This document shows positions 1 through 64,000 of a DNA stretch of 64,000 nucleotides, piece after piece. Below the pieces are notes generated by a model. The model was not told where the DNA came from, searched no databases, and saw only the letters and a list, made by a program, of their open reading frames with translations. This stretch comes from Candidatus Mediterraneibacter pullicola (GTDB lineage: Bacteria > Bacillota > Clostridia > Lachnospirales > Lachnospiraceae): contig DXAK01000008.1 of assembly GCA_019117065.1 (NCBI GenBank), positions 1 through 64,000 on the forward strand, written 5' to 3'. The position numbers were made by a program, and so were the translations under genes. The first letter of the stretch is position 1. Each line of letters opens with the position of its first letter.

Positions 1-2053
1 TTCCCATCTTGTCTTTGCCAAGGCATACTGCTTTCACAACATCGCCCATCTGAAGCACATCCTCCACCTTGTCTACTCTCTTCTTGGAGATCTTGGAAAT
101 GTGTACGAGACCTTCTTTGCCCGGTGCGAACTCAAGAAATGCGCCGAACTCTTTGATACTCACGACTTTACCTTCGAATACCTGTCCTGCCTCAAAGTCC
201 GTCACGATGGTATGGATCAGTTTCGCAGCTTTGTCCATGCCCTCTTTCTCCGTACCGCAGATGGATACGAAACCGTCATCCTCGATATCGATCTGAACGC
301 CTGTCTGCTCGATGATGGCGTTGATCGTCTTACCTCTCTGGCCGACCACATCGCCGATCTTCTGCGGGTCGATCTGCATCTGGATGATCTTTGGAGCGTA
401 CGGTCCGACTTCCGGTCTCGGCTCTGCGATCGCCTTGTTCATAACCTCATCAATAATATAAGTTCTCGCTTTCTTTGTAGCCTCGATCGCCTCCTCGATA
501 ATCGGTCTTGTAAGTCCGTGGATCTTAATATCCATCTGGATTGCCGTGATACCCTTGTGAGTACCCGCCACCTTGAAGTCCATATCTCCAAAGAAGTCCT
601 CAAGGCCCTGAATATCTGTAAGCACAAGATAATCATCGTCCGTCTCTCCTGTCACAAGACCTGCGGAAATACCTGCCACCGCTGCTTTGATCGGCACGCC
701 TGCTGTCATAAGGGACATACTGGACGCGCACACACTTGCCTGTGAAGTAGAACCGTTGGATTCGAATGTCTCGGATACCGTGCGGATCGCATACGGGAAC
801 TCAGATTCGCTTGGCAGCACCGGGAGAAGCGCTCTCTCAGCCAGAGCACCGTGTCCGATCTCGCGGCGTCCCGGTCCTCTGGACGGTCTTGTCTCTCCCA
901 CAGAGTAAGACGGGAAATTATAATGGTGCATATATCTCTTGGATGTCTCTGCCTCATCAAGACCATCAAGTCTCTGCGCCTCAGACAGCGGAGCCAGTGT
1001 TGTAACAGTACAGATCTGTGTCTGTCCTCTTGTAAACATTGCGGAACCATGCACTCTCGGGATCAGGTCAACCTCTGCGGCAAGCGGTCTGATCTGATCG
1101 ATGGCACGTCCGTCCGGGCGTTTGTGATCTTTTAAAATCATCTTTCTTACCGTCTTTTTCTGATACTGGTAAACCGCCTCGCCAAGAACCTCAAGCCACT
1201 CTTCTTTCTCTGCGAACGCCTCTTCCAGCTTCGCAGTGATCTGGCGGATATTTTCCTCTCTTGTCTGCTTATCGTCTGTAAACACAGCCTCTTCCATCGC
1301 TTCCGGAGGAACGATCTCCTTAATCGCATCAAAAAGTTCTTCCGGCACAGCGCAGCTCTCATACGCATGCTTCGGTTTGCCACACTCAGCTACGATCGTG
1401 TCAAAGAACGCGATCACTTTCTGGTTCAGCTCATGGGCCGCAAAGATTGCCTCGATCATCTTATCCTCCGGCACCTCGTTGGCTCCTGCCTCGATCATGA
1501 TGACTTTCTCTTTTGTGGAAGCCACGGTCAGAGCCAAGTCAGACGCCTCTCTCTGAGTTGCTGTGGGATTGAATACGAACTCTCCGTCAACCAGCCCCAC
1601 CTGAGTCGTGGAGATCGGACCGTCAAAGGGGATATCAGAAATGCTTGTGGCGATGGACGCGCCGAGCATAGCTGTAAGCTCCGGGCTGCAGTCCTGATCC
1701 ACAGACATGACAAGGTTCTCCAGTGTCACGTCATTCCTGTAATCCTTCGGGAAGAGCGGACGCATGGGACGATCAATAACGCGGTCTGTCAGGATCGCGT
1801 TCTCAGACGCTTTACCCTCTCTCTTGTTAAATCCTCCCGGGATCTTACCAACCGCGTAAAGTCTCTCATTGTACTCCACACTGAGCGGGAAAAAGTCGAT
1901 TCCGTCTCTCGGTTTCTCAGACGCCGTTGCAGTACAGAGTACCGTCGTATCGCCATAGTGCATCAGTACGCCGCCGTTTGCCTGTTTTGCCACTCTGTCC
2001 ACGTCAACGCGCAGAGTCCTGCCGGCAAGTTCCATTTCATACTTCTTGTACAT
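1..2053 (-). CDS. pnp: Polyribonucleotide nucleotidyltransferase (PNPase), 3' end cut by window
   Basis: Phosphorolytic 3'-5' exoribonuclease that degrades mRNA to nucleoside diphosphates in the cytoplasm. About 684 codons are visible. In order they show the first RNase PH domain (starting MYKKYEMELAG), the helical domain, the second RNase PH domain (with FTRGQTQ and SRGPGRREIGHG), a KH domain with a GQRGKTINAI loop, and an S1 domain (KVVSIKEFGAFLEF) near the window edge. The stop codon lies outside the window; only a few tens of residues should be missing. The ATG at 2053 follows a GGAG-type site (AAAGGAGAAAAAC). It lies downstream of rpsO on the same strand, the usual bacterial order, but a terminator and a small repeat element separate them. 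Confidence 0.97.
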   Translation of the reverse strand, partial: MYKKYEMELAGRTLRVDVDRVAKQANGGVLMHYGDTTVLCTATASEKPRDGIDFFPLSVEYNERLYAVGKIPGGFNKREGKASENAILTDRVIDRPMRPLFPKDYRNDVTLENLVMSVDQDCSPELTAMLGASIATSISDIPFDGPISTTQVGLVDGEFVFNPTATQREASDLALTVASTKEKVIMIEAGANEVPEDKMIEAIFAAHELNQKVIAFFDTIVAECGKPKHAYESCAVPEELFDAIKEIVPPEAMEEAVFTDDKQTREENIRQITAKLEEAFAEKEEWLEVLGEAVYQYQKKTVRKMILKDHKRPDGRAIDQIRPLAAEVDLIPRVHGSAMFTRGQTQICTVTTLAPLSEAQRLDGLDEAETSKRYMHHYNFPSYSVGETRPSRGPGRREIGHGALAERALLPVLPSESEFPYAIRTVSETFESNGSTSQASVCASSMSLMTAGVPIKAAVAGISAGLVTGETDDDYLVLTDIQGLEDFFGDMDFKVAGTHKGITAIQMDIKIHGLTRPIIEEAIEATKKARTYIIDEVMNKAIAEPRPEVGPYAPKIIQMQIDPQKIGDVVGQRGKTINAIIEQTGVQIDIEDDGFVSICGTEKEGMDKAAKLIHTIVTDFEAGQVFEGKVVSIKEFGAFLEFAPGKEGLVHISKISKKRVDKVEDVLQMGDVVKAVCLGKDKMG

Positions 2054-2261
2054 GTTTTTCTCCTTTATCATCTTTACTTTTCGCCGCGGGCAAACGTCTC
2101 CGAAACTACTGAAAAACCCATCATTTCACAGACTGATATGCTTTTCAGTGGTCTCGGTTACTTATAACTGTCCGCAATCTTAAATATTATACCACAACCG
2201 TTGTCGTTAGGCAAATATTTTAAACTTAAGAAAACAAAGGCAAAAAGACGGAAAACAAAAA

Positions 2262-2297
2262 AGAAAAAAGCGGGACGGAACAAATGTCCGTCTCGCC
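2262..2297 (-). terminator. Intrinsic terminator after rpsO
   Basis: On the minus strand a GC-rich stem (GCGAGACGGA paired with TCCGTCCCGC, one mismatch) is followed by a run of T residues with a single C. It lies between rpsO and pnp, so read-through into pnp is expected to be partial, or pnp has its own promoter in the roughly 200 bases before its start. Confidence 0.8.
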
Positions 2298-2331
2298 TTT
2301 CATTCTTTTTTATCGTAAGACTGGGATTATT

Positions 2332-2374
2332 GTAACACTTCAGCCCGCACCATTCCTGATAACTGAACTGTTAT
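2332..2374. mobile_element. Minute inverted-repeat element (MITE-like), copy C, 43 bp
   Basis: The ends read GTAACACTTCAG and CTGAACTGTTAT, an imperfect terminal inverted repeat. A perfect 8-bp direct repeat, GGATTATT, flanks the element at 2324-2331 and 2375-2382, as expected of a target-site duplication. The right-hand duplication contains the rpsO stop codon (2378-2380), so insertion at that point left the protein unchanged. The left end matches two other elements in this window (19941-20100 and 54795-54856). With 43 bp it can encode nothing and would have to be moved by an enzyme acting in trans. Confidence 0.72.
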
Positions 2375-2377
2375 GGA

Positions 2378-2644
2378 TTATTTTCTAAGTCCAAGTCTCT
2401 CGATGAGTGAACGGTATCTCTCGATATCGATCTTCTTAAGGTATGCAAGAAGTCCTCTTCTCTGACCTACCATCTTAAGAAGTCCTCTTCTTGAGTGGTG
2501 ATCCTTCGGATTTGCCTTAAAGTGCTCTGTAAGCTCGTTGATCCTTGCTGTAAGGATAGCGATCTGTACCTCCGGTGATCCTGTATCACCTTCTGTTCTT
2601 CCATACTCTTTGATGATTGCCTGTTTCTTGTCTTTTGCGATCAT
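2378..2644 (-). CDS. rpsO: 30S ribosomal protein S15
   Basis: An 88-residue primary 16S rRNA-binding protein of the small-subunit platform. The sequence is a standard full-length S15: the conserved [14 protein letters not shown] segment, [16 protein letters not shown], and the C-terminal [13 protein letters not shown]. The start at 2644 is preceded by AAGGAGGAAACAGAC. It is separated from ribF by its own promoter and leader. The stop codon falls inside the 8-bp duplication of a small repeat element. Confidence 0.98.
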
Positions 2645-2772
2645 GTCTGTTTCCTCCTTAAATACTTTGTTTAACCGCCAGATATTAAGTAATGGCCGGA
2701 GTGATCCGATTACCGAACATCGGCTGATCTTGTAACCTCAGATAGTATAGCACAGCACATAGAAAATGTAAA
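2645..2772 (-). promoter_or_regulatory. rpsO promoter and candidate S15 autoregulatory leader
   Basis: A sigma-A type promoter is visible on the minus strand: -35 TTTACA (2767-2772), 17-base spacer, -10 TATACT (2744-2749), starting directly after ribF. The roughly 95-base transcribed leader contains a hairpin built on CCGAT/ATCGG near 2701-2725 and a second GC-rich patch before the ribosome binding site. S15 genes in several bacterial phyla are autoregulated through leader structures. That this leader does so is inference from position and foldability. Confidence 0.6.
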
Positions 2773-2775
2773 GCA

Positions 2776-3705
2776 TTATCTTCCTGTATTGCTGTCCGCA
2801 TCTTTTTCCCCACTCTTTCCAGCAAAAAAGTCAATCCCATACTTCATATCCTTCATCACTTGGTCTTTCAGTTCCCCGACAGAACCGAACTTCACCTCCG
2901 GGCGCTCAAAATCACAGAATACTGCCGTGACTTCCTGCCCGTAGACATCTCCCTCATAGCCGTAGGCATACACTTCAAAGAGCCGACGTCTCTCATCGGT
3001 GACAGTCGGCTTAACGCCTGCGTTCCCCACGCCATTATACCACTTGCCGCCAACCCTGACGCGGCATGCATACACGCCGTACCGTGGCAGGATCTTGTAT
3101 TCTTCCGGCTCGATATTCATCGTCGGAAATCCCAGTGTGCGCCCAAGCTGCTGTCCATGACGGACGATCCCCGTCAATGCGTAGGGATATCCAAGCAGTT
3201 CCTCCGCAAGCTTTACATTTCCCTGAGCAAGGGCGTCCCGGATATAAGTACTGCTGATGACCATGTCTCCATAGCGCTCTTTTTCTAGCACATCCACCGT
3301 GTAGCCGTATTTTTTTGAAAACCGTCTAAGCATTTCCACATTGCCACGCTTTCCATGCCCGAACACAAAATCTTTTCCCACAACGACATGAGCGCAGCGC
3401 AGAGTTTTACAGAGGATGTTTCGGATAAAATCCTCCGCCTCCATCACGCGGAACTCTTTTGTAAACGGACAATCGATCAGCCAGTCGATCCTGCCTTCTA
3501 GATGAGCCCGGCGTTCCCGGTTTGTCATAATGGACTCACGGCCCATGTCAAAAGCGCATAGCACGGTCTCGCACTCTTTTGAGGCATATTCCCTGATCTT
3601 CTCCACAAGTTTCTGATGTCCCCGGTGAAGTCCGTCGAATTTCCCAAGGGTAACCGCTGTTCTTTTTTTTCCAGTATAAGATTCAATTCCGGTAATATAG
3701 TTCAT
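2776..3705 (-). CDS. ribF: Bifunctional riboflavin kinase / FAD synthetase
   Basis: Converts riboflavin to FMN and FMN to FAD. The 309-residue protein has an N-terminal nucleotidyltransferase domain (LGKFDGLHRGHQ, near residue 20, with the GxHxGH-type signature) and a C-terminal flavokinase domain (GRTLGFPTMNI, then GVYACRVRVGGKWYNGVGN). The start at 3705 was chosen because an AGAAGGGA site sits just upstream and the protein then begins at the usual place. A longer reading frame to 3774 would overlap truB. It is the last gene of the rimP-to-ribF operon, 13 bp after truB. Confidence 0.96.
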   Translation of the reverse strand: MNYITGIESYTGKKRTAVTLGKFDGLHRGHQKLVEKIREYASKECETVLCAFDMGRESIMTNRERRAHLEGRIDWLIDCPFTKEFRVMEAEDFIRNILCKTLRCAHVVVGKDFVFGHGKRGNVEMLRRFSKKYGYTVDVLEKERYGDMVISSTYIRDALAQGNVKLAEELLGYPYALTGIVRHGQQLGRTLGFPTMNIEPEEYKILPRYGVYACRVRVGGKWYNGVGNAGVKPTVTDERRRLFEVYAYGYEGDVYGQEVTAVFCDFERPEVKFGSVGELKDQVMKDMKYGIDFFAGKSGEKDADSNTGR

Positions 3706-3718
3706 TCCAGTCCCTTCT

Positions 3719-4678
3719 TTAATCTCTGTCAAAAAACATCTTTTCCAGCCAAAGCTGCCCGCGTCTTTTCTCATATTTGTAAATACCGATAAACCTGCCG
3801 CGGCCGTCGTACACCCGGATCTGTTCGCCGTCCTTTAATTCCTGCTTTTCCCCAGTGCTTTCTGTTTCACACAGCTTGCCCCCGGCATAATCTGTGATGC
3901 ACGTCCGCGAAAGAGGATTACCGTTGTACGCAAGAGGAGCGTACTTTTCCTCAACAACGCCGGCGTACAGATCGAAAAACACCTCGTCTGTCGGAATCAG
4001 GATCTCAGACAGACGTCCCTGTTTTACATACGCCTCCACTTCGTCCAGCTTCAAGCTGTCTTTGCACCTGAATCTTCCCACTCTCGTGCGCAGAAGAGAC
4101 TCCATACAGCCTCCAGTTCCCAGTTTTTCTCCAATGTCGTGACAGAGTGTGCGGATGTAGGTTCCCTTTGAGCAGTCCACTTCCATGCGTATCCGCGGCA
4201 GGCTGACCTCCCGGATGCGGATATCATGGATCGTCACTTTCCGGCTCTTTCTCTCCACAGTTTTCCCTTCGCGAGCCAGTTCATACAGCCTTTTCCCATT
4301 GACCTTCAGCGCGGAGTACATAGGCGGGACCTGATCGTATTCCCCGATAAACTCTCTGATATAGGAGACAACCTTAGTCTCCTCCGTCTCCGCGGCAATA
4401 TCCCCTGCGTATTCCTTTAACACTGTCCCACTGATATCCTGTGTGTCTGTGGTCTTTCCCATAAGAAGAACCGTCTCATACGTCTTATCCTTGTCCGTGA
4501 GCAGATCGCAGATCTTTGTGGCGCGCCCCAGACAGACAGGAAGCACTCCCTCCGCATCCGGATCGAGAGTGCCTGTGTGTCCGATCTTTTTCTGACCCAT
4601 GATCCCGCGCAGGCGCGCGACCACATCGTGAGATGTATAGCCTTTTTCTTTATATATGTTCAAGATTCCATTGATCAT
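3719..4678 (-). CDS. truB: tRNA pseudouridine(55) synthase
   Basis: Isomerises U55 in the T-loop of tRNAs. 319 residues. The catalytic aspartate is D39 in the motif GHTGTLDPDAEG; the RLYELAREG and CSKGTYIRTLCHDIG segments are also typical of the TruB family. The C-terminus carries a PUA-like extension. It follows nrnA by 12 bp and precedes ribF, an order shared by many Firmicutes. No unusual features. Confidence 0.97.
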   Translation of the reverse strand: MINGILNIYKEKGYTSHDVVARLRGIMGQKKIGHTGTLDPDAEGVLPVCLGRATKICDLLTDKDKTYETVLLMGKTTDTQDISGTVLKEYAGDIAAETEETKVVSYIREFIGEYDQVPPMYSALKVNGKRLYELAREGKTVERKSRKVTIHDIRIREVSLPRIRMEVDCSKGTYIRTLCHDIGEKLGTGGCMESLLRTRVGRFRCKDSLKLDEVEAYVKQGRLSEILIPTDEVFFDLYAGVVEEKYAPLAYNGNPLSRTCITDYAGGKLCETESTGEKQELKDGEQIRVYDGRGRFIGIYKYEKRRGQLWLEKMFFDRD

Positions 4679-4690
4679 ACCATCTATGTC

Positions 4691-5656
4691 CTATTTCTTT
4701 CCACCGTCGAGCTGGAGCGCGATCCGGGCGGTAATATTATTGATTACGTCGTGGCTTGAGCCCTTCATCGTAACTCCTGCCGCGCGCACATGCCCGCCTC
4801 CGCCGAAATGCTTGGCGATGACGCTGACATCCACTTTGCTCTTTGAGCGCAGGCTGACCTTGTATTTCTGAGGCTCAATCTCGTGAAGAAAGATCGCCAC
4901 TTCCACGCCTTTTGTCTGGCGAAGCTGGCTGACAATGCCTTCCAGATCTGAGGGCTGCGCCTGAAAGAACTCCATGGAACGCTGTCTGATCACAGAGACG
5001 ATGCATCTCTTATCCATGATAAGCATGCTCTCCAAGAGCGCCCTTCCTAAGATCTGGTTCTGAATATATGTCTTTTCATAGTAAGTCCTGTCAATGATCT
5101 CACTGCCATTGATGCCTTTGCGCATCAGCTCCGCGGCAATCTCCATCGTTTCTGGGGACGTACAGGAATACTGGAAGACTCCCGTGTCGTGCGCGATCCC
5201 CATGTAAAGGGCCTCGGCAGCTGGCCTGCTGATCTTTTCCTCATCCAGTAGCCGGAATACCAGCTCGGATGTGGAGCTTGCATCCGGGACGATATAGTTC
5301 TCGTCCGCAAACGCTTCGTTACTGACATGGTGATCAATGCACACTGTCTGCTTTGCCGCTTCAAACAAGGGCGCGGAAAAACCAAGACGCGCTTTATCCC
5401 CACAGTCCATGCAAAAGAATACGTCATAGGATTCTCCATTCGGGATCTGACTCTTTACTTCGTCAGTGCCCTGAATCATACGGTACGCCTCCGGGATCTC
5501 CTCCAGATAGACATCTGTGCAAATGTGCGGGTATTGTTCCTTCAGATACAGGTACAGCCCCATACAAGATCCCACACAGTCACCGTCCGGTCGGACATGC
5601 CCGCTGATAGCGGCGTGTGTCTTTCCCTCTAAAATATTTTCTAAAATAATACTCAT
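4691..5656 (-). CDS. nrnA: DHH-family oligoribonuclease / pAp phosphatase (NrnA-like)
   Basis: Predicted to degrade short oligoribonucleotides and to remove the 3'-phosphate from pAp. 321 residues with an N-terminal DHH phosphoesterase domain: GHVRPDGD (residues 19-26), DCGDKARLG, and the DHH triad at 108-110. A C-terminal DHHA1 domain ends in GGGGHVRAAG near residue 286. These aspartates and histidines are the metal ligands of the family. It lies between rbfA (one base gap) and truB, its common position in Firmicutes. The substrate range is inferred from B. subtilis NrnA. Confidence 0.93.
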   Translation of the reverse strand: MSIILENILEGKTHAAISGHVRPDGDCVGSCMGLYLYLKEQYPHICTDVYLEEIPEAYRMIQGTDEVKSQIPNGESYDVFFCMDCGDKARLGFSAPLFEAAKQTVCIDHHVSNEAFADENYIVPDASSTSELVFRLLDEEKISRPAAEALYMGIAHDTGVFQYSCTSPETMEIAAELMRKGINGSEIIDRTYYEKTYIQNQILGRALLESMLIMDKRCIVSVIRQRSMEFFQAQPSDLEGIVSQLRQTKGVEVAIFLHEIEPQKYKVSLRSKSKVDVSVIAKHFGGGGHVRAAGVTMKGSSHDVINNITARIALQLDGGKK

Positions 5657-5657
5657 T

Positions 5658-6032
5658 CTACACCTCAGCTCTACTATCTAAATCTCCTGTCACTTCATCG
5701 ATCTTTCTGCTGATGTTCACTCCATACTCAATAGACTGGTCCATGATAAACCGTATCTCCGGAGTGTTGCGCAGATTGATGCTGCGGGCGAGCTCGCGGC
5801 GGATATATCCCTCCGCGCTCTGAAGCCCTTTGATCGTATCCTGTTGTGCTTTCTCATCTCCCAGTACGCTGATATACGCCTTACAAGTCTTTAAATCCGG
5901 AGCTACTTCGACAGCAACCACGGAAGTCATTGGCGCTACCCTTGGATCTTTGATCCCTCCGCGCAGGATATTGCTTAGTTCCCTCTGAACCTCTGCGTTT
6001 ACTCGTGTGTTTTTAATACTGTTTTTCCTCAT
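5658..6032 (-). CDS. rbfA: 30S ribosome-binding factor A
   Basis: Late 30S maturation factor with a KH-type fold, acting near the 5' end of 16S rRNA. 124 residues, typical length. Family features are the basic N-terminus (KNSIKNTRVNAEVQRELS), the DPRVAPMTSVVAVEVAPDL segment and ELARSINLRNTPEIRFIMD. It is positioned between infB and nrnA and is nearly fused to nrnA (one base between stop and start), suggesting translational coupling. Confidence 0.95.
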   Translation of the reverse strand: MRKNSIKNTRVNAEVQRELSNILRGGIKDPRVAPMTSVVAVEVAPDLKTCKAYISVLGDEKAQQDTIKGLQSAEGYIRRELARSINLRNTPEIRFIMDQSIEYGVNISRKIDEVTGDLDSRAEV

Positions 6033-6110
6033 TGCCGCTCCTTCTTTCTGAAAACATCTCCGCCGAGGTGCGGCTGTGCTCTTTGGGCGCAGCCGTCCTT
6101 GCTTGTTATT

Positions 6111-8849
6111 TTATTTCCTCTCAGTCTCAACCATTTTGTATGCCTCGACTTCGTCGCCTTCCTTGATGTCATTATAATTTTCAAATACAAAACCGCACTC
6201 ATATCCGGCTCTGACTTCTTTTACATCGTCCTTGAAACGCTTCAATGACGCAAGTGGACCGTCGAATACGACGATGCCGTCGCGGATCAGACGCACGGAA
6301 CAGTTTCTCTCAAAGATACCGTCTTTGACATAAGCTCCTGCAATCGTACCTACGCCGGACGCCTTGAATGTCTGGCGCACCTCCGCATGCCCAAGAACCT
6401 TCTCCTCAAATATCGGATCCAGCATTCCCTTCATGGCAGCTTCCACATCCTCGATCGCATTGTAGATGACCCTGTACAATCTTAGGTCGACACCTTCTCT
6501 GTCTGCGATGTCTTTCGCCGTCGCGTCAGGACGCACATTGAAACCAATGATGATCGCGTTGGAAGCTGACGCAAGAATCACGTCGGATTCGTTGATAGCG
6601 CCTACGCCTCCGTGAATCACTTTGACTACAACCTCTTCGTTTGAAAGCTTTAAGAGGCTCTGTTTGATCGCCTCCACAGACCCCTGTACATCTGCTTTTA
6701 CGACGATATTGAGTTCTTTTAAGTTTCCTTCCTGAATCTGATTGAACAGATCGTCAAGGGACATTCTTGATTTTGTCTCGTCCAGAAGTTTTACCTTGTT
6801 CTGAGCGATGAATGTCTCTGCAAAATTTCTTGCCTCTTTCTCTGTATCGCATCCTACGAACACTTCTCCTGCATTCGGAACGTCGTTGAGACCGAGGATC
6901 TCCACCGGCTGGGACGGACCTGCCTCTTTAACTCTTCTTCCCTTGTCGTCCATCATGGCGCGGACGCGGCCATGGGCGCTTCCTGCGGCAATCGCGTCTC
7001 CTACATGGAGAGTTCCTTTCTGTACAAGGACTGTCGCCACAGAACCTTTTCCTTTGTCAAGCTCCGCCTCGATTACAAGGCCTCTTGCAGAGCGGTTCGG
7101 ATTTGCTTTAAGCTCCATCACCTCCGCGGTGAGGAGAATCATCTCAAGCAGCTCTGGTATTCCCTCTTTGGTATGTGCGGATACCGGAACAAAGATCGTG
7201 CTTCCTCCCCAATCTTCCGGGATCAGTTCATACTCTGCAAGTTCCTGTTTTACACGCTCGATGTTCGCGCTTGGTTTATCGATCTTGTTGATCGCTACAA
7301 TGATCTCGATGCCCGCTGCTTTCGCATGGTTGATTGCCTCCACTGTCTGCGGCATCACACCGTCGTCAGCTGCTACCACTAAGATCGCGATATCCGTAGC
7401 ATTTGCCCCGCGCATACGCATTGCTGTAAACGCCTCATGGCCCGGCGTATCAAGGAAGGTGATCTCTTCTCCGTTTGCCTCCACTACATAAGCACCGATG
7501 TGCTGAGTGATACCGCCCGCCTCGCGGCCAATTACATTAGAGTGGCGGATCGCATCCAGAAGGGAGGTTTTACCATGGTCGACATGGCCCATAACGCATA
7601 CGACCGGAGGACGTTTTACCATAAGGCTTTCATCTTCTTCGTCCTCTTTTAACAGTTCTTCGATCACATCGACAACTTCTTCCTTTTCGCAGAGCACTTC
7701 AAACTCCATTGCGATCTCTTCCGCCGTGTCAAAATCAATCTCCTGATTCACAGTCACAACCTTACCCTGCATAAAGAGCTTCTTCACAATAACAGACGGC
7801 ACGATCTTCATCTTATCCGCCAGCTCTTTGATCGTGAGAACCTCCGGGAGAACGATCTGTTTAATCTTATCTTCTTTCTTCTCCTCCTGCTTCTGCTGCG
7901 GTTTCTTCACTTCTGTTGTCGGCTTCTGTTTTCTGCCTTTTCTTCCTTTGCCTTCGAATGCCTCGTCTCTGTATTCCTTCTTCTTATTGTCGCGTTCTTT
8001 ATCCTTTGCCTTATTTCTCTGGCTTTTCTGCTGCTCTACCATAGGCGCGCCCACATCGCTTCTGTGGGCATCTCTTCTGTCACCGCGTGGTCCCTGACCG
8101 CCCGGTCTCTGATCGCGCCCTCCTCTCTCCGGGCGTCCCTGTCTGGAATCGCCGAAAGAATGGCTTGCCTGCGGTCTGTCAGAACGTACCGGACGCGCTC
8201 CCTGCGGTCTGTCGGCATGTGCTGGGTGCTCTCCTGCCGGGCGTGTTCCCTGTGCCGGACGTCCTTCCCCTGCCGGTCTCTCAGCACGTACCGGGCGCTC
8301 TCCTGTCGGTCTTTCCGTGCGTACTTGGCGCTCTCCTGCCGGTCTTTCCGTGCGTACTGAACGATCTCCCGCCGGGCGTGTTCCATGTGCCGGGCGTCCT
8401 TCTCCCGCCGGTCTCTCCGCATGTACCGGGCGCTCTCCCGCCGGTCTCTCCGTACGTACCGGGCGTTCCCCAGCCGGACGCGCTCCCTGTGGCATACGTC
8501 CTCCCGGCTGTCCCTGGCGGGCAGGTCTCTGAGCGGGACGGTTCCCCTGAATCCGGCTGCTGTTCTTTGAATTCTGCGGGCGGATGACGAAAGCCAGATT
8601 TTTCTTCTTCGGAGCAGTCTCCTCAGTTTTTGCGTTCTCTTCAACTTTTGCGCTCTCCTCAGCTTTTGCAGCCGCCGGCTTTTTTGCCTTTGCCGCGCCT
8701 CTCTCTCTACGAATTTCATCCGCTACGCTATCTTCTAATGAGCTCATGTGGTTTTTTACCTCCACATGTTTCTCCTTCAGTAGTTCCAGAAGCTCTTTGT
8801 TTTCTATTCCAAGCTCTTTGGCAAGCTCGTGTACCCTCATTTTCGTCAT
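6111..8849 (-). CDS. infB: Translation initiation factor IF-2
   Basis: GTPase that delivers initiator fMet-tRNA to the 30S subunit and drives subunit joining. 912 residues. An N-terminal IF2N helix bundle ([21 protein letters not shown]) is followed by a long low-complexity linker. A second IF2N module precedes the G domain: G1 GHVDHGKT near residue 420, then [11 protein letters not shown] and NKIDKP. Domains II-IV complete it. The linker (about residues 110-265, DNA 8055-8520) is built of decapeptide-like units such as [11 protein letters not shown]. It is much longer than B. subtilis IF2 (716 residues) because of this linker. A hairpin-forming 78-bp gap separates it from rbfA. Confidence 0.98.
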
Positions 8850-8863
8850 ATCAACTACCTCCT

Positions 8864-9187
8864 TTATGCAATATCCTCTCGGTTTTTAAGCTCTTTTCGA
8901 ATCCCATCTGCAAATCCTTTGTCCAATATCGCCAGAGATGCACGGAATTCTTTTCCCATTGCATGCCCTAAGGTATCTTTATCTCCGTAAAAACAAATTG
9001 GAACTTTGTAAAATTCACACATATCCCGAAATTTCTTCTTTGTGTTATCCGACGCGTCCGACGCCACAATCACAAGCCTCGCCCTGCCTAACTTCGTCTC
9101 ATTCTCCGTCATCGTCTCTCCGCTTGTGCATCTGCCCGCTTTCATCGCCAGACCGATCAGGGACAGAACCTTATCTCTATTCGCCAA
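8864..9187 (-). CDS. ylxQ: L7Ae-family RNA-binding protein YlxQ
   Basis: Small protein of the L7Ae/L30e/S12e/Gadd45 family, which binds kink-turn RNA. It sits between ylxR and infB as in most Firmicutes. The chosen start is a TTG at 9187, giving [20 protein letters not shown], 107 residues. An AAGGAG site inside the end of ylxR lies 10 bases upstream, and the reading frames overlap by 11 bp. Starting at the next ATG would remove the first conserved strand. Conserved GLAMKAGR and [16 protein letters not shown] segments are present. The cellular role is not established. Confidence 0.88.
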
Positions 9188-9452
9188 TCTCGCCCATCTC
9201 CTTTTCCAGCCTGTCATATACTTCCCGCGGGATCTCCTGCTTGAAAGAACGCTCAAGTCCTCTGCTTTTTACCGCCTTGCGGAAACATTCCACGGACCGG
9301 CAGATATAGGCTCCCCGTCCGTTTTTCTTTCCGTCGGCGTCCACGGCGAACTCACCGTTCTCCATCCTCAGGATACGCATCAGTTCTTTCTTCGGCTTCA
9401 TCTCTCCGCATCCCACACATTTTCTCATAGGGATCTTCTTCTTTACTGCCAA
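9177..9452 (-). CDS. ylxR: YlxR family nucleic-acid binding protein
   Basis: A 91-residue protein of the YlxR (DUF448) family, always found downstream of nusA. It carries the signature RKCVGCGEMKPKKELMRI (residues 10-27) and GRGAYICRSVECF. The family has been linked to RNase P and to transcription regulation in B. subtilis; what it does here is unknown. It starts 25 bp after nusA, and its last codons contain the ribosome binding site and TTG start of ylxQ, so the two are translationally coupled. Confidence 0.93.
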   Translation of the reverse strand: MAVKKKIPMRKCVGCGEMKPKKELMRILRMENGEFAVDADGKKNGRGAYICRSVECFRKAVKSRGLERSFKQEIPREVYDRLEKEMGEIGE

Positions 9453-9477
9453 ATAACTCCACTCCTTCAGGTCTTAC

Positions 9478-10704
9478 TTACTCTTCCTCTGTCTCAACGA
9501 ACTCGATGTCTTCTGGTTCTTCCCCGGCATATTCATCATATGCGCTATCATAATTTTCGTCATACTCATCGTAAGACTCCCCGGCATATTCATCCTCATA
9601 ATCGCCAGTGTAACCTTCCTCGCCCATGAGCCCCATCTGCTCCATGTAGTTCTCCGGGAGATCTCCTGCTTCGATCGCCTGGGTCTCGCTCTTGATATCG
9701 ATCTTGTATCCTGTCAGGCGGGCCGCCAGTCTCGCGTTCTGTCCTTCTTTTCCGATCGCCAGTGAAAGCTGGTAATCCGGAACGATAACGCTTGCCACCT
9801 TCTCCTCCGGATCGGCCATAACAGAGATCACCTTCGCCGGGCTTAACGCATTTTCAATCAGAAGGGCAGGATTCTCATCCCAGTTAATGATGTCGATCTT
9901 CTCGCCGCGCAGTTCCTGTACCACCGCGTTCACTCTCGCGCCGTTCATACCTACGCAAGCCCCCACCGGGTCGACGTTCGGGTCATTGGACCATACGGCC
10001 ATCTTCGTGCGGGAACCAGCCTCCCTTGCAATGCTCTTGATCTCCACGATTCCCTCTCTCACTTCGGATACCTCTGCCTCAAACAGACGTTTCACAAGCT
10101 CCGGGTGAGTTCGGGATACAAGGATCTTCGGCCCCTTTGGTGTGTTCTTCACTTCCACTACATATAATTTAATACGCTCTGTCGGCCGGAATGTCTCGCC
10201 TTTGACCTGCTCATTCTCCGTCAGCATGGCATCTGCTCTTCCTAAGTTGATGCTGATATTCTTTCCTACATAGCGCTGAACGATACCGGTCACGATATCT
10301 TTCTCTTTTTCAAAATACTGGTCGAATACAACTTTTCTCTCTTCCTCGCGGATCTTCTGGAGGATCAGGTTCTTCGCGTTCTGGGTTGCTATACGTCCGA
10401 ATTCTTTTGACTGGACCGGAATCTGCGCGATATCGCCGATCTGAAGAGCTGAATCAATTTTTTCCGCGTCCTCAAGGCTGATTTCAAGCGCCGGATCTGC
10501 AACTTCCTCTACTACAGCTTTTTCCGCGTATACCGCGTAATCGCATGTCTCTCTGTCCATGACGACCTTGATGTTCTCCGCTGTGCCGAAATGATTCTTG
10601 CACGCGCTAATCAGAGAATTCTCGATCGCATCCATCATCACGTCCTTGCTGATGTTTTTCTCTTTCTCAAGGATTGTCAACGCTTCCATTAACTCTGTGT
10701 TCAT
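9478..10704 (-). CDS. nusA: Transcription termination/antitermination protein NusA
   Basis: Binds RNA polymerase and nascent RNA to modulate pausing, termination and antitermination. 408 residues: N-terminal polymerase-binding domain (EALTILEKEKNISKDVM), an S1 domain, then two KH domains (VGACVGMNGARVNAVVQEL and LSLAIGKEGQNARLAARLTG). After about residue 355 comes an acidic tail rich in Glu, Asp and Tyr with repeated YDEYDE-type units, replacing the acidic repeats seen in proteobacterial NusA. Second gene of the operon, 19 bp after rimP. Confidence 0.97.
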   Translation of the reverse strand: MNTELMEALTILEKEKNISKDVMMDAIENSLISACKNHFGTAENIKVVMDRETCDYAVYAEKAVVEEVADPALEISLEDAEKIDSALQIGDIAQIPVQSKEFGRIATQNAKNLILQKIREEERKVVFDQYFEKEKDIVTGIVQRYVGKNISINLGRADAMLTENEQVKGETFRPTERIKLYVVEVKNTPKGPKILVSRTHPELVKRLFEAEVSEVREGIVEIKSIAREAGSRTKMAVWSNDPNVDPVGACVGMNGARVNAVVQELRGEKIDIINWDENPALLIENALSPAKVISVMADPEEKVASVIVPDYQLSLAIGKEGQNARLAARLTGYKIDIKSETQAIEAGDLPENYMEQMGLMGEEGYTGDYEDEYAGESYDEYDENYDSAYDEYAGEEPEDIEFVETEEE

Positions 10705-10723
10705 TTCTTCTTTCCTCCTAAAA

Positions 10724-11191
10724 TTAAAAATCCAAAGCCAGACGGATCAGAGCGATATCAGCCCTGTCAAATGTCTGTTCTGTATCATCCTCATACGCGA
10801 TGGTAACAGTATCTTCATCATATGACTTTAATATCCCGATGAACTCTTTCTGGCGCTCGATCGCCCGGTAAGTCCGTATCTCCACTTCCTCTCCAAGGCT
10901 GCGCTTAAAGTCTTTTTCCTTCTTTAGCGGCCTTCCAAGCCCCGGAGAACTCACCTCAAATACATAGGAATCTTCAATATAATCTTTCTCATCCAAAATA
11001 TCTGAGAACCGCCTGCTGACCGCTTCGCAGTCGTCCACCGTAATACCTCCGGGCTTATCGATGTAAGCACGCAAATACCATGTGCCTCCTTCTTTGACAT
11101 ATTCTACGTCCACCAGCTCGAACCCTAGCTCCATGACGACCGGCTCTAAGAGCGCTTCTGTTTTTTGTTCGTATTCCTCTCTTCTGGACAC
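10724..11191 (-). CDS. rimP: Ribosome maturation factor RimP
   Basis: Assists 30S assembly. 155 residues with the two RimP domains: LEPVVMELGFELVDVEYVKEG and RAYIDKPGGITVDDCEAVSR, then SPGLGRPLKKEKDF. The start is taken as the GTG at 11191 (VSRREEYEQK), preceded by GAAAGGAAG. The open frame runs on to 11308, but that part overlaps the structured leader and does not resemble RimP. First gene of the nusA-infB operon. Confidence 0.92.
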   Translation of the reverse strand: MSRREEYEQKTEALLEPVVMELGFELVDVEYVKEGGTWYLRAYIDKPGGITVDDCEAVSRRFSDILDEKDYIEDSYVFEVSSPGLGRPLKKEKDFKRSLGEEVEIRTYRAIERQKEFIGILKSYDEDTVTIAYEDDTEQTFDRADIALIRLALDF

Positions 11192-11324
11192 GTTATACTT
11201 CCTTTCTCTGTGTTTTCCGTACTTGCAGCGGCATAATGACACACCTCTTTTGGTGTTTCTTACCAACAAAGAAGAGTGAACTTTCGTCCACTCTTCTGCC
11301 GGAATCATTATGTAACTGTAAAAT
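11192..11324 (-). promoter_or_regulatory. Structured 5' leader of the rimP-nusA-infB operon
   Basis: The leader contains a strong stem (GAAGAGTG/CACTCTTC, 11271-11296, 10-base loop). Next to it are two mutually exclusive small stems: ACACC/GGTGT at 11241-11256 and TTGGT/ACCAA at 11251-11265, which share the TTGGTGT segment. The stem at 11271-11296 is not followed by a long T run, so it is not a simple terminator. Such overlap suggests alternative folds controlling entry into the operon; no ligand or protein can be named. Confidence 0.5.
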
Positions 11325-11353
11325 AGTATAGCACCTCTTTTTTAAGATTGCAA
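11325..11353 (-). promoter_or_regulatory. Promoter of the rimP-to-ribF operon
   Basis: On the minus strand: -35 TTGCAA (11348-11353), 17-base spacer, -10 TATACT (11325-11330). Placed just after parC, about 134 bases before the rimP start. Confidence 0.75.
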
Positions 11354-11367
11354 GGGATTTTTTACTC

Positions 11368-13611
11368 TTATCCCCTGTATTTTGTCCCTACTCCGTCTCT
11401 CTTCGCCGATTTCAGGCGGTTCAGTGTCACTTCCTTTTCACCGAAGCTTACCTTCGTCTCTGTCCCTTCTTCGAACAGATAAGCATTTTCCAGTTCGTCC
11501 TTCTTCTGAAGGCGGATTCCCCGCACTCCAACTGCAGATTTTTTCTTCACCGGCACTTCTACCGCCGGGAACCGTAGGAAGTATCCGTTCTTTGTCTGGA
11601 GCACTACGTTTTGATTATCGTTCACCACTTTTACTGCGATCAGCCGGTCACCGTCCTGAAGCTTGGTCGCTGCGATTGTACGCTTCGCCACTTGGAACTC
11701 TGTTCCTTCGACTTTCTTAATCATCCCTTGTGCCGTGGCAAAAAGAAGGTGGGCGAAACGCATCTGCTCTTCATCACAGACCATAACGATCTGCTCTTCG
11801 CTAGTAGAATAATTGCTGACATTGTCAATGGGCGTGCCTTTATCCCGGAATTTCCCGTAAGGCACATCCAGCACTTTGACTTGGTGCATCTTCCCGCTGT
11901 CCGTGAAGATACAGAGCCTGCCCGTATTCATGCAATGGACGATATATTTGTTCTCACTGTCCGCAGCATCTTTGTTTCTCTCGTAGACAGAGACATCCAC
12001 TGTCTTGGAATATCCGAAGCGGTCCATAAGGAATACGACTTCCTGCTCCTCGATCTTCTTCTCTTCAAAGACTGCCTCTTCAGCGTTCTCAACAACCGTA
12101 CGCCTCTTGCGGGCATACTCTTTCTTGAAATCGTCCAGTTCTTCTATAATAACTCCTGCCATAGAGTCATAGTTATTTAGGATATCCTCGTACCGAGCGA
12201 TATTTTTCAGCGTCTGCTCATGTTCCTTTATAAGCGCCTCGATCTCAAGCCCAATCAAGCGGTACAGACGCATCTCTAGAATCGCGGTCGCCTGACGCTC
12301 TGTAAAGCGCAGAAGAGCCGCCATTTTCTTGGAGATATTAGACTTAAACTTGATGTTATCCGTTACGCCGTTCACAAGACACGCGCGGGCGTCCTTGACA
12401 GATTTACTCCCACGCAGGATTTCGATAATAAGGTCGATCACGTCGCAGGCTTTCATCAGGCCTTCCTGAACCTCGCTCTTTTCCTTCTCTTTGGCAAGGA
12501 GTGTCTGATACTTGCGGGTCGCCAGCTCAAACTGGAAATCCACATGATGCTCGATGATCTTCTTAAGGCCCAGAGTCTCCGGCCGGCCGTCCGCCACTGC
12601 CAGCATGTTGACGCCGAACGTGTCCTCGAGACGGGTCTTTTTGTAGAGCATGTTTTTTAAGTTCTCCGCATCCGCCCCTTTTTTGAGTTCTAGAACAATG
12701 CGGATCCCTTCCTTGGACGACTGGTTGGAAATATCCACGATATCCGTAGTCTTCTTTGTCTCTACCAGATTCGCTACGTCGTTTAAGAACTTGCCGATAC
12801 CCGCGCCGATCATAGTATACGGGATCTCACTGATCACAAGCTGTTTCTTCCCGCCTTTTAATTCCTCGATCTCCACCTTGCCGCGGATTTTGATTTTTCC
12901 CTGACCTCTCTCATAGATATCGGGCAGGTCGTCTTTGTTGACTACAATCCCTCCTGTGGGGAAATCCGGTCCTTTGATATATTTCATGAGCTGGCGCGTG
13001 CTGATGGCGTCGTTTTTCATATACGCCTTCACTGCATCGATCACTTCCCCCAGATTGTGCGTGGGGATACTGGTCGCCATACCCACGGCAATACCCTCCG
13101 CACCGTTTACCAGAAGGTTCGGCACACGCATGGGGAGCACCAGAGGTTCCTTCTCCGTCTCGTCAAAGTTCGGCCCAAAGTCGACGACGTTCTTGTCCAG
13201 ATCCGCAAGGCATACCTCCTGTGTGAATTTTGTAAGCCTCGCTTCCGTATAACGCATGGCGGCGGCGCCGTCACCCTCTATAGAACCAAAGTTTCCGTGC
13301 CCGTCCACAAGGGTCTGTCCCTTTTTAAAATCCTGCGCCATCACGACAAGAGACTCGTAGATCGAGCTGTCCCCGTGAGGATGGTATTTACCCATGGTGT
13401 CTCCCACGATACGGGCGCACTTCCTGTAAGGCTTATCGTAACGGATGCCGAGTTCGTACATATCGTAAAGCGTGCGCCTCTGTACCGGTTTTAGTCCGTC
13501 GCGCACATCCGGCAGGGCGCGGGCGATAATTACGCTCATAGCATAATCGATATAAGATTTCTTCATAAGATCCGAGTATTCCGTCCTTATGATCTGCGAT
13601 TCACTGTTCAT
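11368..13611 (-). CDS. parC: Type II topoisomerase subunit A (ParC-like)
   Basis: DNA breakage-reunion subunit of an ATP-dependent topoisomerase. 747 residues. The active-site tyrosine is Y121 (AAAMRYTEARL). The quinolone-resistance region reads KYHPHGDSSIYE, with the unmodified Ser82 and Glu86. A coiled tower region and a C-terminal beta-pinwheel follow. The pinwheel has no clear QRRGGKG GyrA box (a degenerate KKKSAVGVRG stands near the position), which favours topoisomerase IV over gyrase. Length is slightly short for gyrase A. It follows parE by 96 bp on the same strand. Confidence 0.88.
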   Translation of the reverse strand: MNSESQIIRTEYSDLMKKSYIDYAMSVIIARALPDVRDGLKPVQRRTLYDMYELGIRYDKPYRKCARIVGDTMGKYHPHGDSSIYESLVVMAQDFKKGQTLVDGHGNFGSIEGDGAAAMRYTEARLTKFTQEVCLADLDKNVVDFGPNFDETEKEPLVLPMRVPNLLVNGAEGIAVGMATSIPTHNLGEVIDAVKAYMKNDAISTRQLMKYIKGPDFPTGGIVVNKDDLPDIYERGQGKIKIRGKVEIEELKGGKKQLVISEIPYTMIGAGIGKFLNDVANLVETKKTTDIVDISNQSSKEGIRIVLELKKGADAENLKNMLYKKTRLEDTFGVNMLAVADGRPETLGLKKIIEHHVDFQFELATRKYQTLLAKEKEKSEVQEGLMKACDVIDLIIEILRGSKSVKDARACLVNGVTDNIKFKSNISKKMAALLRFTERQATAILEMRLYRLIGLEIEALIKEHEQTLKNIARYEDILNNYDSMAGVIIEELDDFKKEYARKRRTVVENAEEAVFEEKKIEEQEVVFLMDRFGYSKTVDVSVYERNKDAADSENKYIVHCMNTGRLCIFTDSGKMHQVKVLDVPYGKFRDKGTPIDNVSNYSTSEEQIVMVCDEEQMRFAHLLFATAQGMIKKVEGTEFQVAKRTIAATKLQDGDRLIAVKVVNDNQNVVLQTKNGYFLRFPAVEVPVKKKSAVGVRGIRLQKKDELENAYLFEEGTETKVSFGEKEVTLNRLKSAKRDGVGTKYRG

Positions 13612-13707
13612 TCCTATCTTCTCCTTGATCCATCTTCCGCCCCGGCTTCAAAATGTATTATGATTTTATCCCCCGGCACGAAAGTGCTTCTGTCCTGCTT
13701 ATGCCCG

Positions 13708-15630
13708 TTAGATGTCAAGTTCCGCCTCTGTGGCATTCTCATAGATAAACGCACGTCTTGGCGGCACCTCTGTGCCCATGAGCATCTCCGTCACTCCCGA
13801 CGCCATCCTTGCATCCTCGATCTCCACCAGTTTCAGAAGACGCCTCTCGGGATCCAGCGTCGTCTCCCAGAGCTGTTCCGCGTCCATCTCACCAAGGCCT
13901 TTATATCTCTGCAAAGTAAAAGGCCCGCTGTGGGTCTTACGGTATTTTTCAAGAGCCTTATCATCATAGAGATACTCTTCCTCCCCGTTTTTCGGCATGG
14001 CTTTATAGAGCGGCGGCATCGCGATATACACATGTCCCTCGTAGATCAGTTCCGGCATGAAACGGTAAAACAAAGTAAGAAGCAGCGTTGAAATATGAGC
14101 GCCGTCCACGTCTGCATCCGCCATAATGATGATCTTGTCATATTTTAATTTCGTAATGTCGAAATCATTTCCGTATCCTTCGGAAAATCCGCATCCAAAA
14201 GCATTGATCATCGTCTTGATCTCCGCGTTGGCAAGGATCTTGTCGATACTTGCTTTCTCCACGTTTAAGATCTTGCCCCGGATGGGGAGGATAGCCTGAA
14301 AGTTCCGGTCTCTTGCCGTCTTGGCAGAGCCGCCGGCGGAATCTCCCTCCACAATAAAGATCTCGCATTTTTTTGGATCCCGGCTCTCGCAGTTTGCCAG
14401 TTTCCCGTTGCTGTCAAAAGAATATTTCTGTTTCGTGAGCAGATTCGTCTTCGCCTTCTCCTCAGTCTTGCGGATCTTCGCCGCTTTCTCCGCGCTGGAG
14501 AGCACAGTCTTTAAAATATCCAGATTGCGGTCAAAGTAACGGACAATCTCGTCTCCCGTCACCTTTCCAACCGCCTTCGAGGCATCAGGGTTATCCAGTT
14601 TCGTCTTTGTTTGTCCCTCAAACCTTGGGTCCGGGTGCTTGATAGACACGATGGCTGTCATACCGTTACGGATGTCAGCTCCTGTGAAGTTGGCATCCTT
14701 ATCTTTCAAGATACCCAGCTCCCTGGCATACTGGTTCATGACCGTGGTAAACGTGGTCTTAAACCCAGTAAGGTGGGTGCCTCCCTCTGCATTATAGATA
14801 TTATTGCAGAAGCCGAGCACATTTTCGTGAAATTCATTCACATACTGAAGGGCAACTTCCACCTCAATGCCGTCTGCCTCTCCTTTAAAATATACTGGCT
14901 CGTGGAGCGTCTCTTTCTTCTTATTCAGATCCCGGATGAACCCAAGGATGCCATCTGGTTCATGGTAGACGATATGTTCTGGCTCATCTAGGCGTTTATC
15001 GTCAAAGATGATGGTCAGATCCGGGTTTAAGTACGCGGTCTCATGCAGCCTGCTTTTCACTTCTTCCGCGCGGAATCTGGTCTTTTCAAATATGGTCTCG
15101 TCCGGAAGAAAATTGATGGTCGTTCCTGTCTTTTTCGTCTTTCCGATCTTCGGCAGCAGCCCGTCTTCCAGCTCTATCACCGGGATCCCTCTCTCATAAC
15201 GGTCATGATGGATGTAACCGTCACGGCTGATCTGTACATCCATATATGCTGAAAGAGCGTTTACCACAGAAGAGCCCACGCCGTGAAGCCCTCCGCTCGT
15301 CTTATACGCCGAGTCGTCGAACTTTCCACCCGCGTGAAGTGTCGTATATACAAGACGCGCCGCAGACACTCCTTTCTCGTGCATATCCACTGGGACACCG
15401 CGCCCGTTATCCGATACCGTGGCAGAGCCGTCCTTCTCCAGAACAACCCGGATCTCGGAACAGCATCCTGCAAGATGCTCGTCCACTGAGTTGTCCACGA
15501 TCTCATAGATCAGGTGATTCAATCCTTTCGTAGATACACTTCCGATATACATGCCCGGGCGCTTGCGGACTGCTTCCAGTCCTTCCAGCACTGAGATACT
15601 GCCTGCGTCATATGCGCTGTTTACTGCCAT
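13708..15630 (-). CDS. parE: Type II topoisomerase subunit B (ParE-like)
   Basis: ATPase subunit partnering the A subunit downstream. About 640 residues: GHKL ATPase (KRPGMYIGS, EIVDNSVDEHLAG, SGGLHGVGSSVVNAL), transducer, TOPRIM domain (EGDSAGGSAK and DADVDGAHI) and the C-terminal QRYKGLGEMDAEQLW. The start at 15630 (MAVNSAYDAG) was chosen because an AGAAGGAG site lies seven bases upstream. Whether it is gyrase or topoisomerase IV cannot be settled without the other paralog; the pairing with a ParC-like subunit supports ParE. Confidence 0.88.
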   Translation of the reverse strand: MAVNSAYDAGSISVLEGLEAVRKRPGMYIGSVSTKGLNHLIYEIVDNSVDEHLAGCCSEIRVVLEKDGSATVSDNGRGVPVDMHEKGVSAARLVYTTLHAGGKFDDSAYKTSGGLHGVGSSVVNALSAYMDVQISRDGYIHHDRYERGIPVIELEDGLLPKIGKTKKTGTTINFLPDETIFEKTRFRAEEVKSRLHETAYLNPDLTIIFDDKRLDEPEHIVYHEPDGILGFIRDLNKKKETLHEPVYFKGEADGIEVEVALQYVNEFHENVLGFCNNIYNAEGGTHLTGFKTTFTTVMNQYARELGILKDKDANFTGADIRNGMTAIVSIKHPDPRFEGQTKTKLDNPDASKAVGKVTGDEIVRYFDRNLDILKTVLSSAEKAAKIRKTEEKAKTNLLTKQKYSFDSNGKLANCESRDPKKCEIFIVEGDSAGGSAKTARDRNFQAILPIRGKILNVEKASIDKILANAEIKTMINAFGCGFSEGYGNDFDITKLKYDKIIIMADADVDGAHISTLLLTLFYRFMPELIYEGHVYIAMPPLYKAMPKNGEEEYLYDDKALEKYRKTHSGPFTLQRYKGLGEMDAEQLWETTLDPERRLLKLVEIEDARMASGVTEMLMGTEVPPRRAFIYENATEAELDI

Positions 15631-15743
15631 TTCCATTCTCCTTCTAAGCCGCATACGGATCCTTTGCTTTTAAAGCTTAAGGATCCGTTTACACGTCCGT
15701 TATCGTCTGTGTCCTGCCAGCAGCGCAGAACAATCCAGTAGAT

Positions 15744-15772
15744 ACTATAGCACCTGTACTGGAAATTTTCAA
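15744..15772 (-). promoter_or_regulatory. Promoter of parE-parC
   Basis: -35 TTGAAA (15767-15772), 17-base spacer, -10 TATAGT (15744-15749) on the minus strand. A small palindromic hairpin built on GGATCCTT/AAGGATCC lies in the leader (15655-15685), shortly before the parE ribosome binding site. Confidence 0.7.
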
Positions 15773-15808
15773 TTATTTTCTATAACGCGCTGTATCCCAT
15801 ATATGCCA

Positions 15809-17389
15809 TTATTTCCCGCTGTCACCATAGTTTGACAGGACACGCGCGGACGGATCGTCCACATCGCATCCTTCCCACTCTTTGTTCGGCATCCAGAAGC
15901 CTGCGATCATCTCCCCCTGTCCGGGATAATATTTTTCGAACAATTCCCTGTACAGAAGAGATTCTTTTGTAAATGGCTTTGCGTGGGAGTATTTCCCGCG
16001 GAGCACCTCATACTCCTCATCCGTGTACATCTGCTCAGCGTATTCTTTTAGATAGTCTACCATAGAGTGTCCCACTGCGTCTGAGAAAGCGGCTTTTTCA
16101 CGCATCAAAATATCCTTCGGCAGATAATCTCCCTGCTCAAAGGCGTGACGGAGGAGATATTTCCCTTTCCCGTACTTGTTCATCTTCATCTCCGGATCCA
16201 CGGACATTACATACTTCACAAAGTCCAGATCTCCAAAGGGCACCCTTGCCTCCATGGAATTAACGGAGATACACCGATCAGCGCGCAGCACATCATACAT
16301 GTGGAGTTCCCTCACTCTCTTCTTTGATTCCTCCTGAAACGCATGGGCGTCCGGAGCAAAATCCGTATATTTATAGCCAAACAGCTCGTCGGATATCTCA
16401 CCTGTAAGAAGAACCCGGATATCAGTAGTCTCATGGATTGCTTTACAGATCAGATACATTCCCATGCTCGCCCGGATCGTGGTGATATCAAACGTGCCAA
16501 GAACCGAGATTACTGTCTCAAGAGATTTTAGGATATCTTCTTTTCGTATAATAATTTCCTTGTGGTCACTGCCGATATAATCCGCAACTTCTTTTGCATA
16601 CTTTAGGTCAATGGCGTCCTCGCTCATGCCGATGGCAAATGTCCGGATAGGAACGGAGCTTTTCTTTGCAGCGATGGCGCACACCAAAGAAGAATCCAGC
16701 CCTCCGGATAGAAGGAACCCTACTTTCGCGTCAGCAATCAGACGTTTTTCTACCCCGTATATGAGCTTTTCCTTTATGTTTCTGCACACGGTTTCAAGAT
16801 CATCCCCGGACACATGATCCACATCAGTGATGTCACAGTAACAGATAAACTCCCCACCTTTATAGTAATGTCCCGGCGGGAAAGGCATGATCCTCCCGGC
16901 AAGACCAACCAAGTTCTTAGCTTCACTGGCAAATAAAATTGTCCCGGCGCTGTCATACCCGTAATACAGAGGGCGGATTCCGATAGGATCCCTTGCCGCT
17001 ATGTATTCCTCTGTCTCCGCGTCGTAGAGGATCAAAGCGAATTCCGCGTCCAGCATCCCGAACATATCTGTCTTATACTCCTTGTAAAGCGGAAGGAGAA
17101 TCTCGCAGTCCGACTCACTTTTAAACGTATATTTACTGGAAAGCTGCTCTCTGATCTTTTGGAACCCGTAGATCTCCCCATTGCACACGACATAATTTCC
17201 ATCAAGGCTAAAGGGCTGCATTCCCTCGGGATGTAGACCCATAATCGCCAGTCTCTGGAATCCCAGAAGTCCATTTCCCGTATTGATGATCCTTATATCA
17301 TCTGGTCCCCGGGAATGCGTCCGTCCAAACCCCTCCTCAAACATACTGATATCTGCTGTCTCTCCACAATACCCCATAATAGAACACAT
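15809..17389 (-). CDS. asnB: Asparagine synthase B (glutamine-hydrolysing)
   Basis: Makes asparagine from aspartate, ATP and glutamine. 526 residues. The start at 17389 places Cys at position 2 (MCSIMGYCGE), the nucleophile of the class II glutaminase domain once Met is removed; a TAGGAGG site lies nine bases upstream. The N-terminal domain also has SRGPDD, GFQRLAIM and VVCNGEIYG. The C-terminal synthetase domain has the PP-loop LLSGGLDSSLV. Sequence style resembles E. coli AsnB. No T-box or other leader was seen upstream, and no clear terminator after it. Confidence 0.95.
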   Translation of the reverse strand: MCSIMGYCGETADISMFEEGFGRTHSRGPDDIRIINTGNGLLGFQRLAIMGLHPEGMQPFSLDGNYVVCNGEIYGFQKIREQLSSKYTFKSESDCEILLPLYKEYKTDMFGMLDAEFALILYDAETEEYIAARDPIGIRPLYYGYDSAGTILFASEAKNLVGLAGRIMPFPPGHYYKGGEFICYCDITDVDHVSGDDLETVCRNIKEKLIYGVEKRLIADAKVGFLLSGGLDSSLVCAIAAKKSSVPIRTFAIGMSEDAIDLKYAKEVADYIGSDHKEIIIRKEDILKSLETVISVLGTFDITTIRASMGMYLICKAIHETTDIRVLLTGEISDELFGYKYTDFAPDAHAFQEESKKRVRELHMYDVLRADRCISVNSMEARVPFGDLDFVKYVMSVDPEMKMNKYGKGKYLLRHAFEQGDYLPKDILMREKAAFSDAVGHSMVDYLKEYAEQMYTDEEYEVLRGKYSHAKPFTKESLLYRELFEKYYPGQGEMIAGFWMPNKEWEGCDVDDPSARVLSNYGDSGK

Positions 17390-17479
17390 AACAGTCATCC
17401 TCCTAAAACCTTATATTTCCGTTTCTGTATTGGGCAGTGCTGTGTAAATCCACATCACACAAGCCGTTCCGTAGAACCG

Positions 17480-17527
17480 AAAAAAGCAAAGACGTCTTTC
17501 AGGAAATTCCCTAAAAGACGCCTTTGC
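17480..17527 (-). terminator. Intrinsic terminator after spoIIP
   Basis: On the minus strand a long stem (GCAAAGGCGTCTTTTAGG paired with CCTGAAAGACGTCTTTGC, minor mismatches) is followed by six T residues. It lies 80 bp after the spoIIP stop and just before asnB. Confidence 0.88.
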
Positions 17528-17605
17528 CTTTATAGATGCACTTTACACCTGCCGTATGAGTTTGTCAACCTCTTTTTCACCCAACTGCCCTTTCATTTTC
17601 CCGTC

Positions 17606-18793
17606 CTACTCTTCCACGATTACATGATAGAGCGTATCTGCCAGCACTTCCATAGCGTTTCTCATCTCTTCCACCGTATTTGTCTGCGCTCCCGCTTCTA
17701 CAAGCAGTGATTTAGGAAGCAGGTGCAAATTATATCGGTAAGCCCTCAGATAGATATGGCGCGTGAATCCGGGATACAGTGTCTCTGATTCCAATTGCAT
17801 CTGAAGAGAAAACGCAAGATTATCCTGTATGTATGGATTGTAGAGATACTCAATATCACCGTTGGCACGGGAGCGGCTCAGCCCATTAAAATACATAATT
17901 TTTGCCGTCGGCTTCCCATTGATCTCCGTCACAAGATGAGTTCCCTCCGCCACACCGTCCCTGTGAAGATCGATTGCCACCTCAATCGTGGGATTGGCTT
18001 CCAGAATAGGGCGCACAGACGCTTCCGCGTTCTCATAGGCGTTGCTCCTGTCAAGCTTCCCATTGATAATATCGTACACCCCGGTATCGTGGATTGTCTC
18101 GATTCCTTTTGCGTTCAAAAGCTCCGTCAGATAATCCCCAATCCCTACAATACTGGTCGCTGGATCTCTCGGCGTAGAATCCGCGAATTCCTCCTGAGAA
18201 TGTGTATGGAAGATCAGAATCTTTGGACCGCCTGTGGTATTGTCAATCTTCATGTTCCGGCTTAGGAGATCATCCGCATTAAGTTGTTCCGGCCCGATCA
18301 TAGTCGAACTATCTACCGTATAAAAATTACTAAGAAGATAATCAAAATCCCGAAGTTTTTCGATGGACATATCCACCGTGGGGGCAACATTCTGGGACGA
18401 CGATTCTGATCCGCTGTCACTGCCAATCAGGTTCCCGTTCTCATCCACCGCATTCTCATCGTTTGCCTGCGCCTCCAATATCTTTGCCAGTGTCTCCCCG
18501 TCCTCAATAGCCGGATCGCCCGCCGCATGGTCCTCTGCATACGCCGCAAGCGGGAACCAGCACAAGGCACCTTCCCTCATCCACTGTGACAAGGTTTTCC
18601 CTGGCGCCCGGTTTAAATAAGACAGCCCCGGCATGTACATCTCTTCCGCACTTTTAAGGATCTGTTTTTGAAAATTGTAACGCCAGTTTCCACTGAATCC
18701 TTCCGCGGCAGCCCACAAAATAGCAGCAGCCAGAAGGAGAAAAATTATCCCGGTTCCTGCCTGCCGCAGATTATTATTTTTCAGTCGGTCCAT
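17606..18793 (-). CDS. spoIIP: Stage II sporulation protein P (engulfment amidase/endopeptidase)
   Basis: Peptidoglycan hydrolase of the SpoIIDMP complex that thins the septal wall during forespore engulfment. 395 residues: cytoplasmic tail, one membrane segment (about residues 13-33, GIIFLLLAAAILWAAAEG), a variable linker, then the catalytic domain with ILIFHTHSQEEF, GIGDYLTELL, AIDLHRDG and LLVEAGAQTNT. These His and Glu residues match the zinc amidase site of the family. It follows gpr by 87 bp, the usual arrangement in spore-formers. A CATACA hexamer in that gap could be part of a sporulation promoter, but no convincing -35 was found. Confidence 0.95.
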   Translation of the reverse strand: MDRLKNNNLRQAGTGIIFLLLAAAILWAAAEGFSGNWRYNFQKQILKSAEEMYMPGLSYLNRAPGKTLSQWMREGALCWFPLAAYAEDHAAGDPAIEDGETLAKILEAQANDENAVDENGNLIGSDSGSESSSQNVAPTVDMSIEKLRDFDYLLSNFYTVDSSTMIGPEQLNADDLLSRNMKIDNTTGGPKILIFHTHSQEEFADSTPRDPATSIVGIGDYLTELLNAKGIETIHDTGVYDIINGKLDRSNAYENAEASVRPILEANPTIEVAIDLHRDGVAEGTHLVTEINGKPTAKIMYFNGLSRSRANGDIEYLYNPYIQDNLAFSLQMQLESETLYPGFTRHIYLRAYRYNLHLLPKSLLVEAGAQTNTVEEMRNAMEVLADTLYHVIVEE

Positions 18794-18880
18794 ACAGCGT
18801 AGGCTCCTTCCGGCTTTTCTCCTGAAATTTTATGCTGCTACAAGTCTCTGTATGCACGGTTTTTCTCTCTGATGCAAATT

Positions 18881-19864
18881 CTAGTCTTGTATAACCGGAC
18901 TGATGAATAACATATTTACCGCTTCGGAAATAGTGTGGCTAATATGGTGTACCATCTCATCAATATCTTTCGGGGTCACGAACATCCCATTTAAATGTGG
19001 CGCGATCAGTTCTTTTACAAACTCATACTTTTCTCCTGTATTATAAGATCTAAGCACCTCTCCTACTCCCTTTAAAGCGTCAGAAGATTCCAACGCGCGG
19101 ATAAAATTCTCCATTGTATCGTTTACGATTGTCGCTGCATCTACTACAGTGGGGACACCAATTCCGATAACCGGGACTCCCAGCGATTCCTTTGTCATGC
19201 CGCTCCTGTGATTCCCCACGCCGGAACCCGGATGGATTCCCGTATCCGCGATCTGTACCGTGCGGTTCAGCCGTCTGCTGTTGCGGGCCGCCAAAGCGTC
19301 CACTGCTATCACAATATCCGGATTAGTCTCTCTTACGATTCCGCGCACAATCTCCGCGCTCTCCATTCCCGTCTGACCCGTAACACCGGGAACAATGGCG
19401 CTTATCAGATGGGACTGTTCCTCACCCATGGCGTATTTTCCATATTCTTTCACAATATGGCGCGTCACGGTCAGATGATCAGCCACATACGGTCCCAGTG
19501 CATCCGGTGTAACTTCCCGGTTTCCCAGACCAACTACAAGGATGGATATATCCTTTTCTTTTCCAGATATGTTTTTATCAATCAGTTCTTTCATATATCT
19601 GCACAGTTCCGTTGCGATTCCCATCTGCAGATCCTCATCTGGAAGCGCAAGATTCGGGCTCTCAAGAGTGAGATAAGTTCCCGCAGGTTTTCCCATTGCC
19701 TTAGCGCCGTTTTCCGTGCGGATCTCCACACGACTGACTTTCAATTCCTTTTCCTCATCATATTCTTCCTCGAGCACCACGCCTGAGATCTCTACATTGT
19801 CTGATTCAAACCGCTCTTTCTCCTCTAAGGCAAGATCTGTCCTCACACTGTAATTTCTCAACAT
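18881..19864 (-). CDS. gpr: Spore germination protease GPR
   Basis: Endoprotease that degrades small acid-soluble spore proteins at germination; it is made as a zymogen in the forespore and self-cleaves. 327 residues, somewhat shorter than B. subtilis Gpr. The N-terminus NYSVRTDLALEE matches the propeptide region. VVGLGNREVTPDALGP, VIAVDALAARNSRRLN and DTGIHPGSGVGNHR are strongly conserved family blocks. The start has GAGG seven bases upstream. Probably co-transcribed with spoIIP under a forespore sigma factor (inferred from family practice). Confidence 0.96.
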   Translation of the reverse strand: MLRNYSVRTDLALEEKERFESDNVEISGVVLEEEYDEEKELKVSRVEIRTENGAKAMGKPAGTYLTLESPNLALPDEDLQMGIATELCRYMKELIDKNISGKEKDISILVVGLGNREVTPDALGPYVADHLTVTRHIVKEYGKYAMGEEQSHLISAIVPGVTGQTGMESAEIVRGIVRETNPDIVIAVDALAARNSRRLNRTVQIADTGIHPGSGVGNHRSGMTKESLGVPVIGIGVPTVVDAATIVNDTMENFIRALESSDALKGVGEVLRSYNTGEKYEFVKELIAPHLNGMFVTPKDIDEMVHHISHTISEAVNMLFISPVIQD

Positions 19865-20133
19865 GATTTATCCTCGCTTTCCCGCATTTCTCGCTCGCTG
19901 CAGCATACGCCGCTTTTTTGTTTATGCACAGACATCGTCCACAGTTCAGCCCACGCCATTCGCAAAACCGCACTTCGTGCTTACTGCGGCATATGCCGCT
20001 TTTTTGCTCATGTGCTGGCGCTCATCTCATACATCTTTGCGCTTGCAGGCTCATGCAAGCATGATCTGCCTTCGCGCAAAGATGTATGGCTGAACTGTTA
20101 ATACAGTTTTCTCAATATTTCGGAAAATATGTA
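19865..20133. other. Repeat-rich intergenic region between gpr and rpsT
   Basis: No protein-coding gene is supported here. Near-identical direct repeats of about 23 bp, each containing GCCGCTTTTTTG, occur at about 19900-19925 and 19985-20010. The second includes the perfect 14-bp palindrome GCGGCATATGCCGC (19986-19999) followed by six T residues, a terminator-like hairpin reading rightward. The larger inverted-repeat element at 19941-20100 covers most of the rest. Confidence 0.6.
19941..20100. repeat. Composite inverted-repeat element, copy A (decayed relative of copies B and C)
   Basis: The outer ends form an 11-bp perfect inverted repeat, ACAGTTCAGCC (19941-19951) and GGCTGAACTGT (20088-20098). 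Inside is a 15-bp perfect inverted repeat (20028-20042 with 20074-20088, core ACATCTTTGCGC) and within that a 7-bp one (GCTTGCA/TGCAAGC). The left part, through CGCCATTC and AAAACCGCACT, matches the element at 54795-54856. No flanking target duplication was found, and the left end has lost the GTA of the consensus, so this copy looks old or rearranged. Confidence 0.6.
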
Positions 20134-20243
20134 TTGACAACCCCTTCCAGTTAGCATAAAATAAATGAGTATGTTCCAGCGGAGCGTCCGTGTCCGAATC
20201 TGCTGGAATACAGATCTACCATTTGAATTGAATGTTATAATTT
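20134..20243 (+). promoter_or_regulatory. rpsT promoter and hairpin leader
   Basis: -35 TTGACA (20134-20139), 17-base spacer, -10 TAAAAT (20157-20162). The transcribed leader carries a stem, GTATGTTCCAGC with GCTGGAATAC (20169-20211), before the ribosome binding site. S20 synthesis is autoregulated in E. coli; a similar role here is only suggested by the hairpin and the weak TTG start. Confidence 0.7.
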
Positions 20244-20256
20244 GGAGGTGTACAGA

Positions 20257-20520
20257 TTGGCTAACATTAAGTCTGCTAAGAAAAGAATTTTAGTAAACGA
20301 GACAAAGGCTGCAAGAAACAAAACAATCAAGTCTAAAGTAAAGACTGCTGTTAAAAAAGTTGAAGCTGCTATCGCACAGAAAGACGCTGAGGCAGCTAGG
20401 ACTGCACTTCACGCAGCGATCGTTGAGATTTCCAAGGCAGGAAGCAAGGGCGTTTACCACAAAAAGACTGTTTCCAGAAAAATCTCTCGTCTGTCAAAAG
20501 CTGTGAACAGCATTGCTTAA
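20257..20520 (+). CDS. rpsT: 30S ribosomal protein S20
   Basis: 16S rRNA-binding protein of the small subunit. 87 residues, helical and very basic (ANIKSAKKRILVNETKAARN, then KVKTAVKKVEAA and KGVYHKKTVSRKISRLSKAVN), full length for the family. The start is a TTG at 20257, six bases after a strong TTTGGAGGTG site. No in-frame ATG lies near it, and the mature protein begins with Ala as usual. A UUG start is also used by E. coli rpsT. Single-gene unit with its own promoter and terminator. Confidence 0.96.
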   Translation: MANIKSAKKRILVNETKAARNKTIKSKVKTAVKKVEAAIAQKDAEAARTALHAAIVEISKAGSKGVYHKKTVSRKISRLSKAVNSIA

Positions 20521-20540
20521 TTTTTATAGAGATTATTAAA

Positions 20541-20575
20541 AAGACATCCGTACCGTCAGACGGATGTCTTTTTTT
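20541..20575 (+). terminator. Intrinsic terminator after rpsT
   Basis: Stem AAGACATCCGT/ACGGATGTCTT (20541-20570) with a short loop and a run of seven T residues. It sits between convergent rpsT and the Crp/Fnr gene. Confidence 0.93.
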
Positions 20576-20593
20576 GCAGGGGTCTCTCCCGTG

Positions 20594-21268
20594 TCATACT
20601 CCCGTCAGTTCTCCTAACAGAAGCTCAAAGTGATTCCTTTCCACCCGGATCAGCCCATCCCGCTGCATCTTGCTCAGCTCATTTGACATTGCAGACCGGT
20701 CCACCCCCAGATAATCCGCCAGCTGTCGCCGGTTAAAGGGAATGTCAAACTGCTGCTCACCTCGTTGTACCGCCTGATCGGACAGGTAAGACAACAGCCT
20801 CCCCCTGATTGTCTTTGACGATGTGTTAAAGATCCTCCTTGACAGATTGAGGTTTTTTTGCGCGGATATGGAAAGAAGATTACGGATCAGCTTGCTGTGA
20901 TAGACGCAGGAGTTTGGGCAGGTGCGTATGATCCTGCCCACGTTCAGAAAAAGAATAACCGTATCCTCTGCTGCAGTCACATTGACCATCAGCTTTTCCC
21001 CCGGCACACAGGCATAAGTCTCCGCAAATATCTGTCCGGGTCCGATATGATCCAAAATACTGCGGTTCCCCCATATATCGTCATTTTCTATCAGAACGCT
21101 CCCCGAAACCACAATGCCAATGGAGGTCATTGTGTCTCCCATGTGACAGATAATCGCTTCCTTTTTGTAATGTTTTTGCTCTGCCCCCATGCATTTTAAT
21201 ATCTTTTCCGTTTCCTCTGCGGTGCTTCCCCGAAATAGAGCTGTTTTGGATAAATTAAAAAAATTCAT
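20594..21268 (-). CDS. Crp/Fnr family transcription regulator, probable regulator of hcp
   Basis: 224 residues: an N-terminal cyclic-nucleotide-binding-like beta barrel (about 15-125, with IGIVVSGSVLIEND and GPGQIFAETYACVPGE), a dimerisation helix, and a C-terminal winged helix (FNRRQLADYLGVDRSAMSNELSKMQRDGLI). Cysteines occur singly and as TCPNSC, not in the classic N-terminal FNR cluster, so a sensor such as haem or a different cluster is possible. It diverges from hcp and shares a 122-bp promoter region holding a perfect palindrome. Crp/Fnr genes next to hcp in anaerobes (HcpR type) respond to nitric oxide; that function is inferred from context. Confidence 0.88.
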   Translation of the reverse strand: MNFFNLSKTALFRGSTAEETEKILKCMGAEQKHYKKEAIICHMGDTMTSIGIVVSGSVLIENDDIWGNRSILDHIGPGQIFAETYACVPGEKLMVNVTAAEDTVILFLNVGRIIRTCPNSCVYHSKLIRNLLSISAQKNLNLSRRIFNTSSKTIRGRLLSYLSDQAVQRGEQQFDIPFNRRQLADYLGVDRSAMSNELSKMQRDGLIRVERNHFELLLGELTGV

Positions 21269-21282
21269 ATTTTCTCCTTTTT

Positions 21283-21298
21283 TGTTGTTATAACAACA
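21283..21298. promoter_or_regulatory. FNR/HcpR-like operator in the hcp promoter
   Basis: Perfect 16-bp palindrome TGTTGTTATAACAACA. A TATACT -10 for hcp is at 21320-21325, so the expected transcript start is near 21332 and the palindrome centre falls close to -41.5, the classic position for a class II Crp/Fnr activator. It also sits directly upstream of the regulator's own start (21268), so autoregulation is possible. Confidence 0.75.
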
Positions 21299-21390
21299 TT
21301 CAGATTCTCATGGTTATATTATACTCATATCACAGGATCTGACAAGGTCCAAAAAAGTATTGTGATCATTACTAAAGGAGGACATAAGAA
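21299..21390 (+). promoter_or_regulatory. hcp promoter region
   Basis: The -10 TATACT lies at 21320-21325 and there is no good -35, as expected of an activator-dependent promoter. A weaker imperfect palindrome, AGTATTGTGATCATTACT, lies at about 21355-21372, just before the AAAGGAGG site. It could be a second regulator site or chance. Confidence 0.5.
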
Positions 21391-23043
21391 ATGGAAACAG
21401 GAACAAAAGCACAGAAGATGTTCTGCTATCAATGTCAGGAGACTGCCGGGTGCAGTGGGTGTACCATGTCAGGTGTCTGCGGCAAGAAGCCGGATGTAGC
21501 AGCTATGCAGGATCTTCTCGTATATGCGACAAAAGGGCTCTGCGCTGTCACCACGCAAATGCGCGCAGAGGGAACCAGCATCCCGGAAAGGATCGACCGT
21601 CTCATCACCCTGAATCTTTTTGTCACAATTACAAACGCCAATTTTGACAAGGAAGCGATCATTGCCCGCATCAAAGAAACACTAGAAACAACACAGGAAC
21701 TGCTCCCACAGGTCAAAGAACAGAATTCTCTGCCGGAAGCTTCCCTGTGGAACCAAACAGAAGATACTTTTGAGAAAAAGGCGGCTCTGGTCGGTGTTCT
21801 CTCAACTGAGAATGAAGATATCAGAAGCCTGAGGGAGCTCATCACCTATGGACTAAAGGGACTGTCCGCGTACACAAAGCACGCCAACGCTCTTTTAGCT
21901 GAGAGCAAGGAAACAGACGCTTTTCTCCAGCGTGCTCTTGCAGCCACTCTGAACGATGCCCTGACTGTTGACGATCTGGTGGCGCTCACAATGGAGACCG
22001 GAAAATACGGCGTAGATTGTATGGCGCTTCTTGACAAGGCAAACACAGAGGCATACGGAAATCCTGAGATCACCACAGTCAAGCTTGGCGTGGAAGACCG
22101 CCCGGGTATCCTCATCTCTGGACACGACTTAAAAGACCTTGAGATGCTCCTTGAACAGACCCATGGAACAGGTGTGGATGTATATACCCACTCAGAAATG
22201 CTCCCTGGCCACTACTATCCCAAATTCAAGAAGTATAAAAACTTTATCGGTAATTATGGAAACGCGTGGTGGAAACAAAAAGAAGAATTTGAGACTTTCA
22301 ATGGCCCTATCCTTATGACCACCAACTGTATCGTCCCGCCTCTGGACAGCTACAAGGATCGTATGTACACAACCGGAGCCGCAGGCTATCCCGGTTGCAC
22401 ACACATTGAGGAGGATGAGAACGGAAAGAAAGATTTCTCTGCCATCATCGAACATGCGAAACGCTGCTCTGCTCCCGCTCAGATTGAGGAAGGCGAGATT
22501 ATTGGCGGCTTTGCCCACGCACAGGCGCTCGCCCTTGCAGACAAGGTAGTGGACGCTGTGAAATCCGGCGCCATCAAAAAGTTCGTGGTCATGGCAGGGT
22601 GTGACGGCAGGGCAAAGTCACGGAGCTACTATACGGACTTTGCAAAAGCTCTGCCAAAGGATACCGTCATCCTGACAGCCGGATGCGCCAAATATAAATA
22701 CAACAAGCTGGACTTAGGAGATATCGGAGGCATCCCCCGGGTACTGGATGCCGGACAGTGTAATGACTCCTACTCTCTTGCAGTGATCGCCCTGAAATTG
22801 AAGGAAGTTTTCGGGCTTGATGACATCAATGAGCTGCCCATCATCTACAATATCGCATGGTATGAGCAGAAAGCAGTCATCGTGCTTCTTGCGCTTCTGT
22901 ATTTGGGAGTCAAAAATATCCACCTCGGACCTACTCTTCCTGCCTTTCTCTCTCCAAATGTGGCAGCCACTCTGATCCAGAACTTTGGGATTGCCGGTAT
23001 CGGCACTGTGGAAGAAGACATGAAACTATTCTTCGAAGCATAA
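21391..23043 (+). CDS. hcp: Hybrid cluster protein (hydroxylamine reductase / NO detoxification)
   Basis: Iron-sulfur-oxygen hybrid cluster enzyme; it reduces hydroxylamine in vitro and acts on nitric oxide in vivo in other bacteria. 550 residues. The N-terminal cluster motif near residue 11 ([12 protein letters not shown], then [12 protein letters not shown]) is of the CX2CX8CX5C type of strict anaerobes, with an extra Cys inside the long spacer. Hybrid-cluster ligands appear in GISGHD-like ([10 protein letters not shown]), [40 protein letters not shown] and [13 protein letters not shown]. An AAAGGAGG site precedes the ATG. Probably controlled by the divergent Crp/Fnr regulator. Confidence 0.97.
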
Positions 23044-23090
23044 TAAAATGCCCGATGAAACAGTGCACCCATCGTTTCTTCGCACGTCAG

Positions 23091-23132
23091 ATAAAGGACC
23101 ATGCAGGCTTATCTGCCTGCATGGTCCTTTAA
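23091..23132. terminator. Bidirectional terminator between hcp and ilvC
   Basis: Perfect stem AAAGGACCATGCAGGC/GCCTGCATGGTCCTTT (23093-23130) with a six-base loop, with T-rich sequence after it in the rightward direction and A-rich stem bases giving a U run leftward. It serves the convergent hcp and ilvC genes. Confidence 0.9.
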
Positions 23133-23154
23133 GTATTACATGTCCTGTAGATGT

Positions 23155-24186
<1,032 letters not shown>

Positions 24187-24199
24187 CTACCTGATTAGA

Positions 24200-24697
24200 T
24201 TAAAAATATGCTACATCCTTGCTTCCTCTGGAAAGTCCCGTGATCCCGGTTCTTGCAAGTTCCAGAATCTCGTATCCTTTCAGAAGATTGAGGAAAGCTT
24301 CCAGTTTGCTCTGAGTTCCCGTGAGTTCGACAATAAGAGAGTCCTCTTCCACATCCACGATCTTTGCCCGGAAGATATCCGCCACGGAGATGATCTCACC
24401 CCGCTGAGCAGCGCTGGCACGGAGCTTCACCATAATCAGTTCACGGCATACAGACTCTCCGTCTTTTAACACTTTGATATCCACCACATCTTCCAGCTTT
24501 CTGACCTGTTTCTCTATCTGGGACAAGATCAACTCATCTCCTGAGGACACGACCGTGATCCTTGTAAATCTAGGATCTGCCGTCATTCCTGCGGTGATGC
24601 TGTCAATACTGTATCCGCGGCGGCTGAACAGCCCTGATATGCGGCTTAAGACGCCGGGATTATTGTCTACGAGTAATGAAAATACCTGACTTCTCAT
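24200..24697 (-). CDS. ilvN: Acetolactate synthase small (regulatory) subunit
   Basis: Regulatory subunit that activates the catalytic IlvB subunit and confers valine feedback inhibition. 165 residues: an N-terminal ACT domain (FSLLVDNNPGVLSRISGLFSRRGYSIDSI, residues 5-33) and a C-terminal domain (IVDVEEDSLIVELTGTQSKLEAFLNLL). It heads a two-gene unit with ilvC, behind a good promoter. The catalytic subunit gene does not appear next to it. Confidence 0.95.
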   Translation of the reverse strand: MRSQVFSLLVDNNPGVLSRISGLFSRRGYSIDSITAGMTADPRFTRITVVSSGDELILSQIEKQVRKLEDVVDIKVLKDGESVCRELIMVKLRASAAQRGEIISVADIFRAKIVDVEEDSLIVELTGTQSKLEAFLNLLKGYEILELARTGITGLSRGSKDVAYF

Positions 24698-24751
24698 CGT
24701 TTTCTCCCTTTCTCACTCAAAAACAGAGCGCAATCTGTTTTCTCTTTAATT

Positions 24752-24780
24752 AGATTATCACCTGAGTCATTCTTTGTCAA
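24752..24780 (-). promoter_or_regulatory. Promoter of ilvN-ilvC
   Basis: -35 TTGACA (24775-24780), 17-base spacer, -10 TAATCT (24752-24757) on the minus strand. No T-box or leader peptide was recognised in the roughly 50-base leader. Confidence 0.78.
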
Positions 24781-24798
24781 GATGAATCTTCTCTTGCT

Positions 24799-26631
24799 TT
24801 ATCTCTGTTCTGCGATCCGCTCTGCCAGATCGTTTAAATACACCCACCGCTCTGTCTTCTCATCCAGAGACGTCTGCACTTTCTCCTGCTCTTCCAACAG
24901 TTCCTTTAATTTTACAGAGTTTGTGGCATTGGCGTCGATCTGGCGCCCGATCTTCTCAAGTTTTCCCTCCAGTGCGGCAATCTCATCATCAATGGTTTCA
25001 TATTCCCGCTGCTCCTTATAGGAAAACTTCAGTTTCTGGGGCGCGTGCTGCCTCCAGTCTTTTGCCCCTTTCTTTGCGTTGTTATTTCTTTCCTGTTCCG
25101 CACCGGAGTCAGAGCCGGGGGTTATCTTCTGCCTTACGACATCATTTTCCGTAATCAGCTTTCTTTTCTTCTTCGACTCCAGATAGTCCGTATAACCGCC
25201 TTCATACTGGACCACATGCCCGTCTCCATCCAGTTCCAAAATTCGGTCCGCGATATTATCCAGAAAATACCGGTCGTGAGATACAGCAATCACGATACCC
25301 ACGAAGGAATTCAGATAGTCCTCCAGTATGGTCAGCGTCGGAATATCCAGATTGTTCCCTGGCTCGTCGATCAGGAGGACGTTGGCGTTCTCCGCCAAAA
25401 CACCCAAGAGATAAAGCCGGCGCTTCTCACCGCCGGAGAGCTTTCCGATGGGCGCATACTGCATATCCGGCGTGAACAGGAACCGTTCCAGAAGCGCGGA
25501 GGCGCTGATCTTTCCGTCACGAGTGGTAATATACTCTGCAATATCCTTCACATAGTCAATAACCCTCTGAGTGTCATTCATATGCTGTTCTTCTTGGGCA
25601 AAGTATCCGATGCGGATCGTCTCACCCACCTCGATCTTCCCGGAATCTGGCTGTTCCAGTCCTGCCAGCATCCTCATGACCGTAGACTTCCCACATCCGT
25701 TCGGACCAATGATTCCAATCCTCTGGTTCCTAAGCACGATGTAACTGTAATCTTGAAGTATCCTTTTCTCACCATAGCTTTTGCTCACACGATGAAGTTC
25801 GATAGTCTTCTTTCCCATACGGGTCTCCACGGAATCCAGTTCTACTGTCTGATCCGCCTGAGGCGCCTGCGCGTTTTTTAGTGCCTCCATGCGTTCCAGT
25901 CTGGCGCGCTGCTTTGTTGTACGGGCGCGGCATCCCCGCTTCGCCCACTCCATCTCCATCCGCAGGATGCTCTGACGCTTCCGCTCGGAGGCAAGTTCCA
26001 TCTCCTCCCTCGCTGCCTTTAGTTCGAGAAATCCCGAATAATCTGCATCATATCCGTACATTTTCCCATGACTGATCTCAAGGATACGGTTCGTGACACG
26101 ATCAAGAAAATACCGGTCATGGGTCACCATCAGCACAGTGCCCCGATAAGCCCTTAAATACTCTTCCAGCCAGTTTATCATGGCTTCATCCAGATGGTTT
26201 GTAGGCTCGTCCAGTAAAAGCACGTCAAAATCCTTTGCCAGCGTCTTTGCCAGCACCAGCCGGCGTTTCTGTCCGCCTGAGAGAGCATCCGTCTTCTGAT
26301 CAAAGTCCGTAATGCCAAACTCCATCAGATTGCTCTCCACCTGCCAGTCTTCGGTGTCTCCGTTTCCCAACGCATAGGACCGGATATCCGTTCCCTCAGA
26401 AAATACCGGGTTCTGCGGAATGTAAGCGATCTTCAGCCCGTTCTGACGGACGATCTGCCCCTTGTCCGGCATTTCCTCTCCTGCCACCATCTTAAGCAAG
26501 GTGGATTTCCCCGTACCGTTGATCCCTACGATACCGATCTTGTCACCCTGCTGGACGCCAAAAGAAGCGTCGTCGTAGATCGTCTTTCCCCCGTAGATTT
26601 TGCTGATATGCTCGATATTGATGATATTCAT
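24799..26631 (-). CDS. ABC-F family ATPase (ribosome-associated, Uup/YdiF-like)
   Basis: Soluble twin-ATPase protein without transmembrane domains; ABC-F proteins act on the ribosome as translation factors or antibiotic-protection proteins. About 610 residues: first Walker A GINGTGKST, signature LSGGQKRRL, Walker B LLLDEPTNHLD; an interdomain linker rich in Arg and Lys (about 225-280); second Walker A GPNGCGKST, LSGGEKRRL, LLIDEPGNNLD. A basic stretch and a C-terminal coiled coil (DDEIAALEGKLEKIGRQI onward) resemble Uup/YdiF. The second Walker B has GNN instead of TNH. The start at 26631 was chosen for homology to MNIINIEHISK; its GGAG site lies inside a hairpin, pointing to regulated expression. 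Confidence 0.92.
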   Translation of the reverse strand: MNIINIEHISKIYGGKTIYDDASFGVQQGDKIGIVGINGTGKSTLLKMVAGEEMPDKGQIVRQNGLKIAYIPQNPVFSEGTDIRSYALGNGDTEDWQVESNLMEFGITDFDQKTDALSGGQKRRLVLAKTLAKDFDVLLLDEPTNHLDEAMINWLEEYLRAYRGTVLMVTHDRYFLDRVTNRILEISHGKMYGYDADYSGFLELKAAREEMELASERKRQSILRMEMEWAKRGCRARTTKQRARLERMEALKNAQAPQADQTVELDSVETRMGKKTIELHRVSKSYGEKRILQDYSYIVLRNQRIGIIGPNGCGKSTVMRMLAGLEQPDSGKIEVGETIRIGYFAQEEQHMNDTQRVIDYVKDIAEYITTRDGKISASALLERFLFTPDMQYAPIGKLSGGEKRRLYLLGVLAENANVLLIDEPGNNLDIPTLTILEDYLNSFVGIVIAVSHDRYFLDNIADRILELDGDGHVVQYEGGYTDYLESKKKRKLITENDVVRQKITPGSDSGAEQERNNNAKKGAKDWRQHAPQKLKFSYKEQREYETIDDEIAALEGKLEKIGRQIDANATNSVKLKELLEEQEKVQTSLDEKTERWVYLNDLAERIAEQR

Positions 26632-26690
26632 AAAATAAAAACTCCTCACAAATCTGCTTTTGAACATTCTCGCAGAGTTTGTCAGGAGTT
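26632..26690 (-). promoter_or_regulatory. Hairpin over the ABC-F ribosome binding site (candidate attenuator)
   Basis: On the minus strand AACTCCTGACAAACTCTGC pairs with GCAGATTTGTGAGGAGTT (26672-26690 with 26640-26657, few mismatches), and TTTTATTTT follows directly. The 3' arm contains the GGAG ribosome binding site, and the U-rich run touches the start codon. The structure could therefore act as a terminator, as a translation block, or both. The 5' arm overlaps the end of a 15-codon reading frame. Confidence 0.68.
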
Positions 26691-26729
26691 GTCAAGTACG
26701 AGTTCTCTACAGTATTGTTTCATGGCCAT
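26682..26729 (-). CDS. Candidate leader peptide of the ABC-F gene (15 residues)
   Basis: Reads MAMKQYCRELVLDNS and stops with TGA inside the 5' arm of the attenuator hairpin, so a ribosome finishing or stalling on it would open the hairpin. No good ribosome binding site is visible before its start (AAATAATACT), so translation is uncertain. Leader-peptide attenuation is known for several antibiotic-protection ABC-F genes. Here it is inference from the arrangement. Confidence 0.35.
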   Translation of the reverse strand: MAMKQYCRELVLDNS

Positions 26730-26746
26730 AGTATTATTTTTATATT

Positions 26747-27796
26747 TTAACTATAGCATTGTTCTTTCTTCTTCTCACACACTCGGACAGCAATCACTAC
26801 CATCAGACTGATGATAAGCAGAAAGTAGAAGTTAATCCCGCGGCTTACCAGCATGGAAGGAATCAGATATGCCCCGGTAAACACATGGGCGAAGACCGCC
26901 TGATACATCAGCTCCGTGATTCCCTGCGCTCCCGGGAGAGGCAGCATGTCCACTGCAATGTATACAGCCGCCTGAAGAATGATAATCTGCATCGCGCCCG
27001 AACCTTTCAGCCCAAATCCCAGATATACCATGTAGGTAAGGACGAACACGCTCATTCTCTGAAGAACTGTCACAAAAACTATAAAACCCAGTTTCCTTCC
27101 GTGCCCCTTTAACCACATCACCGCATTCTGGTAGCTGTCAATAAATCCTCTGATTTTTCCCTCTCGTTCTATCGAGGGCTTCCATACCTTCATACGGATT
27201 AAAAGCTTCTCAAAAAACAGCGCAGCGCTCAACATTACTTTCGGGAATAGCATGACGCCCAGAATCAATATAACAAGGAGCACATTCAGCAAAAGTCCCA
27301 GAAGATACAGCGCGAAATATCTCCCCAGCTGGTCTCTGAGAGGGTGGAGCCAGAACAGTAAGATCCCAAAGCCCATGACGACAAGCACGAACTTATAGAC
27401 CACTGCCACGGTCATGAGTACCACTGTACTGTCAGACCCGCGGTTTCCGTCCTTATTCATGTAGTAGAGCTGAACCGGCTGCCCACCTGTGGCCGATGGA
27501 GTGATGCCTGAATAGAAGAATCCGATAAAGGAATACTGAATACATCGGAACAGGGAACTTGCACGCTCTCCGTCCTTTTTTGCCTTCATAGACCGAAGGA
27601 GATACCAGATCATATAACCTTCCGCGCATACGAAGAATACCGCGAATCCCACAGCCGGGATTAGATAGAAAGGCGACATTCTTCTCATAGCCTGCCCGAT
27701 CTGCGCCAGATCTCGCCCACTAAGCAGCGCATAGAAGGTCAGCAACATAATTACAAGAAATAAGACGATCTGAAGCACCCGTTTCTTAACGTCCAT
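26747..27796 (-). CDS. Flippase-like membrane protein (lysylphosphatidylglycerol synthase TM family)
   Basis: 349 residues, integral membrane protein with about eight helices, matching the transmembrane half of MprF and the AglD/UPF0104 family, without the aminoacyltransferase half. Hydrophobic segments at about 8-26, 42-62, 125-145, 160-180 and three more in the C-terminal half; conserved-type FYSGITPSATGGQP (about 111-124) and the MLPLPGAQGITE motif near residue 285 fit the family. The start overlaps the end of the upstream papain-like gene by 11 bp, and a glycosyltransferase precedes that, suggesting a lipid or glycolipid role. Substrate unknown. Confidence 0.86.
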   Translation of the reverse strand: MDVKKRVLQIVLFLVIMLLTFYALLSGRDLAQIGQAMRRMSPFYLIPAVGFAVFFVCAEGYMIWYLLRSMKAKKDGERASSLFRCIQYSFIGFFYSGITPSATGGQPVQLYYMNKDGNRGSDSTVVLMTVAVVYKFVLVVMGFGILLFWLHPLRDQLGRYFALYLLGLLLNVLLVILILGVMLFPKVMLSAALFFEKLLIRMKVWKPSIEREGKIRGFIDSYQNAVMWLKGHGRKLGFIVFVTVLQRMSVFVLTYMVYLGFGLKGSGAMQIIILQAAVYIAVDMLPLPGAQGITELMYQAVFAHVFTGAYLIPSMLVSRGINFYFLLIISLMVVIAVRVCEKKKEQCYS

Positions 27797-28445
27797 AATT
27801 TATCCCCCACTTCAGTACATTTTTGATATAGGCGATGCTTTTGATATAAGCGGAGCCGGCATATGACGTTAACATCGGACGAAACACCGGCCTTTTCCAG
27901 AAATCAGGAGTCTTCCCCTGCATACCGGCCAGCTCATAGAGACTTCCCTCAAAGATGGTTTCTTTTCCCTTGTACTCGTAGAAATCTTTTGGGGTTACAA
28001 GTGAAAAATGCTTGTCGAATCTGCAGATTCCTGCTTCCCCTAGAATCTTGGCTGCATAGGAAGAACAAGTATAGTGATTTTTCTGGTAAAATGGTTTCCC
28101 CATCAGAATAAACGGAAGGCCAAGTATTGTGTAATGATAGCGGAACCTGTGTCTCATCGCTTCTTTTAACTGTTGTTCCACATATTTTTTTTGCTCTGCT
28201 GTACACTCAATACTGCACACCATATAATCTGCTCCCGGAAAAGCTCGCAGGATCTTTTCCTTATCCTCCCGCTCGAATCCAGCAAACAGCGGAACCGACG
28301 GATGCCTGCGCCCAATACTGTACGCCTCCTCAAGATCCGGGTCAAGCCCGATTGCTACATGAATATATTTCTGTTTTATGACTTTTCTTATAATCCCGGC
28401 GAACAGTCCCGGCGTATCCACAAATGCCATGTATATTTGCGCCAT
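27786..28445 (-). CDS. Permuted papain-like (YiiX/NlpC-P60 superfamily) protein
   Basis: 219 residues. The order of likely catalytic residues, His in IHVAIGLD (near residue 30) before Cys in NHYTCSSYAAKIL (near 145), fits the circularly permuted NlpC/P60 group (YiiX, lecithin retinol acyltransferase-like). That group includes lipid and amide hydrolases or transferases. No signal peptide is visible, so it may act inside the cell at the membrane. The start at 28445 has an AAGGGGGAG site; the longer open frame to 28499 would overlap the glycosyltransferase. Between a glycosyltransferase and a flippase-like gene. The family assignment is by motif only. Confidence 0.6.
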   Translation of the reverse strand: MAQIYMAFVDTPGLFAGIIRKVIKQKYIHVAIGLDPDLEEAYSIGRRHPSVPLFAGFEREDKEKILRAFPGADYMVCSIECTAEQKKYVEQQLKEAMRHRFRYHYTILGLPFILMGKPFYQKNHYTCSSYAAKILGEAGICRFDKHFSLVTPKDFYEYKGKETIFEGSLYELAGMQGKTPDFWKRPVFRPMLTSYAGSAYIKSIAYIKNVLKWGINYGR

Positions 28446-28470
28446 GTTATATGTCTCCCCCTTATCTATT

Positions 28471-29511
28471 CTATTGAAACTGATAAATTTTCCTCGCAAA
28501 ACGGTATCCGCCCAGCGTAAGGGTCCCCCCTAAGCGCCCCGGCAGGTACGTCAGCCCACTCAGCGTCGAATACCGCAGACGGTAGTAAAGCGCCGAGTTG
28601 TATGCCCGGATATTCTCCCACATATTCCTTCGTTTTGCTCTCGCCGCTTCTGTCTTGATCAAAAGCAGATGAATCGAAGAAATGGACAGCATAATAGAAA
28701 TATTTCGCGTCATGTAGGAGGCCAGCTTCGGATATTGTTCTTTCACAGCTTTAAGATCCACACTGCGCGCCACTAGTTCTGTTACCCGTATTTGCTGATC
28801 GATCCGCTTCATCAGCACTTTCTCGTTTACCGACTGATCTTCCCTGCCCAGATAGTAGTGATACAGATCAATATCCATATAGTAGATTTGTTCTACATAC
28901 GGCAGTGGCTGATAGGAAAAAAGGTTGTCCACATAGAATGTATGTTCCGGAAGCTTCACCCCGGATCTTCTTAGAACCTCTGTCCGAAACATAAGCGAGT
29001 GCATAATTAGATACTGAGACGGCCGGAATCTCCCGATGTCATTCCACGTGCACATCTTCTCTTTCGGGAATATATTCCGGTAATCCATCGCCCGGCTTGT
29101 ACCCTCATCCAGATGGTCATACACATAGTTGCATACAAAGAGATCTGGAATCGCTTGATCGTAAAGGTACTCCTTTTCCCCACATAAAGTTTTTATACGC
29201 TCAAGAAGCTTCCTGTAGGCCTCCTCGTCCAGCCAGTCGTCCGAATCTACAACTTTGTAATACACTCCCTGCGCCAGTTCCAATCCTTTGTTCACGCCGG
29301 AGCCATGACCGCCGTTCTTTTTATGTACTGCGCGGACGATATCCGGGTATTTTAATTGATATTCGTCCGCGATCTTAGCCGTACCGTCTGTAGATCCGTC
29401 GTCAATCAGGATAACCTCCACGTCTTTTCCACCCGTAAGCAATGTATCAATGCACCTTCTCATATAACCCTCTGAATTGTAGCATGGCACTGCAAACGTA
29501 ATGTATTTCAT
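28471..29511 (-). CDS. Glycosyltransferase family 2
   Basis: 346 residues with a GT-A domain. FAVPCYNSEGYMRRCIDTLL (residues 7-26) and VILIDDGSTDGT (about 34-45) bind the nucleotide sugar. VVDSDDWLDEEAY near residue 90 is the DxD metal site. The C-terminal 100 residues are basic and amphipathic, with no transmembrane span. It is the first gene of a three-gene run with the papain-like and flippase-like genes. Donor and acceptor sugars are unknown; a cell-surface glycan or glycolipid is likely. Confidence 0.92.
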   Translation of the reverse strand: MKYITFAVPCYNSEGYMRRCIDTLLTGGKDVEVILIDDGSTDGTAKIADEYQLKYPDIVRAVHKKNGGHGSGVNKGLELAQGVYYKVVDSDDWLDEEAYRKLLERIKTLCGEKEYLYDQAIPDLFVCNYVYDHLDEGTSRAMDYRNIFPKEKMCTWNDIGRFRPSQYLIMHSLMFRTEVLRRSGVKLPEHTFYVDNLFSYQPLPYVEQIYYMDIDLYHYYLGREDQSVNEKVLMKRIDQQIRVTELVARSVDLKAVKEQYPKLASYMTRNISIMLSISSIHLLLIKTEAARAKRRNMWENIRAYNSALYYRLRYSTLSGLTYLPGRLGGTLTLGGYRFARKIYQFQ

Positions 29512-29593
29512 AGTTCATCTTCCTCCTGTGTATTGGTATCTTTCCATTCATTCCTTATACATTTCTCATTTTACTAACAAATTGTAAAAAAGC

Positions 29594-29628
29594 AATCTTA
29601 AGATAACTACAATATAATTCTTAAGATT
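29594..29628. promoter_or_regulatory. Inverted repeat with two TCTTAAGA palindromes upstream of the glycosyltransferase
   Basis: AATCTTAAGA (29594-29603) and TCTTAAGATT (29619-29628) form a perfect 10-bp inverted repeat around a 15-base A/T-rich centre containing TATAAT. Each arm contains the 8-bp palindrome TCTTAAGA, with starts 23 bp apart, about two helical turns. This looks like a binding site for a dimeric regulator in the promoter of the glycosyltransferase cluster; the regulator is unknown. Confidence 0.5.
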
Positions 29629-29673
29629 TTGAAAAGATTTACACAACGATGCTGAAAGATGGCATATACGACT

Positions 29674-29820
29674 CTATTCTCTGCCCAATTTAAGCAGCGC
29701 GCGGTCCGCAGCGCTCCACACCTCCGATACGGCGAACAATACCGCTCCGATGGGAACTACGATCAAAATTAAAAGTGCAAGCATAACCCAGCTCAATGCT
29801 CTTCCGATCCTTCTTTTCAT
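29674..29820 (-). CDS. Small membrane protein, 48 residues, unknown function
   Basis: The open frame begins MKRRIGRALSWVMLALLILI. It is a short basic N-terminus, one hydrophobic helix (about residues 8-31) and an amphipathic tail ending in LLKLGRE. A strong AGGAGG site lies eight bases before the ATG, which supports translation. It is separated from the glycosyltransferase cluster by the TCTTAAGA inverted repeat. No family is recognised. An alternative ATG eight bases upstream opens a different frame with no membrane-like composition and was not chosen. Confidence 0.62.
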   Translation of the reverse strand: MKRRIGRALSWVMLALLILIVVPIGAVLFAVSEVWSAADRALLKLGRE

Positions 29821-29909
29821 TATCCATTCCTCCTCGCCATGATAGAAATTTCACTGTCTGCATATTTTCTAATTTAAATATTTTTTGTATGCATATTCAT
29901 AGTACCAAA

Positions 29910-30002
29910 GCCGGAGGCTTCCCCGCCATTTTGCGGGCTTACATTTGCCTCTGTCCGGCTTACACTTTTGTAAGGCGTCACCTGAAAAGTGAAATCTTTT
30001 TT
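29910..30002. other. Strongly structured intergenic segment (unassigned RNA or repeat)
   Basis: GCCGGAGGC and GCCTC-TGT-CCGGC (29910-29918 with 29947-29959) form a long stem that encloses an inner CCCGCC/GCGGGC-type hairpin. Immediately to the right, CTTACACTTTTGTAAG overlaps a competing stem, CACTTTT (29963-29969) with AAAAGTG (29985-29991), followed by a T run at 29996-30002. Read rightward this resembles a regulatory leader with an anti-terminator/terminator choice before the gene at 30096. It was compared from memory with known riboswitch classes and none fitted. A repeated palindrome is the alternative. Confidence 0.42.
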
Positions 30003-30020
30003 AAATTTTATGGGTACGGC

Positions 30021-30049
30021 TTGAGAAAAAATGAGAAAAGTTATAACAT
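30021..30049 (+). promoter_or_regulatory. Probable promoter of the 251-residue membrane protein gene
   Basis: -35 TTGAGA (30021-30026), 17-base spacer, -10 TAACAT (30044-30049), the latter overlapping the alternative hexamer TATAAC. It lies downstream of the terminator-like hairpin at 29963-30002, so the gene could be expressed independently of that structure. Confidence 0.5.
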
Positions 30050-30064
30050 AAGGGAGATTTTTTG

Positions 30065-30130
30065 ATGGGATATTATCGGGAAATGAGGTGGATCCATGAC
30101 ATACAGAAAAGATATCTCAGATGTATTTGA
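30065..30130 (+). CDS. Candidate overlapping upstream reading frame (21 residues)
   Basis: ATG at 30065 follows AAGGGAG by eight bases, a better site than the one for the 251-residue protein at 30096. The frame reads MGYYREMRWIHDIQKRYLRC and one more residue, and ends with TGA at 30128-30130, inside the main gene but in another frame. It might lower or couple translation of the main gene. It has no family resemblance and could be fortuitous. Confidence 0.25.
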   Translation: MGYYREMRWIHDIQKRYLRCI

Positions 30131-30851
30131 CGATGATTTTGAAGTGATATACGAAGATGATGAAGACAACTGGGGCTATGACGATATAAGAGCTGTCGAT
30201 GGCGGCTATGAAGATACAGAATATGAAGACGGTACAGATTCACGCCGCTCAAAGCAGAGCGAACCGCCGCGGAAGGCTGCGCGGTATAATACTGACGAGT
30301 ACGATGTCCCTCCGCGCCGCGCGGAAAAGCGCAGAAAGAAACGAGGCGTCCCTCTCGCCGCGCCGATTCGAAAGGGCGGACGTGTCCTCTCACGGGTCAC
30401 ATCCGCACTCATTCGCTGTCTTACCGCCGTTATCATCCTTGCCACCACAGCCTATGTGACATACACTTTCTGGAGAGCAAGCACACCGTACGGGGATGTC
30501 TCGGAATCAGTCCGCACGAGAGAAATGTCCATGACGCTGGCCGCGTACTTAAGCGTCGCGGCTATTTTCATCCTCTCGGAATTTATCGCCCTTCTCTGGT
30601 CCATGACAAGGACACGGGTGAGGGATGGCTATGACTCATGGAAGGAGGATACCGGGCGGGGACTTGTTTCTTTTATTGTCGTGTTCGGAACCTCCTACCT
30701 GTCGTTCCTTCTCTACCGCTTCATCCCCGAAGCGCCGGAGGTTCTGTACGGATTAAAAGGAGCTTTGGACGTATACGGTTCCATGCACAATGTCCTTCTT
30801 GGATTATGCACCGCAGGCGTCATCTCCTGCCTTGTGCGGAAATATTTCTAA
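30096..30851 (+). CDS. Unknown membrane protein with charged N-terminal tail
   Basis: 251 residues. The first 50 residues are very acidic and tyrosine-rich (DVFDDDFEVIYEDDEDNWGY), residues 50-100 are basic (KRRKKRGVP region), and four hydrophobic segments follow at about 105-127, 147-168, 191-210 and 229-246. No family is recognised. It is a monocistronic + strand gene between minus-strand neighbours. The start has GAGGTGG four bases upstream. A competing ATG at 30065 with a better site (AAGGGAG) opens a 21-codon frame that overlaps this start and may modulate its translation. Acidic cytoplasmic tails of this kind often mediate protein contacts; that is speculation here. Confidence 0.75.
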   Translation: MTYRKDISDVFDDDFEVIYEDDEDNWGYDDIRAVDGGYEDTEYEDGTDSRRSKQSEPPRKAARYNTDEYDVPPRRAEKRRKKRGVPLAAPIRKGGRVLSRVTSALIRCLTAVIILATTAYVTYTFWRASTPYGDVSESVRTREMSMTLAAYLSVAAIFILSEFIALLWSMTRTRVRDGYDSWKEDTGRGLVSFIVVFGTSYLSFLLYRFIPEAPEVLYGLKGALDVYGSMHNVLLGLCTAGVISCLVRKYF

Positions 30852-30875
30852 AGCCCGGCTGATTTTTAAGAAACT

Positions 30876-31955
30876 TTATAAAAACAATTTCTTCAGGCTC
30901 TCTTCATAGGGAGCCTTTGCAATGCCGTGCTCTGTCACAATTCCCGATATCAGTTCATGATCGGTAATGTCAAACGCCGGATTATAGCACGGTATCTCTG
31001 CAGGAGTCATCTGCTCCTTATAAAATTTGGAGCGTATTTCCTCTTCCGGGCGAAGTTCGATCGGGATGTCGCGCCCTGAAGGGCAGTTCATGTCGATAGT
31101 CGACGTCGGACCCAGAACATAGAAAGGGATGCCGTAATGTTTCGCAAGGACAGCCACTGTGCTCGTTCCGATCTTATTGGCGGTGTCGCCGTTTGCCGCA
31201 ATGCGGTCGCAGCCCACAAAGCACGCGTCTATCCATCCGTTTTTCATGACAACGCCCGCCATGTTATCACAGATGAGCGTCACATCAATCCCGCCCTTAT
31301 ACAGTTCATACGCCGTTAGTCTTGCTCCCTGAAGAAGCGGTCTTGTCTCATCGGCAAACACCCGGAAATTCATCCCTCTTTCCTTCCCGAGAAACAATGG
31401 TCCCAGAGCGGTTCCATATCCCGACGTTGCCAGAGGCCCGGCATTACAGTGCGTAAGAATCCCCGCGCCGTCCTTAATGAGCGTAAGCCCGTGTTCCGAG
31501 ATAGCCCGGCACATCATGACATCTTCCCTCTGTATGCTGTAGCTCTCATCAAACAGGGCTTCTTTAATTTTCTCCACTTTCAGAGCGCTGTTCTTTATTA
31601 CGGTCTGCTCCATCCGGTTAAGCGCCCAGCTTAAATTGACAGCCGTAGGACGCGACGACTCCAGATATGTCTTATAGTTCCTGAATTGCATCAGGAACTC
31701 TCCGTAATCCTCTGTCTGAATTTTTCCCGCAAGAACGGCAATTCCGTACGCCGCACAGATTCCAATGGCCGGAGCGCCCCGCACCTTAAGCCTCAATATC
31801 GCGTCGTAGATTTCTTCCGCCGTGCGAAGTTCCAAATATTCCTCCCTGCCCGGAAGCTTGGTCTGATCAATAATGATCACGGCGCTTCGGTCGCCGCTCA
31901 GTCTTACGTTTGTGACCTTTTTCATTTCCTTTTCAACATTCCACATCTCTGCCAT
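30876..31955 (-). CDS. mtnA: S-methyl-5-thioribose-1-phosphate isomerase
   Basis: Isomerises 5-methylthioribose 1-phosphate to methylthioribulose 1-phosphate in methylthioadenosine salvage. About 359 residues; homologous to eIF2B alpha-type proteins. Family blocks: [36 protein letters not shown] (catalytic Cys), [29 protein letters not shown] (catalytic Asp). The start at 31955 is preceded by AAAGGAG; the frame extends six codons to 31973, where ATGA overlaps the stop of the recombinase gene, so the two are coupled. Partners for this pathway (deaminase and phosphorylase) lie at 52.5-54.7 kb. No mtnB, C or D is in the window. Confidence 0.94.
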
Positions 31956-31969
31956 ACTGAATGCTCCTT

Positions 31970-32863
31970 TCATTTTTCCGGTTTCTCTATCCGTATCTTC
32001 ACAAGACTGTCCGCCTGCCTGCCTAAATGCCCCTTATAGCTTATCCCTCTGTAACGTCGTATCTGCTGTTCCGTTCGTCCCATCTGTCCTGCCACCTGAC
32101 GGGCGGATGCCCCGTACGCGAACAGATTGAAGGCGCAACAGTTCCTGACCGCCTCGGCACTGTAATTTGGCACTCCTGCCTTCGCACAGAGCTTTTTCAT
32201 CATACGGCTGACATACATGGTATTGAGCCGCCTTCCGCTCCGGTTATAAAAAAAACTCGGATATTTCTCCCTCTGTTCCATATAATCCATTAAAATCTCC
32301 CAAGCATCTTTGGGAATGTAACACGGTTCCTCCCGGCCAGAAAGCAGCGCAAACGAATCCTCACCGTATATCACAAAATCCTCTTCCCTGTTAAGAGCCG
32401 CGATTTCTGTGGAGGCAAGTCCCGCGCGGTACATCAGTGTCAGAATCGTATACTCCATTTGATTGTCTGAGGCAGCATCAAGGAGCCTGTCCATATCTTC
32501 TACCGGCACGGACCGGGCAAGCTTTCGCTCCTTCTCCATATGCTTCAGATAAGGATAGAAAAAGTCTCTTGGTCCCCTGTTCTCGCCCTGTTCCTCCAGA
32601 AACTGCGCAAAGGAATGAAGTTCGCGGAATTTTTTCGTAACGGTAAGGGGACTGATCTCTCCACTTCCTGCGCGTTCTTTCATAAATCCATAATAACGCC
32701 TCACATCCTTCTCTGTCACGTCCCTGAAGCTTTTTTTACAGAATCGGCAGAATTCTCCGATATCCGACCTGTAAGAAGCCTCCGTCGAGCTGCTCTTAAA
32801 CTGTTTTCGAAATAAATCCCATAGTTTTGAATCGGCAAATTCTATGTTCGTGTTCTGGTGCAT
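31970..32863 (-). CDS. Tyrosine recombinase-like protein with degenerate active site
   Basis: About 297 residues: an N-terminal core-binding (SAM-like) domain (residues about 10-110) and a C-terminal domain of the phage-integrase fold. The first arginine is present (R146, [14 protein letters not shown]), as are the second (R240) and the tyrosine (Y271). But the two histidine positions appear as Glu237 and Arg263 ([11 protein letters not shown] and [12 protein letters not shown]). Catalysis as a normal recombinase is therefore doubtful. The start at 32863 uses AAGGGGG; a GTG at 32893 is less likely. It is the first gene of an operon with mtnA, with no phage genes nearby. Confidence 0.82.
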
Positions 32864-32921
32864 CCGGCTGGCCCCCTTCCTTGTACGATCCACTTTCTAA
32901 AATGTTATTCGTATTATTCAT

Positions 32922-32950
32922 ACTATAACATTTTGTAAAGAATAATGCAA
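32922..32950 (-). promoter_or_regulatory. Promoter of the recombinase-like gene and mtnA
   Basis: -35 TTGCAT (32945-32950), 17-base spacer, -10 TATAGT (32922-32927) on the minus strand. The -35 hexamer is only four bases from the base of a 22-bp hairpin. Confidence 0.72.
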
Positions 32951-32954
32951 TAGA

Positions 32955-33011
32955 AAGACAGCCGATCCGAAGAAAATACTATTGTGTGGTTTTCTTCGGA
33001 TCGGCTGTCTT
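32955..33011 (-). terminator. Long perfect hairpin after the ECF gene, probable terminator
   Basis: A 22-bp perfect inverted repeat (32955-32976 with 32990-33011, core GACAGCCGATCCGAAGAAAA) around a 13-base loop. It lies 38 bp after the stop of the ECF S-component gene, and a short T-rich tail (TTTCTATT) follows on the minus strand. The length and perfection are unusual for a simple terminator. Confidence 0.65.
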
Positions 33012-33048
33012 ATTCCTGATCTTTTCTGCCTGATTTCTTCTGCATGAT

Positions 33049-33618
33049 CTACTCTGCCCGTGATGCCGCCTCTCTTTTGCCGTGGCTGTGGAACTGCACG
33101 AACCCTGTCCTGCCAAGAGCAATCATTACCGACGGGATCAGCACAAGCTGGATGATAATGCCGGGAACAGCGTTGAAAAACGCCCCTGCCAGAAACATTT
33201 TCATCGTAAAAGCACCGCCGGATACGCCGAGCAGTATCATCTGCACTACTGCCCACACAAGACGTCCTGCTATCATGGCAGCGATGAGTGCACGGTAGAG
33301 GGATACGATACATTTCCACCGTGAAGCGGAATACACCAGACCGATCACCAGCCCGTATGTCATCATCTCAAACGCCATCGCCACTCCCGTAGGGAACAGC
33401 ACCGGCATCCCGAATACCATGTAGCGGATAAACGGCAGTATAAATCCCAGCGCCGCTCCGTACTGCCACCCGCAGATCACCCCGCACAAAAGCACCGGGA
33501 TGTGCATGGGGAGCATCATGTTCCCAATCTGCGGAATCTGCCCTGTCAGAAACGGGAGCAGCATACCGACTGCAAGAAACATTGCGGAAAGCGTCAGATT
33601 TTTCGTTGTTTTACTCAT
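33049..33618 (-). CDS. ECF transporter S component (substrate not identified)
   Basis: 189 residues, about six hydrophobic segments, with the typical ECF opening (LTLSAMFLAVGMLLPFLTGQIPQIGNMMLPMHIPVLLCG, conserved-type AMF and MLPMHIPV features). S components bind a vitamin or similar ligand and work with a shared EcfAAT module. That module is not nearby, so this is a group II solitary S component. No riboswitch was recognised in the 28 bp upstream, which would have hinted at the ligand. The C-terminal tail is short and charged (HSHGKREAASRAE). Confidence 0.88.
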   Translation of the reverse strand: MSKTTKNLTLSAMFLAVGMLLPFLTGQIPQIGNMMLPMHIPVLLCGVICGWQYGAALGFILPFIRYMVFGMPVLFPTGVAMAFEMMTYGLVIGLVYSASRWKCIVSLYRALIAAMIAGRLVWAVVQMILLGVSGGAFTMKMFLAGAFFNAVPGIIIQLVLIPSVMIALGRTGFVQFHSHGKREAASRAE

Positions 33619-33646
33619 AGTCTATTATCCTTTCTAATGTCCCGCC

Positions 33647-34780
33647 TTACGCGTTTAATTTCTCTGTGAAATCCGCCATTGCCTCTGAGATCTTGATCTG
33701 CTGGGGACAGACTGCCTCACAGCTTCTGCATCCCACGCAGGCGGACGGTTTTTTATCTTCAGGATAGGAAGAGAGCGCCATGGGCGCAATGAATCCGCCC
33801 TCCGTAAAATTGTGCTCATTATAAAGCGCCAGAAGCTCTGGTATATCAAGTCCTTGAGGACAGTGGCTGATACAATACCGGCAGGCAGTACAAGGCAAGA
33901 CCTTCCTGCCAAGCATATCCTCAGCAATAGACATCAGCGTCTTCATTTCCTGCTCATTGAGTGGTTTGTCCTCTTCGTATGTACGGATATTTGCCTTGAG
34001 CTGATCCATGTTGGACATTCCCGATAGCACCATCTTCACTTCTGGAATTGTCTGGAGGAAGCGGAATGCCCAAGCAGGAATTTCTTCCTCCGGTCTGAGG
34101 GCTTTTAACTGCACCTCATATTTTTCTTCGAGAGAAGCAAGTCTCCCTCCCCTTAAGGGTTCCATCACCCATACCGGGATGTTGTATTTTTTCAATAACT
34201 CCGCCTTTTCCTTGGCATCTTGAAAACTCCAGTCCAGATAGTTAATCTGCAGCTGACCGAACTCCATATCTTTCCCATATGCATCAAGGAAACGCTTGAT
34301 CACTTCACGGCTTCCATGGGCGGAAAAACCAAGGTGACGGATCTTGCCCGCTTCCTTTTGCTTCACCAGATAATCCCGAATCCCGTACTTCTCATCCAGA
34401 TAATAGTCGATATTCATCTCACAGACATTGTGGAACAGGTAAAAATCAAAATACTCTACCTGACATTTTTCCAGCTGCTTCTCAAAGATCTCCTCCACTT
34501 TATCCATGTTGGAAAGATCATATCCGGGGAATTTGGACGCCAGATAGAACTTCTCCCGCGGATAATTTTTGAGGATACGTCCCATCGCCAGCTCTGACTG
34601 CCCGCCATGGTATCCCCATGCGGTGTCGTAGTAGTTGATGCCGTTCTCCATGGCGTACTCAACCATCTTGGCGGCAGCGGCCTCGTCAATCTTGGAATCA
34701 TCGCCGCCGATCACTGGAAGACGCATCGCGCCCAACCCAAGCCCTGAGAGCTGTAGCTTGTGAAAATCTCTGTAAACCAT
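33647..34780 (-). CDS. Aldo/keto reductase with C-terminal two [4Fe-4S] ferredoxin domain
   Basis: 377 residues. An N-terminal TIM-barrel aldo/keto reductase (GLGAMRLPVIGG, YYDTAWGYHGGQSE with Asp and Tyr of the tetrad, LASKFPGYD with Lys, YFDFYLFHNV with His) carries a C-terminal ferredoxin-like module. The two Cys motifs, CTACRYCISHCPQG and CVGCRSCEAVCPQQ, lie at about residues 300-360. Such fusions are common in anaerobic Clostridia and probably pass electrons between ferredoxin and a carbonyl/alcohol substrate; the substrate is unknown. The start at 34780 (MVYRDFHKLQLSGL) follows AAGGGGATCGGT. A longer frame to 34891 overlaps the next gene. Confidence 0.92.
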   Translation of the reverse strand: MVYRDFHKLQLSGLGLGAMRLPVIGGDDSKIDEAAAAKMVEYAMENGINYYDTAWGYHGGQSELAMGRILKNYPREKFYLASKFPGYDLSNMDKVEEIFEKQLEKCQVEYFDFYLFHNVCEMNIDYYLDEKYGIRDYLVKQKEAGKIRHLGFSAHGSREVIKRFLDAYGKDMEFGQLQINYLDWSFQDAKEKAELLKKYNIPVWVMEPLRGGRLASLEEKYEVQLKALRPEEEIPAWAFRFLQTIPEVKMVLSGMSNMDQLKANIRTYEEDKPLNEQEMKTLMSIAEDMLGRKVLPCTACRYCISHCPQGLDIPELLALYNEHNFTEGGFIAPMALSSYPEDKKPSACVGCRSCEAVCPQQIKISEAMADFTEKLNA

Positions 34781-34812
34781 ACCGATCCCCTTCTTTCTAT
34801 GTCCATATTCAC

Positions 34813-35016
34813 TTATTTGATATCCAGCTGCGGAGGTTCGTCCAGATGCTCGGATACATATTTCCCATTCTTTTTCCTCTGTCTGACACACTCTGTCAGA
34901 AGATACTCGATCTGACCGTTGACAGACCGAAAATCATCCTCCGCCCACGCCGCTATGGCGTCATACAGTTTTTCCGAGAGCCTGAGCGGAATCTGTTTTT
35001 TCCCGTTATCAGCCAT
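34813..35016 (-). CDS. Ribbon-helix-helix DNA-binding protein
   Basis: 67 residues. The strand [26 protein letters not shown] and the following helix with a polar turn ([16 protein letters not shown]) are typical of Arc/MetJ-type dimeric repressors. The start at 35016 (MADNGKKQ) is used because GGAG lies ten bases upstream; a TTG two codons earlier is possible. It is 18 bp after the SPFH gene and surely co-transcribed. A palindrome over the operon's -10 may be its operator; both are inference. Antitoxin function is unlikely, as there is no toxin partner. Confidence 0.8.
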
Positions 35017-35034
35017 AAGCAATCCGCTCCTTTA

Positions 35035-36063
35035 TCAATACAGGCTTCCAGAATTCACGATTGGCTGGGCGTCTCTGTTCCCACAGAGCACAACAAGCAG
35101 ATTGGACACCATAGCCGCTTTCCTCTCTTCATCCAGTTCCACGACTCCATTTTGGCTTAGACGGTCAAGAGCCATCTCCACCATGCCCACTGCTCCGTCC
35201 ACGATCATCTTTCTCGCATCGATAACTGCTGAAGCCTGCTGTCTCTGAAGCATCACTGCTGCAATCTCCGGAGCGTATGCAAGATATGTGATTCGCGCCT
35301 CCACGATCTCCAGTCCGGCCTCATCCACTCGTCTCTGAATCTCGTCCCGGATTCTTCCCGCTACCACTTCACTGGAACCCCTAAGGCTTCCCTCATCCGC
35401 GATTCCGTCACCTGTCGTATCCACATTCGGAGCCACATCATAGGGATAGATCCTCACAATATTGCGCAGAGCTGTGTCGCACTGCAGGGAAAGATATTCC
35501 TTGTAATTATCTACGTGGAACACTGCTTTTGCCGTATCAACCACACGCCACATAACCGCAATCCCGATCTCCACCGGGTTTCCGAGACAGTCATTGATCT
35601 TCTGGCGGTTATTGTTCAACGTCATGATCTTCAATGAAATCTTTTTTCCGTTCCCGGTTGTGTCAACCTCTGTCTTTCCCACACTAAAGCCAAGGGAAAG
35701 TACGGATTTTGCTGATTTATTATCCACATCCCCGCTCTGGTTTAGATGTGTGTCCGCGGCCGGATTTACACTGGTACAGAAGGGGTTGATAAAATAGAAC
35801 CCGTCTCCTTTTAGGGTTCCCACATACTTACCAAACAGAGTGAGAACCAGAGCTTCCTGCGGCTTAAGCACTTTCAGCCCGCAGTATGGGATCCAGCCGA
35901 GGCACAGCCATATAATACTGATCACAAGAAGCGCCGGGTTTGCTCCGTCTCCTATCATCATACCGCCGAATATACAGCCTGCCACAGCCGCCAGATACAA
36001 CAGCGTTGTCAGTATAAGTACAAGCATACCGTTTTTCCTGTTAGACAAAATCTTCTCTTCCAT
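35035..36063 (-). CDS. SPFH/band 7 domain membrane protein
   Basis: 342 residues: two N-terminal membrane segments (about 13-35 and 44-62), then an SPFH domain starting at VLKPQEALVLTLFGKYVG and continuing through RRVDEAGLEIVEARITYLAYAPEIA, and a helical region ending in IVNSGSLY. Proteins of this type scaffold membrane microdomains or regulate membrane proteases. Inside the SPFH domain is a loop, DTTGDGIADEG (215-225), that resembles a calcium-binding DxxxDGxxD site; a second DTTGNG lies near residue 134. It is paired with a ribbon-helix-helix protein gene. Confidence 0.9.
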   Translation of the reverse strand: MEEKILSNRKNGMLVLILTTLLYLAAVAGCIFGGMMIGDGANPALLVISIIWLCLGWIPYCGLKVLKPQEALVLTLFGKYVGTLKGDGFYFINPFCTSVNPAADTHLNQSGDVDNKSAKSVLSLGFSVGKTEVDTTGNGKKISLKIMTLNNNRQKINDCLGNPVEIGIAVMWRVVDTAKAVFHVDNYKEYLSLQCDTALRNIVRIYPYDVAPNVDTTGDGIADEGSLRGSSEVVAGRIRDEIQRRVDEAGLEIVEARITYLAYAPEIAAVMLQRQQASAVIDARKMIVDGAVGMVEMALDRLSQNGVVELDEERKAAMVSNLLVVLCGNRDAQPIVNSGSLY

Positions 36064-36095
36064 TGTATTCCTCCCTATGCAGAAATATTTCTTTT

Positions 36096-36134
36096 TGATA
36101 TCGTTATGATATCATAATATTTATCAAATGTAAA
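36096..36134 (-). promoter_or_regulatory. Promoter and palindromic operator of the SPFH-RHH operon
   Basis: -35 TTTACA (36129-36134), 17-base spacer, -10 TATCAT (36106-36111) on the minus strand. The 12-bp palindrome TATGATATCATA (36105-36116) covers the -10, and a further GATATC is at 36097-36102. Repression by a small dimeric protein at such a site, perhaps the RHH protein encoded in the same operon, is plausible. Confidence 0.6.
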
Positions 36135-36186
36135 GAGAAGTTTCTATGTCTCTTCAGATAAATCGCACGGCCGATAAAGAGTAATC

Positions 36187-36804
36187 TTATCTGATAAAAC
36201 TTGTCTTGCACGGCGCCTCTTTCTCGGGAAGCCCGTATTCCTTTTTTCCGAGGGCAATGCTCTTCATGAGAAATGCCATGTTCCGCGCCAGTGTGCGCAT
36301 CATCTGGAGGCCTTCCTCATCCTGTTCTGCCTCTCCTTGAGCCGCCCCATGTATTCCATTCCAATACTGCCCGGAAGCCACCGGCATGCCCGAGATGGTG
36401 AAATACTTGTTCAGCTCATCAAAAGTCGCCGTCAGCCCGCCTCTTCTCGCCGCCGCGACACAGGCGCCTACTTTCATGCTCTTATCCACTGGGGCACTGT
36501 AGAACAAGCGATCAAGGAACGCTACCAGCGTCGCATTTGCCGAAGCGTAATAAACCGGGCTTCCCACAACCAGCCCGTCACACTCGGCAAATTTCGGCGC
36601 AGTCTCATTCACCACGTCGTCGAACACACACTTTTTATTCTTCGCACATGAACCGCAGGCAATACAACCTCTCACAGCCTGATTTCCCACATGTACGATC
36701 TCTGTCTCGATTCCTTCCCCGGCAAAAATCTTCTCCATCTCATGGAGAGCAATATACGTATTCCCGTTTTTTCGGGGACTCCCGTTAATCATCAACACTT
36801 TCAT
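36187..36804 (-). CDS. Flavodoxin-fold NAD(P)H-dependent reductase with Cys cluster motif
   Basis: 205 residues of the NADPH-dependent FMN reductase/iron-sulfur flavoprotein group. The FMN phosphate loop is MINGSPRKNGNT (residues 5-16). A CIACGSCAKNKKC segment near residue 48 supplies four Cys that could bind a [4Fe-4S] cluster. GLVVGSPVYYASANAT is the second flavin contact. Such enzymes move electrons from ferredoxin or NADH to quinones, nitro compounds or oxygen in anaerobes. The start at 36804 is preferred over the ATG two codons earlier because GAGGG is then six bases away. Confidence 0.9.
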   Translation of the reverse strand: MKVLMINGSPRKNGNTYIALHEMEKIFAGEGIETEIVHVGNQAVRGCIACGSCAKNKKCVFDDVVNETAPKFAECDGLVVGSPVYYASANATLVAFLDRLFYSAPVDKSMKVGACVAAARRGGLTATFDELNKYFTISGMPVASGQYWNGIHGAAQGEAEQDEEGLQMMRTLARNMAFLMKSIALGKKEYGLPEKEAPCKTSFIR

Positions 36805-36837
36805 GCTCATCCCTCTTTTCTATCTCTGTTTTGATGA

Positions 36838-36877
36838 AAGAATAGAGAGAATGGCGTCTGATCCCATTCTCTCTATC
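36838..36877 (-). terminator. Terminator after the GGGtGRT gene
   Basis: Stem ATAGAGAGAATGG/CCATTCTCTCTAT (36842-36876), nine-base loop, followed on the minus strand by TCTTTC. It ends the two-gene GGGtGRT/NifU-like transcript. Confidence 0.75.
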
Positions 36878-36933
36878 TGAAGTATCTTTTAAATTCTGCC
36901 TCAGGCAGTTTACTGACAGCGTACCGACGTCTC

Positions 36934-37944
36934 TTAGAACTTGCCTTCCTTTGCCGCTTCCTCGATGGAAACCGCCACTGCAACAGTCATACCAACCATC
37001 GGGTTGTTTCCTGCGCCGATCAGGCCCATCATCTCAACGTGAGCCGGAACGGAGGAAGAACCTGCGAACTGTGCGTCAGAGTGCATGCGTCCAAGAGTAT
37101 CTGTCATACCGTAGGAAGCCGGTCCTGCCGCCATGTTGTCCGGATGAAGTGTACGTCCTGTACCACCGCCGGAAGCAACAGAGAAGTATTTCTTTCCTGC
37201 CTCTACACACTCTTTCTTGTATGTGCCTGCTACCGGATGCTGGAAGCGTGTCGGGTTCGTGGAGTTACCTGTGATGGACACGTCAACTCCCTCTTTCCAC
37301 ATGATAGCAACACCTTCGCGCACGTCGTTTGCTCCATAGCAGTTTACTTTGGAACGAAGCCCGTCAGAGTAAGCTGTGCGGGAAACTTCTTTAAGTTCTC
37401 CTGTATAGTAGTCGTACTCTGTCTGAACATATGTAAATCCGTTGATTCTGGAGATAATCTTGGCAGCGTCTTTTCCAAGACCATTTAAGATAACGCGGAG
37501 AGGTTTCTTACGAACCTTGTTTGCCTTCTCTGCGATACCGATCGCTCCCTCTGCCGCTGCGAATGATTCGTGGCCTGCAAGAAATGCGAAGCAGTCCGTC
37601 TCCTCCTCGAGAAGCATCTTCCCAAGGTTTCCGTGTCCAAGACCTACTTTACGCTGGTCAGCGACAGATCCCGGGATGCAGAAAGCCTGAAGGCCCTCGC
37701 CGATTGCCGCAGCAGCGTCCGCCGCTCTTGTGCATCCTTTCTTAATGGCAATCGCCGCGCCTGTGATGTAAGCCCAGCACGCATTCTCAAAGCAGATCGG
37801 CTGAATGCCTTTGATCTGGTTGTAAACGTCCAGTCCGGCGTCTTTTGTAATCTTCTCAGCTTCTTCAAGTGAAGCGATGCCGTAGCTGTTTAAAACTTCA
37901 TTGATTTTATCAATTCTTCTTTCATAAGATTCAAATAAAGCCAT
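36934..37944 (-). CDS. GGGtGRT family protein
   Basis: 336 residues; the family name comes from the motif seen here as FSVASGGGTGRTLHPDN (near residue 250). Other conserved-type blocks are GIQPICFENACWAYITGAA, CFAFLAGHESFAAAEGAIG and HVEMMGLIGAGNNPMVG. The family occurs in anaerobic Firmicutes and some other anaerobes and has no established activity. It is encoded 38 bp after a NifU-like scaffold protein, which suggests involvement with an iron-sulfur or metal cofactor. No membrane segment or signal peptide is present. Confidence 0.9.
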   Translation of the reverse strand: MALFESYERRIDKINEVLNSYGIASLEEAEKITKDAGLDVYNQIKGIQPICFENACWAYITGAAIAIKKGCTRAADAAAAIGEGLQAFCIPGSVADQRKVGLGHGNLGKMLLEEETDCFAFLAGHESFAAAEGAIGIAEKANKVRKKPLRVILNGLGKDAAKIISRINGFTYVQTEYDYYTGELKEVSRTAYSDGLRSKVNCYGANDVREGVAIMWKEGVDVSITGNSTNPTRFQHPVAGTYKKECVEAGKKYFSVASGGGTGRTLHPDNMAAGPASYGMTDTLGRMHSDAQFAGSSSVPAHVEMMGLIGAGNNPMVGMTVAVAVSIEEAAKEGKF

Positions 37945-37982
37945 TTATATATCCTCCTGATTATTTACCTTCTCTCGAGATT

Positions 37983-38675
37983 CTACTCTTTACGCGGATC
38001 GATGATCTTCGCTGCGTCAGCGACACGTCCATACTGTCCTTTTGCTTTCTCCCAAGCATCGTTCGGCGTATCGCCCGCTTTGATGAAGTCTGTGAATTTT
38101 CCAAGGCTTACGAACTGATATCCGATGATCTCATTGTTCTCATCAAGAGCGATGCCTGTTACATAACCCTCTGCCATCTCAAGGTAACGAGGACCTTTTG
38201 CAAGTGTACCGTACATAGTACCAACCTGAGAGCGGAGTCCTTTACCAAGATCCTCCAGTCCTGCTCCGATTGGAAGCCCGTCCTCAGAAAATGCGCTCTG
38301 AGTTCTTCCGTATACAATCTGAAGGAACAGTTCTCTCATTGCTGTATTGATTGCATCACAGACAAGGTCTGTGTTCAATGCCTCTAAAATAGTCTTACCC
38401 GGAAGGATCTCAGACGCCATAGCTGCGGAATGCGTCATTCCAGAGCATCCGATTGTCTCAACCAGTGCCTCCTGAATAATACCATCTTTAACGTTCAGTG
38501 TCAGTTTGCAGGCTCCCTGCTGAGGCGCGCACCAGCCTACGCCGTGTGTCAGGCCGGAAATATCCTTGATCTCTTTAGCCTGTACCCATTTCGCCTCCTC
38601 CGGGATTGGAGCTGGTCCGTGATTCGCGCCCTGCGCTACCGGACACATCATTTCTACTTCATGTGAATAAATCAT
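37983..38675 (-). CDS. NifU/IscU-like iron-sulfur cluster scaffold family protein
   Basis: 230 residues, about twice a minimal IscU. A central domain with VGWCAPQQGACKLTLNVKDG (near 45) and ETIGCSGMTHSAAMASEILPGKTILEAL (about 75-102) resembles the NifU N-terminal fold and the variant Cys placement used by this family. It always accompanies the GGGtGRT gene in Clostridia, so the two probably form one functional unit. Precise role unknown. It is first in the two-gene unit; a stable hairpin lies upstream at 38734-38780. Confidence 0.85.
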   Translation of the reverse strand: MIYSHEVEMMCPVAQGANHGPAPIPEEAKWVQAKEIKDISGLTHGVGWCAPQQGACKLTLNVKDGIIQEALVETIGCSGMTHSAAMASEILPGKTILEALNTDLVCDAINTAMRELFLQIVYGRTQSAFSEDGLPIGAGLEDLGKGLRSQVGTMYGTLAKGPRYLEMAEGYVTGIALDENNEIIGYQFVSLGKFTDFIKAGDTPNDAWEKAKGQYGRVADAAKIIDPRKE

Positions 38676-38733
38676 GTTAAAACTCCTTTCAATATGTATG
38701 ATTTTCTTCTACATACAGCACACGATTCCGCAC

Positions 38734-38780
38734 AAAAACCGACAGTCCTGTTCTTGTGCTGCCCGGAACACGGACTGTCT
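38734..38780 (-). terminator. Probable terminator after cinA
   Basis: GACAGTCCGTGTTC pairs with GAACAGGACTGTC on the minus strand (38741-38779) and is followed by TTTTTG. Outer CGCAC/GTGCG bases can extend the stem. It lies 90 bp after cinA and 60 bp before the NifU-like start, so it could also be a leader structure of that gene. Confidence 0.6.
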
Positions 38781-38868
38781 GTGCGACATCGATCCTCCGC
38801 CACCTGCCGCGGGAAATCTTTCTGTACTATATATGAATTATTTTCTCATAATTTACACCATTCGTCAA

Positions 38869-39411
38869 TCATCTCTTTCGTCTTTTGGGGGATTCTGCCA
38901 TGTCATTTAAGCACTGTACTAACAGCAAAAGCGCCTCCTCCACAGTGCGAAGCCTGTTTTCCCTCCGGTTTCCCGCAAACCGAAACTCCTTCACGGTTGT
39001 CTCTCCTTGCAGATAACATCCGATGTACACCAGCCCCACGGGCTTCTCTGCCGTTCCGCCTCCCGGACCTGCGATCCCGGTCGAGCTTAGGGCCGCGTCA
39101 GCGCCTGCTGCCTTTGCCGCGCCTGCTGCCATCTCCTTTGCTGTCTGCTCACTGACCGCTCCGTATGTCTCTAACGTCTCATGCCGCACGCCCACAAGAC
39201 GCTCTTTGGCTTCGTTGGAATAAGTCACATAGCCCTCGTTTAGTACTTCCGACGCTCCCGGGACATTTACAAGAGTTCCCGCGATCAGCCCGCCTGTACA
39301 GGACTCTGCTGTGGTGACAGTCAGTTTTTTCTCTGCCAGAAGTTCCACCGCTTTTTCCTCAAGAGATTTTTCTGACGCAGTTTTTTCTTTCAAATACCAT
39401 TCAAGATACAT
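38869..39411 (-). CDS. CinA C-terminal family, nicotinamide-nucleotide amidohydrolase (PncC-like)
   Basis: Predicted to deamidate nicotinamide mononucleotide to nicotinic acid mononucleotide in NAD salvage. 180 residues, only the C-terminal (PncC) domain. Family motifs: TTAESCTGGLIAGTLVNVPGAS (active-site Ser and Thr), GYVTYSNEAKERLVGV, and STGIAGPGGGTAEKPVGLVY. It lacks the N-terminal MoeA-like domain of full CinA. The N-terminal 25 residues are charged. Position after pgsA matches the rimO-pgsA-cinA order seen in many Clostridia. Confidence 0.9.
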   Translation of the reverse strand: MYLEWYLKEKTASEKSLEEKAVELLAEKKLTVTTAESCTGGLIAGTLVNVPGASEVLNEGYVTYSNEAKERLVGVRHETLETYGAVSEQTAKEMAAGAAKAAGADAALSSTGIAGPGGGTAEKPVGLVYIGCYLQGETTVKEFRFAGNRRENRLRTVEEALLLLVQCLNDMAESPKRRKR

Positions 39412-39428
39412 ACGACCGCTCCTGCTTC

Positions 39429-39971
39429 CTACATTCCGCCCTGTGTGAGCACTTGCTTATTTTTCCATACATAGTCGGCAAGAGAGATCAGGGTCAGGGC
39501 CACGGCAATCCAGATCAGCACCGTGCCGATCAAATCGAATACTCCTCCAAAATCCGCAATCAGCACAATAATCATCGCCATCTGAAACACGGTCTTAAAC
39601 TTGCCCCAGTAGCTTGCAGCAATGACGATACCATTGTCCGAAGCCACAAGACGGAACCCGCTGATGATAAATTCACGGGCGATGATCACGATAACTACCG
39701 CCGCATCCAGTTTTCCCAGAGGGATCAGGCAGATCATGGCGGAGCAAACAAGCAGTTTATCTGCCAATGGATCCATAAATTTTCCGAAATTGGTCACAAG
39801 ATGATATTTTCTCGCGATCTTGCCGTCCAGCATATCCGTCAGGCTTGCTATGACAAAAAGAGCCAGAGCGATCCATTTGTTCGCGGCGCCTCCCACATCC
39901 GTGAGCATAAAAAATACGAAAAACGGCACCATAATTACCCGAAGTACAGTCAGCTTATTTGGTAAATTCAT
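39429..39971 (-). CDS. pgsA: CDP-diacylglycerol--glycerol-3-phosphate 3-phosphatidyltransferase
   Basis: Makes phosphatidylglycerophosphate, the committed step to phosphatidylglycerol and cardiolipin. 180 residues, about five membrane helices. The CDP-alcohol phosphatidyltransferase motif is complete: DMLDGKIARKYHLVTNFGKFMDPLADK (D-G-x2-A-R-x8-G-x3-D-x3-D pattern, about residues 45-72). Its start overlaps the end of rimO by four bases (ATGA type), so translation is coupled. Confidence 0.95.
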   Translation of the reverse strand: MNLPNKLTVLRVIMVPFFVFFMLTDVGGAANKWIALALFVIASLTDMLDGKIARKYHLVTNFGKFMDPLADKLLVCSAMICLIPLGKLDAAVVIVIIAREFIISGFRLVASDNGIVIAASYWGKFKTVFQMAMIIVLIADFGGVFDLIGTVLIWIAVALTLISLADYVWKNKQVLTQGGM

Positions 39972-41290
39972 AATAATTCTCCTATCAGATCGTAATCTAA
40001 CGCCCCGGTCACTTTTACTCTTGCGAAGTCACCGGACAAAAGTTGCTCATCTGTGTTAATAAAGATCAGCCCGTCCACATTCGGGGCATCCCGGTATGTC
40101 CGCCCCACATAGGCATTTTCGTCGGCCACCTTGCCCTCGATCATAACAAGCATTTCCCTGCCTATGAGGTTCTGCGCGTTTTCAAAAACAATATCCTGCT
40201 GAAGCTCCATCAAGTCCGCCTGCCGCTCTTCTTTAACTTTCTCATCGATCTGATCCGGCATCACCGCGGCGGGAGTATCTTCCTCAGGCGAGTAGGTGAA
40301 CACACCAAGACGGTCAAACTGCATGATGTTGATAAACTCCATCAGCTCCTCATGTTGTTCATCTGTCTCTCCGGGAAAGCCTGTAATGAGCGTCGTACGC
40401 AGACAGATATCAGGGATCTCTTTTCTGAGTTTCCCAATGATGTCTGTAAGCTCCTGCTTTGTGGTCCTGCGTCCCATCCTCTTTAGCACCTCATCGCTTG
40501 CATGCTGGATGGGAAGATCGAGGTAATTGCAGATCTTTGGTTCCTCTTTCATCACCTGAATGAGCTCATCCGTGATCTCTTCCGGGTAACAGTAAAGGAT
40601 TCGTATCCAATGGATTCCGCTGATCCTGCACAGTTCTTTGAGCAGTTTGTGCAGAGATTTTTCTCCGTAAATGTCTTTCCCGTACAGGGTCGTCTCCTGG
40701 GCTACAAGGATCAGTTCTTTTACCCCCTGTCTGGCCAGCTCTTCCGCTTCTTTTATGAGGCGCTCCATTGGAACGCTGCGGAAATTTCCCCTGACCTTCG
40801 GGATGATACAGTAAGTGCAGTGCTTATCACATCCCTCCGCAATCTTTAGATAGGCGAAATGCCCGCCTGTAGTCACTAAACGTTTTGTCTCCGGCAGGGG
40901 AAGCGCCTGAATATCTTCCATGATTACCGAGTGTTTCCCCATAAGGGCCGCGTCCACCGCGTCCAGTATCTTATCATAGGCGGTTGTGCCCAGCACCTCG
41001 TCCACCTCAGGAATCTCATCCAAGATCTCCTGCCTGTAGCGCTGCGCAAGACACCCTGTCACAATGAGCGCCTTGATCTTTCCCTCTTTCTTGTATTCTG
41101 CCATCTCAAGGATGTTCTGGATACTCTCTTCCTTCGCGTCATGGATAAAACAGCAGGTATTGACGATAATAATATCCGCCTGTGCCTCATCGTCTGTCAT
41201 CTCGTAACCGCGGGATGCCAGAAGTCCGAGCATAACTTCAGTATCCACCAGATTCTTATCGCATCCAAGAGAGATAAACAAGATTTTCAT
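39968..41290 (-). CDS. rimO: Ribosomal protein S12 methylthiotransferase
   Basis: Radical-SAM enzyme that methylthiolates an aspartate of ribosomal protein S12. About 440 residues: N-terminal UPF0004 domain (LFISLGCDKNLVDTEVMLG, then INTCCFIHDAKEESI), radical SAM core (GCDKHCTYCIIPKVRG, CX3CX2C), and a C-terminal TRAM domain. The six Cys ligands of both clusters are visible. The start at 41290 (MKILFISLG) follows GGAGG with six bases spacing; a longer frame to 41356 has no support. First of the rimO-pgsA-cinA set. Confidence 0.95.
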   Translation of the reverse strand: MKILFISLGCDKNLVDTEVMLGLLASRGYEMTDDEAQADIIIVNTCCFIHDAKEESIQNILEMAEYKKEGKIKALIVTGCLAQRYRQEILDEIPEVDEVLGTTAYDKILDAVDAALMGKHSVIMEDIQALPLPETKRLVTTGGHFAYLKIAEGCDKHCTYCIIPKVRGNFRSVPMERLIKEAEELARQGVKELILVAQETTLYGKDIYGEKSLHKLLKELCRISGIHWIRILYCYPEEITDELIQVMKEEPKICNYLDLPIQHASDEVLKRMGRRTTKQELTDIIGKLRKEIPDICLRTTLITGFPGETDEQHEELMEFINIMQFDRLGVFTYSPEEDTPAAVMPDQIDEKVKEERQADLMELQQDIVFENAQNLIGREMLVMIEGKVADENAYVGRTYRDAPNVDGLIFINTDEQLLSGDFARVKVTGALDYDLIGELL

Positions 41291-41371
41291 ATCTTTCCTC
41301 CAATCGTGTATTCTGCTTTCTGTTCTGCCAGAAAAGGGCAGATACCACATGTGCATCTGCCCTGCTTCTTG

Positions 41372-41617
41372 CTATTCCTCTTCTGTGTTCTCAGCCATGA
41401 TCTTTAGTTTTCCCTCATTGAGTTCTTCGATGGCAACAGAAAGCGGCTTCTCGCCCTCCTTCACATCAACCAGCGGAAGGTCTCCTGCGATCAGCTGTCT
41501 AGCGCGCTTCGAGGTCGCCATCACAATGGAGTAACGGCTATTGACAATCTTGGAATCTCCCTCCTCAACGTCTTTGTTTACCACTTTCATCAAATCTGTA
41601 TAAGACGGATGCAGCAT
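41372..41617 (-). CDS. rpoZ: DNA-directed RNA polymerase subunit omega
   Basis: Small subunit that assists folding of beta-prime and responds to ppGpp in some species. 81 residues with the RpoZ features: MLHPSYTDLMKVV, then SRYSIVMATSKRARQLI. The start at 41617 follows AAAGGAGACAACCAAGT; the frame to 41668 is not supported. It is 62 bp after gmk, the normal Firmicutes arrangement. Confidence 0.93.
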   Translation of the reverse strand: MLHPSYTDLMKVVNKDVEEGDSKIVNSRYSIVMATSKRARQLIAGDLPLVDVKEGEKPLSVAIEELNEGKLKIMAENTEEE

Positions 41618-41679
41618 ACTTGGTTGTCTCCTTTCATTTTTCCTTGATCTGCCTATATTGTGCGGCATAACCGTACACT

Positions 41680-42312
41680 TTAACGGCGCTTCAGTTTTTC
41701 CAAGTCTTCTTTTATCTCTTTTATAAACACTTCATTGCGGAAGCTTCTGTGATGTTCCCCGCGGATGATTTCGTGCATCTGGCTGACACACGCTTCCAGC
41801 TCATCGTTAACAATCAGGTAGTCGTAACTGTCCATACCCTCCGCCTCCTCACAGGCGCGGTCAAGTCTGGATCTAATCACATCCATTGTCTCTGTCCCTC
41901 TGCCCACGAGACGCTTCTCAAGCTCTGCGGCGTTGGGCGGTGTGACGAACAAAAGAAGCGTGTCCGGGAAAGCCTGCTTTACTTTCAGAGCTCCCTGAAT
42001 CTCGATCTCAAGGATTACATCCTTCCCCTCGTCAAGCTTCTGTTCTACATATACCCGCGGTGTTCCATAGTAATTTTCCACGTATCTAGCATACTCTATC
42101 AATTCGCCTTTGACAATCATTTTTTCAAATTCATCTTTTGAGATGAAAAAATATTCCCTGCCATGCTCTTCCCCCTTGCGGGGAGCCCGGGTTGTCGCCG
42201 ATATGGACAGCGCGTATGTATCCGGGTACTGTGACAGAAGCCTCTTCATAAGGGTGCCCTTCCCGGACCCGGAAAAACCGGACACAACAATTAAAATCCC
42301 TTTTCTTTTCAT
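41680..42312 (-). CDS. gmk: Guanylate kinase
   Basis: Phosphorylates GMP and dGMP to the diphosphates. 210 residues. P-loop VVSGFSGSGKGTLMKRL (about 8-24), TTRAPRKGEEHGREYFFIS for GMP binding, and the lid segment GRGTETMDVIRSRL. Some residues stray from the E. coli sequence, but all functional motifs are present. Third of yicC-gmk-rpoZ reading leftward. The remA (extA) gene that often lies between yicC and gmk in Firmicutes is absent here. Confidence 0.95.
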   Translation of the reverse strand: MKRKGILIVVSGFSGSGKGTLMKRLLSQYPDTYALSISATTRAPRKGEEHGREYFFISKDEFEKMIVKGELIEYARYVENYYGTPRVYVEQKLDEGKDVILEIEIQGALKVKQAFPDTLLLFVTPPNAAELEKRLVGRGTETMDVIRSRLDRACEEAEGMDSYDYLIVNDELEACVSQMHEIIRGEHHRSFRNEVFIKEIKEDLEKLKRR

Positions 42313-42336
42313 ATCTCTCTTCCTTTACCTGATCTT

Positions 42337-43215
42337 CTACTCGATATTCTGGATTTGCTCCCTGATCTTTTCGATCTCTGTCTTTAATCCGATGGCCCGG
42401 TCAGAGATCTCTATATCATTTGCCTTGGAGAGAATAGTGTTCGCCTCCCGGTTCATCTCCTGCGCGATAAAGTCCAGCTTTCGGCCAATACCTTCCTTTT
42501 CCTCCAACGTGCTTCTCATATGGCTGATATGGCTCTTTAGCCTCACCACTTCTTCATCCGTACAGATCTTATCCGCAAACAAGATAACCTCAGAAGCGAT
42601 CCGGCTTTCTTCGATCTGCGTATCCACAAGGAGTTCTTTCATCTTGTCTTCCAGCTTTGCGCGGTACTCTGCCGTAATCTTTGGGGAGCGCTCCTCGATA
42701 AAGGCGATCTGCTCCTCTAGAACATTCAGTTTCAACAGAATATCCTGCTTCAGATTTTCCCCCTCTGTGGTCCTTGTCTCCACGAACTGGGCGAAAGCCC
42801 CTTCCAGCGCCTCCTTAAGCCCGTTCCATAGTTCCTCTTCATCCTCGCTCTGCTCTTCCATGGTAAAGACCTCTGGATAACGGGACAATGTGGAGATACA
42901 GATGTCATTTTCCAGCCCAAACTCTTCCTCCATTTGCCTTAGATATTTCAGATACTCCGCGGCAACCGCCGGATTATACTTGACCGATACCTGCGTCTGA
43001 GACAGATCTTCATAAGTGATGAAGATATCCACTTTTCCCCTGTTCGCATAAGACTTTAAAAGCGCCCTTATGGACGTCTCGAAGAAATTAAACTTCTTCG
43101 GCATCCTGATATTCACGTCAAGATAGCGGTGGTTCACACTTTTTAGTTCCACCGTGAATTTCCTTGCTTCTTTCTGGATCTCACATCTTCCGAATCCGGT
43201 CATACTCTTTATCAT
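42337..43215 (-). CDS. yicC: YicC/YloC family endoribonuclease
   Basis: 292 residues. The N-terminal YicC_N block (MIKSMTGFGRCEIQ, then ELKSVNHRYLDVNIRMPK) and the C-terminal DUF1732 block (RLKSHISHMRSTLEEKEGIGRKLDFIAQEMNREANTI) are full. YicC of E. coli and YloC of B. subtilis act as endoribonucleases; the activity here is inferred. It is first in the operon with gmk and rpoZ and divergent from rqcH. Confidence 0.93.
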   Translation of the reverse strand: MIKSMTGFGRCEIQKEARKFTVELKSVNHRYLDVNIRMPKKFNFFETSIRALLKSYANRGKVDIFITYEDLSQTQVSVKYNPAVAAEYLKYLRQMEEEFGLENDICISTLSRYPEVFTMEEQSEDEEELWNGLKEALEGAFAQFVETRTTEGENLKQDILLKLNVLEEQIAFIEERSPKITAEYRAKLEDKMKELLVDTQIEESRIASEVILFADKICTDEEVVRLKSHISHMRSTLEEKEGIGRKLDFIAQEMNREANTILSKANDIEISDRAIGLKTEIEKIREQIQNIE

Positions 43216-43325
43216 TTTTTCTTCCTCTGCTGATTGTTATTGTCTGCCTGCGGATCCATCATCTGGAACAAAGCGGGCAATCCTGCTTCCCACTCCACTC
43301 TGTTTTGCTCCGCGCTGTGGCTTTT

Positions 43326-43355
43326 ATTATACTCTCTTGAGACAGGGCGCGTCAA
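43326..43355 (-). promoter_or_regulatory. Promoter of yicC-gmk-rpoZ
   Basis: -35 TTGACG (43350-43355), 18-base spacer, -10 TATAAT (43326-43331) on the minus strand. The divergent rqcH gene has a TATACT -10 at about 43411-43416 with a weak -35. Confidence 0.65.
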
Positions 43356-43450
43356 TAAAGGAAAATCCACAAATAAAACCGGCGCCATCTTCCTTACATT
43401 TTCCTTTTATGCTATACTTCTTTGTATCAAAAAGAAATGGAGATTTATCT

Positions 43451-45184
43451 ATGGCATTTGATGGAATTATCGTGGCAGACCTTGTCCACGAATTACGAGA
43501 AGAATTATTAAACGGAAGAATCGCGAAGATCGTCCAGCCGGAGGCAGACGAGCTTTTCCTTACCATAAAATCCCCCTCGGGGCAGAAGCGCCTCCTTATC
43601 TGTGCGGACGCCTCTCTCCCCCTTGTGTACCTGACAAATGAGAACAAGACAGCGCCCATGACCGCTCCTAATTTCTGTATGCTTTTGCGCAAGCATATCG
43701 GAGGCGGCAGGATCATTGACATCTCCCAGCCCAAACTGGAGCGCATCATCCGCTTCACCATCGAGCACTTAAACGAGCTGGGCGATATCTGCCGCAAAAT
43801 GCTCGTTGTGGAGATCATGGGAAAACACAGCAACATCATTTTTTGCACGGAGGATGGGAAGATCATCGACAGCATCAAGCATGTCTCCGCCCAGATAAGC
43901 TCTGTGCGTGAAGTACTGCCCGGAAGAGATTACTTCATCCCAGATACCATGCACAAAGCAGATCCACTTACCGTATCAAAGGAAGATTTTATCTCCCTGC
44001 TGGCCGCAAAGCCCTGCTCTCTCTCCAAAGCGCTCTACACCGGCTTTACAGGCATTAGCCCTGTCACTGCGGAAGAGATCTGCCATCTCGCAGGTCTGGA
44101 TTCTTCCGTTCCTGCCGCAGAATATTCCGGGGATATCCTTTATCACCTGTATACACAGTTTGAAATCTATCTGTCGGCGGTAAAGGAACAGCACTTCTCC
44201 CCGGCCATCTATTACGACGGACAGGAGCCGAAAGAGTTTTCCTCCCTTCCGCTGACTCATTTTTCCAATTATACAAGACAGGAGTTTTCCTCTGTATCGG
44301 AGGTACTGCACACCTATTACTCCGTCCGCAGCAAGCTCACCCGCATCCGCCAGAAATCCGCGGATCTACGCCATGTGGTCCAGACGGCGCTAGAGCGCAG
44401 CCGGAAGAAATACGACCTGCAGCTTAGGCAGCTGAATGATACAGAGAACCGGGAAAAATACAAAGTCTACGGCGAACTCATCAACACATACGGCTACAAT
44501 GTGGCGGATGGTGCAAAAGAATTGGAGGCGCTCAATTATTACACAAATGAATTGATCACGATTCCCTTGGACCCCACGCAGACACCGCAGGAAAATGCCC
44601 AGCGGTATTTTGCCAAATATAATAAACAAAAACGAACCTTTGAGGCATTATCCGAGCTATGCAAGGAGACAAAAGACGACATCACTTATCTGGAATCAAT
44701 CCGAACCGCCCTTGATATCGCCCTCACCGAAGACGACCTTGCGGGGATTAAGGAAGAACTCACGCAAGGCGGATATATCAAGCGCAAGTTCACCCGCAAG
44801 AAAGAGAAAGTGAAGAACACTCCACTCCACTATATTTCCAGCGACGGATATCATATATATGTAGGAAAAAACAATCTCCAGAACGATGAGCTGACCTTTA
44901 ACTTTGCCGCCGGAAACGACTGGTGGTTCCACGCAAAGCAGGCGCCTGGGTCCCATGTCATCGTAAAGACAGACGGAAAAGAACTCCCGGACCGGACGTT
45001 TGAGGAGGCCGGGCGGCTGGCGGCCTACTATTCCAGTATGCGCGGGAGCGAAAAGGTCGAGATCGACTATGTAGAGAAAAAGCATGTGAAAAAACCAAAG
45101 GGCGGAAAACCCGGTTTTGTGGTGTACTACACGAATTATTCACTGGTAATCGACAGCGATATCAGCGGCATACAGGAAGCATAA
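43451..45184 (+). CDS. rqcH: Ribosome quality control factor RqcH (NFACT family)
   Basis: Binds 50S subunits blocked with peptidyl-tRNA and adds an alanine tail that marks the chain for degradation. 577 residues: NFACT-N (MAFDGIIVADLVHELREEL onward), helix-hairpin-helix with coiled-coil middle, and NFACT-R (GYHIYVGKNNLQNDELTF, then DWWFHAKQAPGSHVI). The catalytic pair corresponding to D97/R98 of B. subtilis is E97/R98 here (KLERIIRF). The start at 43451 follows GGAG by eight bases; an upstream extension to 43154 is inside yicC antisense and is not real. Divergent from yicC. Confidence 0.94.
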   Translation: MAFDGIIVADLVHELREELLNGRIAKIVQPEADELFLTIKSPSGQKRLLICADASLPLVYLTNENKTAPMTAPNFCMLLRKHIGGGRIIDISQPKLERIIRFTIEHLNELGDICRKMLVVEIMGKHSNIIFCTEDGKIIDSIKHVSAQISSVREVLPGRDYFIPDTMHKADPLTVSKEDFISLLAAKPCSLSKALYTGFTGISPVTAEEICHLAGLDSSVPAAEYSGDILYHLYTQFEIYLSAVKEQHFSPAIYYDGQEPKEFSSLPLTHFSNYTRQEFSSVSEVLHTYYSVRSKLTRIRQKSADLRHVVQTALERSRKKYDLQLRQLNDTENREKYKVYGELINTYGYNVADGAKELEALNYYTNELITIPLDPTQTPQENAQRYFAKYNKQKRTFEALSELCKETKDDITYLESIRTALDIALTEDDLAGIKEELTQGGYIKRKFTRKKEKVKNTPLHYISSDGYHIYVGKNNLQNDELTFNFAAGNDWWFHAKQAPGSHVIVKTDGKELPDRTFEEAGRLAAYYSSMRGSEKVEIDYVEKKHVKKPKGGKPGFVVYYTNYSLVIDSDISGIQEA

Positions 45185-45199
45185 TAGGAAACATGACTG

Positions 45200-46501
45200 T
45201 TATCTTTGTTCCTGCCCGAGCAGATAATCCACAAACTGCTGGGCCGTCCTTCCAGAAAGCCCGCCGTGGGAGAGCTCCCATTTATTTGCCTCAAGGAACA
45301 ACTCTTCCTCTGGCATCTTGACGCCTCCTTTTTCTGCCAGCACGCGCACGATCTCCTGAAATTCTTTTTTATCCGGCGATCCGAAATAGATCGTCACACC
45401 GAAACGAGCGACAAGGGAGAGTTTCTCCTGTACCGTGTCGTTCGTGTGAAGTTCCTCGTCGCGGTCCGCCTTATCGCGGAATGTCTCGCGTATCAGGTGC
45501 CGCCGGTTGGAGGTGGCGTAGATGAGCACATTCTCTGGCTTGCGCTCCAAACCGCCCTCGATCACTGCCTTGAGATATTTGTATTCAATCTCAAATTCCT
45601 CAAAGGAGAGATCGTCCATATAGATGATGAATTTATAGTTCCGGTTCTTCACCTTGGCAATCACATCGTTCAAGTCTTTAAACTGGTGTTTGTACACCTC
45701 GATCATCCGAAGGCCCTGATCGTAATACTGGTTTAAAATCGCTTTGATTGACGATGATTTACCCGTCCCCGCGTCCCCGAAGAGAAGACAGTTATTAGCA
45801 CGTCTCCCTTTCACAAAAGCCTCGGTATTGTCAACCAGCTTCTTCTTGGCGATCGCGTACCCTACCAGATCATCTAAATGGACATGAGCGATGTTCGTGA
45901 TAGGTACGATCTCCATCTTCCCTCCTTCGGGATGTTCGATGCGGAACGCCTTGTGAAGCCCAAGTTTACCTACGCCGAACTCCTTGTAGAACTGTGTCAT
46001 CAGACGGTGAAAATCTTCCACATCCTGGACCTTGCCCAGCTTCTGAGCGAGACCACAGATACGGTCTCTGACCCGGCGGTTAAATATCTTCCCCGCTCCA
46101 TCCGGCATATGGTAATCCATAAGCGTCTCGACGCACGCCGCATCCAGATCCCTTTCAATGGCAGAAAAATCATAGTCAAATAGCTCTTTAAAGATCTCAA
46201 AATCATGAAATGCAATCTCGTTAATACTTCCCATGACCGGTCCCACGATCTCACAGGACGTACTATATGCGTTCTCGTCGTTCACAAGAAGGAATGTCAG
46301 ATAAGTATGCCACAGATTCCCCTCGAATCCATGCTCCACCGAAAACTCAAGCAGGCTGTTGACGCTTTCAAACAAAAGGCTTCTTAAATCCTCCGTATTG
46401 TAATAATCATTCCCGTGATTTTCCATAAGGAACGTCATATCACTTAAGATATCGCCGTAATCCATGTTTTTATACAGCATCAGTTCATTGGTGCGCATCA
46501 C
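45200..46501 (-). CDS. AAA+ ATPase, DUF815 family
   Basis: 433 residues. The N-terminal half is helical and family-specific, and the C-terminal AAA+ domain has Walker A LLFGDAGTGKSSSIKA (near residue 242) and Walker B KFIIYMDDLSFEEFE, then VLIYATSNRRHLIRE as sensor 1 and an arginine-rich GRTAQQF sensor 2 segment. DUF815 proteins are widespread in bacteria with no settled function. It converges on rqcH and is 8 bp after pheA on its own strand, so probably co-transcribed. Confidence 0.88.
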   Translation of the reverse strand: MMRTNELMLYKNMDYGDILSDMTFLMENHGNDYYNTEDLRSLLFESVNSLLEFSVEHGFEGNLWHTYLTFLLVNDENAYSTSCEIVGPVMGSINEIAFHDFEIFKELFDYDFSAIERDLDAACVETLMDYHMPDGAGKIFNRRVRDRICGLAQKLGKVQDVEDFHRLMTQFYKEFGVGKLGLHKAFRIEHPEGGKMEIVPITNIAHVHLDDLVGYAIAKKKLVDNTEAFVKGRRANNCLLFGDAGTGKSSSIKAILNQYYDQGLRMIEVYKHQFKDLNDVIAKVKNRNYKFIIYMDDLSFEEFEIEYKYLKAVIEGGLERKPENVLIYATSNRRHLIRETFRDKADRDEELHTNDTVQEKLSLVARFGVTIYFGSPDKKEFQEIVRVLAEKGGVKMPEEELFLEANKWELSHGGLSGRTAQQFVDYLLGQEQR

Positions 46502-46509
46502 TCTTCCTC

Positions 46510-47640
46510 CTAATAATTCCCCAGTATCTTCAGGTTCATTGTCTCCTCTCTTAGTCCCCGGATTGCATTCTTCACCGCCGGATCTTCGAGATTGCCGTCA
46601 AAATCCACGAAGAAGCAATACTCCCACGGTCTTCCTTTGATGGGCCTCGACTCGATTTTAGACATATTTAGATCATTGTAAATAAAATGAGACAAGATCC
46701 CGTACAGAGATCCGCTCTGATGAGGCAGTTCGAAACGGATGCTAATCTTTGACGCATCTTTCAGAAAGATCTTCTGGTTCGTCACCACGATAAAACGTGT
46801 GGAGTTGTCTGCATCGTCATTGATTTCATCCACCAGCACGGAAAGCCCGTGGAGCTTTGCCGCATAAGCGCCGCAGACCGCCGCCTGAGAAACGTCCTGC
46901 TCCTTTAGTACCTTCTTGGCAGCGATCGCCGTATTCACCACGCTGATTCTCTGCCAGTCCGCGTGATCATCAAGAAAACGTGTTGTCTGCATCAGCGCCT
47001 CTGTCTTAGAATATACCCTTTTAATATCCGACAGCTTCGTCCCCGGGAGACCGGAAAGCGTATGTACAATAGGCAGGATTGTCTCCGCCACAATATAGTT
47101 TTCGAACTCATCCAGCAGGTCGTACATCTCGATCACCGGGCCTGCGGTGGAATTCTCAATCGGGAGCACCGCATAGTCCGCGGAGCCCTCCTCGATAGCT
47201 TCCATTGCCTCGCGGAAAGTCCGCACATGGAAGTTATTCACATCATCCCCGAAAAACTGCTGCATCGCCGCCTGACCGTACGCGCCCTCGGTTCCCTGAA
47301 ATACGACCCGGGCATTTTTCTTATCCAGATCATCAATGCGGATAAACGGAAGGCGTCCCAGCGCTCCCGCCTCCACGAGCTGCTGGTACTGAAGCTTCCT
47401 GCTCATGGACATAAGCTGCTGGTACAGTTCCTGTATCCCTTTCTTATTAAAATCCCCGCTCACTTTCGACGCTACGTCGGCAAGCTTGTCCTTCTCCCTC
47501 TGCCGGTCAAAGACTTTGCGTCCCGCCTTTACTTTATATTCTCCGACTTCCCCGCAGACTTCCATCCTTTTCTCATAGAGTTCTGCGATCTGATCGTCGA
47601 TCCCGTCAAGTTTTTGCCTAAGTTCTTCCAGTGTTGCCAT
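46510..47640 (-). CDS. pheA: Bifunctional chorismate mutase / prephenate dehydratase
   Basis: Converts chorismate to prephenate and then to phenylpyruvate for phenylalanine synthesis. 376 residues: an AroQ-type mutase (ELRQKLDGIDDQIAELYEKRMEV at the start), a dehydratase domain (VFQGTEGAYGQAAMQQFFG, VLPIENSTAGPV), and a regulatory ACT domain (RFELPHQSGSLYGIL, then SRPIKGRPWEYCFFVDFDG). The ESRPIKGRPWEY segment is the phenylalanine-binding motif, so feedback inhibition is expected. The start at 47640 follows AGGGAG. An ACCGAT/ATCGGT palindrome lies just upstream (47673-47690). Confidence 0.95.
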   Translation of the reverse strand: MATLEELRQKLDGIDDQIAELYEKRMEVCGEVGEYKVKAGRKVFDRQREKDKLADVASKVSGDFNKKGIQELYQQLMSMSRKLQYQQLVEAGALGRLPFIRIDDLDKKNARVVFQGTEGAYGQAAMQQFFGDDVNNFHVRTFREAMEAIEEGSADYAVLPIENSTAGPVIEMYDLLDEFENYIVAETILPIVHTLSGLPGTKLSDIKRVYSKTEALMQTTRFLDDHADWQRISVVNTAIAAKKVLKEQDVSQAAVCGAYAAKLHGLSVLVDEINDDADNSTRFIVVTNQKIFLKDASKISIRFELPHQSGSLYGILSHFIYNDLNMSKIESRPIKGRPWEYCFFVDFDGNLEDPAVKNAIRGLREETMNLKILGNY

Positions 47641-47757
47641 TTTTCTTCTCCCTTCATCGCACTTACCGCTATTATACCGATCCCATCGGTCTGAAGCCGC
47701 GCACCGTGCGACTATTATATTACATTTCACGAACAAAATCTACTTTTTGTTTATATC

Positions 47758-47786
47758 TTGAAAATCCATACATTTTATTATATGAT
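47758..47786 (+). promoter_or_regulatory. Promoter of the nitroreductase-pyrBI unit
   Basis: -35 TTGAAA (47758-47763), 17-base spacer, -10 TATGAT (47781-47786), about 30 bases before the nitroreductase start. Confidence 0.7.
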
Positions 47787-47814
47787 TAGTTGGAGAATTT
47801 ATGGAGGTACGCAA

Positions 47815-48351
47815 ATGAACGTTACGGAATGTTTAAAAACGCGCAGAAGTATCCGCAAATACAAGCCGGATCCTGTTGATCATTCTATCATTGATTCTAT
47901 CGTTTCATCGGCATCTTACTCTCCTTCTTGGAAAAACACTCAGATCACCCGCTACACCGCAATCGAGAATTCTTCTCTTTTGTCGGAAATCGCGGACAAG
48001 TTCACCCCAGATTACAATTCAAACATAATAAGGCAGGCGCCTCTTCTGATCGCCGTCACGTTTATCAAGGGACGTTGCGGCTATGAGAGGGACGGGTCCT
48101 TCACGACCAAAAAACAGGACCGCTGGCAGATGTTTGACGTGGGCGCCGCCTGCCAGAACTTCTGTCTTGAGGCATGGAACCATGGGCTGGGAACTGTCAT
48201 CATGGGTGTTTTTGACGAGGACGGCATCTCGGAGCTTCTAGATATCCCCGATGGACAGGAATTAGGAGCGCTGATCGCTGCGGGATACCCGGATATTGCC
48301 CCGGACGCGCCGAAACGCAAGAGTGTAGAACAATTACTGCAATACAGATAA
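47815..48351 (+). CDS. Nitroreductase family protein
   Basis: 178 residues. FMN-dependent oxidoreductase of the nitroreductase superfamily: [14 protein letters not shown] (flavin-phosphate binding Arg pair at 9-13), [38 protein letters not shown] and [19 protein letters not shown]. Substrate unknown. The start at 47815 follows GGAGG by seven bases; 19 upstream codons are not supported. pyrB begins 23 bp after its stop, so the two are probably co-transcribed, but a metabolic link is not evident. Confidence 0.9.
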
Positions 48352-48374
48352 ACCTAAATTTAAGGAGGCTATTT

Positions 48375-49295
48375 ATGAGACACTTGATGAGCCCGCTGGA
48401 CTTTTCAGTTGAGGAACTTGACAAACTGCTGGATCTCGCTCAGGATATCGAGGAGAAACCGGAAAAATACGCGCACGCATGCGCGGGAAAGAAGCTCGCC
48501 ACACTCTTCTACGAGCCAAGCACCCGCACGCGTTTAAGCCACGAGGCGGCAATGCTAAACTTAGGGGGAAGCATCATGGGATTTTCCTCCGCGGATTCCA
48601 GTTCCGCCGCAAAAGGCGAGAGCGTTTCCGACACCATACGCACGATCTCCTGTTACGCAGACATCTGCGCCATGAGACATCCGAAGGAGGGAGCGCCCAT
48701 GGTGGCATGCCAGCACTCTTCCATCCCGGTTATCAACGCCGGGGACGGAGGACACCAGCATCCCACCCAGACTCTGACAGACTTACTCACGATCCGCAAC
48801 GTAAAGGGGCGCCTCGGAGATATGACGATCGGACTTTGCGGCGACTTAAAATTTGGCCGTACCGTACACTCTCTTATCAATGCCCTTGTCAGATATGAAG
48901 GCATCCGCTTTATCCTCATTTCACCTGAGGAGTTGCGCCTGCCCGAGTATATCCGTCACGATGTACTTGACCGGAACAACATCCCTTACGAGGAAGTTGT
49001 CCGTCTTGAAGACGCAATGCCGGATCTTGATATTCTCTACATGACAAGAGTACAAAAAGAACGTTTCTTCAATGAGGAAGACTATGTGCGCATGAAGGAT
49101 TTCTACATCTTGGACAAAGCGAAAATGAAGCTTGCCCCGGAGGATATGTATGTTCTTCATCCCCTGCCGAGAGTAAATGAGATTGCGGTAGAAGTGGATG
49201 ACGATCCGCGCGCCGCTTATTTCCGTCAGGTACAGTACGGCGTGTATGTACGTATGGCGCTGATCCTGACCCTGCTGGACATTCACGTGAATTAA
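48375..49295 (+). CDS. pyrB: Aspartate carbamoyltransferase catalytic subunit
   Basis: Joins carbamoyl phosphate and aspartate, the first committed step of pyrimidine synthesis. 306 residues. Carbamoyl-phosphate loop [16 protein letters not shown] (about 46-61), HPTQTLTDL and [12 protein letters not shown], then HPLPRVNEI near the C-terminus. TAAGGAGG lies before the ATG. It is followed by the regulatory subunit gene, so the enzyme is the dodecameric allosteric type, not the unregulated trimer used by Bacillus. Confidence 0.97.
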
Positions 49296-49327
49296 CAACC
49301 CGGATTCAAATTAGAGAGGAAAATATT

Positions 49328-49774
49328 ATGGTAAGAAATACATTGAATGTAGGACGCATCTCTGAAGGTTTCGTGCTGGATCACATCGAAGCCGGCAAGA
49401 GCATGGAGATCTATAGATACTTACATCTTGACAAGCTGGACTGCTGTGTCGCGATTATCAAAAATGCAAAAAGCAATAAAATGGGAAAAAAAGATATTAT
49501 GAAGATCGAATGCCCGATTGATTTCATGGATCTTGACATCCTCGGATTCATCGATCATAACATTACGGTGAATATTATTGAAAATGAGGAGATCGTAGCC
49601 AAAAAGCAACTCACTCTCCCAAAAGAAATCAAAAATGTGATCCGCTGCAAAAACCCGAGGTGCATCACTTCCATCGAACAGGGTCTGGATCACATCTTCG
49701 TCCTCACAGATGAGAAGAAACAGATCTACCGCTGCAAATACTGCGAAGAGAAGTACCGCAGGCATAACGGATAA
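49328..49774 (+). CDS. pyrI: Aspartate carbamoyltransferase regulatory subunit
   Basis: 148 residues. N-terminal allosteric domain (VGRISEGFVLDHIEAGKSMEIYRYL; this part binds CTP/ATP in the E. coli enzyme) and a C-terminal zinc domain with four Cys (CKNPRC, then CKYC; C-x4-C and C-x2-C). It is 32 bp after pyrB with GAGAGGA before its ATG. It implies nucleotide feedback on pyrimidine synthesis. The gene ends eight bases before the RNase P RNA gene on the opposite strand. Confidence 0.95.
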   Translation: MVRNTLNVGRISEGFVLDHIEAGKSMEIYRYLHLDKLDCCVAIIKNAKSNKMGKKDIMKIECPIDFMDLDILGFIDHNITVNIIENEEIVAKKQLTLPKEIKNVIRCKNPRCITSIEQGLDHIFVLTDEKKQIYRCKYCEEKYRRHNG

Positions 49775-49782
49775 AAAATGTG

Positions 49783-50172
49783 CTAAGCAAGACGATAAGC
49801 CGGGTTATGTCGTGGACGATCATCTGTCTAGGCACGCCGTTGCCGGCGTTCTCAAGCGACCAACCTGAAGCGTGACGGGCAGCCACATTGCTTCTATCCG
49901 GTCTTGCTTCGGATGGGGTTTACATGTGCCCTCTCTGTTACCAGCGAGGCGGTAGTCTCTTACACTGCCTTTCCACCCTTACCGCGGCAGAAGACGAAAG
50001 AGAAATCCTTCCGGCGATTTTTCTTCCCTCTTCTGCCGCGGCGGTTTATTTCTGTTGCACTGGCCTTGGAGTCGCCTCCACCGGATGTTATCCGGCATCC
50101 TGCCCTGTGAAGCCCGGACTTTCCTCGTCTGCAGCCTTTCGGCCCGCGCAGCCGCGATCGTCTGTCTTACTT
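49783..50172 (-). ncRNA. rnpB: RNase P RNA (catalytic RNA of tRNA 5' processing)
   Basis: On the minus strand the conserved universal segments are all present: GACGAGGAAAGTCCGGGCTTC near the 5' end (about 50110-50130), a P4-like ACAGAAATAAACCGCC, AGGGTGGAAAGGCAGTGTAAG, and 3' CATAACCCGGCTTATCGTC. The two ends pair as helix P1 (AAGACAGACGAT near 50172 with ATCGTCTTGCTTA near 49785). About 390 bases, ends approximate. The transcript converges with pyrI. Confidence 0.94.
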
Positions 50173-50197
50173 AACACAGTATTTGATTATATTCATC

Positions 50198-51046
50198 TTA
50201 CTCTCTGCTGTCAAGCCGTTCCTGAAGCATGGCGCAGAGCTTTGGGATCACCGATTCAAACCGGGCTCCGTACCATCTCCCCTCCTCTGACACAGCCGTA
50301 GCTTTAATACATGCCACCACATAATCCGCCGCCAGCGAGAGCGCGTCTCCCAGATCAAGCCCCCTCATCAGACCGCCCATCACCGTGGACGCATAGATAT
50401 CTCCCGTACCGTGATAGGACTGTTCGCACCGCTCTGTGAAATAGGAAAATTCTTTTCCGTTGCGGTCAAGATAAGCAACTCCCAGTTTCTCCGGCTCATA
50501 ACTGACGCCGGTCAGCACTGCCGTGCCACAGCCAAGCTCGAGAAGTCTTTCCAGAAGTTCTCTGATGTATCCATGATCATACTCTGTCTTATACGGCATC
50601 CCAGTTAGAAGAGCCGCTTCTGTGATATTGGGGACGATCACGTCTGCTTTCGCGCATACCTCTGCCATGGCTTTTGGAAAATCCTCTCCAAATGCGGGGT
50701 ACAGTTTCCCGTTGTCCGCCATGGCTGGATCCACCAGCGTCAGATTATTCTCATTGGAAAACCGGTCAAAAAAGCGCACTACCTGCGCACACTGCTCCTT
50801 GGACGCTAGATATCCTGTATAAACCCCGTCAAAGGTGATGTGCTCCTTCTCCCACATATCAGATATGGGCTCGATCTGATCCGACAGATCTTTGCAAGTA
50901 AAATTTTTAAACATGGTATGAGTAGACAGAACAGCTGTCGGCAAGATGCCGCACTCCACACCCATGGCGGATATAACCGGCAGCGCCACAGTGATTGAGC
51001 AACAGCCGACACATGATATATCCTGAAGTGTAACAATTCGTTTCAT
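50198..51046 (-). CDS. Pyridoxal/pyridoxamine kinase (PdxY/PdxK-like)
   Basis: Ribokinase-fold kinase predicted to phosphorylate B6 vitamers. 282 residues. It opens MKRIVTLQDISCVGCCSITVALPVISAMG, with GVYTGYLAS, LVDPAMADNGKLYPAFG, VIVPNITEAALLTG and the ATP/anion hole HGTGDIYASTVMGGL. The start at 51046 follows GGGAGG. It lies downstream of nothing obvious in its pathway. Hydroxymethylpyrimidine kinase activity, as in some Firmicutes paralogs, cannot be excluded. Confidence 0.86.
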   Translation of the reverse strand: MKRIVTLQDISCVGCCSITVALPVISAMGVECGILPTAVLSTHTMFKNFTCKDLSDQIEPISDMWEKEHITFDGVYTGYLASKEQCAQVVRFFDRFSNENNLTLVDPAMADNGKLYPAFGEDFPKAMAEVCAKADVIVPNITEAALLTGMPYKTEYDHGYIRELLERLLELGCGTAVLTGVSYEPEKLGVAYLDRNGKEFSYFTERCEQSYHGTGDIYASTVMGGLMRGLDLGDALSLAADYVVACIKATAVSEEGRWYGARFESVIPKLCAMLQERLDSRE

Positions 51047-51201
51047 CTTGATGTACCTCCCTTTTTGCATTGCTCCAATATAGAGTATTTTCCGCCTGTC
51101 AAGGCAATATACAGAGGAGCTGCAAATCATGATATAGAGAAGTATATCACATATGGATTGGTTTAAAACAGCCAGAAATACATTTATTGACCAGTCCAGT
51201 T

Positions 51202-51681
51202 TTATGCTTCAACACCTTCGTCCGCAATCAGGTCTTCTCCATCCGCCGCGGTTGTGGCGAGAATATCGCACCGTTCATTCTGTGGATGCCCGTCGTGCCC
51301 CTTTACCCAGTGGAAACTGGTATCATGCCGTTCCTTGGCGGAAAGGAGCCTTTTCCAGAGATCCACATTTTTGACAGGCTCGTTCTTCCCTCTCTTCCAA
51401 CCCTTTTTCAACCAACTGTCTACCCAGTGCTGGTTAAAGGCGTTGACCACATACTGAGAATCTGAGTACACCTCCACCGTGCAGGGGCGGTTCAGAGCTT
51501 CCAGTCCTGCGATCACCGCCATCAGCTCCATCCGGTTATTAGTCGTTCTTACATAGCCTTGTGAGAGCTCCTTTGTATGAAGCTCCCCTTTTGTGTCCAC
51601 ATATTCAAGAACCGTACCGTATCCTCCCGGCCCGTCTGGATTCCCCCGTGCGGCGCCGTCGGTATATATTTTCACTAACAT
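51202..51681 (-). CDS. rnhA: Ribonuclease HI
   Basis: Cleaves RNA in RNA-DNA hybrids. 159 residues. Acidic active-site residues are placed as in E. coli RNase HI: Asp in [16 protein letters not shown], Glu in [14 protein letters not shown], Asp in [12 protein letters not shown], with [11 protein letters not shown] near the C-terminus (conserved His and Asp). The start at 51681 has AGAAAGAAG just upstream, a modest site. It is 35 bp after the MBL hydrolase gene. Confidence 0.95.
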
Positions 51682-51716
51682 CTTCTTTCTGCCACTCACT
51701 TTCTGTATGGTCTTTC

Positions 51717-52436
51717 TCACTCTTCCTCTAGGAAAAAGGTCTGTCCTTCCCGCACGATCCTCATGATCCTGCTTCTGTAGTCCTCTGTGCATTTTTCCAG
51801 CATCAATCGGTCAAACACTTCATAATTTCCCCAGAAGTGCATAGGAAACACTCGCTTTGTCTGTGTCCGTTTCATAAAACAATCAATTCCCCAACAATAC
51901 TGTTCCTTAAGTCTTGGATCAACCGGCACGAACGCTGCGTCGATCGTCTCTTTGTCCAACTTGTTAATCTCCGACTGGTAGGAGCGCCTCATTCCGGTAT
52001 TGTAGGCATCCGGTTCTCCCTCCCAGTGCCACCAGTTGAGATCGCCCGCATGGTAAAGCGTCTTTCCCTGATAGTGAATCAAGAACGCCACTCCTTCGTC
52101 GTTGGAGCGCAGAGTACGCACATGACATCCAAGGATATCCCGCTCTTCACACGGCTTAAGAAAAACAAGGTCCCCTTTCTCTTCCTCTTTTTCCCAAAAG
52201 GCATTTCCTTCTTTTTGCCTGATGTCCAAGGAAAAAATATAGCATATCTGGTCAAATCTTTCCCGCAGATGAAATACATCTTTATTATAATGGTCGTAAT
52301 GCGCGTGGCTTGCAAATACAAACAGCTTTTTCCCCGGATCTGTTTCCGGGAAATCACCTTTGTAATAATCGAACAAAAAATATGCGTCCTTCATTTCAAC
52401 AAAAAATCCGCTGTGCCCAAGGTAAGTAACATTCAT
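51717..52436 (-). CDS. MBL-fold metallo-hydrolase (UPF0173-like)
   Basis: About 239 residues. It opens with [17 protein letters not shown], the first strand of the fold, and has the metal motif [10 protein letters not shown] near residue 45, [12 protein letters not shown] near 125, and a final [10 protein letters not shown]. These fit beta-lactamase-fold hydrolases acting on unknown small substrates. The start is uncertain: ATG at 52436 or 52439 (after AGGAG), 52460 or GTG at 52481 are all possible. It overlaps nothing and follows the deaminase gene closely. Confidence 0.82.
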
Positions 52437-52487
52437 CATCCGCCTCATCTTCTCCTGCATGTCCCTTTTTTCTCCGACCACAATCCC

Positions 52488-53789
52488 TTACTCGCCTAAA
52501 ATGCGCCGGGCGATCCGGTTGACATTCTCATACACAATCTCCGGCGATTCCTGAATATAAAAGTTTCCATCCCGGTACAAGACTTTTCCGTTGACCATAG
52601 TCATTTTTACATTCTGTTTACTGCCGCTGTACACGACATTCTTCTCAATATTGTGAAGAGGCTGCATATTCGGCTGCATCAGATCGATCATGATCAAATC
52701 TGCCCGCTTCCCTTCGGCAAGCACGTCACAATCGGAAAGGCCCATCACACGGGCGCCGTTTACCGTCGCCATCCGGAGCACGTCCATCGCCGGAACAGCC
52801 TCAGGATCATCACAGAGAACTTTCTGAAGGCCTGTCGCAAGAAACATCTCCCGGAACATATCCAAGCAGTTATTGCTTGCTGGCCCGTCTGTTCCGATGG
52901 CAGTAGTAATGCCTTCGTCCAGATAGCGTTTTACCGGAGCGATCCCGCTTGCTAGCTTCAGGTTAGACGCAGGATTGGTCACAACGCCGATGCCCTTTTC
53001 CTTCATGATTTCAAAATCCCTATCCTCCATATGCACGCCGTGAAAGAGACCACCGCCGTGGCGGAACAGCCCAACAGAATCCATATACGCCGCCGGAGTC
53101 ATGCCAGAGCGTTCCCTGCACTCCTCCACCTCGCGTTTTGTCTCTGCACAGTGCACATAGACCGGGGCTTCATACTTATGCGCCAGATCTGCAATCTTCT
53201 CCATTAGTTCCTTTGAGGTTGTGTACTCTGCATGGAAACCGAAACGATAGGCAAGAAGTTCCTCTGTTTCCCGATTATATTTCAGATAGTCTGCTTCCAT
53301 CTCCTCCAATGTGCCCCCGAAATCATTGATATCCCCGCAGAATACCATGCGGAATCCGCACTCCGTCACCGCCCTTGCGCTGTCGCCTTTAAGCTTGTAC
53401 ATATCGAACACTGCCGTGGTTCCGCTTGTCAGATACTCCATCACCGCCAGCTTGGTCAGCCAGTACACATCATCTCCCGTAAGCTTTGCCTCAGCAGGAA
53501 ACACTTTTTCAAACAACCATTCCTGAAGCTTCATATCGTCCGCGTAGGAACGCAGGAAAGTCATCGGTGAATGAGTGTGTGCATTTTTAAACCCGGGCAT
53601 AATCAGATTCCCCTTGGCGTCAATCTCCTCCTCCCAGTCCTCTGCCTTGCTGCTTTCGCCAGTCTCTTGGCCGGCGTCCTCTTCTCTTACATAGCGTATC
53701 CGGCCGTCTTCAATCCCGATCTCACCTTGGAAAATTCCTCTTCCCTCCTCCATTGTCAGGATCCGTGCATTAAAAATTCTTGTTTTCAT
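52488..53789 (-). CDS. mtaD: 5-methylthioadenosine/S-adenosylhomocysteine deaminase family amidohydrolase
   Basis: 433 residues, TIM-barrel metal-dependent amidohydrolase. Metal ligands appear in PGFKNAHTHSPMTFLR (HxH near residue 70), YVHCAETKREVEEC, FHGVHMEDRDFEIM and IGTDGPASNNCLDMF. The sequence style matches the MTA/SAH deaminases that convert the adenosyl group to the inosine form, although chlorohydrolase-type relatives on other purines cannot be excluded. It is 52 bp after a purine nucleoside phosphorylase gene. Together they would release methylthioribose 1-phosphate, the substrate of the mtnA product at 30.9 kb. Confidence 0.88.
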   Translation of the reverse strand: MKTRIFNARILTMEEGRGIFQGEIGIEDGRIRYVREEDAGQETGESSKAEDWEEEIDAKGNLIMPGFKNAHTHSPMTFLRSYADDMKLQEWLFEKVFPAEAKLTGDDVYWLTKLAVMEYLTSGTTAVFDMYKLKGDSARAVTECGFRMVFCGDINDFGGTLEEMEADYLKYNRETEELLAYRFGFHAEYTTSKELMEKIADLAHKYEAPVYVHCAETKREVEECRERSGMTPAAYMDSVGLFRHGGGLFHGVHMEDRDFEIMKEKGIGVVTNPASNLKLASGIAPVKRYLDEGITTAIGTDGPASNNCLDMFREMFLATGLQKVLCDDPEAVPAMDVLRMATVNGARVMGLSDCDVLAEGKRADLIMIDLMQPNMQPLHNIEKNVVYSGSKQNVKMTMVNGKVLYRDGNFYIQESPEIVYENVNRIARRILGE

Positions 53790-53841
53790 ATGAACCTCCG
53801 TATTCTTATAAAATCTTTATCCTATCAATTTCCCTGCTGTT

Positions 53842-54663
53842 TCAGAGCCGTCCGATCACCTTCGTTACCAGACGCTCAAACTCTTCCGCTCTTCTGTCCG
53901 CTACCGCCTGAACATCCAGCTGGCTTAGCTCTTCGTCAGACAGTCCGCTTGCCATATTTGAGATACAGGAAATCCCGCACACTTTTACCCCTGCATGGCG
54001 GGCCGCAATTGCCTCGCACGCGGTACTCATCCCCACTGCATGAGCGCCAATCATGGCGTACATCTTAATCTCCGCGGGGCTCTCAAAATTAGGGCCCGTT
54101 GTCTGAAGATATACGCCCTCCTTCAAAGGGATCTTCTCCTTCTTAGCCGTTTCCCTGATAATCTCCATGAGACCCTTGTCATAGATATGGGTCATATCCG
54201 GGAAGCGCTCCCCCAGTTCTGAGATATTTTCCCCAATGAGAGGAGATGGCACAAAACTAGAAATCTGATCTGTAATCATCATGAAGTCTCCTACATGGAA
54301 GCCCTCTCCCATTCCCCCTGCCGCATTGGTCAGAAAGAGAGTCTCAATGCCAATGCGCTCCATCAGGCGCACAGGAAGAACAACCTCCTCCATCGTATAC
54401 CCCTCATAATAATGTACTCTCCCCTTCATTACCACTGCGGGGACATCTCCGATATATCCAAGCAGGAATCTTCCGTCATGTCCCTGCACTGTCGATACTG
54501 GGAAACCGGGAATGTCCCCGTAAGGGATCTCATGCAGCACTTCCATGTTGCGCGCATACCCTCCAAGCCCTGATCCAAGGATCAGCCCTACCCGCGGAAT
54601 AAAATCTGTCACGGATCGATAGTATTCATAGCATCTCAAAAGTCTTTCATACTGTACACTCAT
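53842..54663 (-). CDS. Purine nucleoside phosphorylase (trimeric PNP-I type)
   Basis: 273 residues. Phosphate site GLILGSGLGGYARN, then VQGHDGRFLLGY, the loop EGVYLQTTGPNFESPAEIKM, VGMSTACEAIAARHAG and the base-binding CGISCISNMASGL. Asn in SNMA favours 6-oxopurines (inosine, guanosine) over adenosine, which would suit a deaminated methylthioinosine substrate. The start at 54663 (MSVQYERLL) follows GGAGG. It precedes the MTA/SAH deaminase gene on the same strand. Confidence 0.92.
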   Translation of the reverse strand: MSVQYERLLRCYEYYRSVTDFIPRVGLILGSGLGGYARNMEVLHEIPYGDIPGFPVSTVQGHDGRFLLGYIGDVPAVVMKGRVHYYEGYTMEEVVLPVRLMERIGIETLFLTNAAGGMGEGFHVGDFMMITDQISSFVPSPLIGENISELGERFPDMTHIYDKGLMEIIRETAKKEKIPLKEGVYLQTTGPNFESPAEIKMYAMIGAHAVGMSTACEAIAARHAGVKVCGISCISNMASGLSDEELSQLDVQAVADRRAEEFERLVTKVIGRL

Positions 54664-54794
54664 CAAGCTTCCTCCTGCTGTGCTTCCCATACTGCACCGT
54701 ATAGGATATTCTGCCTTTTTACCTGCTGTTTTCTATTATACCTTCTTCCCGCCTATAAGTCGAGGAAAAACCTGTTTCCGTACATTTTCTCAAA

Positions 54795-54856
54795 GTAACA
54801 GTTCGGCCAGCGCCATTCAGAAAACCGCACTGACATCCTGATGGCTGACCTGTTAC
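54795..54856. mobile_element. Minute inverted-repeat element (MITE-like), copy B, 62 bp
   Basis: Begins GTAACAGTTCGGCCA and ends TGGCTGACCTGTTAC, a 15-bp imperfect terminal inverted repeat. It is flanked by a perfect 8-bp direct repeat, TTCTCAAA, at 54787-54794 and 54857-54864. The right-hand copy contains the stop codon of spoIVA (54860-54862). The interior includes CGCCATTC and AAAACCGCACT, shared with copy A at 19941-20100. No reading frame of note. Sequence and duplication together indicate transposition by a trans-acting enzyme. Confidence 0.8.
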
Positions 54857-54859
54857 TTC

Positions 54860-56332
54860 TCAAATAATAATGCACACCATTCCCCCGTTCATATCATTGA
54901 CAATCTTCTGCATGGAATCTTGAAGCTTCATCTGGCTCTCATCATTGATCATGGCGATCTTATTTCTCATACCGTCCATAACCAGTTCTTCCACAGATTT
55001 TCCAAAGATATTCGTCCCCCAGATTCCCTGCGGTGTTTCGCTCTCTTTTTTGATATACTCCACCAGATCTTCTGCCTGCTTTTCATTTCCTACAATAGGC
55101 GCGATCTCCGTCTCAATATTAGCGCGGATCATATGGATTGAGGGCGCTTCGGAGCGGATCTTTACCCCGTATTTGCTTCCCTGTTTGATGATAACCGGCT
55201 CTTCCAGCCTGATATCCTCCCGCGACGGACTGACAACGCCGTACCCCTTCATCTTTACATCTGCAAATGCATCTTTCACACGGCTTAACTCATCCCGCAT
55301 GGACGCCAGTTCCCTGACTGTGGCAATCAGCTCATACTCTCCTCTGATGTCTGCCCCAGTCATCTCGCTTAACACTTCATAATAATACTTCTGTTCAAAT
55401 CCAATCTGCACCCTGACTCTGCCAGTATCCATCTCGATCTGCTCGATGGAGATATTGTCTATGTATGGACTGTCCGGCTCAAGGGTACGCCCGGCAGCGC
55501 TTCTGACATCGTCCATATCCGCCATGACAGCACGTGCCTGTTCCAACAAAGCTTGCTTGATCTTATGGTCTCTTGGAAGCATTTCCGTCCATTTGGGCAC
55601 ATAGAACTCTACCTCTGTGATCGGGAACTCGTAGAGCACCTGACGCATGATCTCATGGATATCCTCCTGCTTTAGCTGCTCGCAGTTCACCGGGAGCACA
55701 CATGCGTTGTACTTCTGTTCCAATTCCTGCTTTAATGCGGATACCTCGTCGGTATACGGTTTCTGACAATTCAGAAGGATAAGGAATGGTTTCCCGATGG
55801 ATTGAAGTTCTTTTACTGTCTTTTCCTCCGCCGGTATATAATTCTGCCGTGGAAGCCCGGTCAGACTCCCATCTGTTGTCACTACAAATCCAATGGTCGC
55901 ATGGTCATGGATCACCTTCTGCGTCCCGATCGCAGCGGCCTTTGTAAATGGGATCTCATATTCAAACCACGGCGTCTTAACCTGACGTTCTGCATCGTTT
56001 TCCGTATGCCCGGACGCGCCTTCCACCATATATCCCACACAGTCGATCAGGCGTACCTTCACCTCCACATCGTCGGACAGGCGCACGGACGCCGCCTCCT
56101 TTGGAACGAATTTCGGTTCTGTTGTCATGATTGTGGTCCCTGACGCAGACTGGGGAAGCTCATCCTGTGTCCTTGCCCTTGCATGCTCATCCATCATATT
56201 CGGCAGTACAAGAAGATCCATAAACCGTTTGATAAATGTAGATTTTCCTGTCCGGACCGGGCCGACCACGCCAATATAGATCTCCCCGCCTGTCCGTGCC
56301 TTCATGTCTCTGTATACCTGAAATGAATCCAT
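54860..56332 (-). CDS. spoIVA: Stage IV sporulation protein A
   Basis: ATPase that polymerises on the forespore surface to found the spore coat and cortex. 490 residues. P-loop GPVRTGKSTFIKRFMD (near residue 24) in an N-terminal GTPase-like domain, DCVGYMVEGASGH and LLNCQKP motifs, and the conserved C-terminus GGMVCIII that binds SpoVM in Bacillus. The start at 56332 (MDSFQVYRDMKARTGG) follows AAGGGGG. The stop codon is inside the 8-bp duplication of a small mobile element. Expressed in the mother cell by sigma-E in relatives; no clear promoter was read here. Confidence 0.97.
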   Translation of the reverse strand: MDSFQVYRDMKARTGGEIYIGVVGPVRTGKSTFIKRFMDLLVLPNMMDEHARARTQDELPQSASGTTIMTTEPKFVPKEAASVRLSDDVEVKVRLIDCVGYMVEGASGHTENDAERQVKTPWFEYEIPFTKAAAIGTQKVIHDHATIGFVVTTDGSLTGLPRQNYIPAEEKTVKELQSIGKPFLILLNCQKPYTDEVSALKQELEQKYNACVLPVNCEQLKQEDIHEIMRQVLYEFPITEVEFYVPKWTEMLPRDHKIKQALLEQARAVMADMDDVRSAAGRTLEPDSPYIDNISIEQIEMDTGRVRVQIGFEQKYYYEVLSEMTGADIRGEYELIATVRELASMRDELSRVKDAFADVKMKGYGVVSPSREDIRLEEPVIIKQGSKYGVKIRSEAPSIHMIRANIETEIAPIVGNEKQAEDLVEYIKKESETPQGIWGTNIFGKSVEELVMDGMRNKIAMINDESQMKLQDSMQKIVNDMNGGMVCIII

Positions 56333-56404
56333 AATAATACCCCCTTGTTCTGCTGATACAATGTATGCAGGCACAAAAGGGGGTATGACTGTTTCTTTTC
56401 TGTT

Positions 56405-57418
56405 CTATTCTTCCCAGCGCAGATCCCGGTTCTCACTCCGGGACTCTCTCTGCATCAAGTCATCCACTGCCTGCGCGGGAGATTTTCCATCAAAGAGAAC
56501 ATGGTTGACTTCTTCGACAATGGGCATGGACACATCGTATTTCTCCGCCAGTTTCGCAGCCGCCTTCGCAGAATACACACCTTCCACAACCATCTTGACC
56601 TCGTCCATAGCTTCCTGCATGGACTTGCCCTGTCCAATCAGGTACCCGGCTTTCCGGTTCCGGCTGTGGACGCTGGCGCAGGTCACAATCAGATCACCGA
56701 TCCCGGTAAGACCGCCGAAACTTTCGATCTTGCCGCCCATCTTCACTCCGAGGCGGGAGATTTCCGCGATTCCTCTCGTAATGAGAGCTGCTTTTGTATT
56801 GTCTCCGTATCCGAGCCCATCCGCAATACCGGCTGCGAGAGCAATGACATTCTTCAAGGATCCCCCCAGCTCGATACCGAGGATATCGGAGCTTGTATAT
56901 ACCCGGAATTTTTTGCTGATGAACATGGACTGGAGATACTCTGCCGTTTTCCGGGTCTTTGCTCCGATGACGCAGGTGGTGGGAAGTCCTCTGCCTACCT
57001 CCTCCGCATGGCTCGGCCCGGAAAGAACCGCCACGTCCGCTTGAGGAATCTCCTGAGCGATCTGCTGGGAAAGTGTCAGCAGCGTATCCTCCTCAATTCC
57101 CTTCGCCACGTCAACAATGATCTGACCTTCTGCCACATAAGGCTTCATCTTGCGGGCTGTTCCCCTTGTAAAAGGCGACGGCACTGCCAGCACAAGGAAG
57201 TCTTTTTGGCGCACCGCCTTCTCTAAGTCTCCTGTGATAGCCATCTCTTGCGAAAGTTTCACTCCCGGAAGCTTTAATTCATGTTCCCGCTTTTCATCCA
57301 GCATCTTTACTTCGTTCTCATCAATGGACCAGATAGTCACATGATGCCCGTTATTATCAAGAAGAACCGAGAGAGCCGTCCCCCAGCTCCCGGCACCGAT
57401 TACTCCTACATCTGCCAT
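56405..57418 (-). CDS. gpsA: Glycerol-3-phosphate dehydrogenase [NAD(P)+]
   Basis: Reduces dihydroxyacetone phosphate to glycerol-3-phosphate for phospholipid synthesis. 337 residues. Rossmann motif GVIGAGSWGTALSVLLDNNG (about 5-24), AVPSPFTRGTARK, AKGIEEDTLL, LSGPSHAEEVGRG with a catalytic Lys later (NVIALAAGIADGLGYGDNTKAAL), and FGGLTGIGDLIVTC. The start at 57418 follows AAAGGAG. Next to plsY, which uses its product, with a 4-bp gap. Confidence 0.96.
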   Translation of the reverse strand: MADVGVIGAGSWGTALSVLLDNNGHHVTIWSIDENEVKMLDEKREHELKLPGVKLSQEMAITGDLEKAVRQKDFLVLAVPSPFTRGTARKMKPYVAEGQIIVDVAKGIEEDTLLTLSQQIAQEIPQADVAVLSGPSHAEEVGRGLPTTCVIGAKTRKTAEYLQSMFISKKFRVYTSSDILGIELGGSLKNVIALAAGIADGLGYGDNTKAALITRGIAEISRLGVKMGGKIESFGGLTGIGDLIVTCASVHSRNRKAGYLIGQGKSMQEAMDEVKMVVEGVYSAKAAAKLAEKYDVSMPIVEEVNHVLFDGKSPAQAVDDLMQRESRSENRDLRWEE

Positions 57419-57422
57419 GTTA

Positions 57423-58082
57423 TCACCGCTCCTTTTTCTTTGATCCGAATTGATTCTCTGTCCCTGCCGCCAGACGTTTAATATTTTCCCTGTGCCTGTA
57501 CCATGCAAGGGTGGTCAGTATAAATAGCACTCCGTACAATTCATAACATCTCGCCGCATCCATTTCAAACCATCCTATCTGCCCGGCAATAACCATCTCG
57601 ATCAGAAAAACCGTGTAAGCAGCCAGCGAACCGACGGATATGTATTTTGTCACTGCCACCGGGACAAGGAAAAACGCCAGCGTGACTGGGATCATCAGCA
57701 GGCTCTGCGGCAGATGCCAAAAACTGTTGACCACGACCATCCCCGCCATCACGGCGATCCCCTTACCGCCTTTAAAATTCATATAAAAGGGGAAATTATG
57801 CCCGAGGGTTACCCCTGCGCCCGCATACATCGTAAGCATAGGCAGCGCGTCGCTTCCTCTGTACATAAAAAATGTAATGAGAAACGCAGCCACGCATTTC
57901 AACACGTCTCCCGCAAAAGTCATAAGTCCCGCCTTCCAGCCCAGCACTCTGAGCGCGTTAGTGGAGCCGGCATTCCCACTCCCTTTCTTCCTGATATCTA
58001 CATGGTTCAGTTTCCCGACCAGATAGCCGGTCTGGAGTAGCCCACATACATACCCGACTGCAAGACAAATCAATCGCTCCAT
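57423..58082 (-). CDS. plsY: Acyl-phosphate--glycerol-3-phosphate acyltransferase
   Basis: Integral membrane enzyme that puts the first acyl chain on glycerol-3-phosphate. 219 residues, five or more helices. Motif 1 GSGNAGSTNALRVLG (about 36-50), motif 2 GHNFPFYMNFKGGKGIAVMAG (about 95-115) and motif 3 near SVGSLAAYT are present. The C-terminal tail is basic. Between der and gpsA in a three-gene run; this grouping is common in Firmicutes. Confidence 0.95.
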   Translation of the reverse strand: MERLICLAVGYVCGLLQTGYLVGKLNHVDIRKKGSGNAGSTNALRVLGWKAGLMTFAGDVLKCVAAFLITFFMYRGSDALPMLTMYAGAGVTLGHNFPFYMNFKGGKGIAVMAGMVVVNSFWHLPQSLLMIPVTLAFFLVPVAVTKYISVGSLAAYTVFLIEMVIAGQIGWFEMDAARCYELYGVLFILTTLAWYRHRENIKRLAAGTENQFGSKKKER

Positions 58083-58086
58083 AACT

Positions 58087-59415
58087 TTACTGCTCCTTTT
58101 CCTTTCTCTCCCTAATAAAGAACTTTAAAGATGTTCCCCGAAAGCCGAACGCCTCCCTGATCTTGTTCTCAAGATATCTGGTATATGAAAAATGCATCAG
58201 TTCTTTATCATTTACAAAGATCACAAACGTGGGCGGTTTCACTGCTACTTGTGTGATATAATAGAGTTTCAGCCTTTTTCCCTTATCCGAAGGTGGCTGC
58301 TGCAGCGCCACTGCCTCTGTCATGATCTCGTTTAATACTCCTGTGGCGATCCGTAGCGTCTGGCTCTCAATCACCATGTCGATCATGTCATACAGTTTAA
58401 CAAGCCTCTGTCCGGTCAATGCGGACACATACATAATCTCCGCATAAGGCATATAGGAGAGCACCTGACGAATGCTGCTCTCATACTCTCTCATGGTCCG
58501 GTCATTCTTCTCGATAGCATCCCACTTGTTCACCACGATGATAACGCCCTTTCCCCTTTCGTGGGCAATGCCCGCGATCTTCGCGTCCTGCTCGGTCACA
58601 CCCTCTGTAGCGTCAATAACCATGAGCACTACATCTGCACGCTCCACGGCAGTTACTGTTCGTATGATGCTATACCTCTCCAGTTCTTCTTTGATCTTGT
58701 TCTTCCTGCGAAGTCCCGCCGTATCGATAAAGATATATTCTTTCCCGTTGTGGACGATCTCTGTATCAATGGCATCCCTCGTAGTTCCCGCCACATCGGA
58801 TACAATCACACGGTTCGCCCCCAGAAGCCGGTTGACGATGGAAGATTTCCCTACATTCGGTTTTCCTACAATCGCGATGCGTGGACGGTCGTCCTCTTCC
58901 TCCAAGGCGCTTCCTTCCGGGAAATGCTCCGCCACAATATCGAGCATATCTCCAAGACCAAGTCTTGAGGCCGCGGATATGGGAATAGGATCCCCGATGC
59001 CCAGATTATAAAACTCATACACATCCGCCATATATTTATCAAAATTATCTACTTTATTCACCACGAGAATCACTGGTTTCCCAGATCTTCTCAGCATATC
59101 CGCAACTTTAGAATCCGCGTCCACAAGCCCCTGTTTCACATCTGTAATAAAAATAATCACATCCGCCGTGTCAATGGCAATCTGCGCCTGTTCCCTCATC
59201 TGGGAGAGAATGACATCTTTACTGTCCGGCTCGATACCGCCAGTGTCAATCATAGTAAATTCCTTATCAAGCCACGTCACATCCGCATAGATCCTGTCTC
59301 TTGTCACGCCGGGGGTGTCCTTTACAATAGAAATCTTCTCCCCTGCCAGCGCGTTAAACAGCGTGGATTTTCCCACGTTGGGGCGCCCGACGATAGCTAC
59401 TACTGGTCTGCTCAT
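58087..59415 (-). CDS. der: Ribosome biogenesis GTPase Der (EngA)
   Basis: Tandem-GTPase factor for 50S assembly. 442 residues: G domain 1 (VAIVGRPNVGKSTLFN, DTPGVTRDRIYAD, NKVDN), G domain 2 (IAIVGKPNVGKSSIVN, DVAGTTRDAIDTE, NKWDAIEKND) and a C-terminal KH-like domain (PPTFVIFVNDKELMHFSYTRYLENKIREAFGFRGTSLKF region). The start at 59415 (MSRPVVAIVG) is preferred over an ATG two codons earlier because of distance to GGAAAGG. A GTG further upstream is unlikely. Confidence 0.96.
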   Translation of the reverse strand: MSRPVVAIVGRPNVGKSTLFNALAGEKISIVKDTPGVTRDRIYADVTWLDKEFTMIDTGGIEPDSKDVILSQMREQAQIAIDTADVIIFITDVKQGLVDADSKVADMLRRSGKPVILVVNKVDNFDKYMADVYEFYNLGIGDPIPISAASRLGLGDMLDIVAEHFPEGSALEEEDDRPRIAIVGKPNVGKSSIVNRLLGANRVIVSDVAGTTRDAIDTEIVHNGKEYIFIDTAGLRRKNKIKEELERYSIIRTVTAVERADVVLMVIDATEGVTEQDAKIAGIAHERGKGVIIVVNKWDAIEKNDRTMREYESSIRQVLSYMPYAEIMYVSALTGQRLVKLYDMIDMVIESQTLRIATGVLNEIMTEAVALQQPPSDKGKRLKLYYITQVAVKPPTFVIFVNDKELMHFSYTRYLENKIREAFGFRGTSLKFFIRERKEKEQ

Positions 59416-59452
59416 TTTCATCTGCCTTTCCACTGTTATATTATTGTACGTT

Positions 59453-60766
59453 TTATCCTTCTAATACCGCGTCGATAAAATCCTGTCCGCTTGATTTTAC
59501 AATATGAATGGAAACTTGTAAAGCGTCCGCAACCTCTTTTACCGTATAGTCATCCAGAAAGACGTCCTCGTCCGCTTTCAGCATGTTACATGGAAGCAGA
59601 AGCCTTTCACCCAGTTCCTGATCCTTTAACTGCGCTATGATATCCTGCGCAGTGACAAGCCCTGACACAGTGATCATCTCACCAAAGAAATCATTGCGGA
59701 TGCAGTATACATGAATCTCCACATTAGGGAACTTTTCTTCCAGCTTTGCCGCCATCCTCCTGATATACGGATACGCCAGCTTCGCTGTGGCAATGGATAG
59801 CTTCGCCTGCCGTCCGTCTCCTGTGAGGGATTCATAGCCCGCACGGAATTCGTCAAGGAGAAGACGCAGCATCCCCACTCCGTTCTCCAATTGGAGATAT
59901 CCGTCGTACCGTTCTGCTTCCGGCACCTCCTCGCCTGCCAGCAGGTACCACTCATCACCCGCATGGATAAAATGAGTTCCGCACTCCGTGTAAAGTTTCT
60001 CCTGCCATCTGTGGATCACTGAGAGCACTTCTTTTGCCTCTTCCTTTGTAAAAGGCTTAAGAGGATACAGTCCCTCCCGGTACTTCGATAAGCCCACAGG
60101 AACCACGGACACGCTTTTGAGCAGTGGCAGATATGCCGTCAGATCGCGGATGGATCGCTCCAGCTCTTCCCCGTCATTTACGCCTTTGCAGAGCACAATC
60201 TGCCCATTCATCTCAATCCCGCCCTGATAGAGCATATCGACTTTCTTCAGTGCGTCCCCGGCGAAACGGTTATGAAGCATCTTGCACCGAAGCTGCGGGT
60301 TGGTCGTCTGGAAAGAAATATTGATAGGCTCTAACCGGTACCTGATAATGCGCCTGATATCATGATCACTCATGTTTGTCAATGTCACATAATTGCCTTG
60401 AAGAAAGGAAAGTCTTGAATCATCGTCCTTAAAATACAGCGTCTCCCTCATCCCGGGCGGCATCTGGTCAATGAAGCAGAAGATGCACTTATTATAGCAA
60501 GACCGATACTCATCCATCAATCCCCCGTCAAATTCAAGTCCTAGCTGCTCGTCTGCCTCTTTCTCGATCTCCAGTTCCCACTGCTCTTCGTCCGGCTTCT
60601 CGATCAGGAGAAGGATCTCCTCATCCTCCACATAGAACTGATAGTCAAAAACATCCTCAATCTCATGACCATTGATAGACAAAAGCTTGTCCCCCGCCTG
60701 GATCCCCATCTCCTCGGCGATACTTCCCGCAAGCACCCCGGAAATGATATGTTCGTGTCTTTTCAT
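59453..60766 (-). CDS. DUF512 family protein with PDZ and radical-SAM-like domain
   Basis: 437 residues. An N-terminal PDZ domain (HIISGVLAGSIAEEMGIQAGDKLLSING) is followed by a segment with CYNKCIFCFIDQMP (near residue 92), a CX3CX2C motif as in radical SAM enzymes. The DUF512 C-terminal half follows. Family members occur in anaerobic Firmicutes, often next to der as here; the reaction is unknown. It starts 37 bp before der on the same strand, behind a promoter shared by the der-plsY-gpsA run. Confidence 0.88.
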   Translation of the reverse strand: MKRHEHIISGVLAGSIAEEMGIQAGDKLLSINGHEIEDVFDYQFYVEDEEILLLIEKPDEEQWELEIEKEADEQLGLEFDGGLMDEYRSCYNKCIFCFIDQMPPGMRETLYFKDDDSRLSFLQGNYVTLTNMSDHDIRRIIRYRLEPINISFQTTNPQLRCKMLHNRFAGDALKKVDMLYQGGIEMNGQIVLCKGVNDGEELERSIRDLTAYLPLLKSVSVVPVGLSKYREGLYPLKPFTKEEAKEVLSVIHRWQEKLYTECGTHFIHAGDEWYLLAGEEVPEAERYDGYLQLENGVGMLRLLLDEFRAGYESLTGDGRQAKLSIATAKLAYPYIRRMAAKLEEKFPNVEIHVYCIRNDFFGEMITVSGLVTAQDIIAQLKDQELGERLLLPCNMLKADEDVFLDDYTVKEVADALQVSIHIVKSSGQDFIDAVLEG

Positions 60767-60868
60767 ATATTAAAACTCCTCGTTCTTTCGCATTGTTATA
60801 TCTCAGCGGCATTATCGTTCCTCCCCGCGAAATCAGGAATTCCGCGGGGAAAGCCCTGTGTCGTACAT

Positions 60869-60896
60869 AGTATAACACACTTCCCTAGTCCCGCAA
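60869..60896 (-). promoter_or_regulatory. Promoter of the DUF512-der-plsY-gpsA run
   Basis: -35 TTGCGG (60891-60896), 16-base spacer, -10 TATACT (60869-60874) on the minus strand. A divergent TTGACA at 60924-60929 with TATAAA or TGATAT nearby (60942-60953) is the probable prs promoter, although its spacing is not ideal. Confidence 0.55.
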
Positions 60897-60929
60897 AGCA
60901 TATTTCCCTGTACGATGCTTGAATTGACA

Positions 60930-61034
60930 GGGGAAAAATGGTATAAATGATATGTAAAAAACAAATGAACAGCCGGCGCAGTTATACAGGATGCGTTTTT
61001 CCTGATACACCAGCGCCGCTGACAGGAGAAAAGT
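60930..61034 (+). promoter_or_regulatory. prs leader with hairpin
   Basis: CAGC-CGGCGC (near 60970) pairs with GCGCCG-CTG (near 61011), closing a loop that itself folds on CAGGA/TCCTG. The AGGAG site and ATG follow directly. It may modulate prs translation; nothing more can be said from sequence. Confidence 0.4.
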
Positions 61035-62216
61035 ATGTCTAACATCGAACTTTTAGAAAAAACACTTCCCTCGGCTCCCCTAAAGATTGTGGCTATGGAA
61101 AGCTGTAGAGATCTGGGGCAGAAGGTGAATGATTACATCGTTTCTTTCCGCGAGAACACAGTTAGCGAAGTGAAGGAATCCCCTTTGTATGTCAACTACA
61201 AGTCCAACAACTACCTTGTGGACTGCTGCTGCCCCCGCTTCGGGACGGGCGAGGCAAAGGGAATCTTAAGAGAAACAATCCGCGGCACGGACCTGTTTAT
61301 CATGACGGACGTGTGCAATTACAGTCTGACCTACACTGTGAGCGGACATTTGAACCACATGTCCCCGGACGATCATTTTCAGGATCTGAAGAGAATCATC
61401 TCCGCGGCTACGGGAAAAGCGCGCAGGATCAATGTCATCATGCCTTTTCTCTATGAAAGCCGCCAACACAAACGCACAAAGCGTGAATCTCTTGACTGCG
61501 CTCTTGCTCTGGACGAACTTGTTACCATGGGCGTCAGCAATATTATCACTTTTGACGCCCACGATCCCCGGGTTCAGAATGCGATCCCTCTGAACGGATT
61601 CGACAGTTTCAATCCGCCTTATCAGTTCATGAAAGCGCTCTTCCGCGCAGTCCCGGATTTGATACCGGATAAGGATCATCTCATGATCATCAGCCCTGAT
61701 GAGGGCGCAATGCACCGTGCTGTTTATTTCTCCAACGTCCTCGGTGTGGACATGGGAATGTTCTACAAGCGCCGCGACTATTCCATGATCGTAAATGGCA
61801 AGAATCCTATCGTGGCACATGAATTTCTCGGGGATGATGTGAAAGGAAAAGATGTCATTATCGTAGACGATATGATCTCCTCTGGTGGAAGTATGCTGGA
61901 TGTGGCAAAACAGCTCAAGGAGCGCAATGCAGGGCGTGTGTTTGTATGCACGACATTTGGTTTGTTCACTGATGGATTTGATAAATTCGACGAGTATTAT
62001 GAGAAAGGATACATCGATAAGGTCATCACCACAAACCTGACCTATCTGCCGCCGGAACTCTATGAAAAACCGTATTTTGTAAATGCAGATATGAGTAAAT
62101 TCCTTGCGCTGATCATCGATTCCCTGAATCATGACATCACCATCGGAACCGTATTGAACCCAACAGATAAGATCCACGCTCTTCTTGAGAAAAAAGCGCG
62201 GGGAGAAAAAATATAA
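61035..62216 (+). CDS. prs: Ribose-phosphate pyrophosphokinase, long variant
   Basis: Makes PRPP for nucleotide, His and Trp synthesis. 393 residues, about 75 longer than the standard 315-residue enzyme; the N-terminal region (EKTLPSAPLKIVAMESCRDLGQKVND) and insertions differ. The recognisable active site is present: RQHKRTKRESLDCALALDEL (flexible loop and following helix), TFDAHDPRVQNAIP, and the PRPP loop VDDMISSGGSMLDVAKQL in place of VDDMIDTAGT. Such long forms are frequent in Clostridia. Some enzymes in this group act with other purine pathway partners; the regulation may differ from the classic enzyme. Followed by a shared terminator. Confidence 0.9.
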   Translation: MSNIELLEKTLPSAPLKIVAMESCRDLGQKVNDYIVSFRENTVSEVKESPLYVNYKSNNYLVDCCCPRFGTGEAKGILRETIRGTDLFIMTDVCNYSLTYTVSGHLNHMSPDDHFQDLKRIISAATGKARRINVIMPFLYESRQHKRTKRESLDCALALDELVTMGVSNIITFDAHDPRVQNAIPLNGFDSFNPPYQFMKALFRAVPDLIPDKDHLMIISPDEGAMHRAVYFSNVLGVDMGMFYKRRDYSMIVNGKNPIVAHEFLGDDVKGKDVIIVDDMISSGGSMLDVAKQLKERNAGRVFVCTTFGLFTDGFDKFDEYYEKGYIDKVITTNLTYLPPELYEKPYFVNADMSKFLALIIDSLNHDITIGTVLNPTDKIHALLEKKARGEKI

Positions 62217-62222
62217 AACTAT

Positions 62223-62281
62223 GTTCCCGGAGCTATATCATAACGCAAAGCCATTCTGCTCTGTGATATAACTCCGGGAAC
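62223..62281. terminator. Hairpin between convergent prs and the DUF1653 gene
   Basis: GTTCCCGGAGCTATATCA and TGATATAACTCCGGGAAC pair almost perfectly (62223-62240 with 62264-62281) around a 23-base loop. A T-rich run follows on the minus strand (TTTTATATTTTTT). The loop is long for a terminator. Confidence 0.65.
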
Positions 62282-62301
62282 CATTATTTGTGCATCTTTT
62301 C

Positions 62302-62796
62302 CTAGCGCAGCCTCCGTCCTTCATACTTCTGCTTTGTCTTTAAGAACCGCATCAGAGCTGCAAACCGTTCTTCCAAGCTATCGCCTGTCTCGGTAAATTC
62401 CAAGCTCTCAGACGCCGCGGTCAGGAAGCGCCCGTCGAGTTCTGTCTGATGCCGTTGAAGGAACCGGATTCTCTCCTCATTGTCTTCCAGTTCAAGGAAC
62501 TTCAATATAAGAGACGTGGTAGTTCCCTGACGTCTTAGTTCGGCCGCAGGGCCTTCCCTCATATCCCGGCAAAGTTCAAAACGGCGCTTCTGATCGGCAT
62601 GGGGATATTTTCCCATGTCGAGGGCGGCAAGAAAAGATTCCAGAAGGCTGGCATACACTTTATGGCTGCCTTCCACAGTCTCGAATATGACCATATCTTC
62701 TCCTGTCTCCGTGCTGGTCGCATTATAAAGAATTCTATATTTTTTTCCTTTAAAATGTCTGTAGATCTCCCCCGCTCTCGGAATCCTTCTCTCCAT
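62302..62796 (-). CDS. DUF1653 domain protein
   Basis: 164 residues. The first 70 residues match the DUF1653 fold (GEIYRHFKGKKYRILYNATSTETGEDMVIFE, then VYASLLESFL), a small beta-rich domain that usually stands alone. The rest is a charged helical extension (EERIRFLQRHQTELDGRFLT, ERFAALMRFLKTKQKYEGRRLR) particular to these Clostridia. Function unknown. Downstream of ilvA by 34 bp, so probably co-transcribed. Confidence 0.82.
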   Translation of the reverse strand: MERRIPRAGEIYRHFKGKKYRILYNATSTETGEDMVIFETVEGSHKVYASLLESFLAALDMGKYPHADQKRRFELCRDMREGPAAELRRQGTTTSLILKFLELEDNEERIRFLQRHQTELDGRFLTAASESLEFTETGDSLEERFAALMRFLKTKQKYEGRRLR

Positions 62797-62830
62797 AAAC
62801 AGCTCCTTTCCCGCAGACGGTAACCTGTCT

Positions 62831-64000
62831 CTAATACAGTTTCGCGCTGATCATTTTAGGTCTGAATCCTTTCTTTTCCAGCGCATCCAGTATCTTATGT
62901 TTGTGCTCCGTCCCAAACGCCTCCATGGTAATACGCAGTTCCACGGCTGCATTACGGTTAGTGCTCACGAACTGGTTGTGCTCCAATTTGATGACATTGC
63001 CCTGCTCATCTGCAATGGTCTTTGCCACCTGAACCAGTTCGCCCGGCTTATCCGGAAGAAGAACGGATACAGAGAAGATTCGGTCTCTCTGGATAAGGCC
63101 GTGCTGTACAATGGAGGACATAGTGATCACGTCCATATTTCCGCCGCTTAAGATACAAACGACCTTTTTTCCCTTACAGTCTAGCTGTTTTAATGCCGCC
63201 ACGGACAGAAGCCCAGAATTCTCCACGATCATCTTATGATTCTCTACCATATCAAGAAAGGCTCCAATGAGCTCATCATCTTCCACAAGAAGAATCTGGT
63301 CTACATTTTCCTGCACATACGGAAGAAGCTGATCCCCGACCGCCTTCACTGCCGTTCCATCGGCGATGGTGTTGGCGCTCTCAAGCTCCACCACTTCTCC
63401 CGCGGCTACCGCCGCGGTCATGCTAGCCGCCTCCGCAGGTTCCACACCGATAACTTTGATCTTTGGATTCAGCATTTTAGCGAGGGTTGACACACCGGAG
63501 ATCAATCCTCCTCCACCAATGGGGACAAGAATATAATCCACTGTAGGAAGCTCCTGCACGATCTCCATCGCGATGGAGCCCTGCCCGGTTGCCACGTCTA
63601 GGTCATTGAAGGGGTGGACAAAGGTATATCCCTTCTCTTCCGCCAGTTTGCACGCATACTCATAAGCATCGTCATACACGTCTCCATAAAGGATGACTTC
63701 CGCGCCGTAGCTCTTTGTCCGGTTCACCTTAATGAGCGGTGTGACCGTGGGCATAACGATCACTGCCTTGCACCCGAATTGCTTCGCCGCAAAAGCCACG
63801 CCCTGCGCATGATTGCCAGCAGATGCGGTAATGAGCCCTCTTTCGCGCTCCTCCTCTGTGAGAGTGCTGATCTTATAGTACGCTCCACGGATCTTATACG
63901 CGCCTGTGTGCTGCATATTTTCCGGCTTTAAATATACTTTTCCGCCGCTATTCTCACTCAAATAATCGCTGTAAATGAGCTTTGTCGGATTAGTTACTTT
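62831..64000 (-). CDS. ilvA: Threonine ammonia-lyase, 5' end cut by window
   Basis: PLP enzyme deaminating threonine to 2-oxobutyrate, for isoleucine synthesis or catabolism. About 389 residues are visible, starting ahead of the PLP-lysine motif YLKPENMQHTGAYKIRGAYYK. SAGNHAQGVAFAAKQFG, VPIGGGGLISG and ILSGGNMDV follow. The C-terminal domain is a single ACT-type domain (VLLPDKPGELVQVAKTIADEQG). The reading frame is open to the window edge (TNPTKLIYSDYLSENSGG), so the true start is beyond 64000; it probably lacks only a few residues. The compact length with one ACT domain matches the short form common in anaerobic Firmicutes. Confidence 0.95.
   Translation of the reverse strand, partial: KVTNPTKLIYSDYLSENSGGKVYLKPENMQHTGAYKIRGAYYKISTLTEEERERGLITASAGNHAQGVAFAAKQFGCKAVIVMPTVTPLIKVNRTKSYGAEVILYGDVYDDAYEYACKLAEEKGYTFVHPFNDLDVATGQGSIAMEIVQELPTVDYILVPIGGGGLISGVSTLAKMLNPKIKVIGVEPAEAASMTAAVAAGEVVELESANTIADGTAVKAVGDQLLPYVQENVDQILLVEDDELIGAFLDMVENHKMIVENSGLLSVAALKQLDCKGKKVVCILSGGNMDVITMSSIVQHGLIQRDRIFSVSVLLPDKPGELVQVAKTIADEQGNVIKLEHNQFVSTNRNAAVELRITMEAFGTEHKHKILDALEKKGFRPKMISAKLY

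Follow-up and report, generated by a model that had tools for sequence, protein, structure and literature searches.

A 62-bp sequence at the spoIVA stop codon of Candidatus Mediterraneibacter pullicola is very probably a MITE with ends served by an IS66-like transposase

As spoIVA of Candidatus Mediterraneibacter pullicola ends inside one of two identical octamers that enclose a 62-bp sequence, we were interested in what this sequence is and how it could come to lie on a stop codon without changing the gene. The analysed stretch of 64,000 nucleotides (the window) had received a first-pass annotation, in which the sequence was read as MITE-like and as flanked by a target duplication of 8 bp, a reading that our analysis supports. 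Direct reading of the letters confirmed the positions and bases given there: on the plus strand, TTCTCAAA is followed by the element, running from GTAACAGTTCGGCCA to TGGCTGACCTGTTAC, and by a second, exact copy of TTCTCAAA, with both octamers abutting the element (Table 1). The two 15-bp ends pair at 13 of 15 positions and thus form the imperfect terminal inverted repeat that had been reported. With 62 bp in total, the element carries no transposase gene. Very probably, the sequence is a MITE and represents an internally deleted member of a palindromic family of about 164 bp that is dispersed in the genus and whose ends are served by an IS66-like transposase.

Table 1. Positions in the window of the 62-bp element, of two further family members and of the neighbouring genes.
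Feature	Position	Strand	Evidence
Non-autonomous element (very probable MITE), internally deleted, 62 bp	54795..54856	.	letters and family comparison
Left terminal inverted repeat GTAACAGTTCGGCCA	54795..54809	+	13/14 to family end GTAACAGTTCAGCC
Right terminal inverted repeat, TGGCTGACCTGTTAC on + strand	54842..54856	-	13/14 to family end
8-bp target duplication TTCTCAAA, left copy	54787..54794	.	
8-bp target duplication TTCTCAAA, right copy, holds spoIVA stop codon	54857..54864	.	
spoIVA, stage IV sporulation protein A	54860..56374	-	TIGR02836, 629 bits; stop TGA 54862-54860
Purine-nucleoside phosphorylase gene, next downstream in same direction as spoIVA	53842..54690	-	
Full-length 164-nt relative, ends decayed, without target duplication (1/8)	19938..20101	-	142.9 bits, E 1.4e-33
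43-bp mini-element, same family	2332..2374	.	
Target duplication GGATTATT, left copy	2324..2331	.	
Target duplication GGATTATT, right copy, holds rpsO stop codon (2380-2378)	2375..2382	.	
rpsO, 30S ribosomal protein S15	2378..2644	-	TIGR00952, 141 bits

When the element and its flanks were used as query, four partial relatives were detected in the own genome, and longer queries led to a dispersed palindromic family of approximately 164 bp with the 14-bp ends GTAACAGTTCAGCC. Each end of the 62-bp element agrees with this family end at 13 of 14 positions, and the element retains about the first 38 and the last 24 bases of the long form. The similarity of its interior to positions 19941-20100, already remarked upon in the first-pass annotation, reflects a full-length family member at that place. 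A covariance model built from 40 full-length congener copies gave 21 places at E ≤1 in the own genome, including the 62-bp copy itself with E 0.4, although very short copies are scored poorly by this model and some in the own genome may be missed. Matches to the 62-base query were present in 36 of 58 genomes of the genus, the own genome counted. Partial family copies also occur in tandem, in the window at 19882-19926 and 19968-20012 with 86-bp spacing, and elsewhere at L003 (spacing about 162 bp) and on contig C44 (78 bp).

Target duplications were then assessed across the family. The input of 109 loci, consisting of 28 of the 30 loci from the 62-base genus search (L148 and L149 omitted) and of others, was reduced to 93 distinct copies, and dropping 20 copies with an end below 11/14 left 73 copies in which both ends score at least 11/14. 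In 20 of these 73, an exact 8-bp duplication directly abuts the ends, compared to 0.06% of mismatched left/right pairs, and 9 further copies agreed at seven of the eight flanking positions. Any other duplication length from 3 to 12 was exact in at most one of the 73 copies, and when the boundary was allowed to shift, the only matches to stand out were 6- and 4-bp cores nested within these 8-mers. A and T predominate in the 20 exact duplications, 16 of which have A as their fourth base. An exact duplication was absent in the other 53 well-bounded copies, which fits the expectation for older copies without being proof of it.

Other genomes contain an insertion sequence that matches the family both in its ends and in its duplication length. 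PF03050 transposases were present in 6 of 18 genomes searched, with no match in the own genome (94.3% complete), where a transposase of the partner type was also absent at E 1e-10. The classical IS66 elements of the genus were rejected as partner due to mismatching ends. In a distant IS66-like group (L309, L316 and L318), three places show exact 8-bp duplications, and the ends are of the type GTTACTGTTCACAC; these ends agree with those of the family at only 10-11 of 14 positions, and the group was rejected as well, but it was the step leading to the partner element: in one genome found with this group, a transposase gene was followed directly by an exact MITE end. A scan of genome contigs with this transposase protein resulted in 32 loci, 13 of which were left out as one or both ends were missing from the sequence analysed or were poorer. 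The remaining 19 loci each contain a complete element, 1812-1835 bp in length, both ends of which agree with GTAACAGTTCAGCC at 12/14 or better, and 14 of the 19 showed exact 8-bp duplications (control 1/342), L344 with its unreadable left flank being scored as a miss. These elements, from Sporofaciens musculi WCA-9-b2, Lachnospiraceae bacterium 3-2 and others (L332-L355), share the ends and the 8-bp duplications with the MITE family and differ from the gene-free 62-bp element by a transposase ORF of 494 amino acids. Within the genus, a close transposase (68% identical) was present in one of 58 genomes, G047, as part of a 1820-bp element whose ends score 14/14 and 13/14 and which is flanked by an exact 8-bp duplication of CGAAAAAA; four further genus genomes gave transposase matches at 33-34% identity, and one gave a short match at 37%.

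The partner transposase reached 73.6 bits against the Pfam model DDE_Tnp_IS66 (PF03050; cut-off 23.1) and 151.6 bits against NCBIfam NF033517, and because the latter score is below the IS66 cut-off of 180 the element is named IS66-like. Members of the IS66 family have ends starting with GTAA and generate 8-bp duplications, as is the case for the partner with its GTAACAGTTCAGCC ends and 14 of 19 exact duplications. Classical members also carry the accessory genes tnpA and tnpB; neither was found in L332, which has a single ORF of at least 100 amino acids, or in L340, where ORFs of 62-77 amino acids accompany the 494-aa ORF.

From these results, an insertion at spoIVA may be explained as follows. 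An IS66-like DDE transposase acting in trans would use the ends of about 14 bp, as the complete elements have identical ends and an identical duplication length. Cuts staggered by 8 bp in the A/T-rich target where spoIVA ends, followed by gap filling, would have copied TTCTCAAA to both sides; the duplication itself is observed, and the cut-and-fill chemistry, established for DDE transposition, is what we infer for this site. As a result, spoIVA and the purine-nucleoside phosphorylase gene would now be separated by an extra 70 bp that can form a hairpin. The TGA stop codon of spoIVA lies inside the right octamer, as had been noted, and because this octamer leaves the gene complete up to and including its stop codon, the earlier statement that the protein is unaltered holds. 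The insertion is most likely tolerated and near-neutral. Relatives free of the element were found at 29 of 29 congener spoIVA 3' ends (of 56 congeners with a match, and with one locus reaching only 34 bases past the stop), as no end better than 10/14 was detected within 60 bases past the stop, these congeners being other species with 3' flanks that differ from the own genome. The last residues of SpoIVA agree across the 29 congeners except for M/L and one I/F change.

The landing of so small an element exactly on a stop codon had been considered unusual, a view that did not stand, as it recurs in the same window: the 43-bp mini-element is flanked by an exact duplication of GGATTATT, the right copy of which spans the TAA of rpsO. 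Family-wide, a stop codon that follows at least 80 open codons overlaps the target 8-mer in 10 of 85 copies, of which 5 are among the 18 short copies and 5 among the 67 longer ones; none of the 14 IS copies shows such an overlap. These counts are approximate, since the duplications are poor in several short copies. An A/T-rich target together with selection against intragenic hits could explain such landings.

It may be asked whether the element arrived in its present size. It could also have been longer at insertion and have been shortened in place by an internal deletion, so that the 62-bp form itself never moved, and we consider the chance of this to be slightly below even. Most short forms have an internal junction of their own, and a deletion of this kind spares both ends and duplications. 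Forms of 36-59 bp with perfect ends were present once each in 7 of 58 genomes. Against shortening in place, three congeners have a similar form of 43 bp, with no detectable flank similarity between the places and with flank matches of 8/8, 7/8 and 6/8, which suggests, rather than proves, that short forms can move. Likewise, intact duplications in the own genome were found at the two short copies of the window, whereas 20 other located places agree at most at 5 of 8 flanking positions, some of these places being partial matches with ends that may not be true ends.

A different reading, which takes the sequence for a structured regulatory RNA or a terminator of the spoIVA transcript and the octamers for a coincidence, appears highly improbable. 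The minus-strand RNA of 54787-54864, comprising element and octamers, does fold (-28.8 kcal/mol, z -3.5), and the consensus fold of the full-length family is conserved: for 14 of its 48 pairs, many of them in a variable hairpin, at least one sequence has both partners changed. The 62-bp copy has however lost most of this family fold, no terminator-like site was detected within 54600-55000, the element is missing after spoIVA in all 29 congeners examined, and the family occurs with 8-bp duplications at many unrelated places.

Equally little speaks for membership of the element in the sRNA family Clostridiales-1 (Rfam RF01699), which we regard as very doubtful and rejected: full-length relatives match the full model at 29.7, 29.6 and 33.5 bits and a stretch ATGAG-helix-CGAAT can be recognized by eye in both families, but the gathering score is 48 bits (best values 29.7 for own-genome loci and 33.5 for the congener loci scanned), only one of ten scanned loci with full-length copies matched at E ≤0.1, at E 1 the reverse search with the model of the GTAAC family missed all 26 RF01699 loci, and the ends differ, as do the duplications, with 8 bp in the family of the element and 7 bp in RF01699.

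RF01699 nevertheless resembles the element family: it, too, is a palindromic repeat of comparable length that is scattered within this genus and has flanking duplications. It differs by its other ends, its 7-bp duplications and a score that the element family does not reach. It was detected above cut-off in 26 of 58 genus genomes and in none of the 14 control genomes. Inverted ends starting with GATG (GATGCC...GGCATC) delimit the RF01699 copies, and the 64 loci collected represent 53 distinct copies, 38 of them from G018. Exact 7-bp duplications were found in 29 of the 53 distinct copies, compared to 48 of 2756 mismatched pairs, and in 7 of 15 copies outside G018. That Clostridiales-1 copies behave as mobile DNA is well supported by their ends and duplications. 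A 2010 paper lists Clostridiales-1 in a table, and its main text contains neither the word transposon nor the word mobile (PMC2864571). No description of Clostridiales-1 as mobile was found in the literature searched. RF01699 annotation hits should therefore not be taken as conserved regulatory RNAs by default, as further evidence is needed for this. At least 40 RF01699 matches were observed in G018 (L090-L113 and L150-L189 span G018 and other congeners).

It is conceivable, if unlikely, that one structured RNA core (ATGAG-helix-CGAAT) rides on both the GTAACAGTTCAGCC/IS66-like and the Clostridiales-1 transposition systems, the core being selected and the sRNA family mobile. The uncertain part of this proposal is the core common to both families, and the reverse search with the GTAAC model speaks against it. 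If true, the core would be the part under selection, e.g. a protein-binding RNA, and more than filler, and what is catalogued as an sRNA family would be mobile DNA.

For the 62-bp element, a known and ordinary mechanism is well supported, in which a MITE belonging to an IS66-like element came to lie where it does no harm. Short, gene-free elements with a target duplication and inverted ends shared with an insertion sequence have been described as MITEPsy1 of Pseudomonas syringae (PMC3189936) and MITECca01 of Cardinium (PMC9769881); both differ from the element in duplication length, in size (100 bp and about 240 bp) and in their parents, which are a suspected IS5-like element for MITEPsy1 and IS982 for MITECca01. 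No published description of the GTAACAGTTCAGCC family was found in the literature searched. An abundant repeat of one Lachnospiraceae genus can now be linked to a specific insertion sequence. Moreover, elements of about 43-62 bp, barely more than two ends, bear intact target duplications, and insertion at a stop codon can spare the gene, as for spoIVA and for rpsO in the same window.

Some further forms were observed among the copies. In the own genome, the copy at C44:25211-25375 has the ends GCACCAGATC...GATCTGGTGC, in which letters have changed and are yet still complementary. Two elements of 186-187 bp in G023 and G037 (L288 and L297) have the same 14-bp ends and exact 8-bp duplications with another interior, and both are located at the same flanking sequence.
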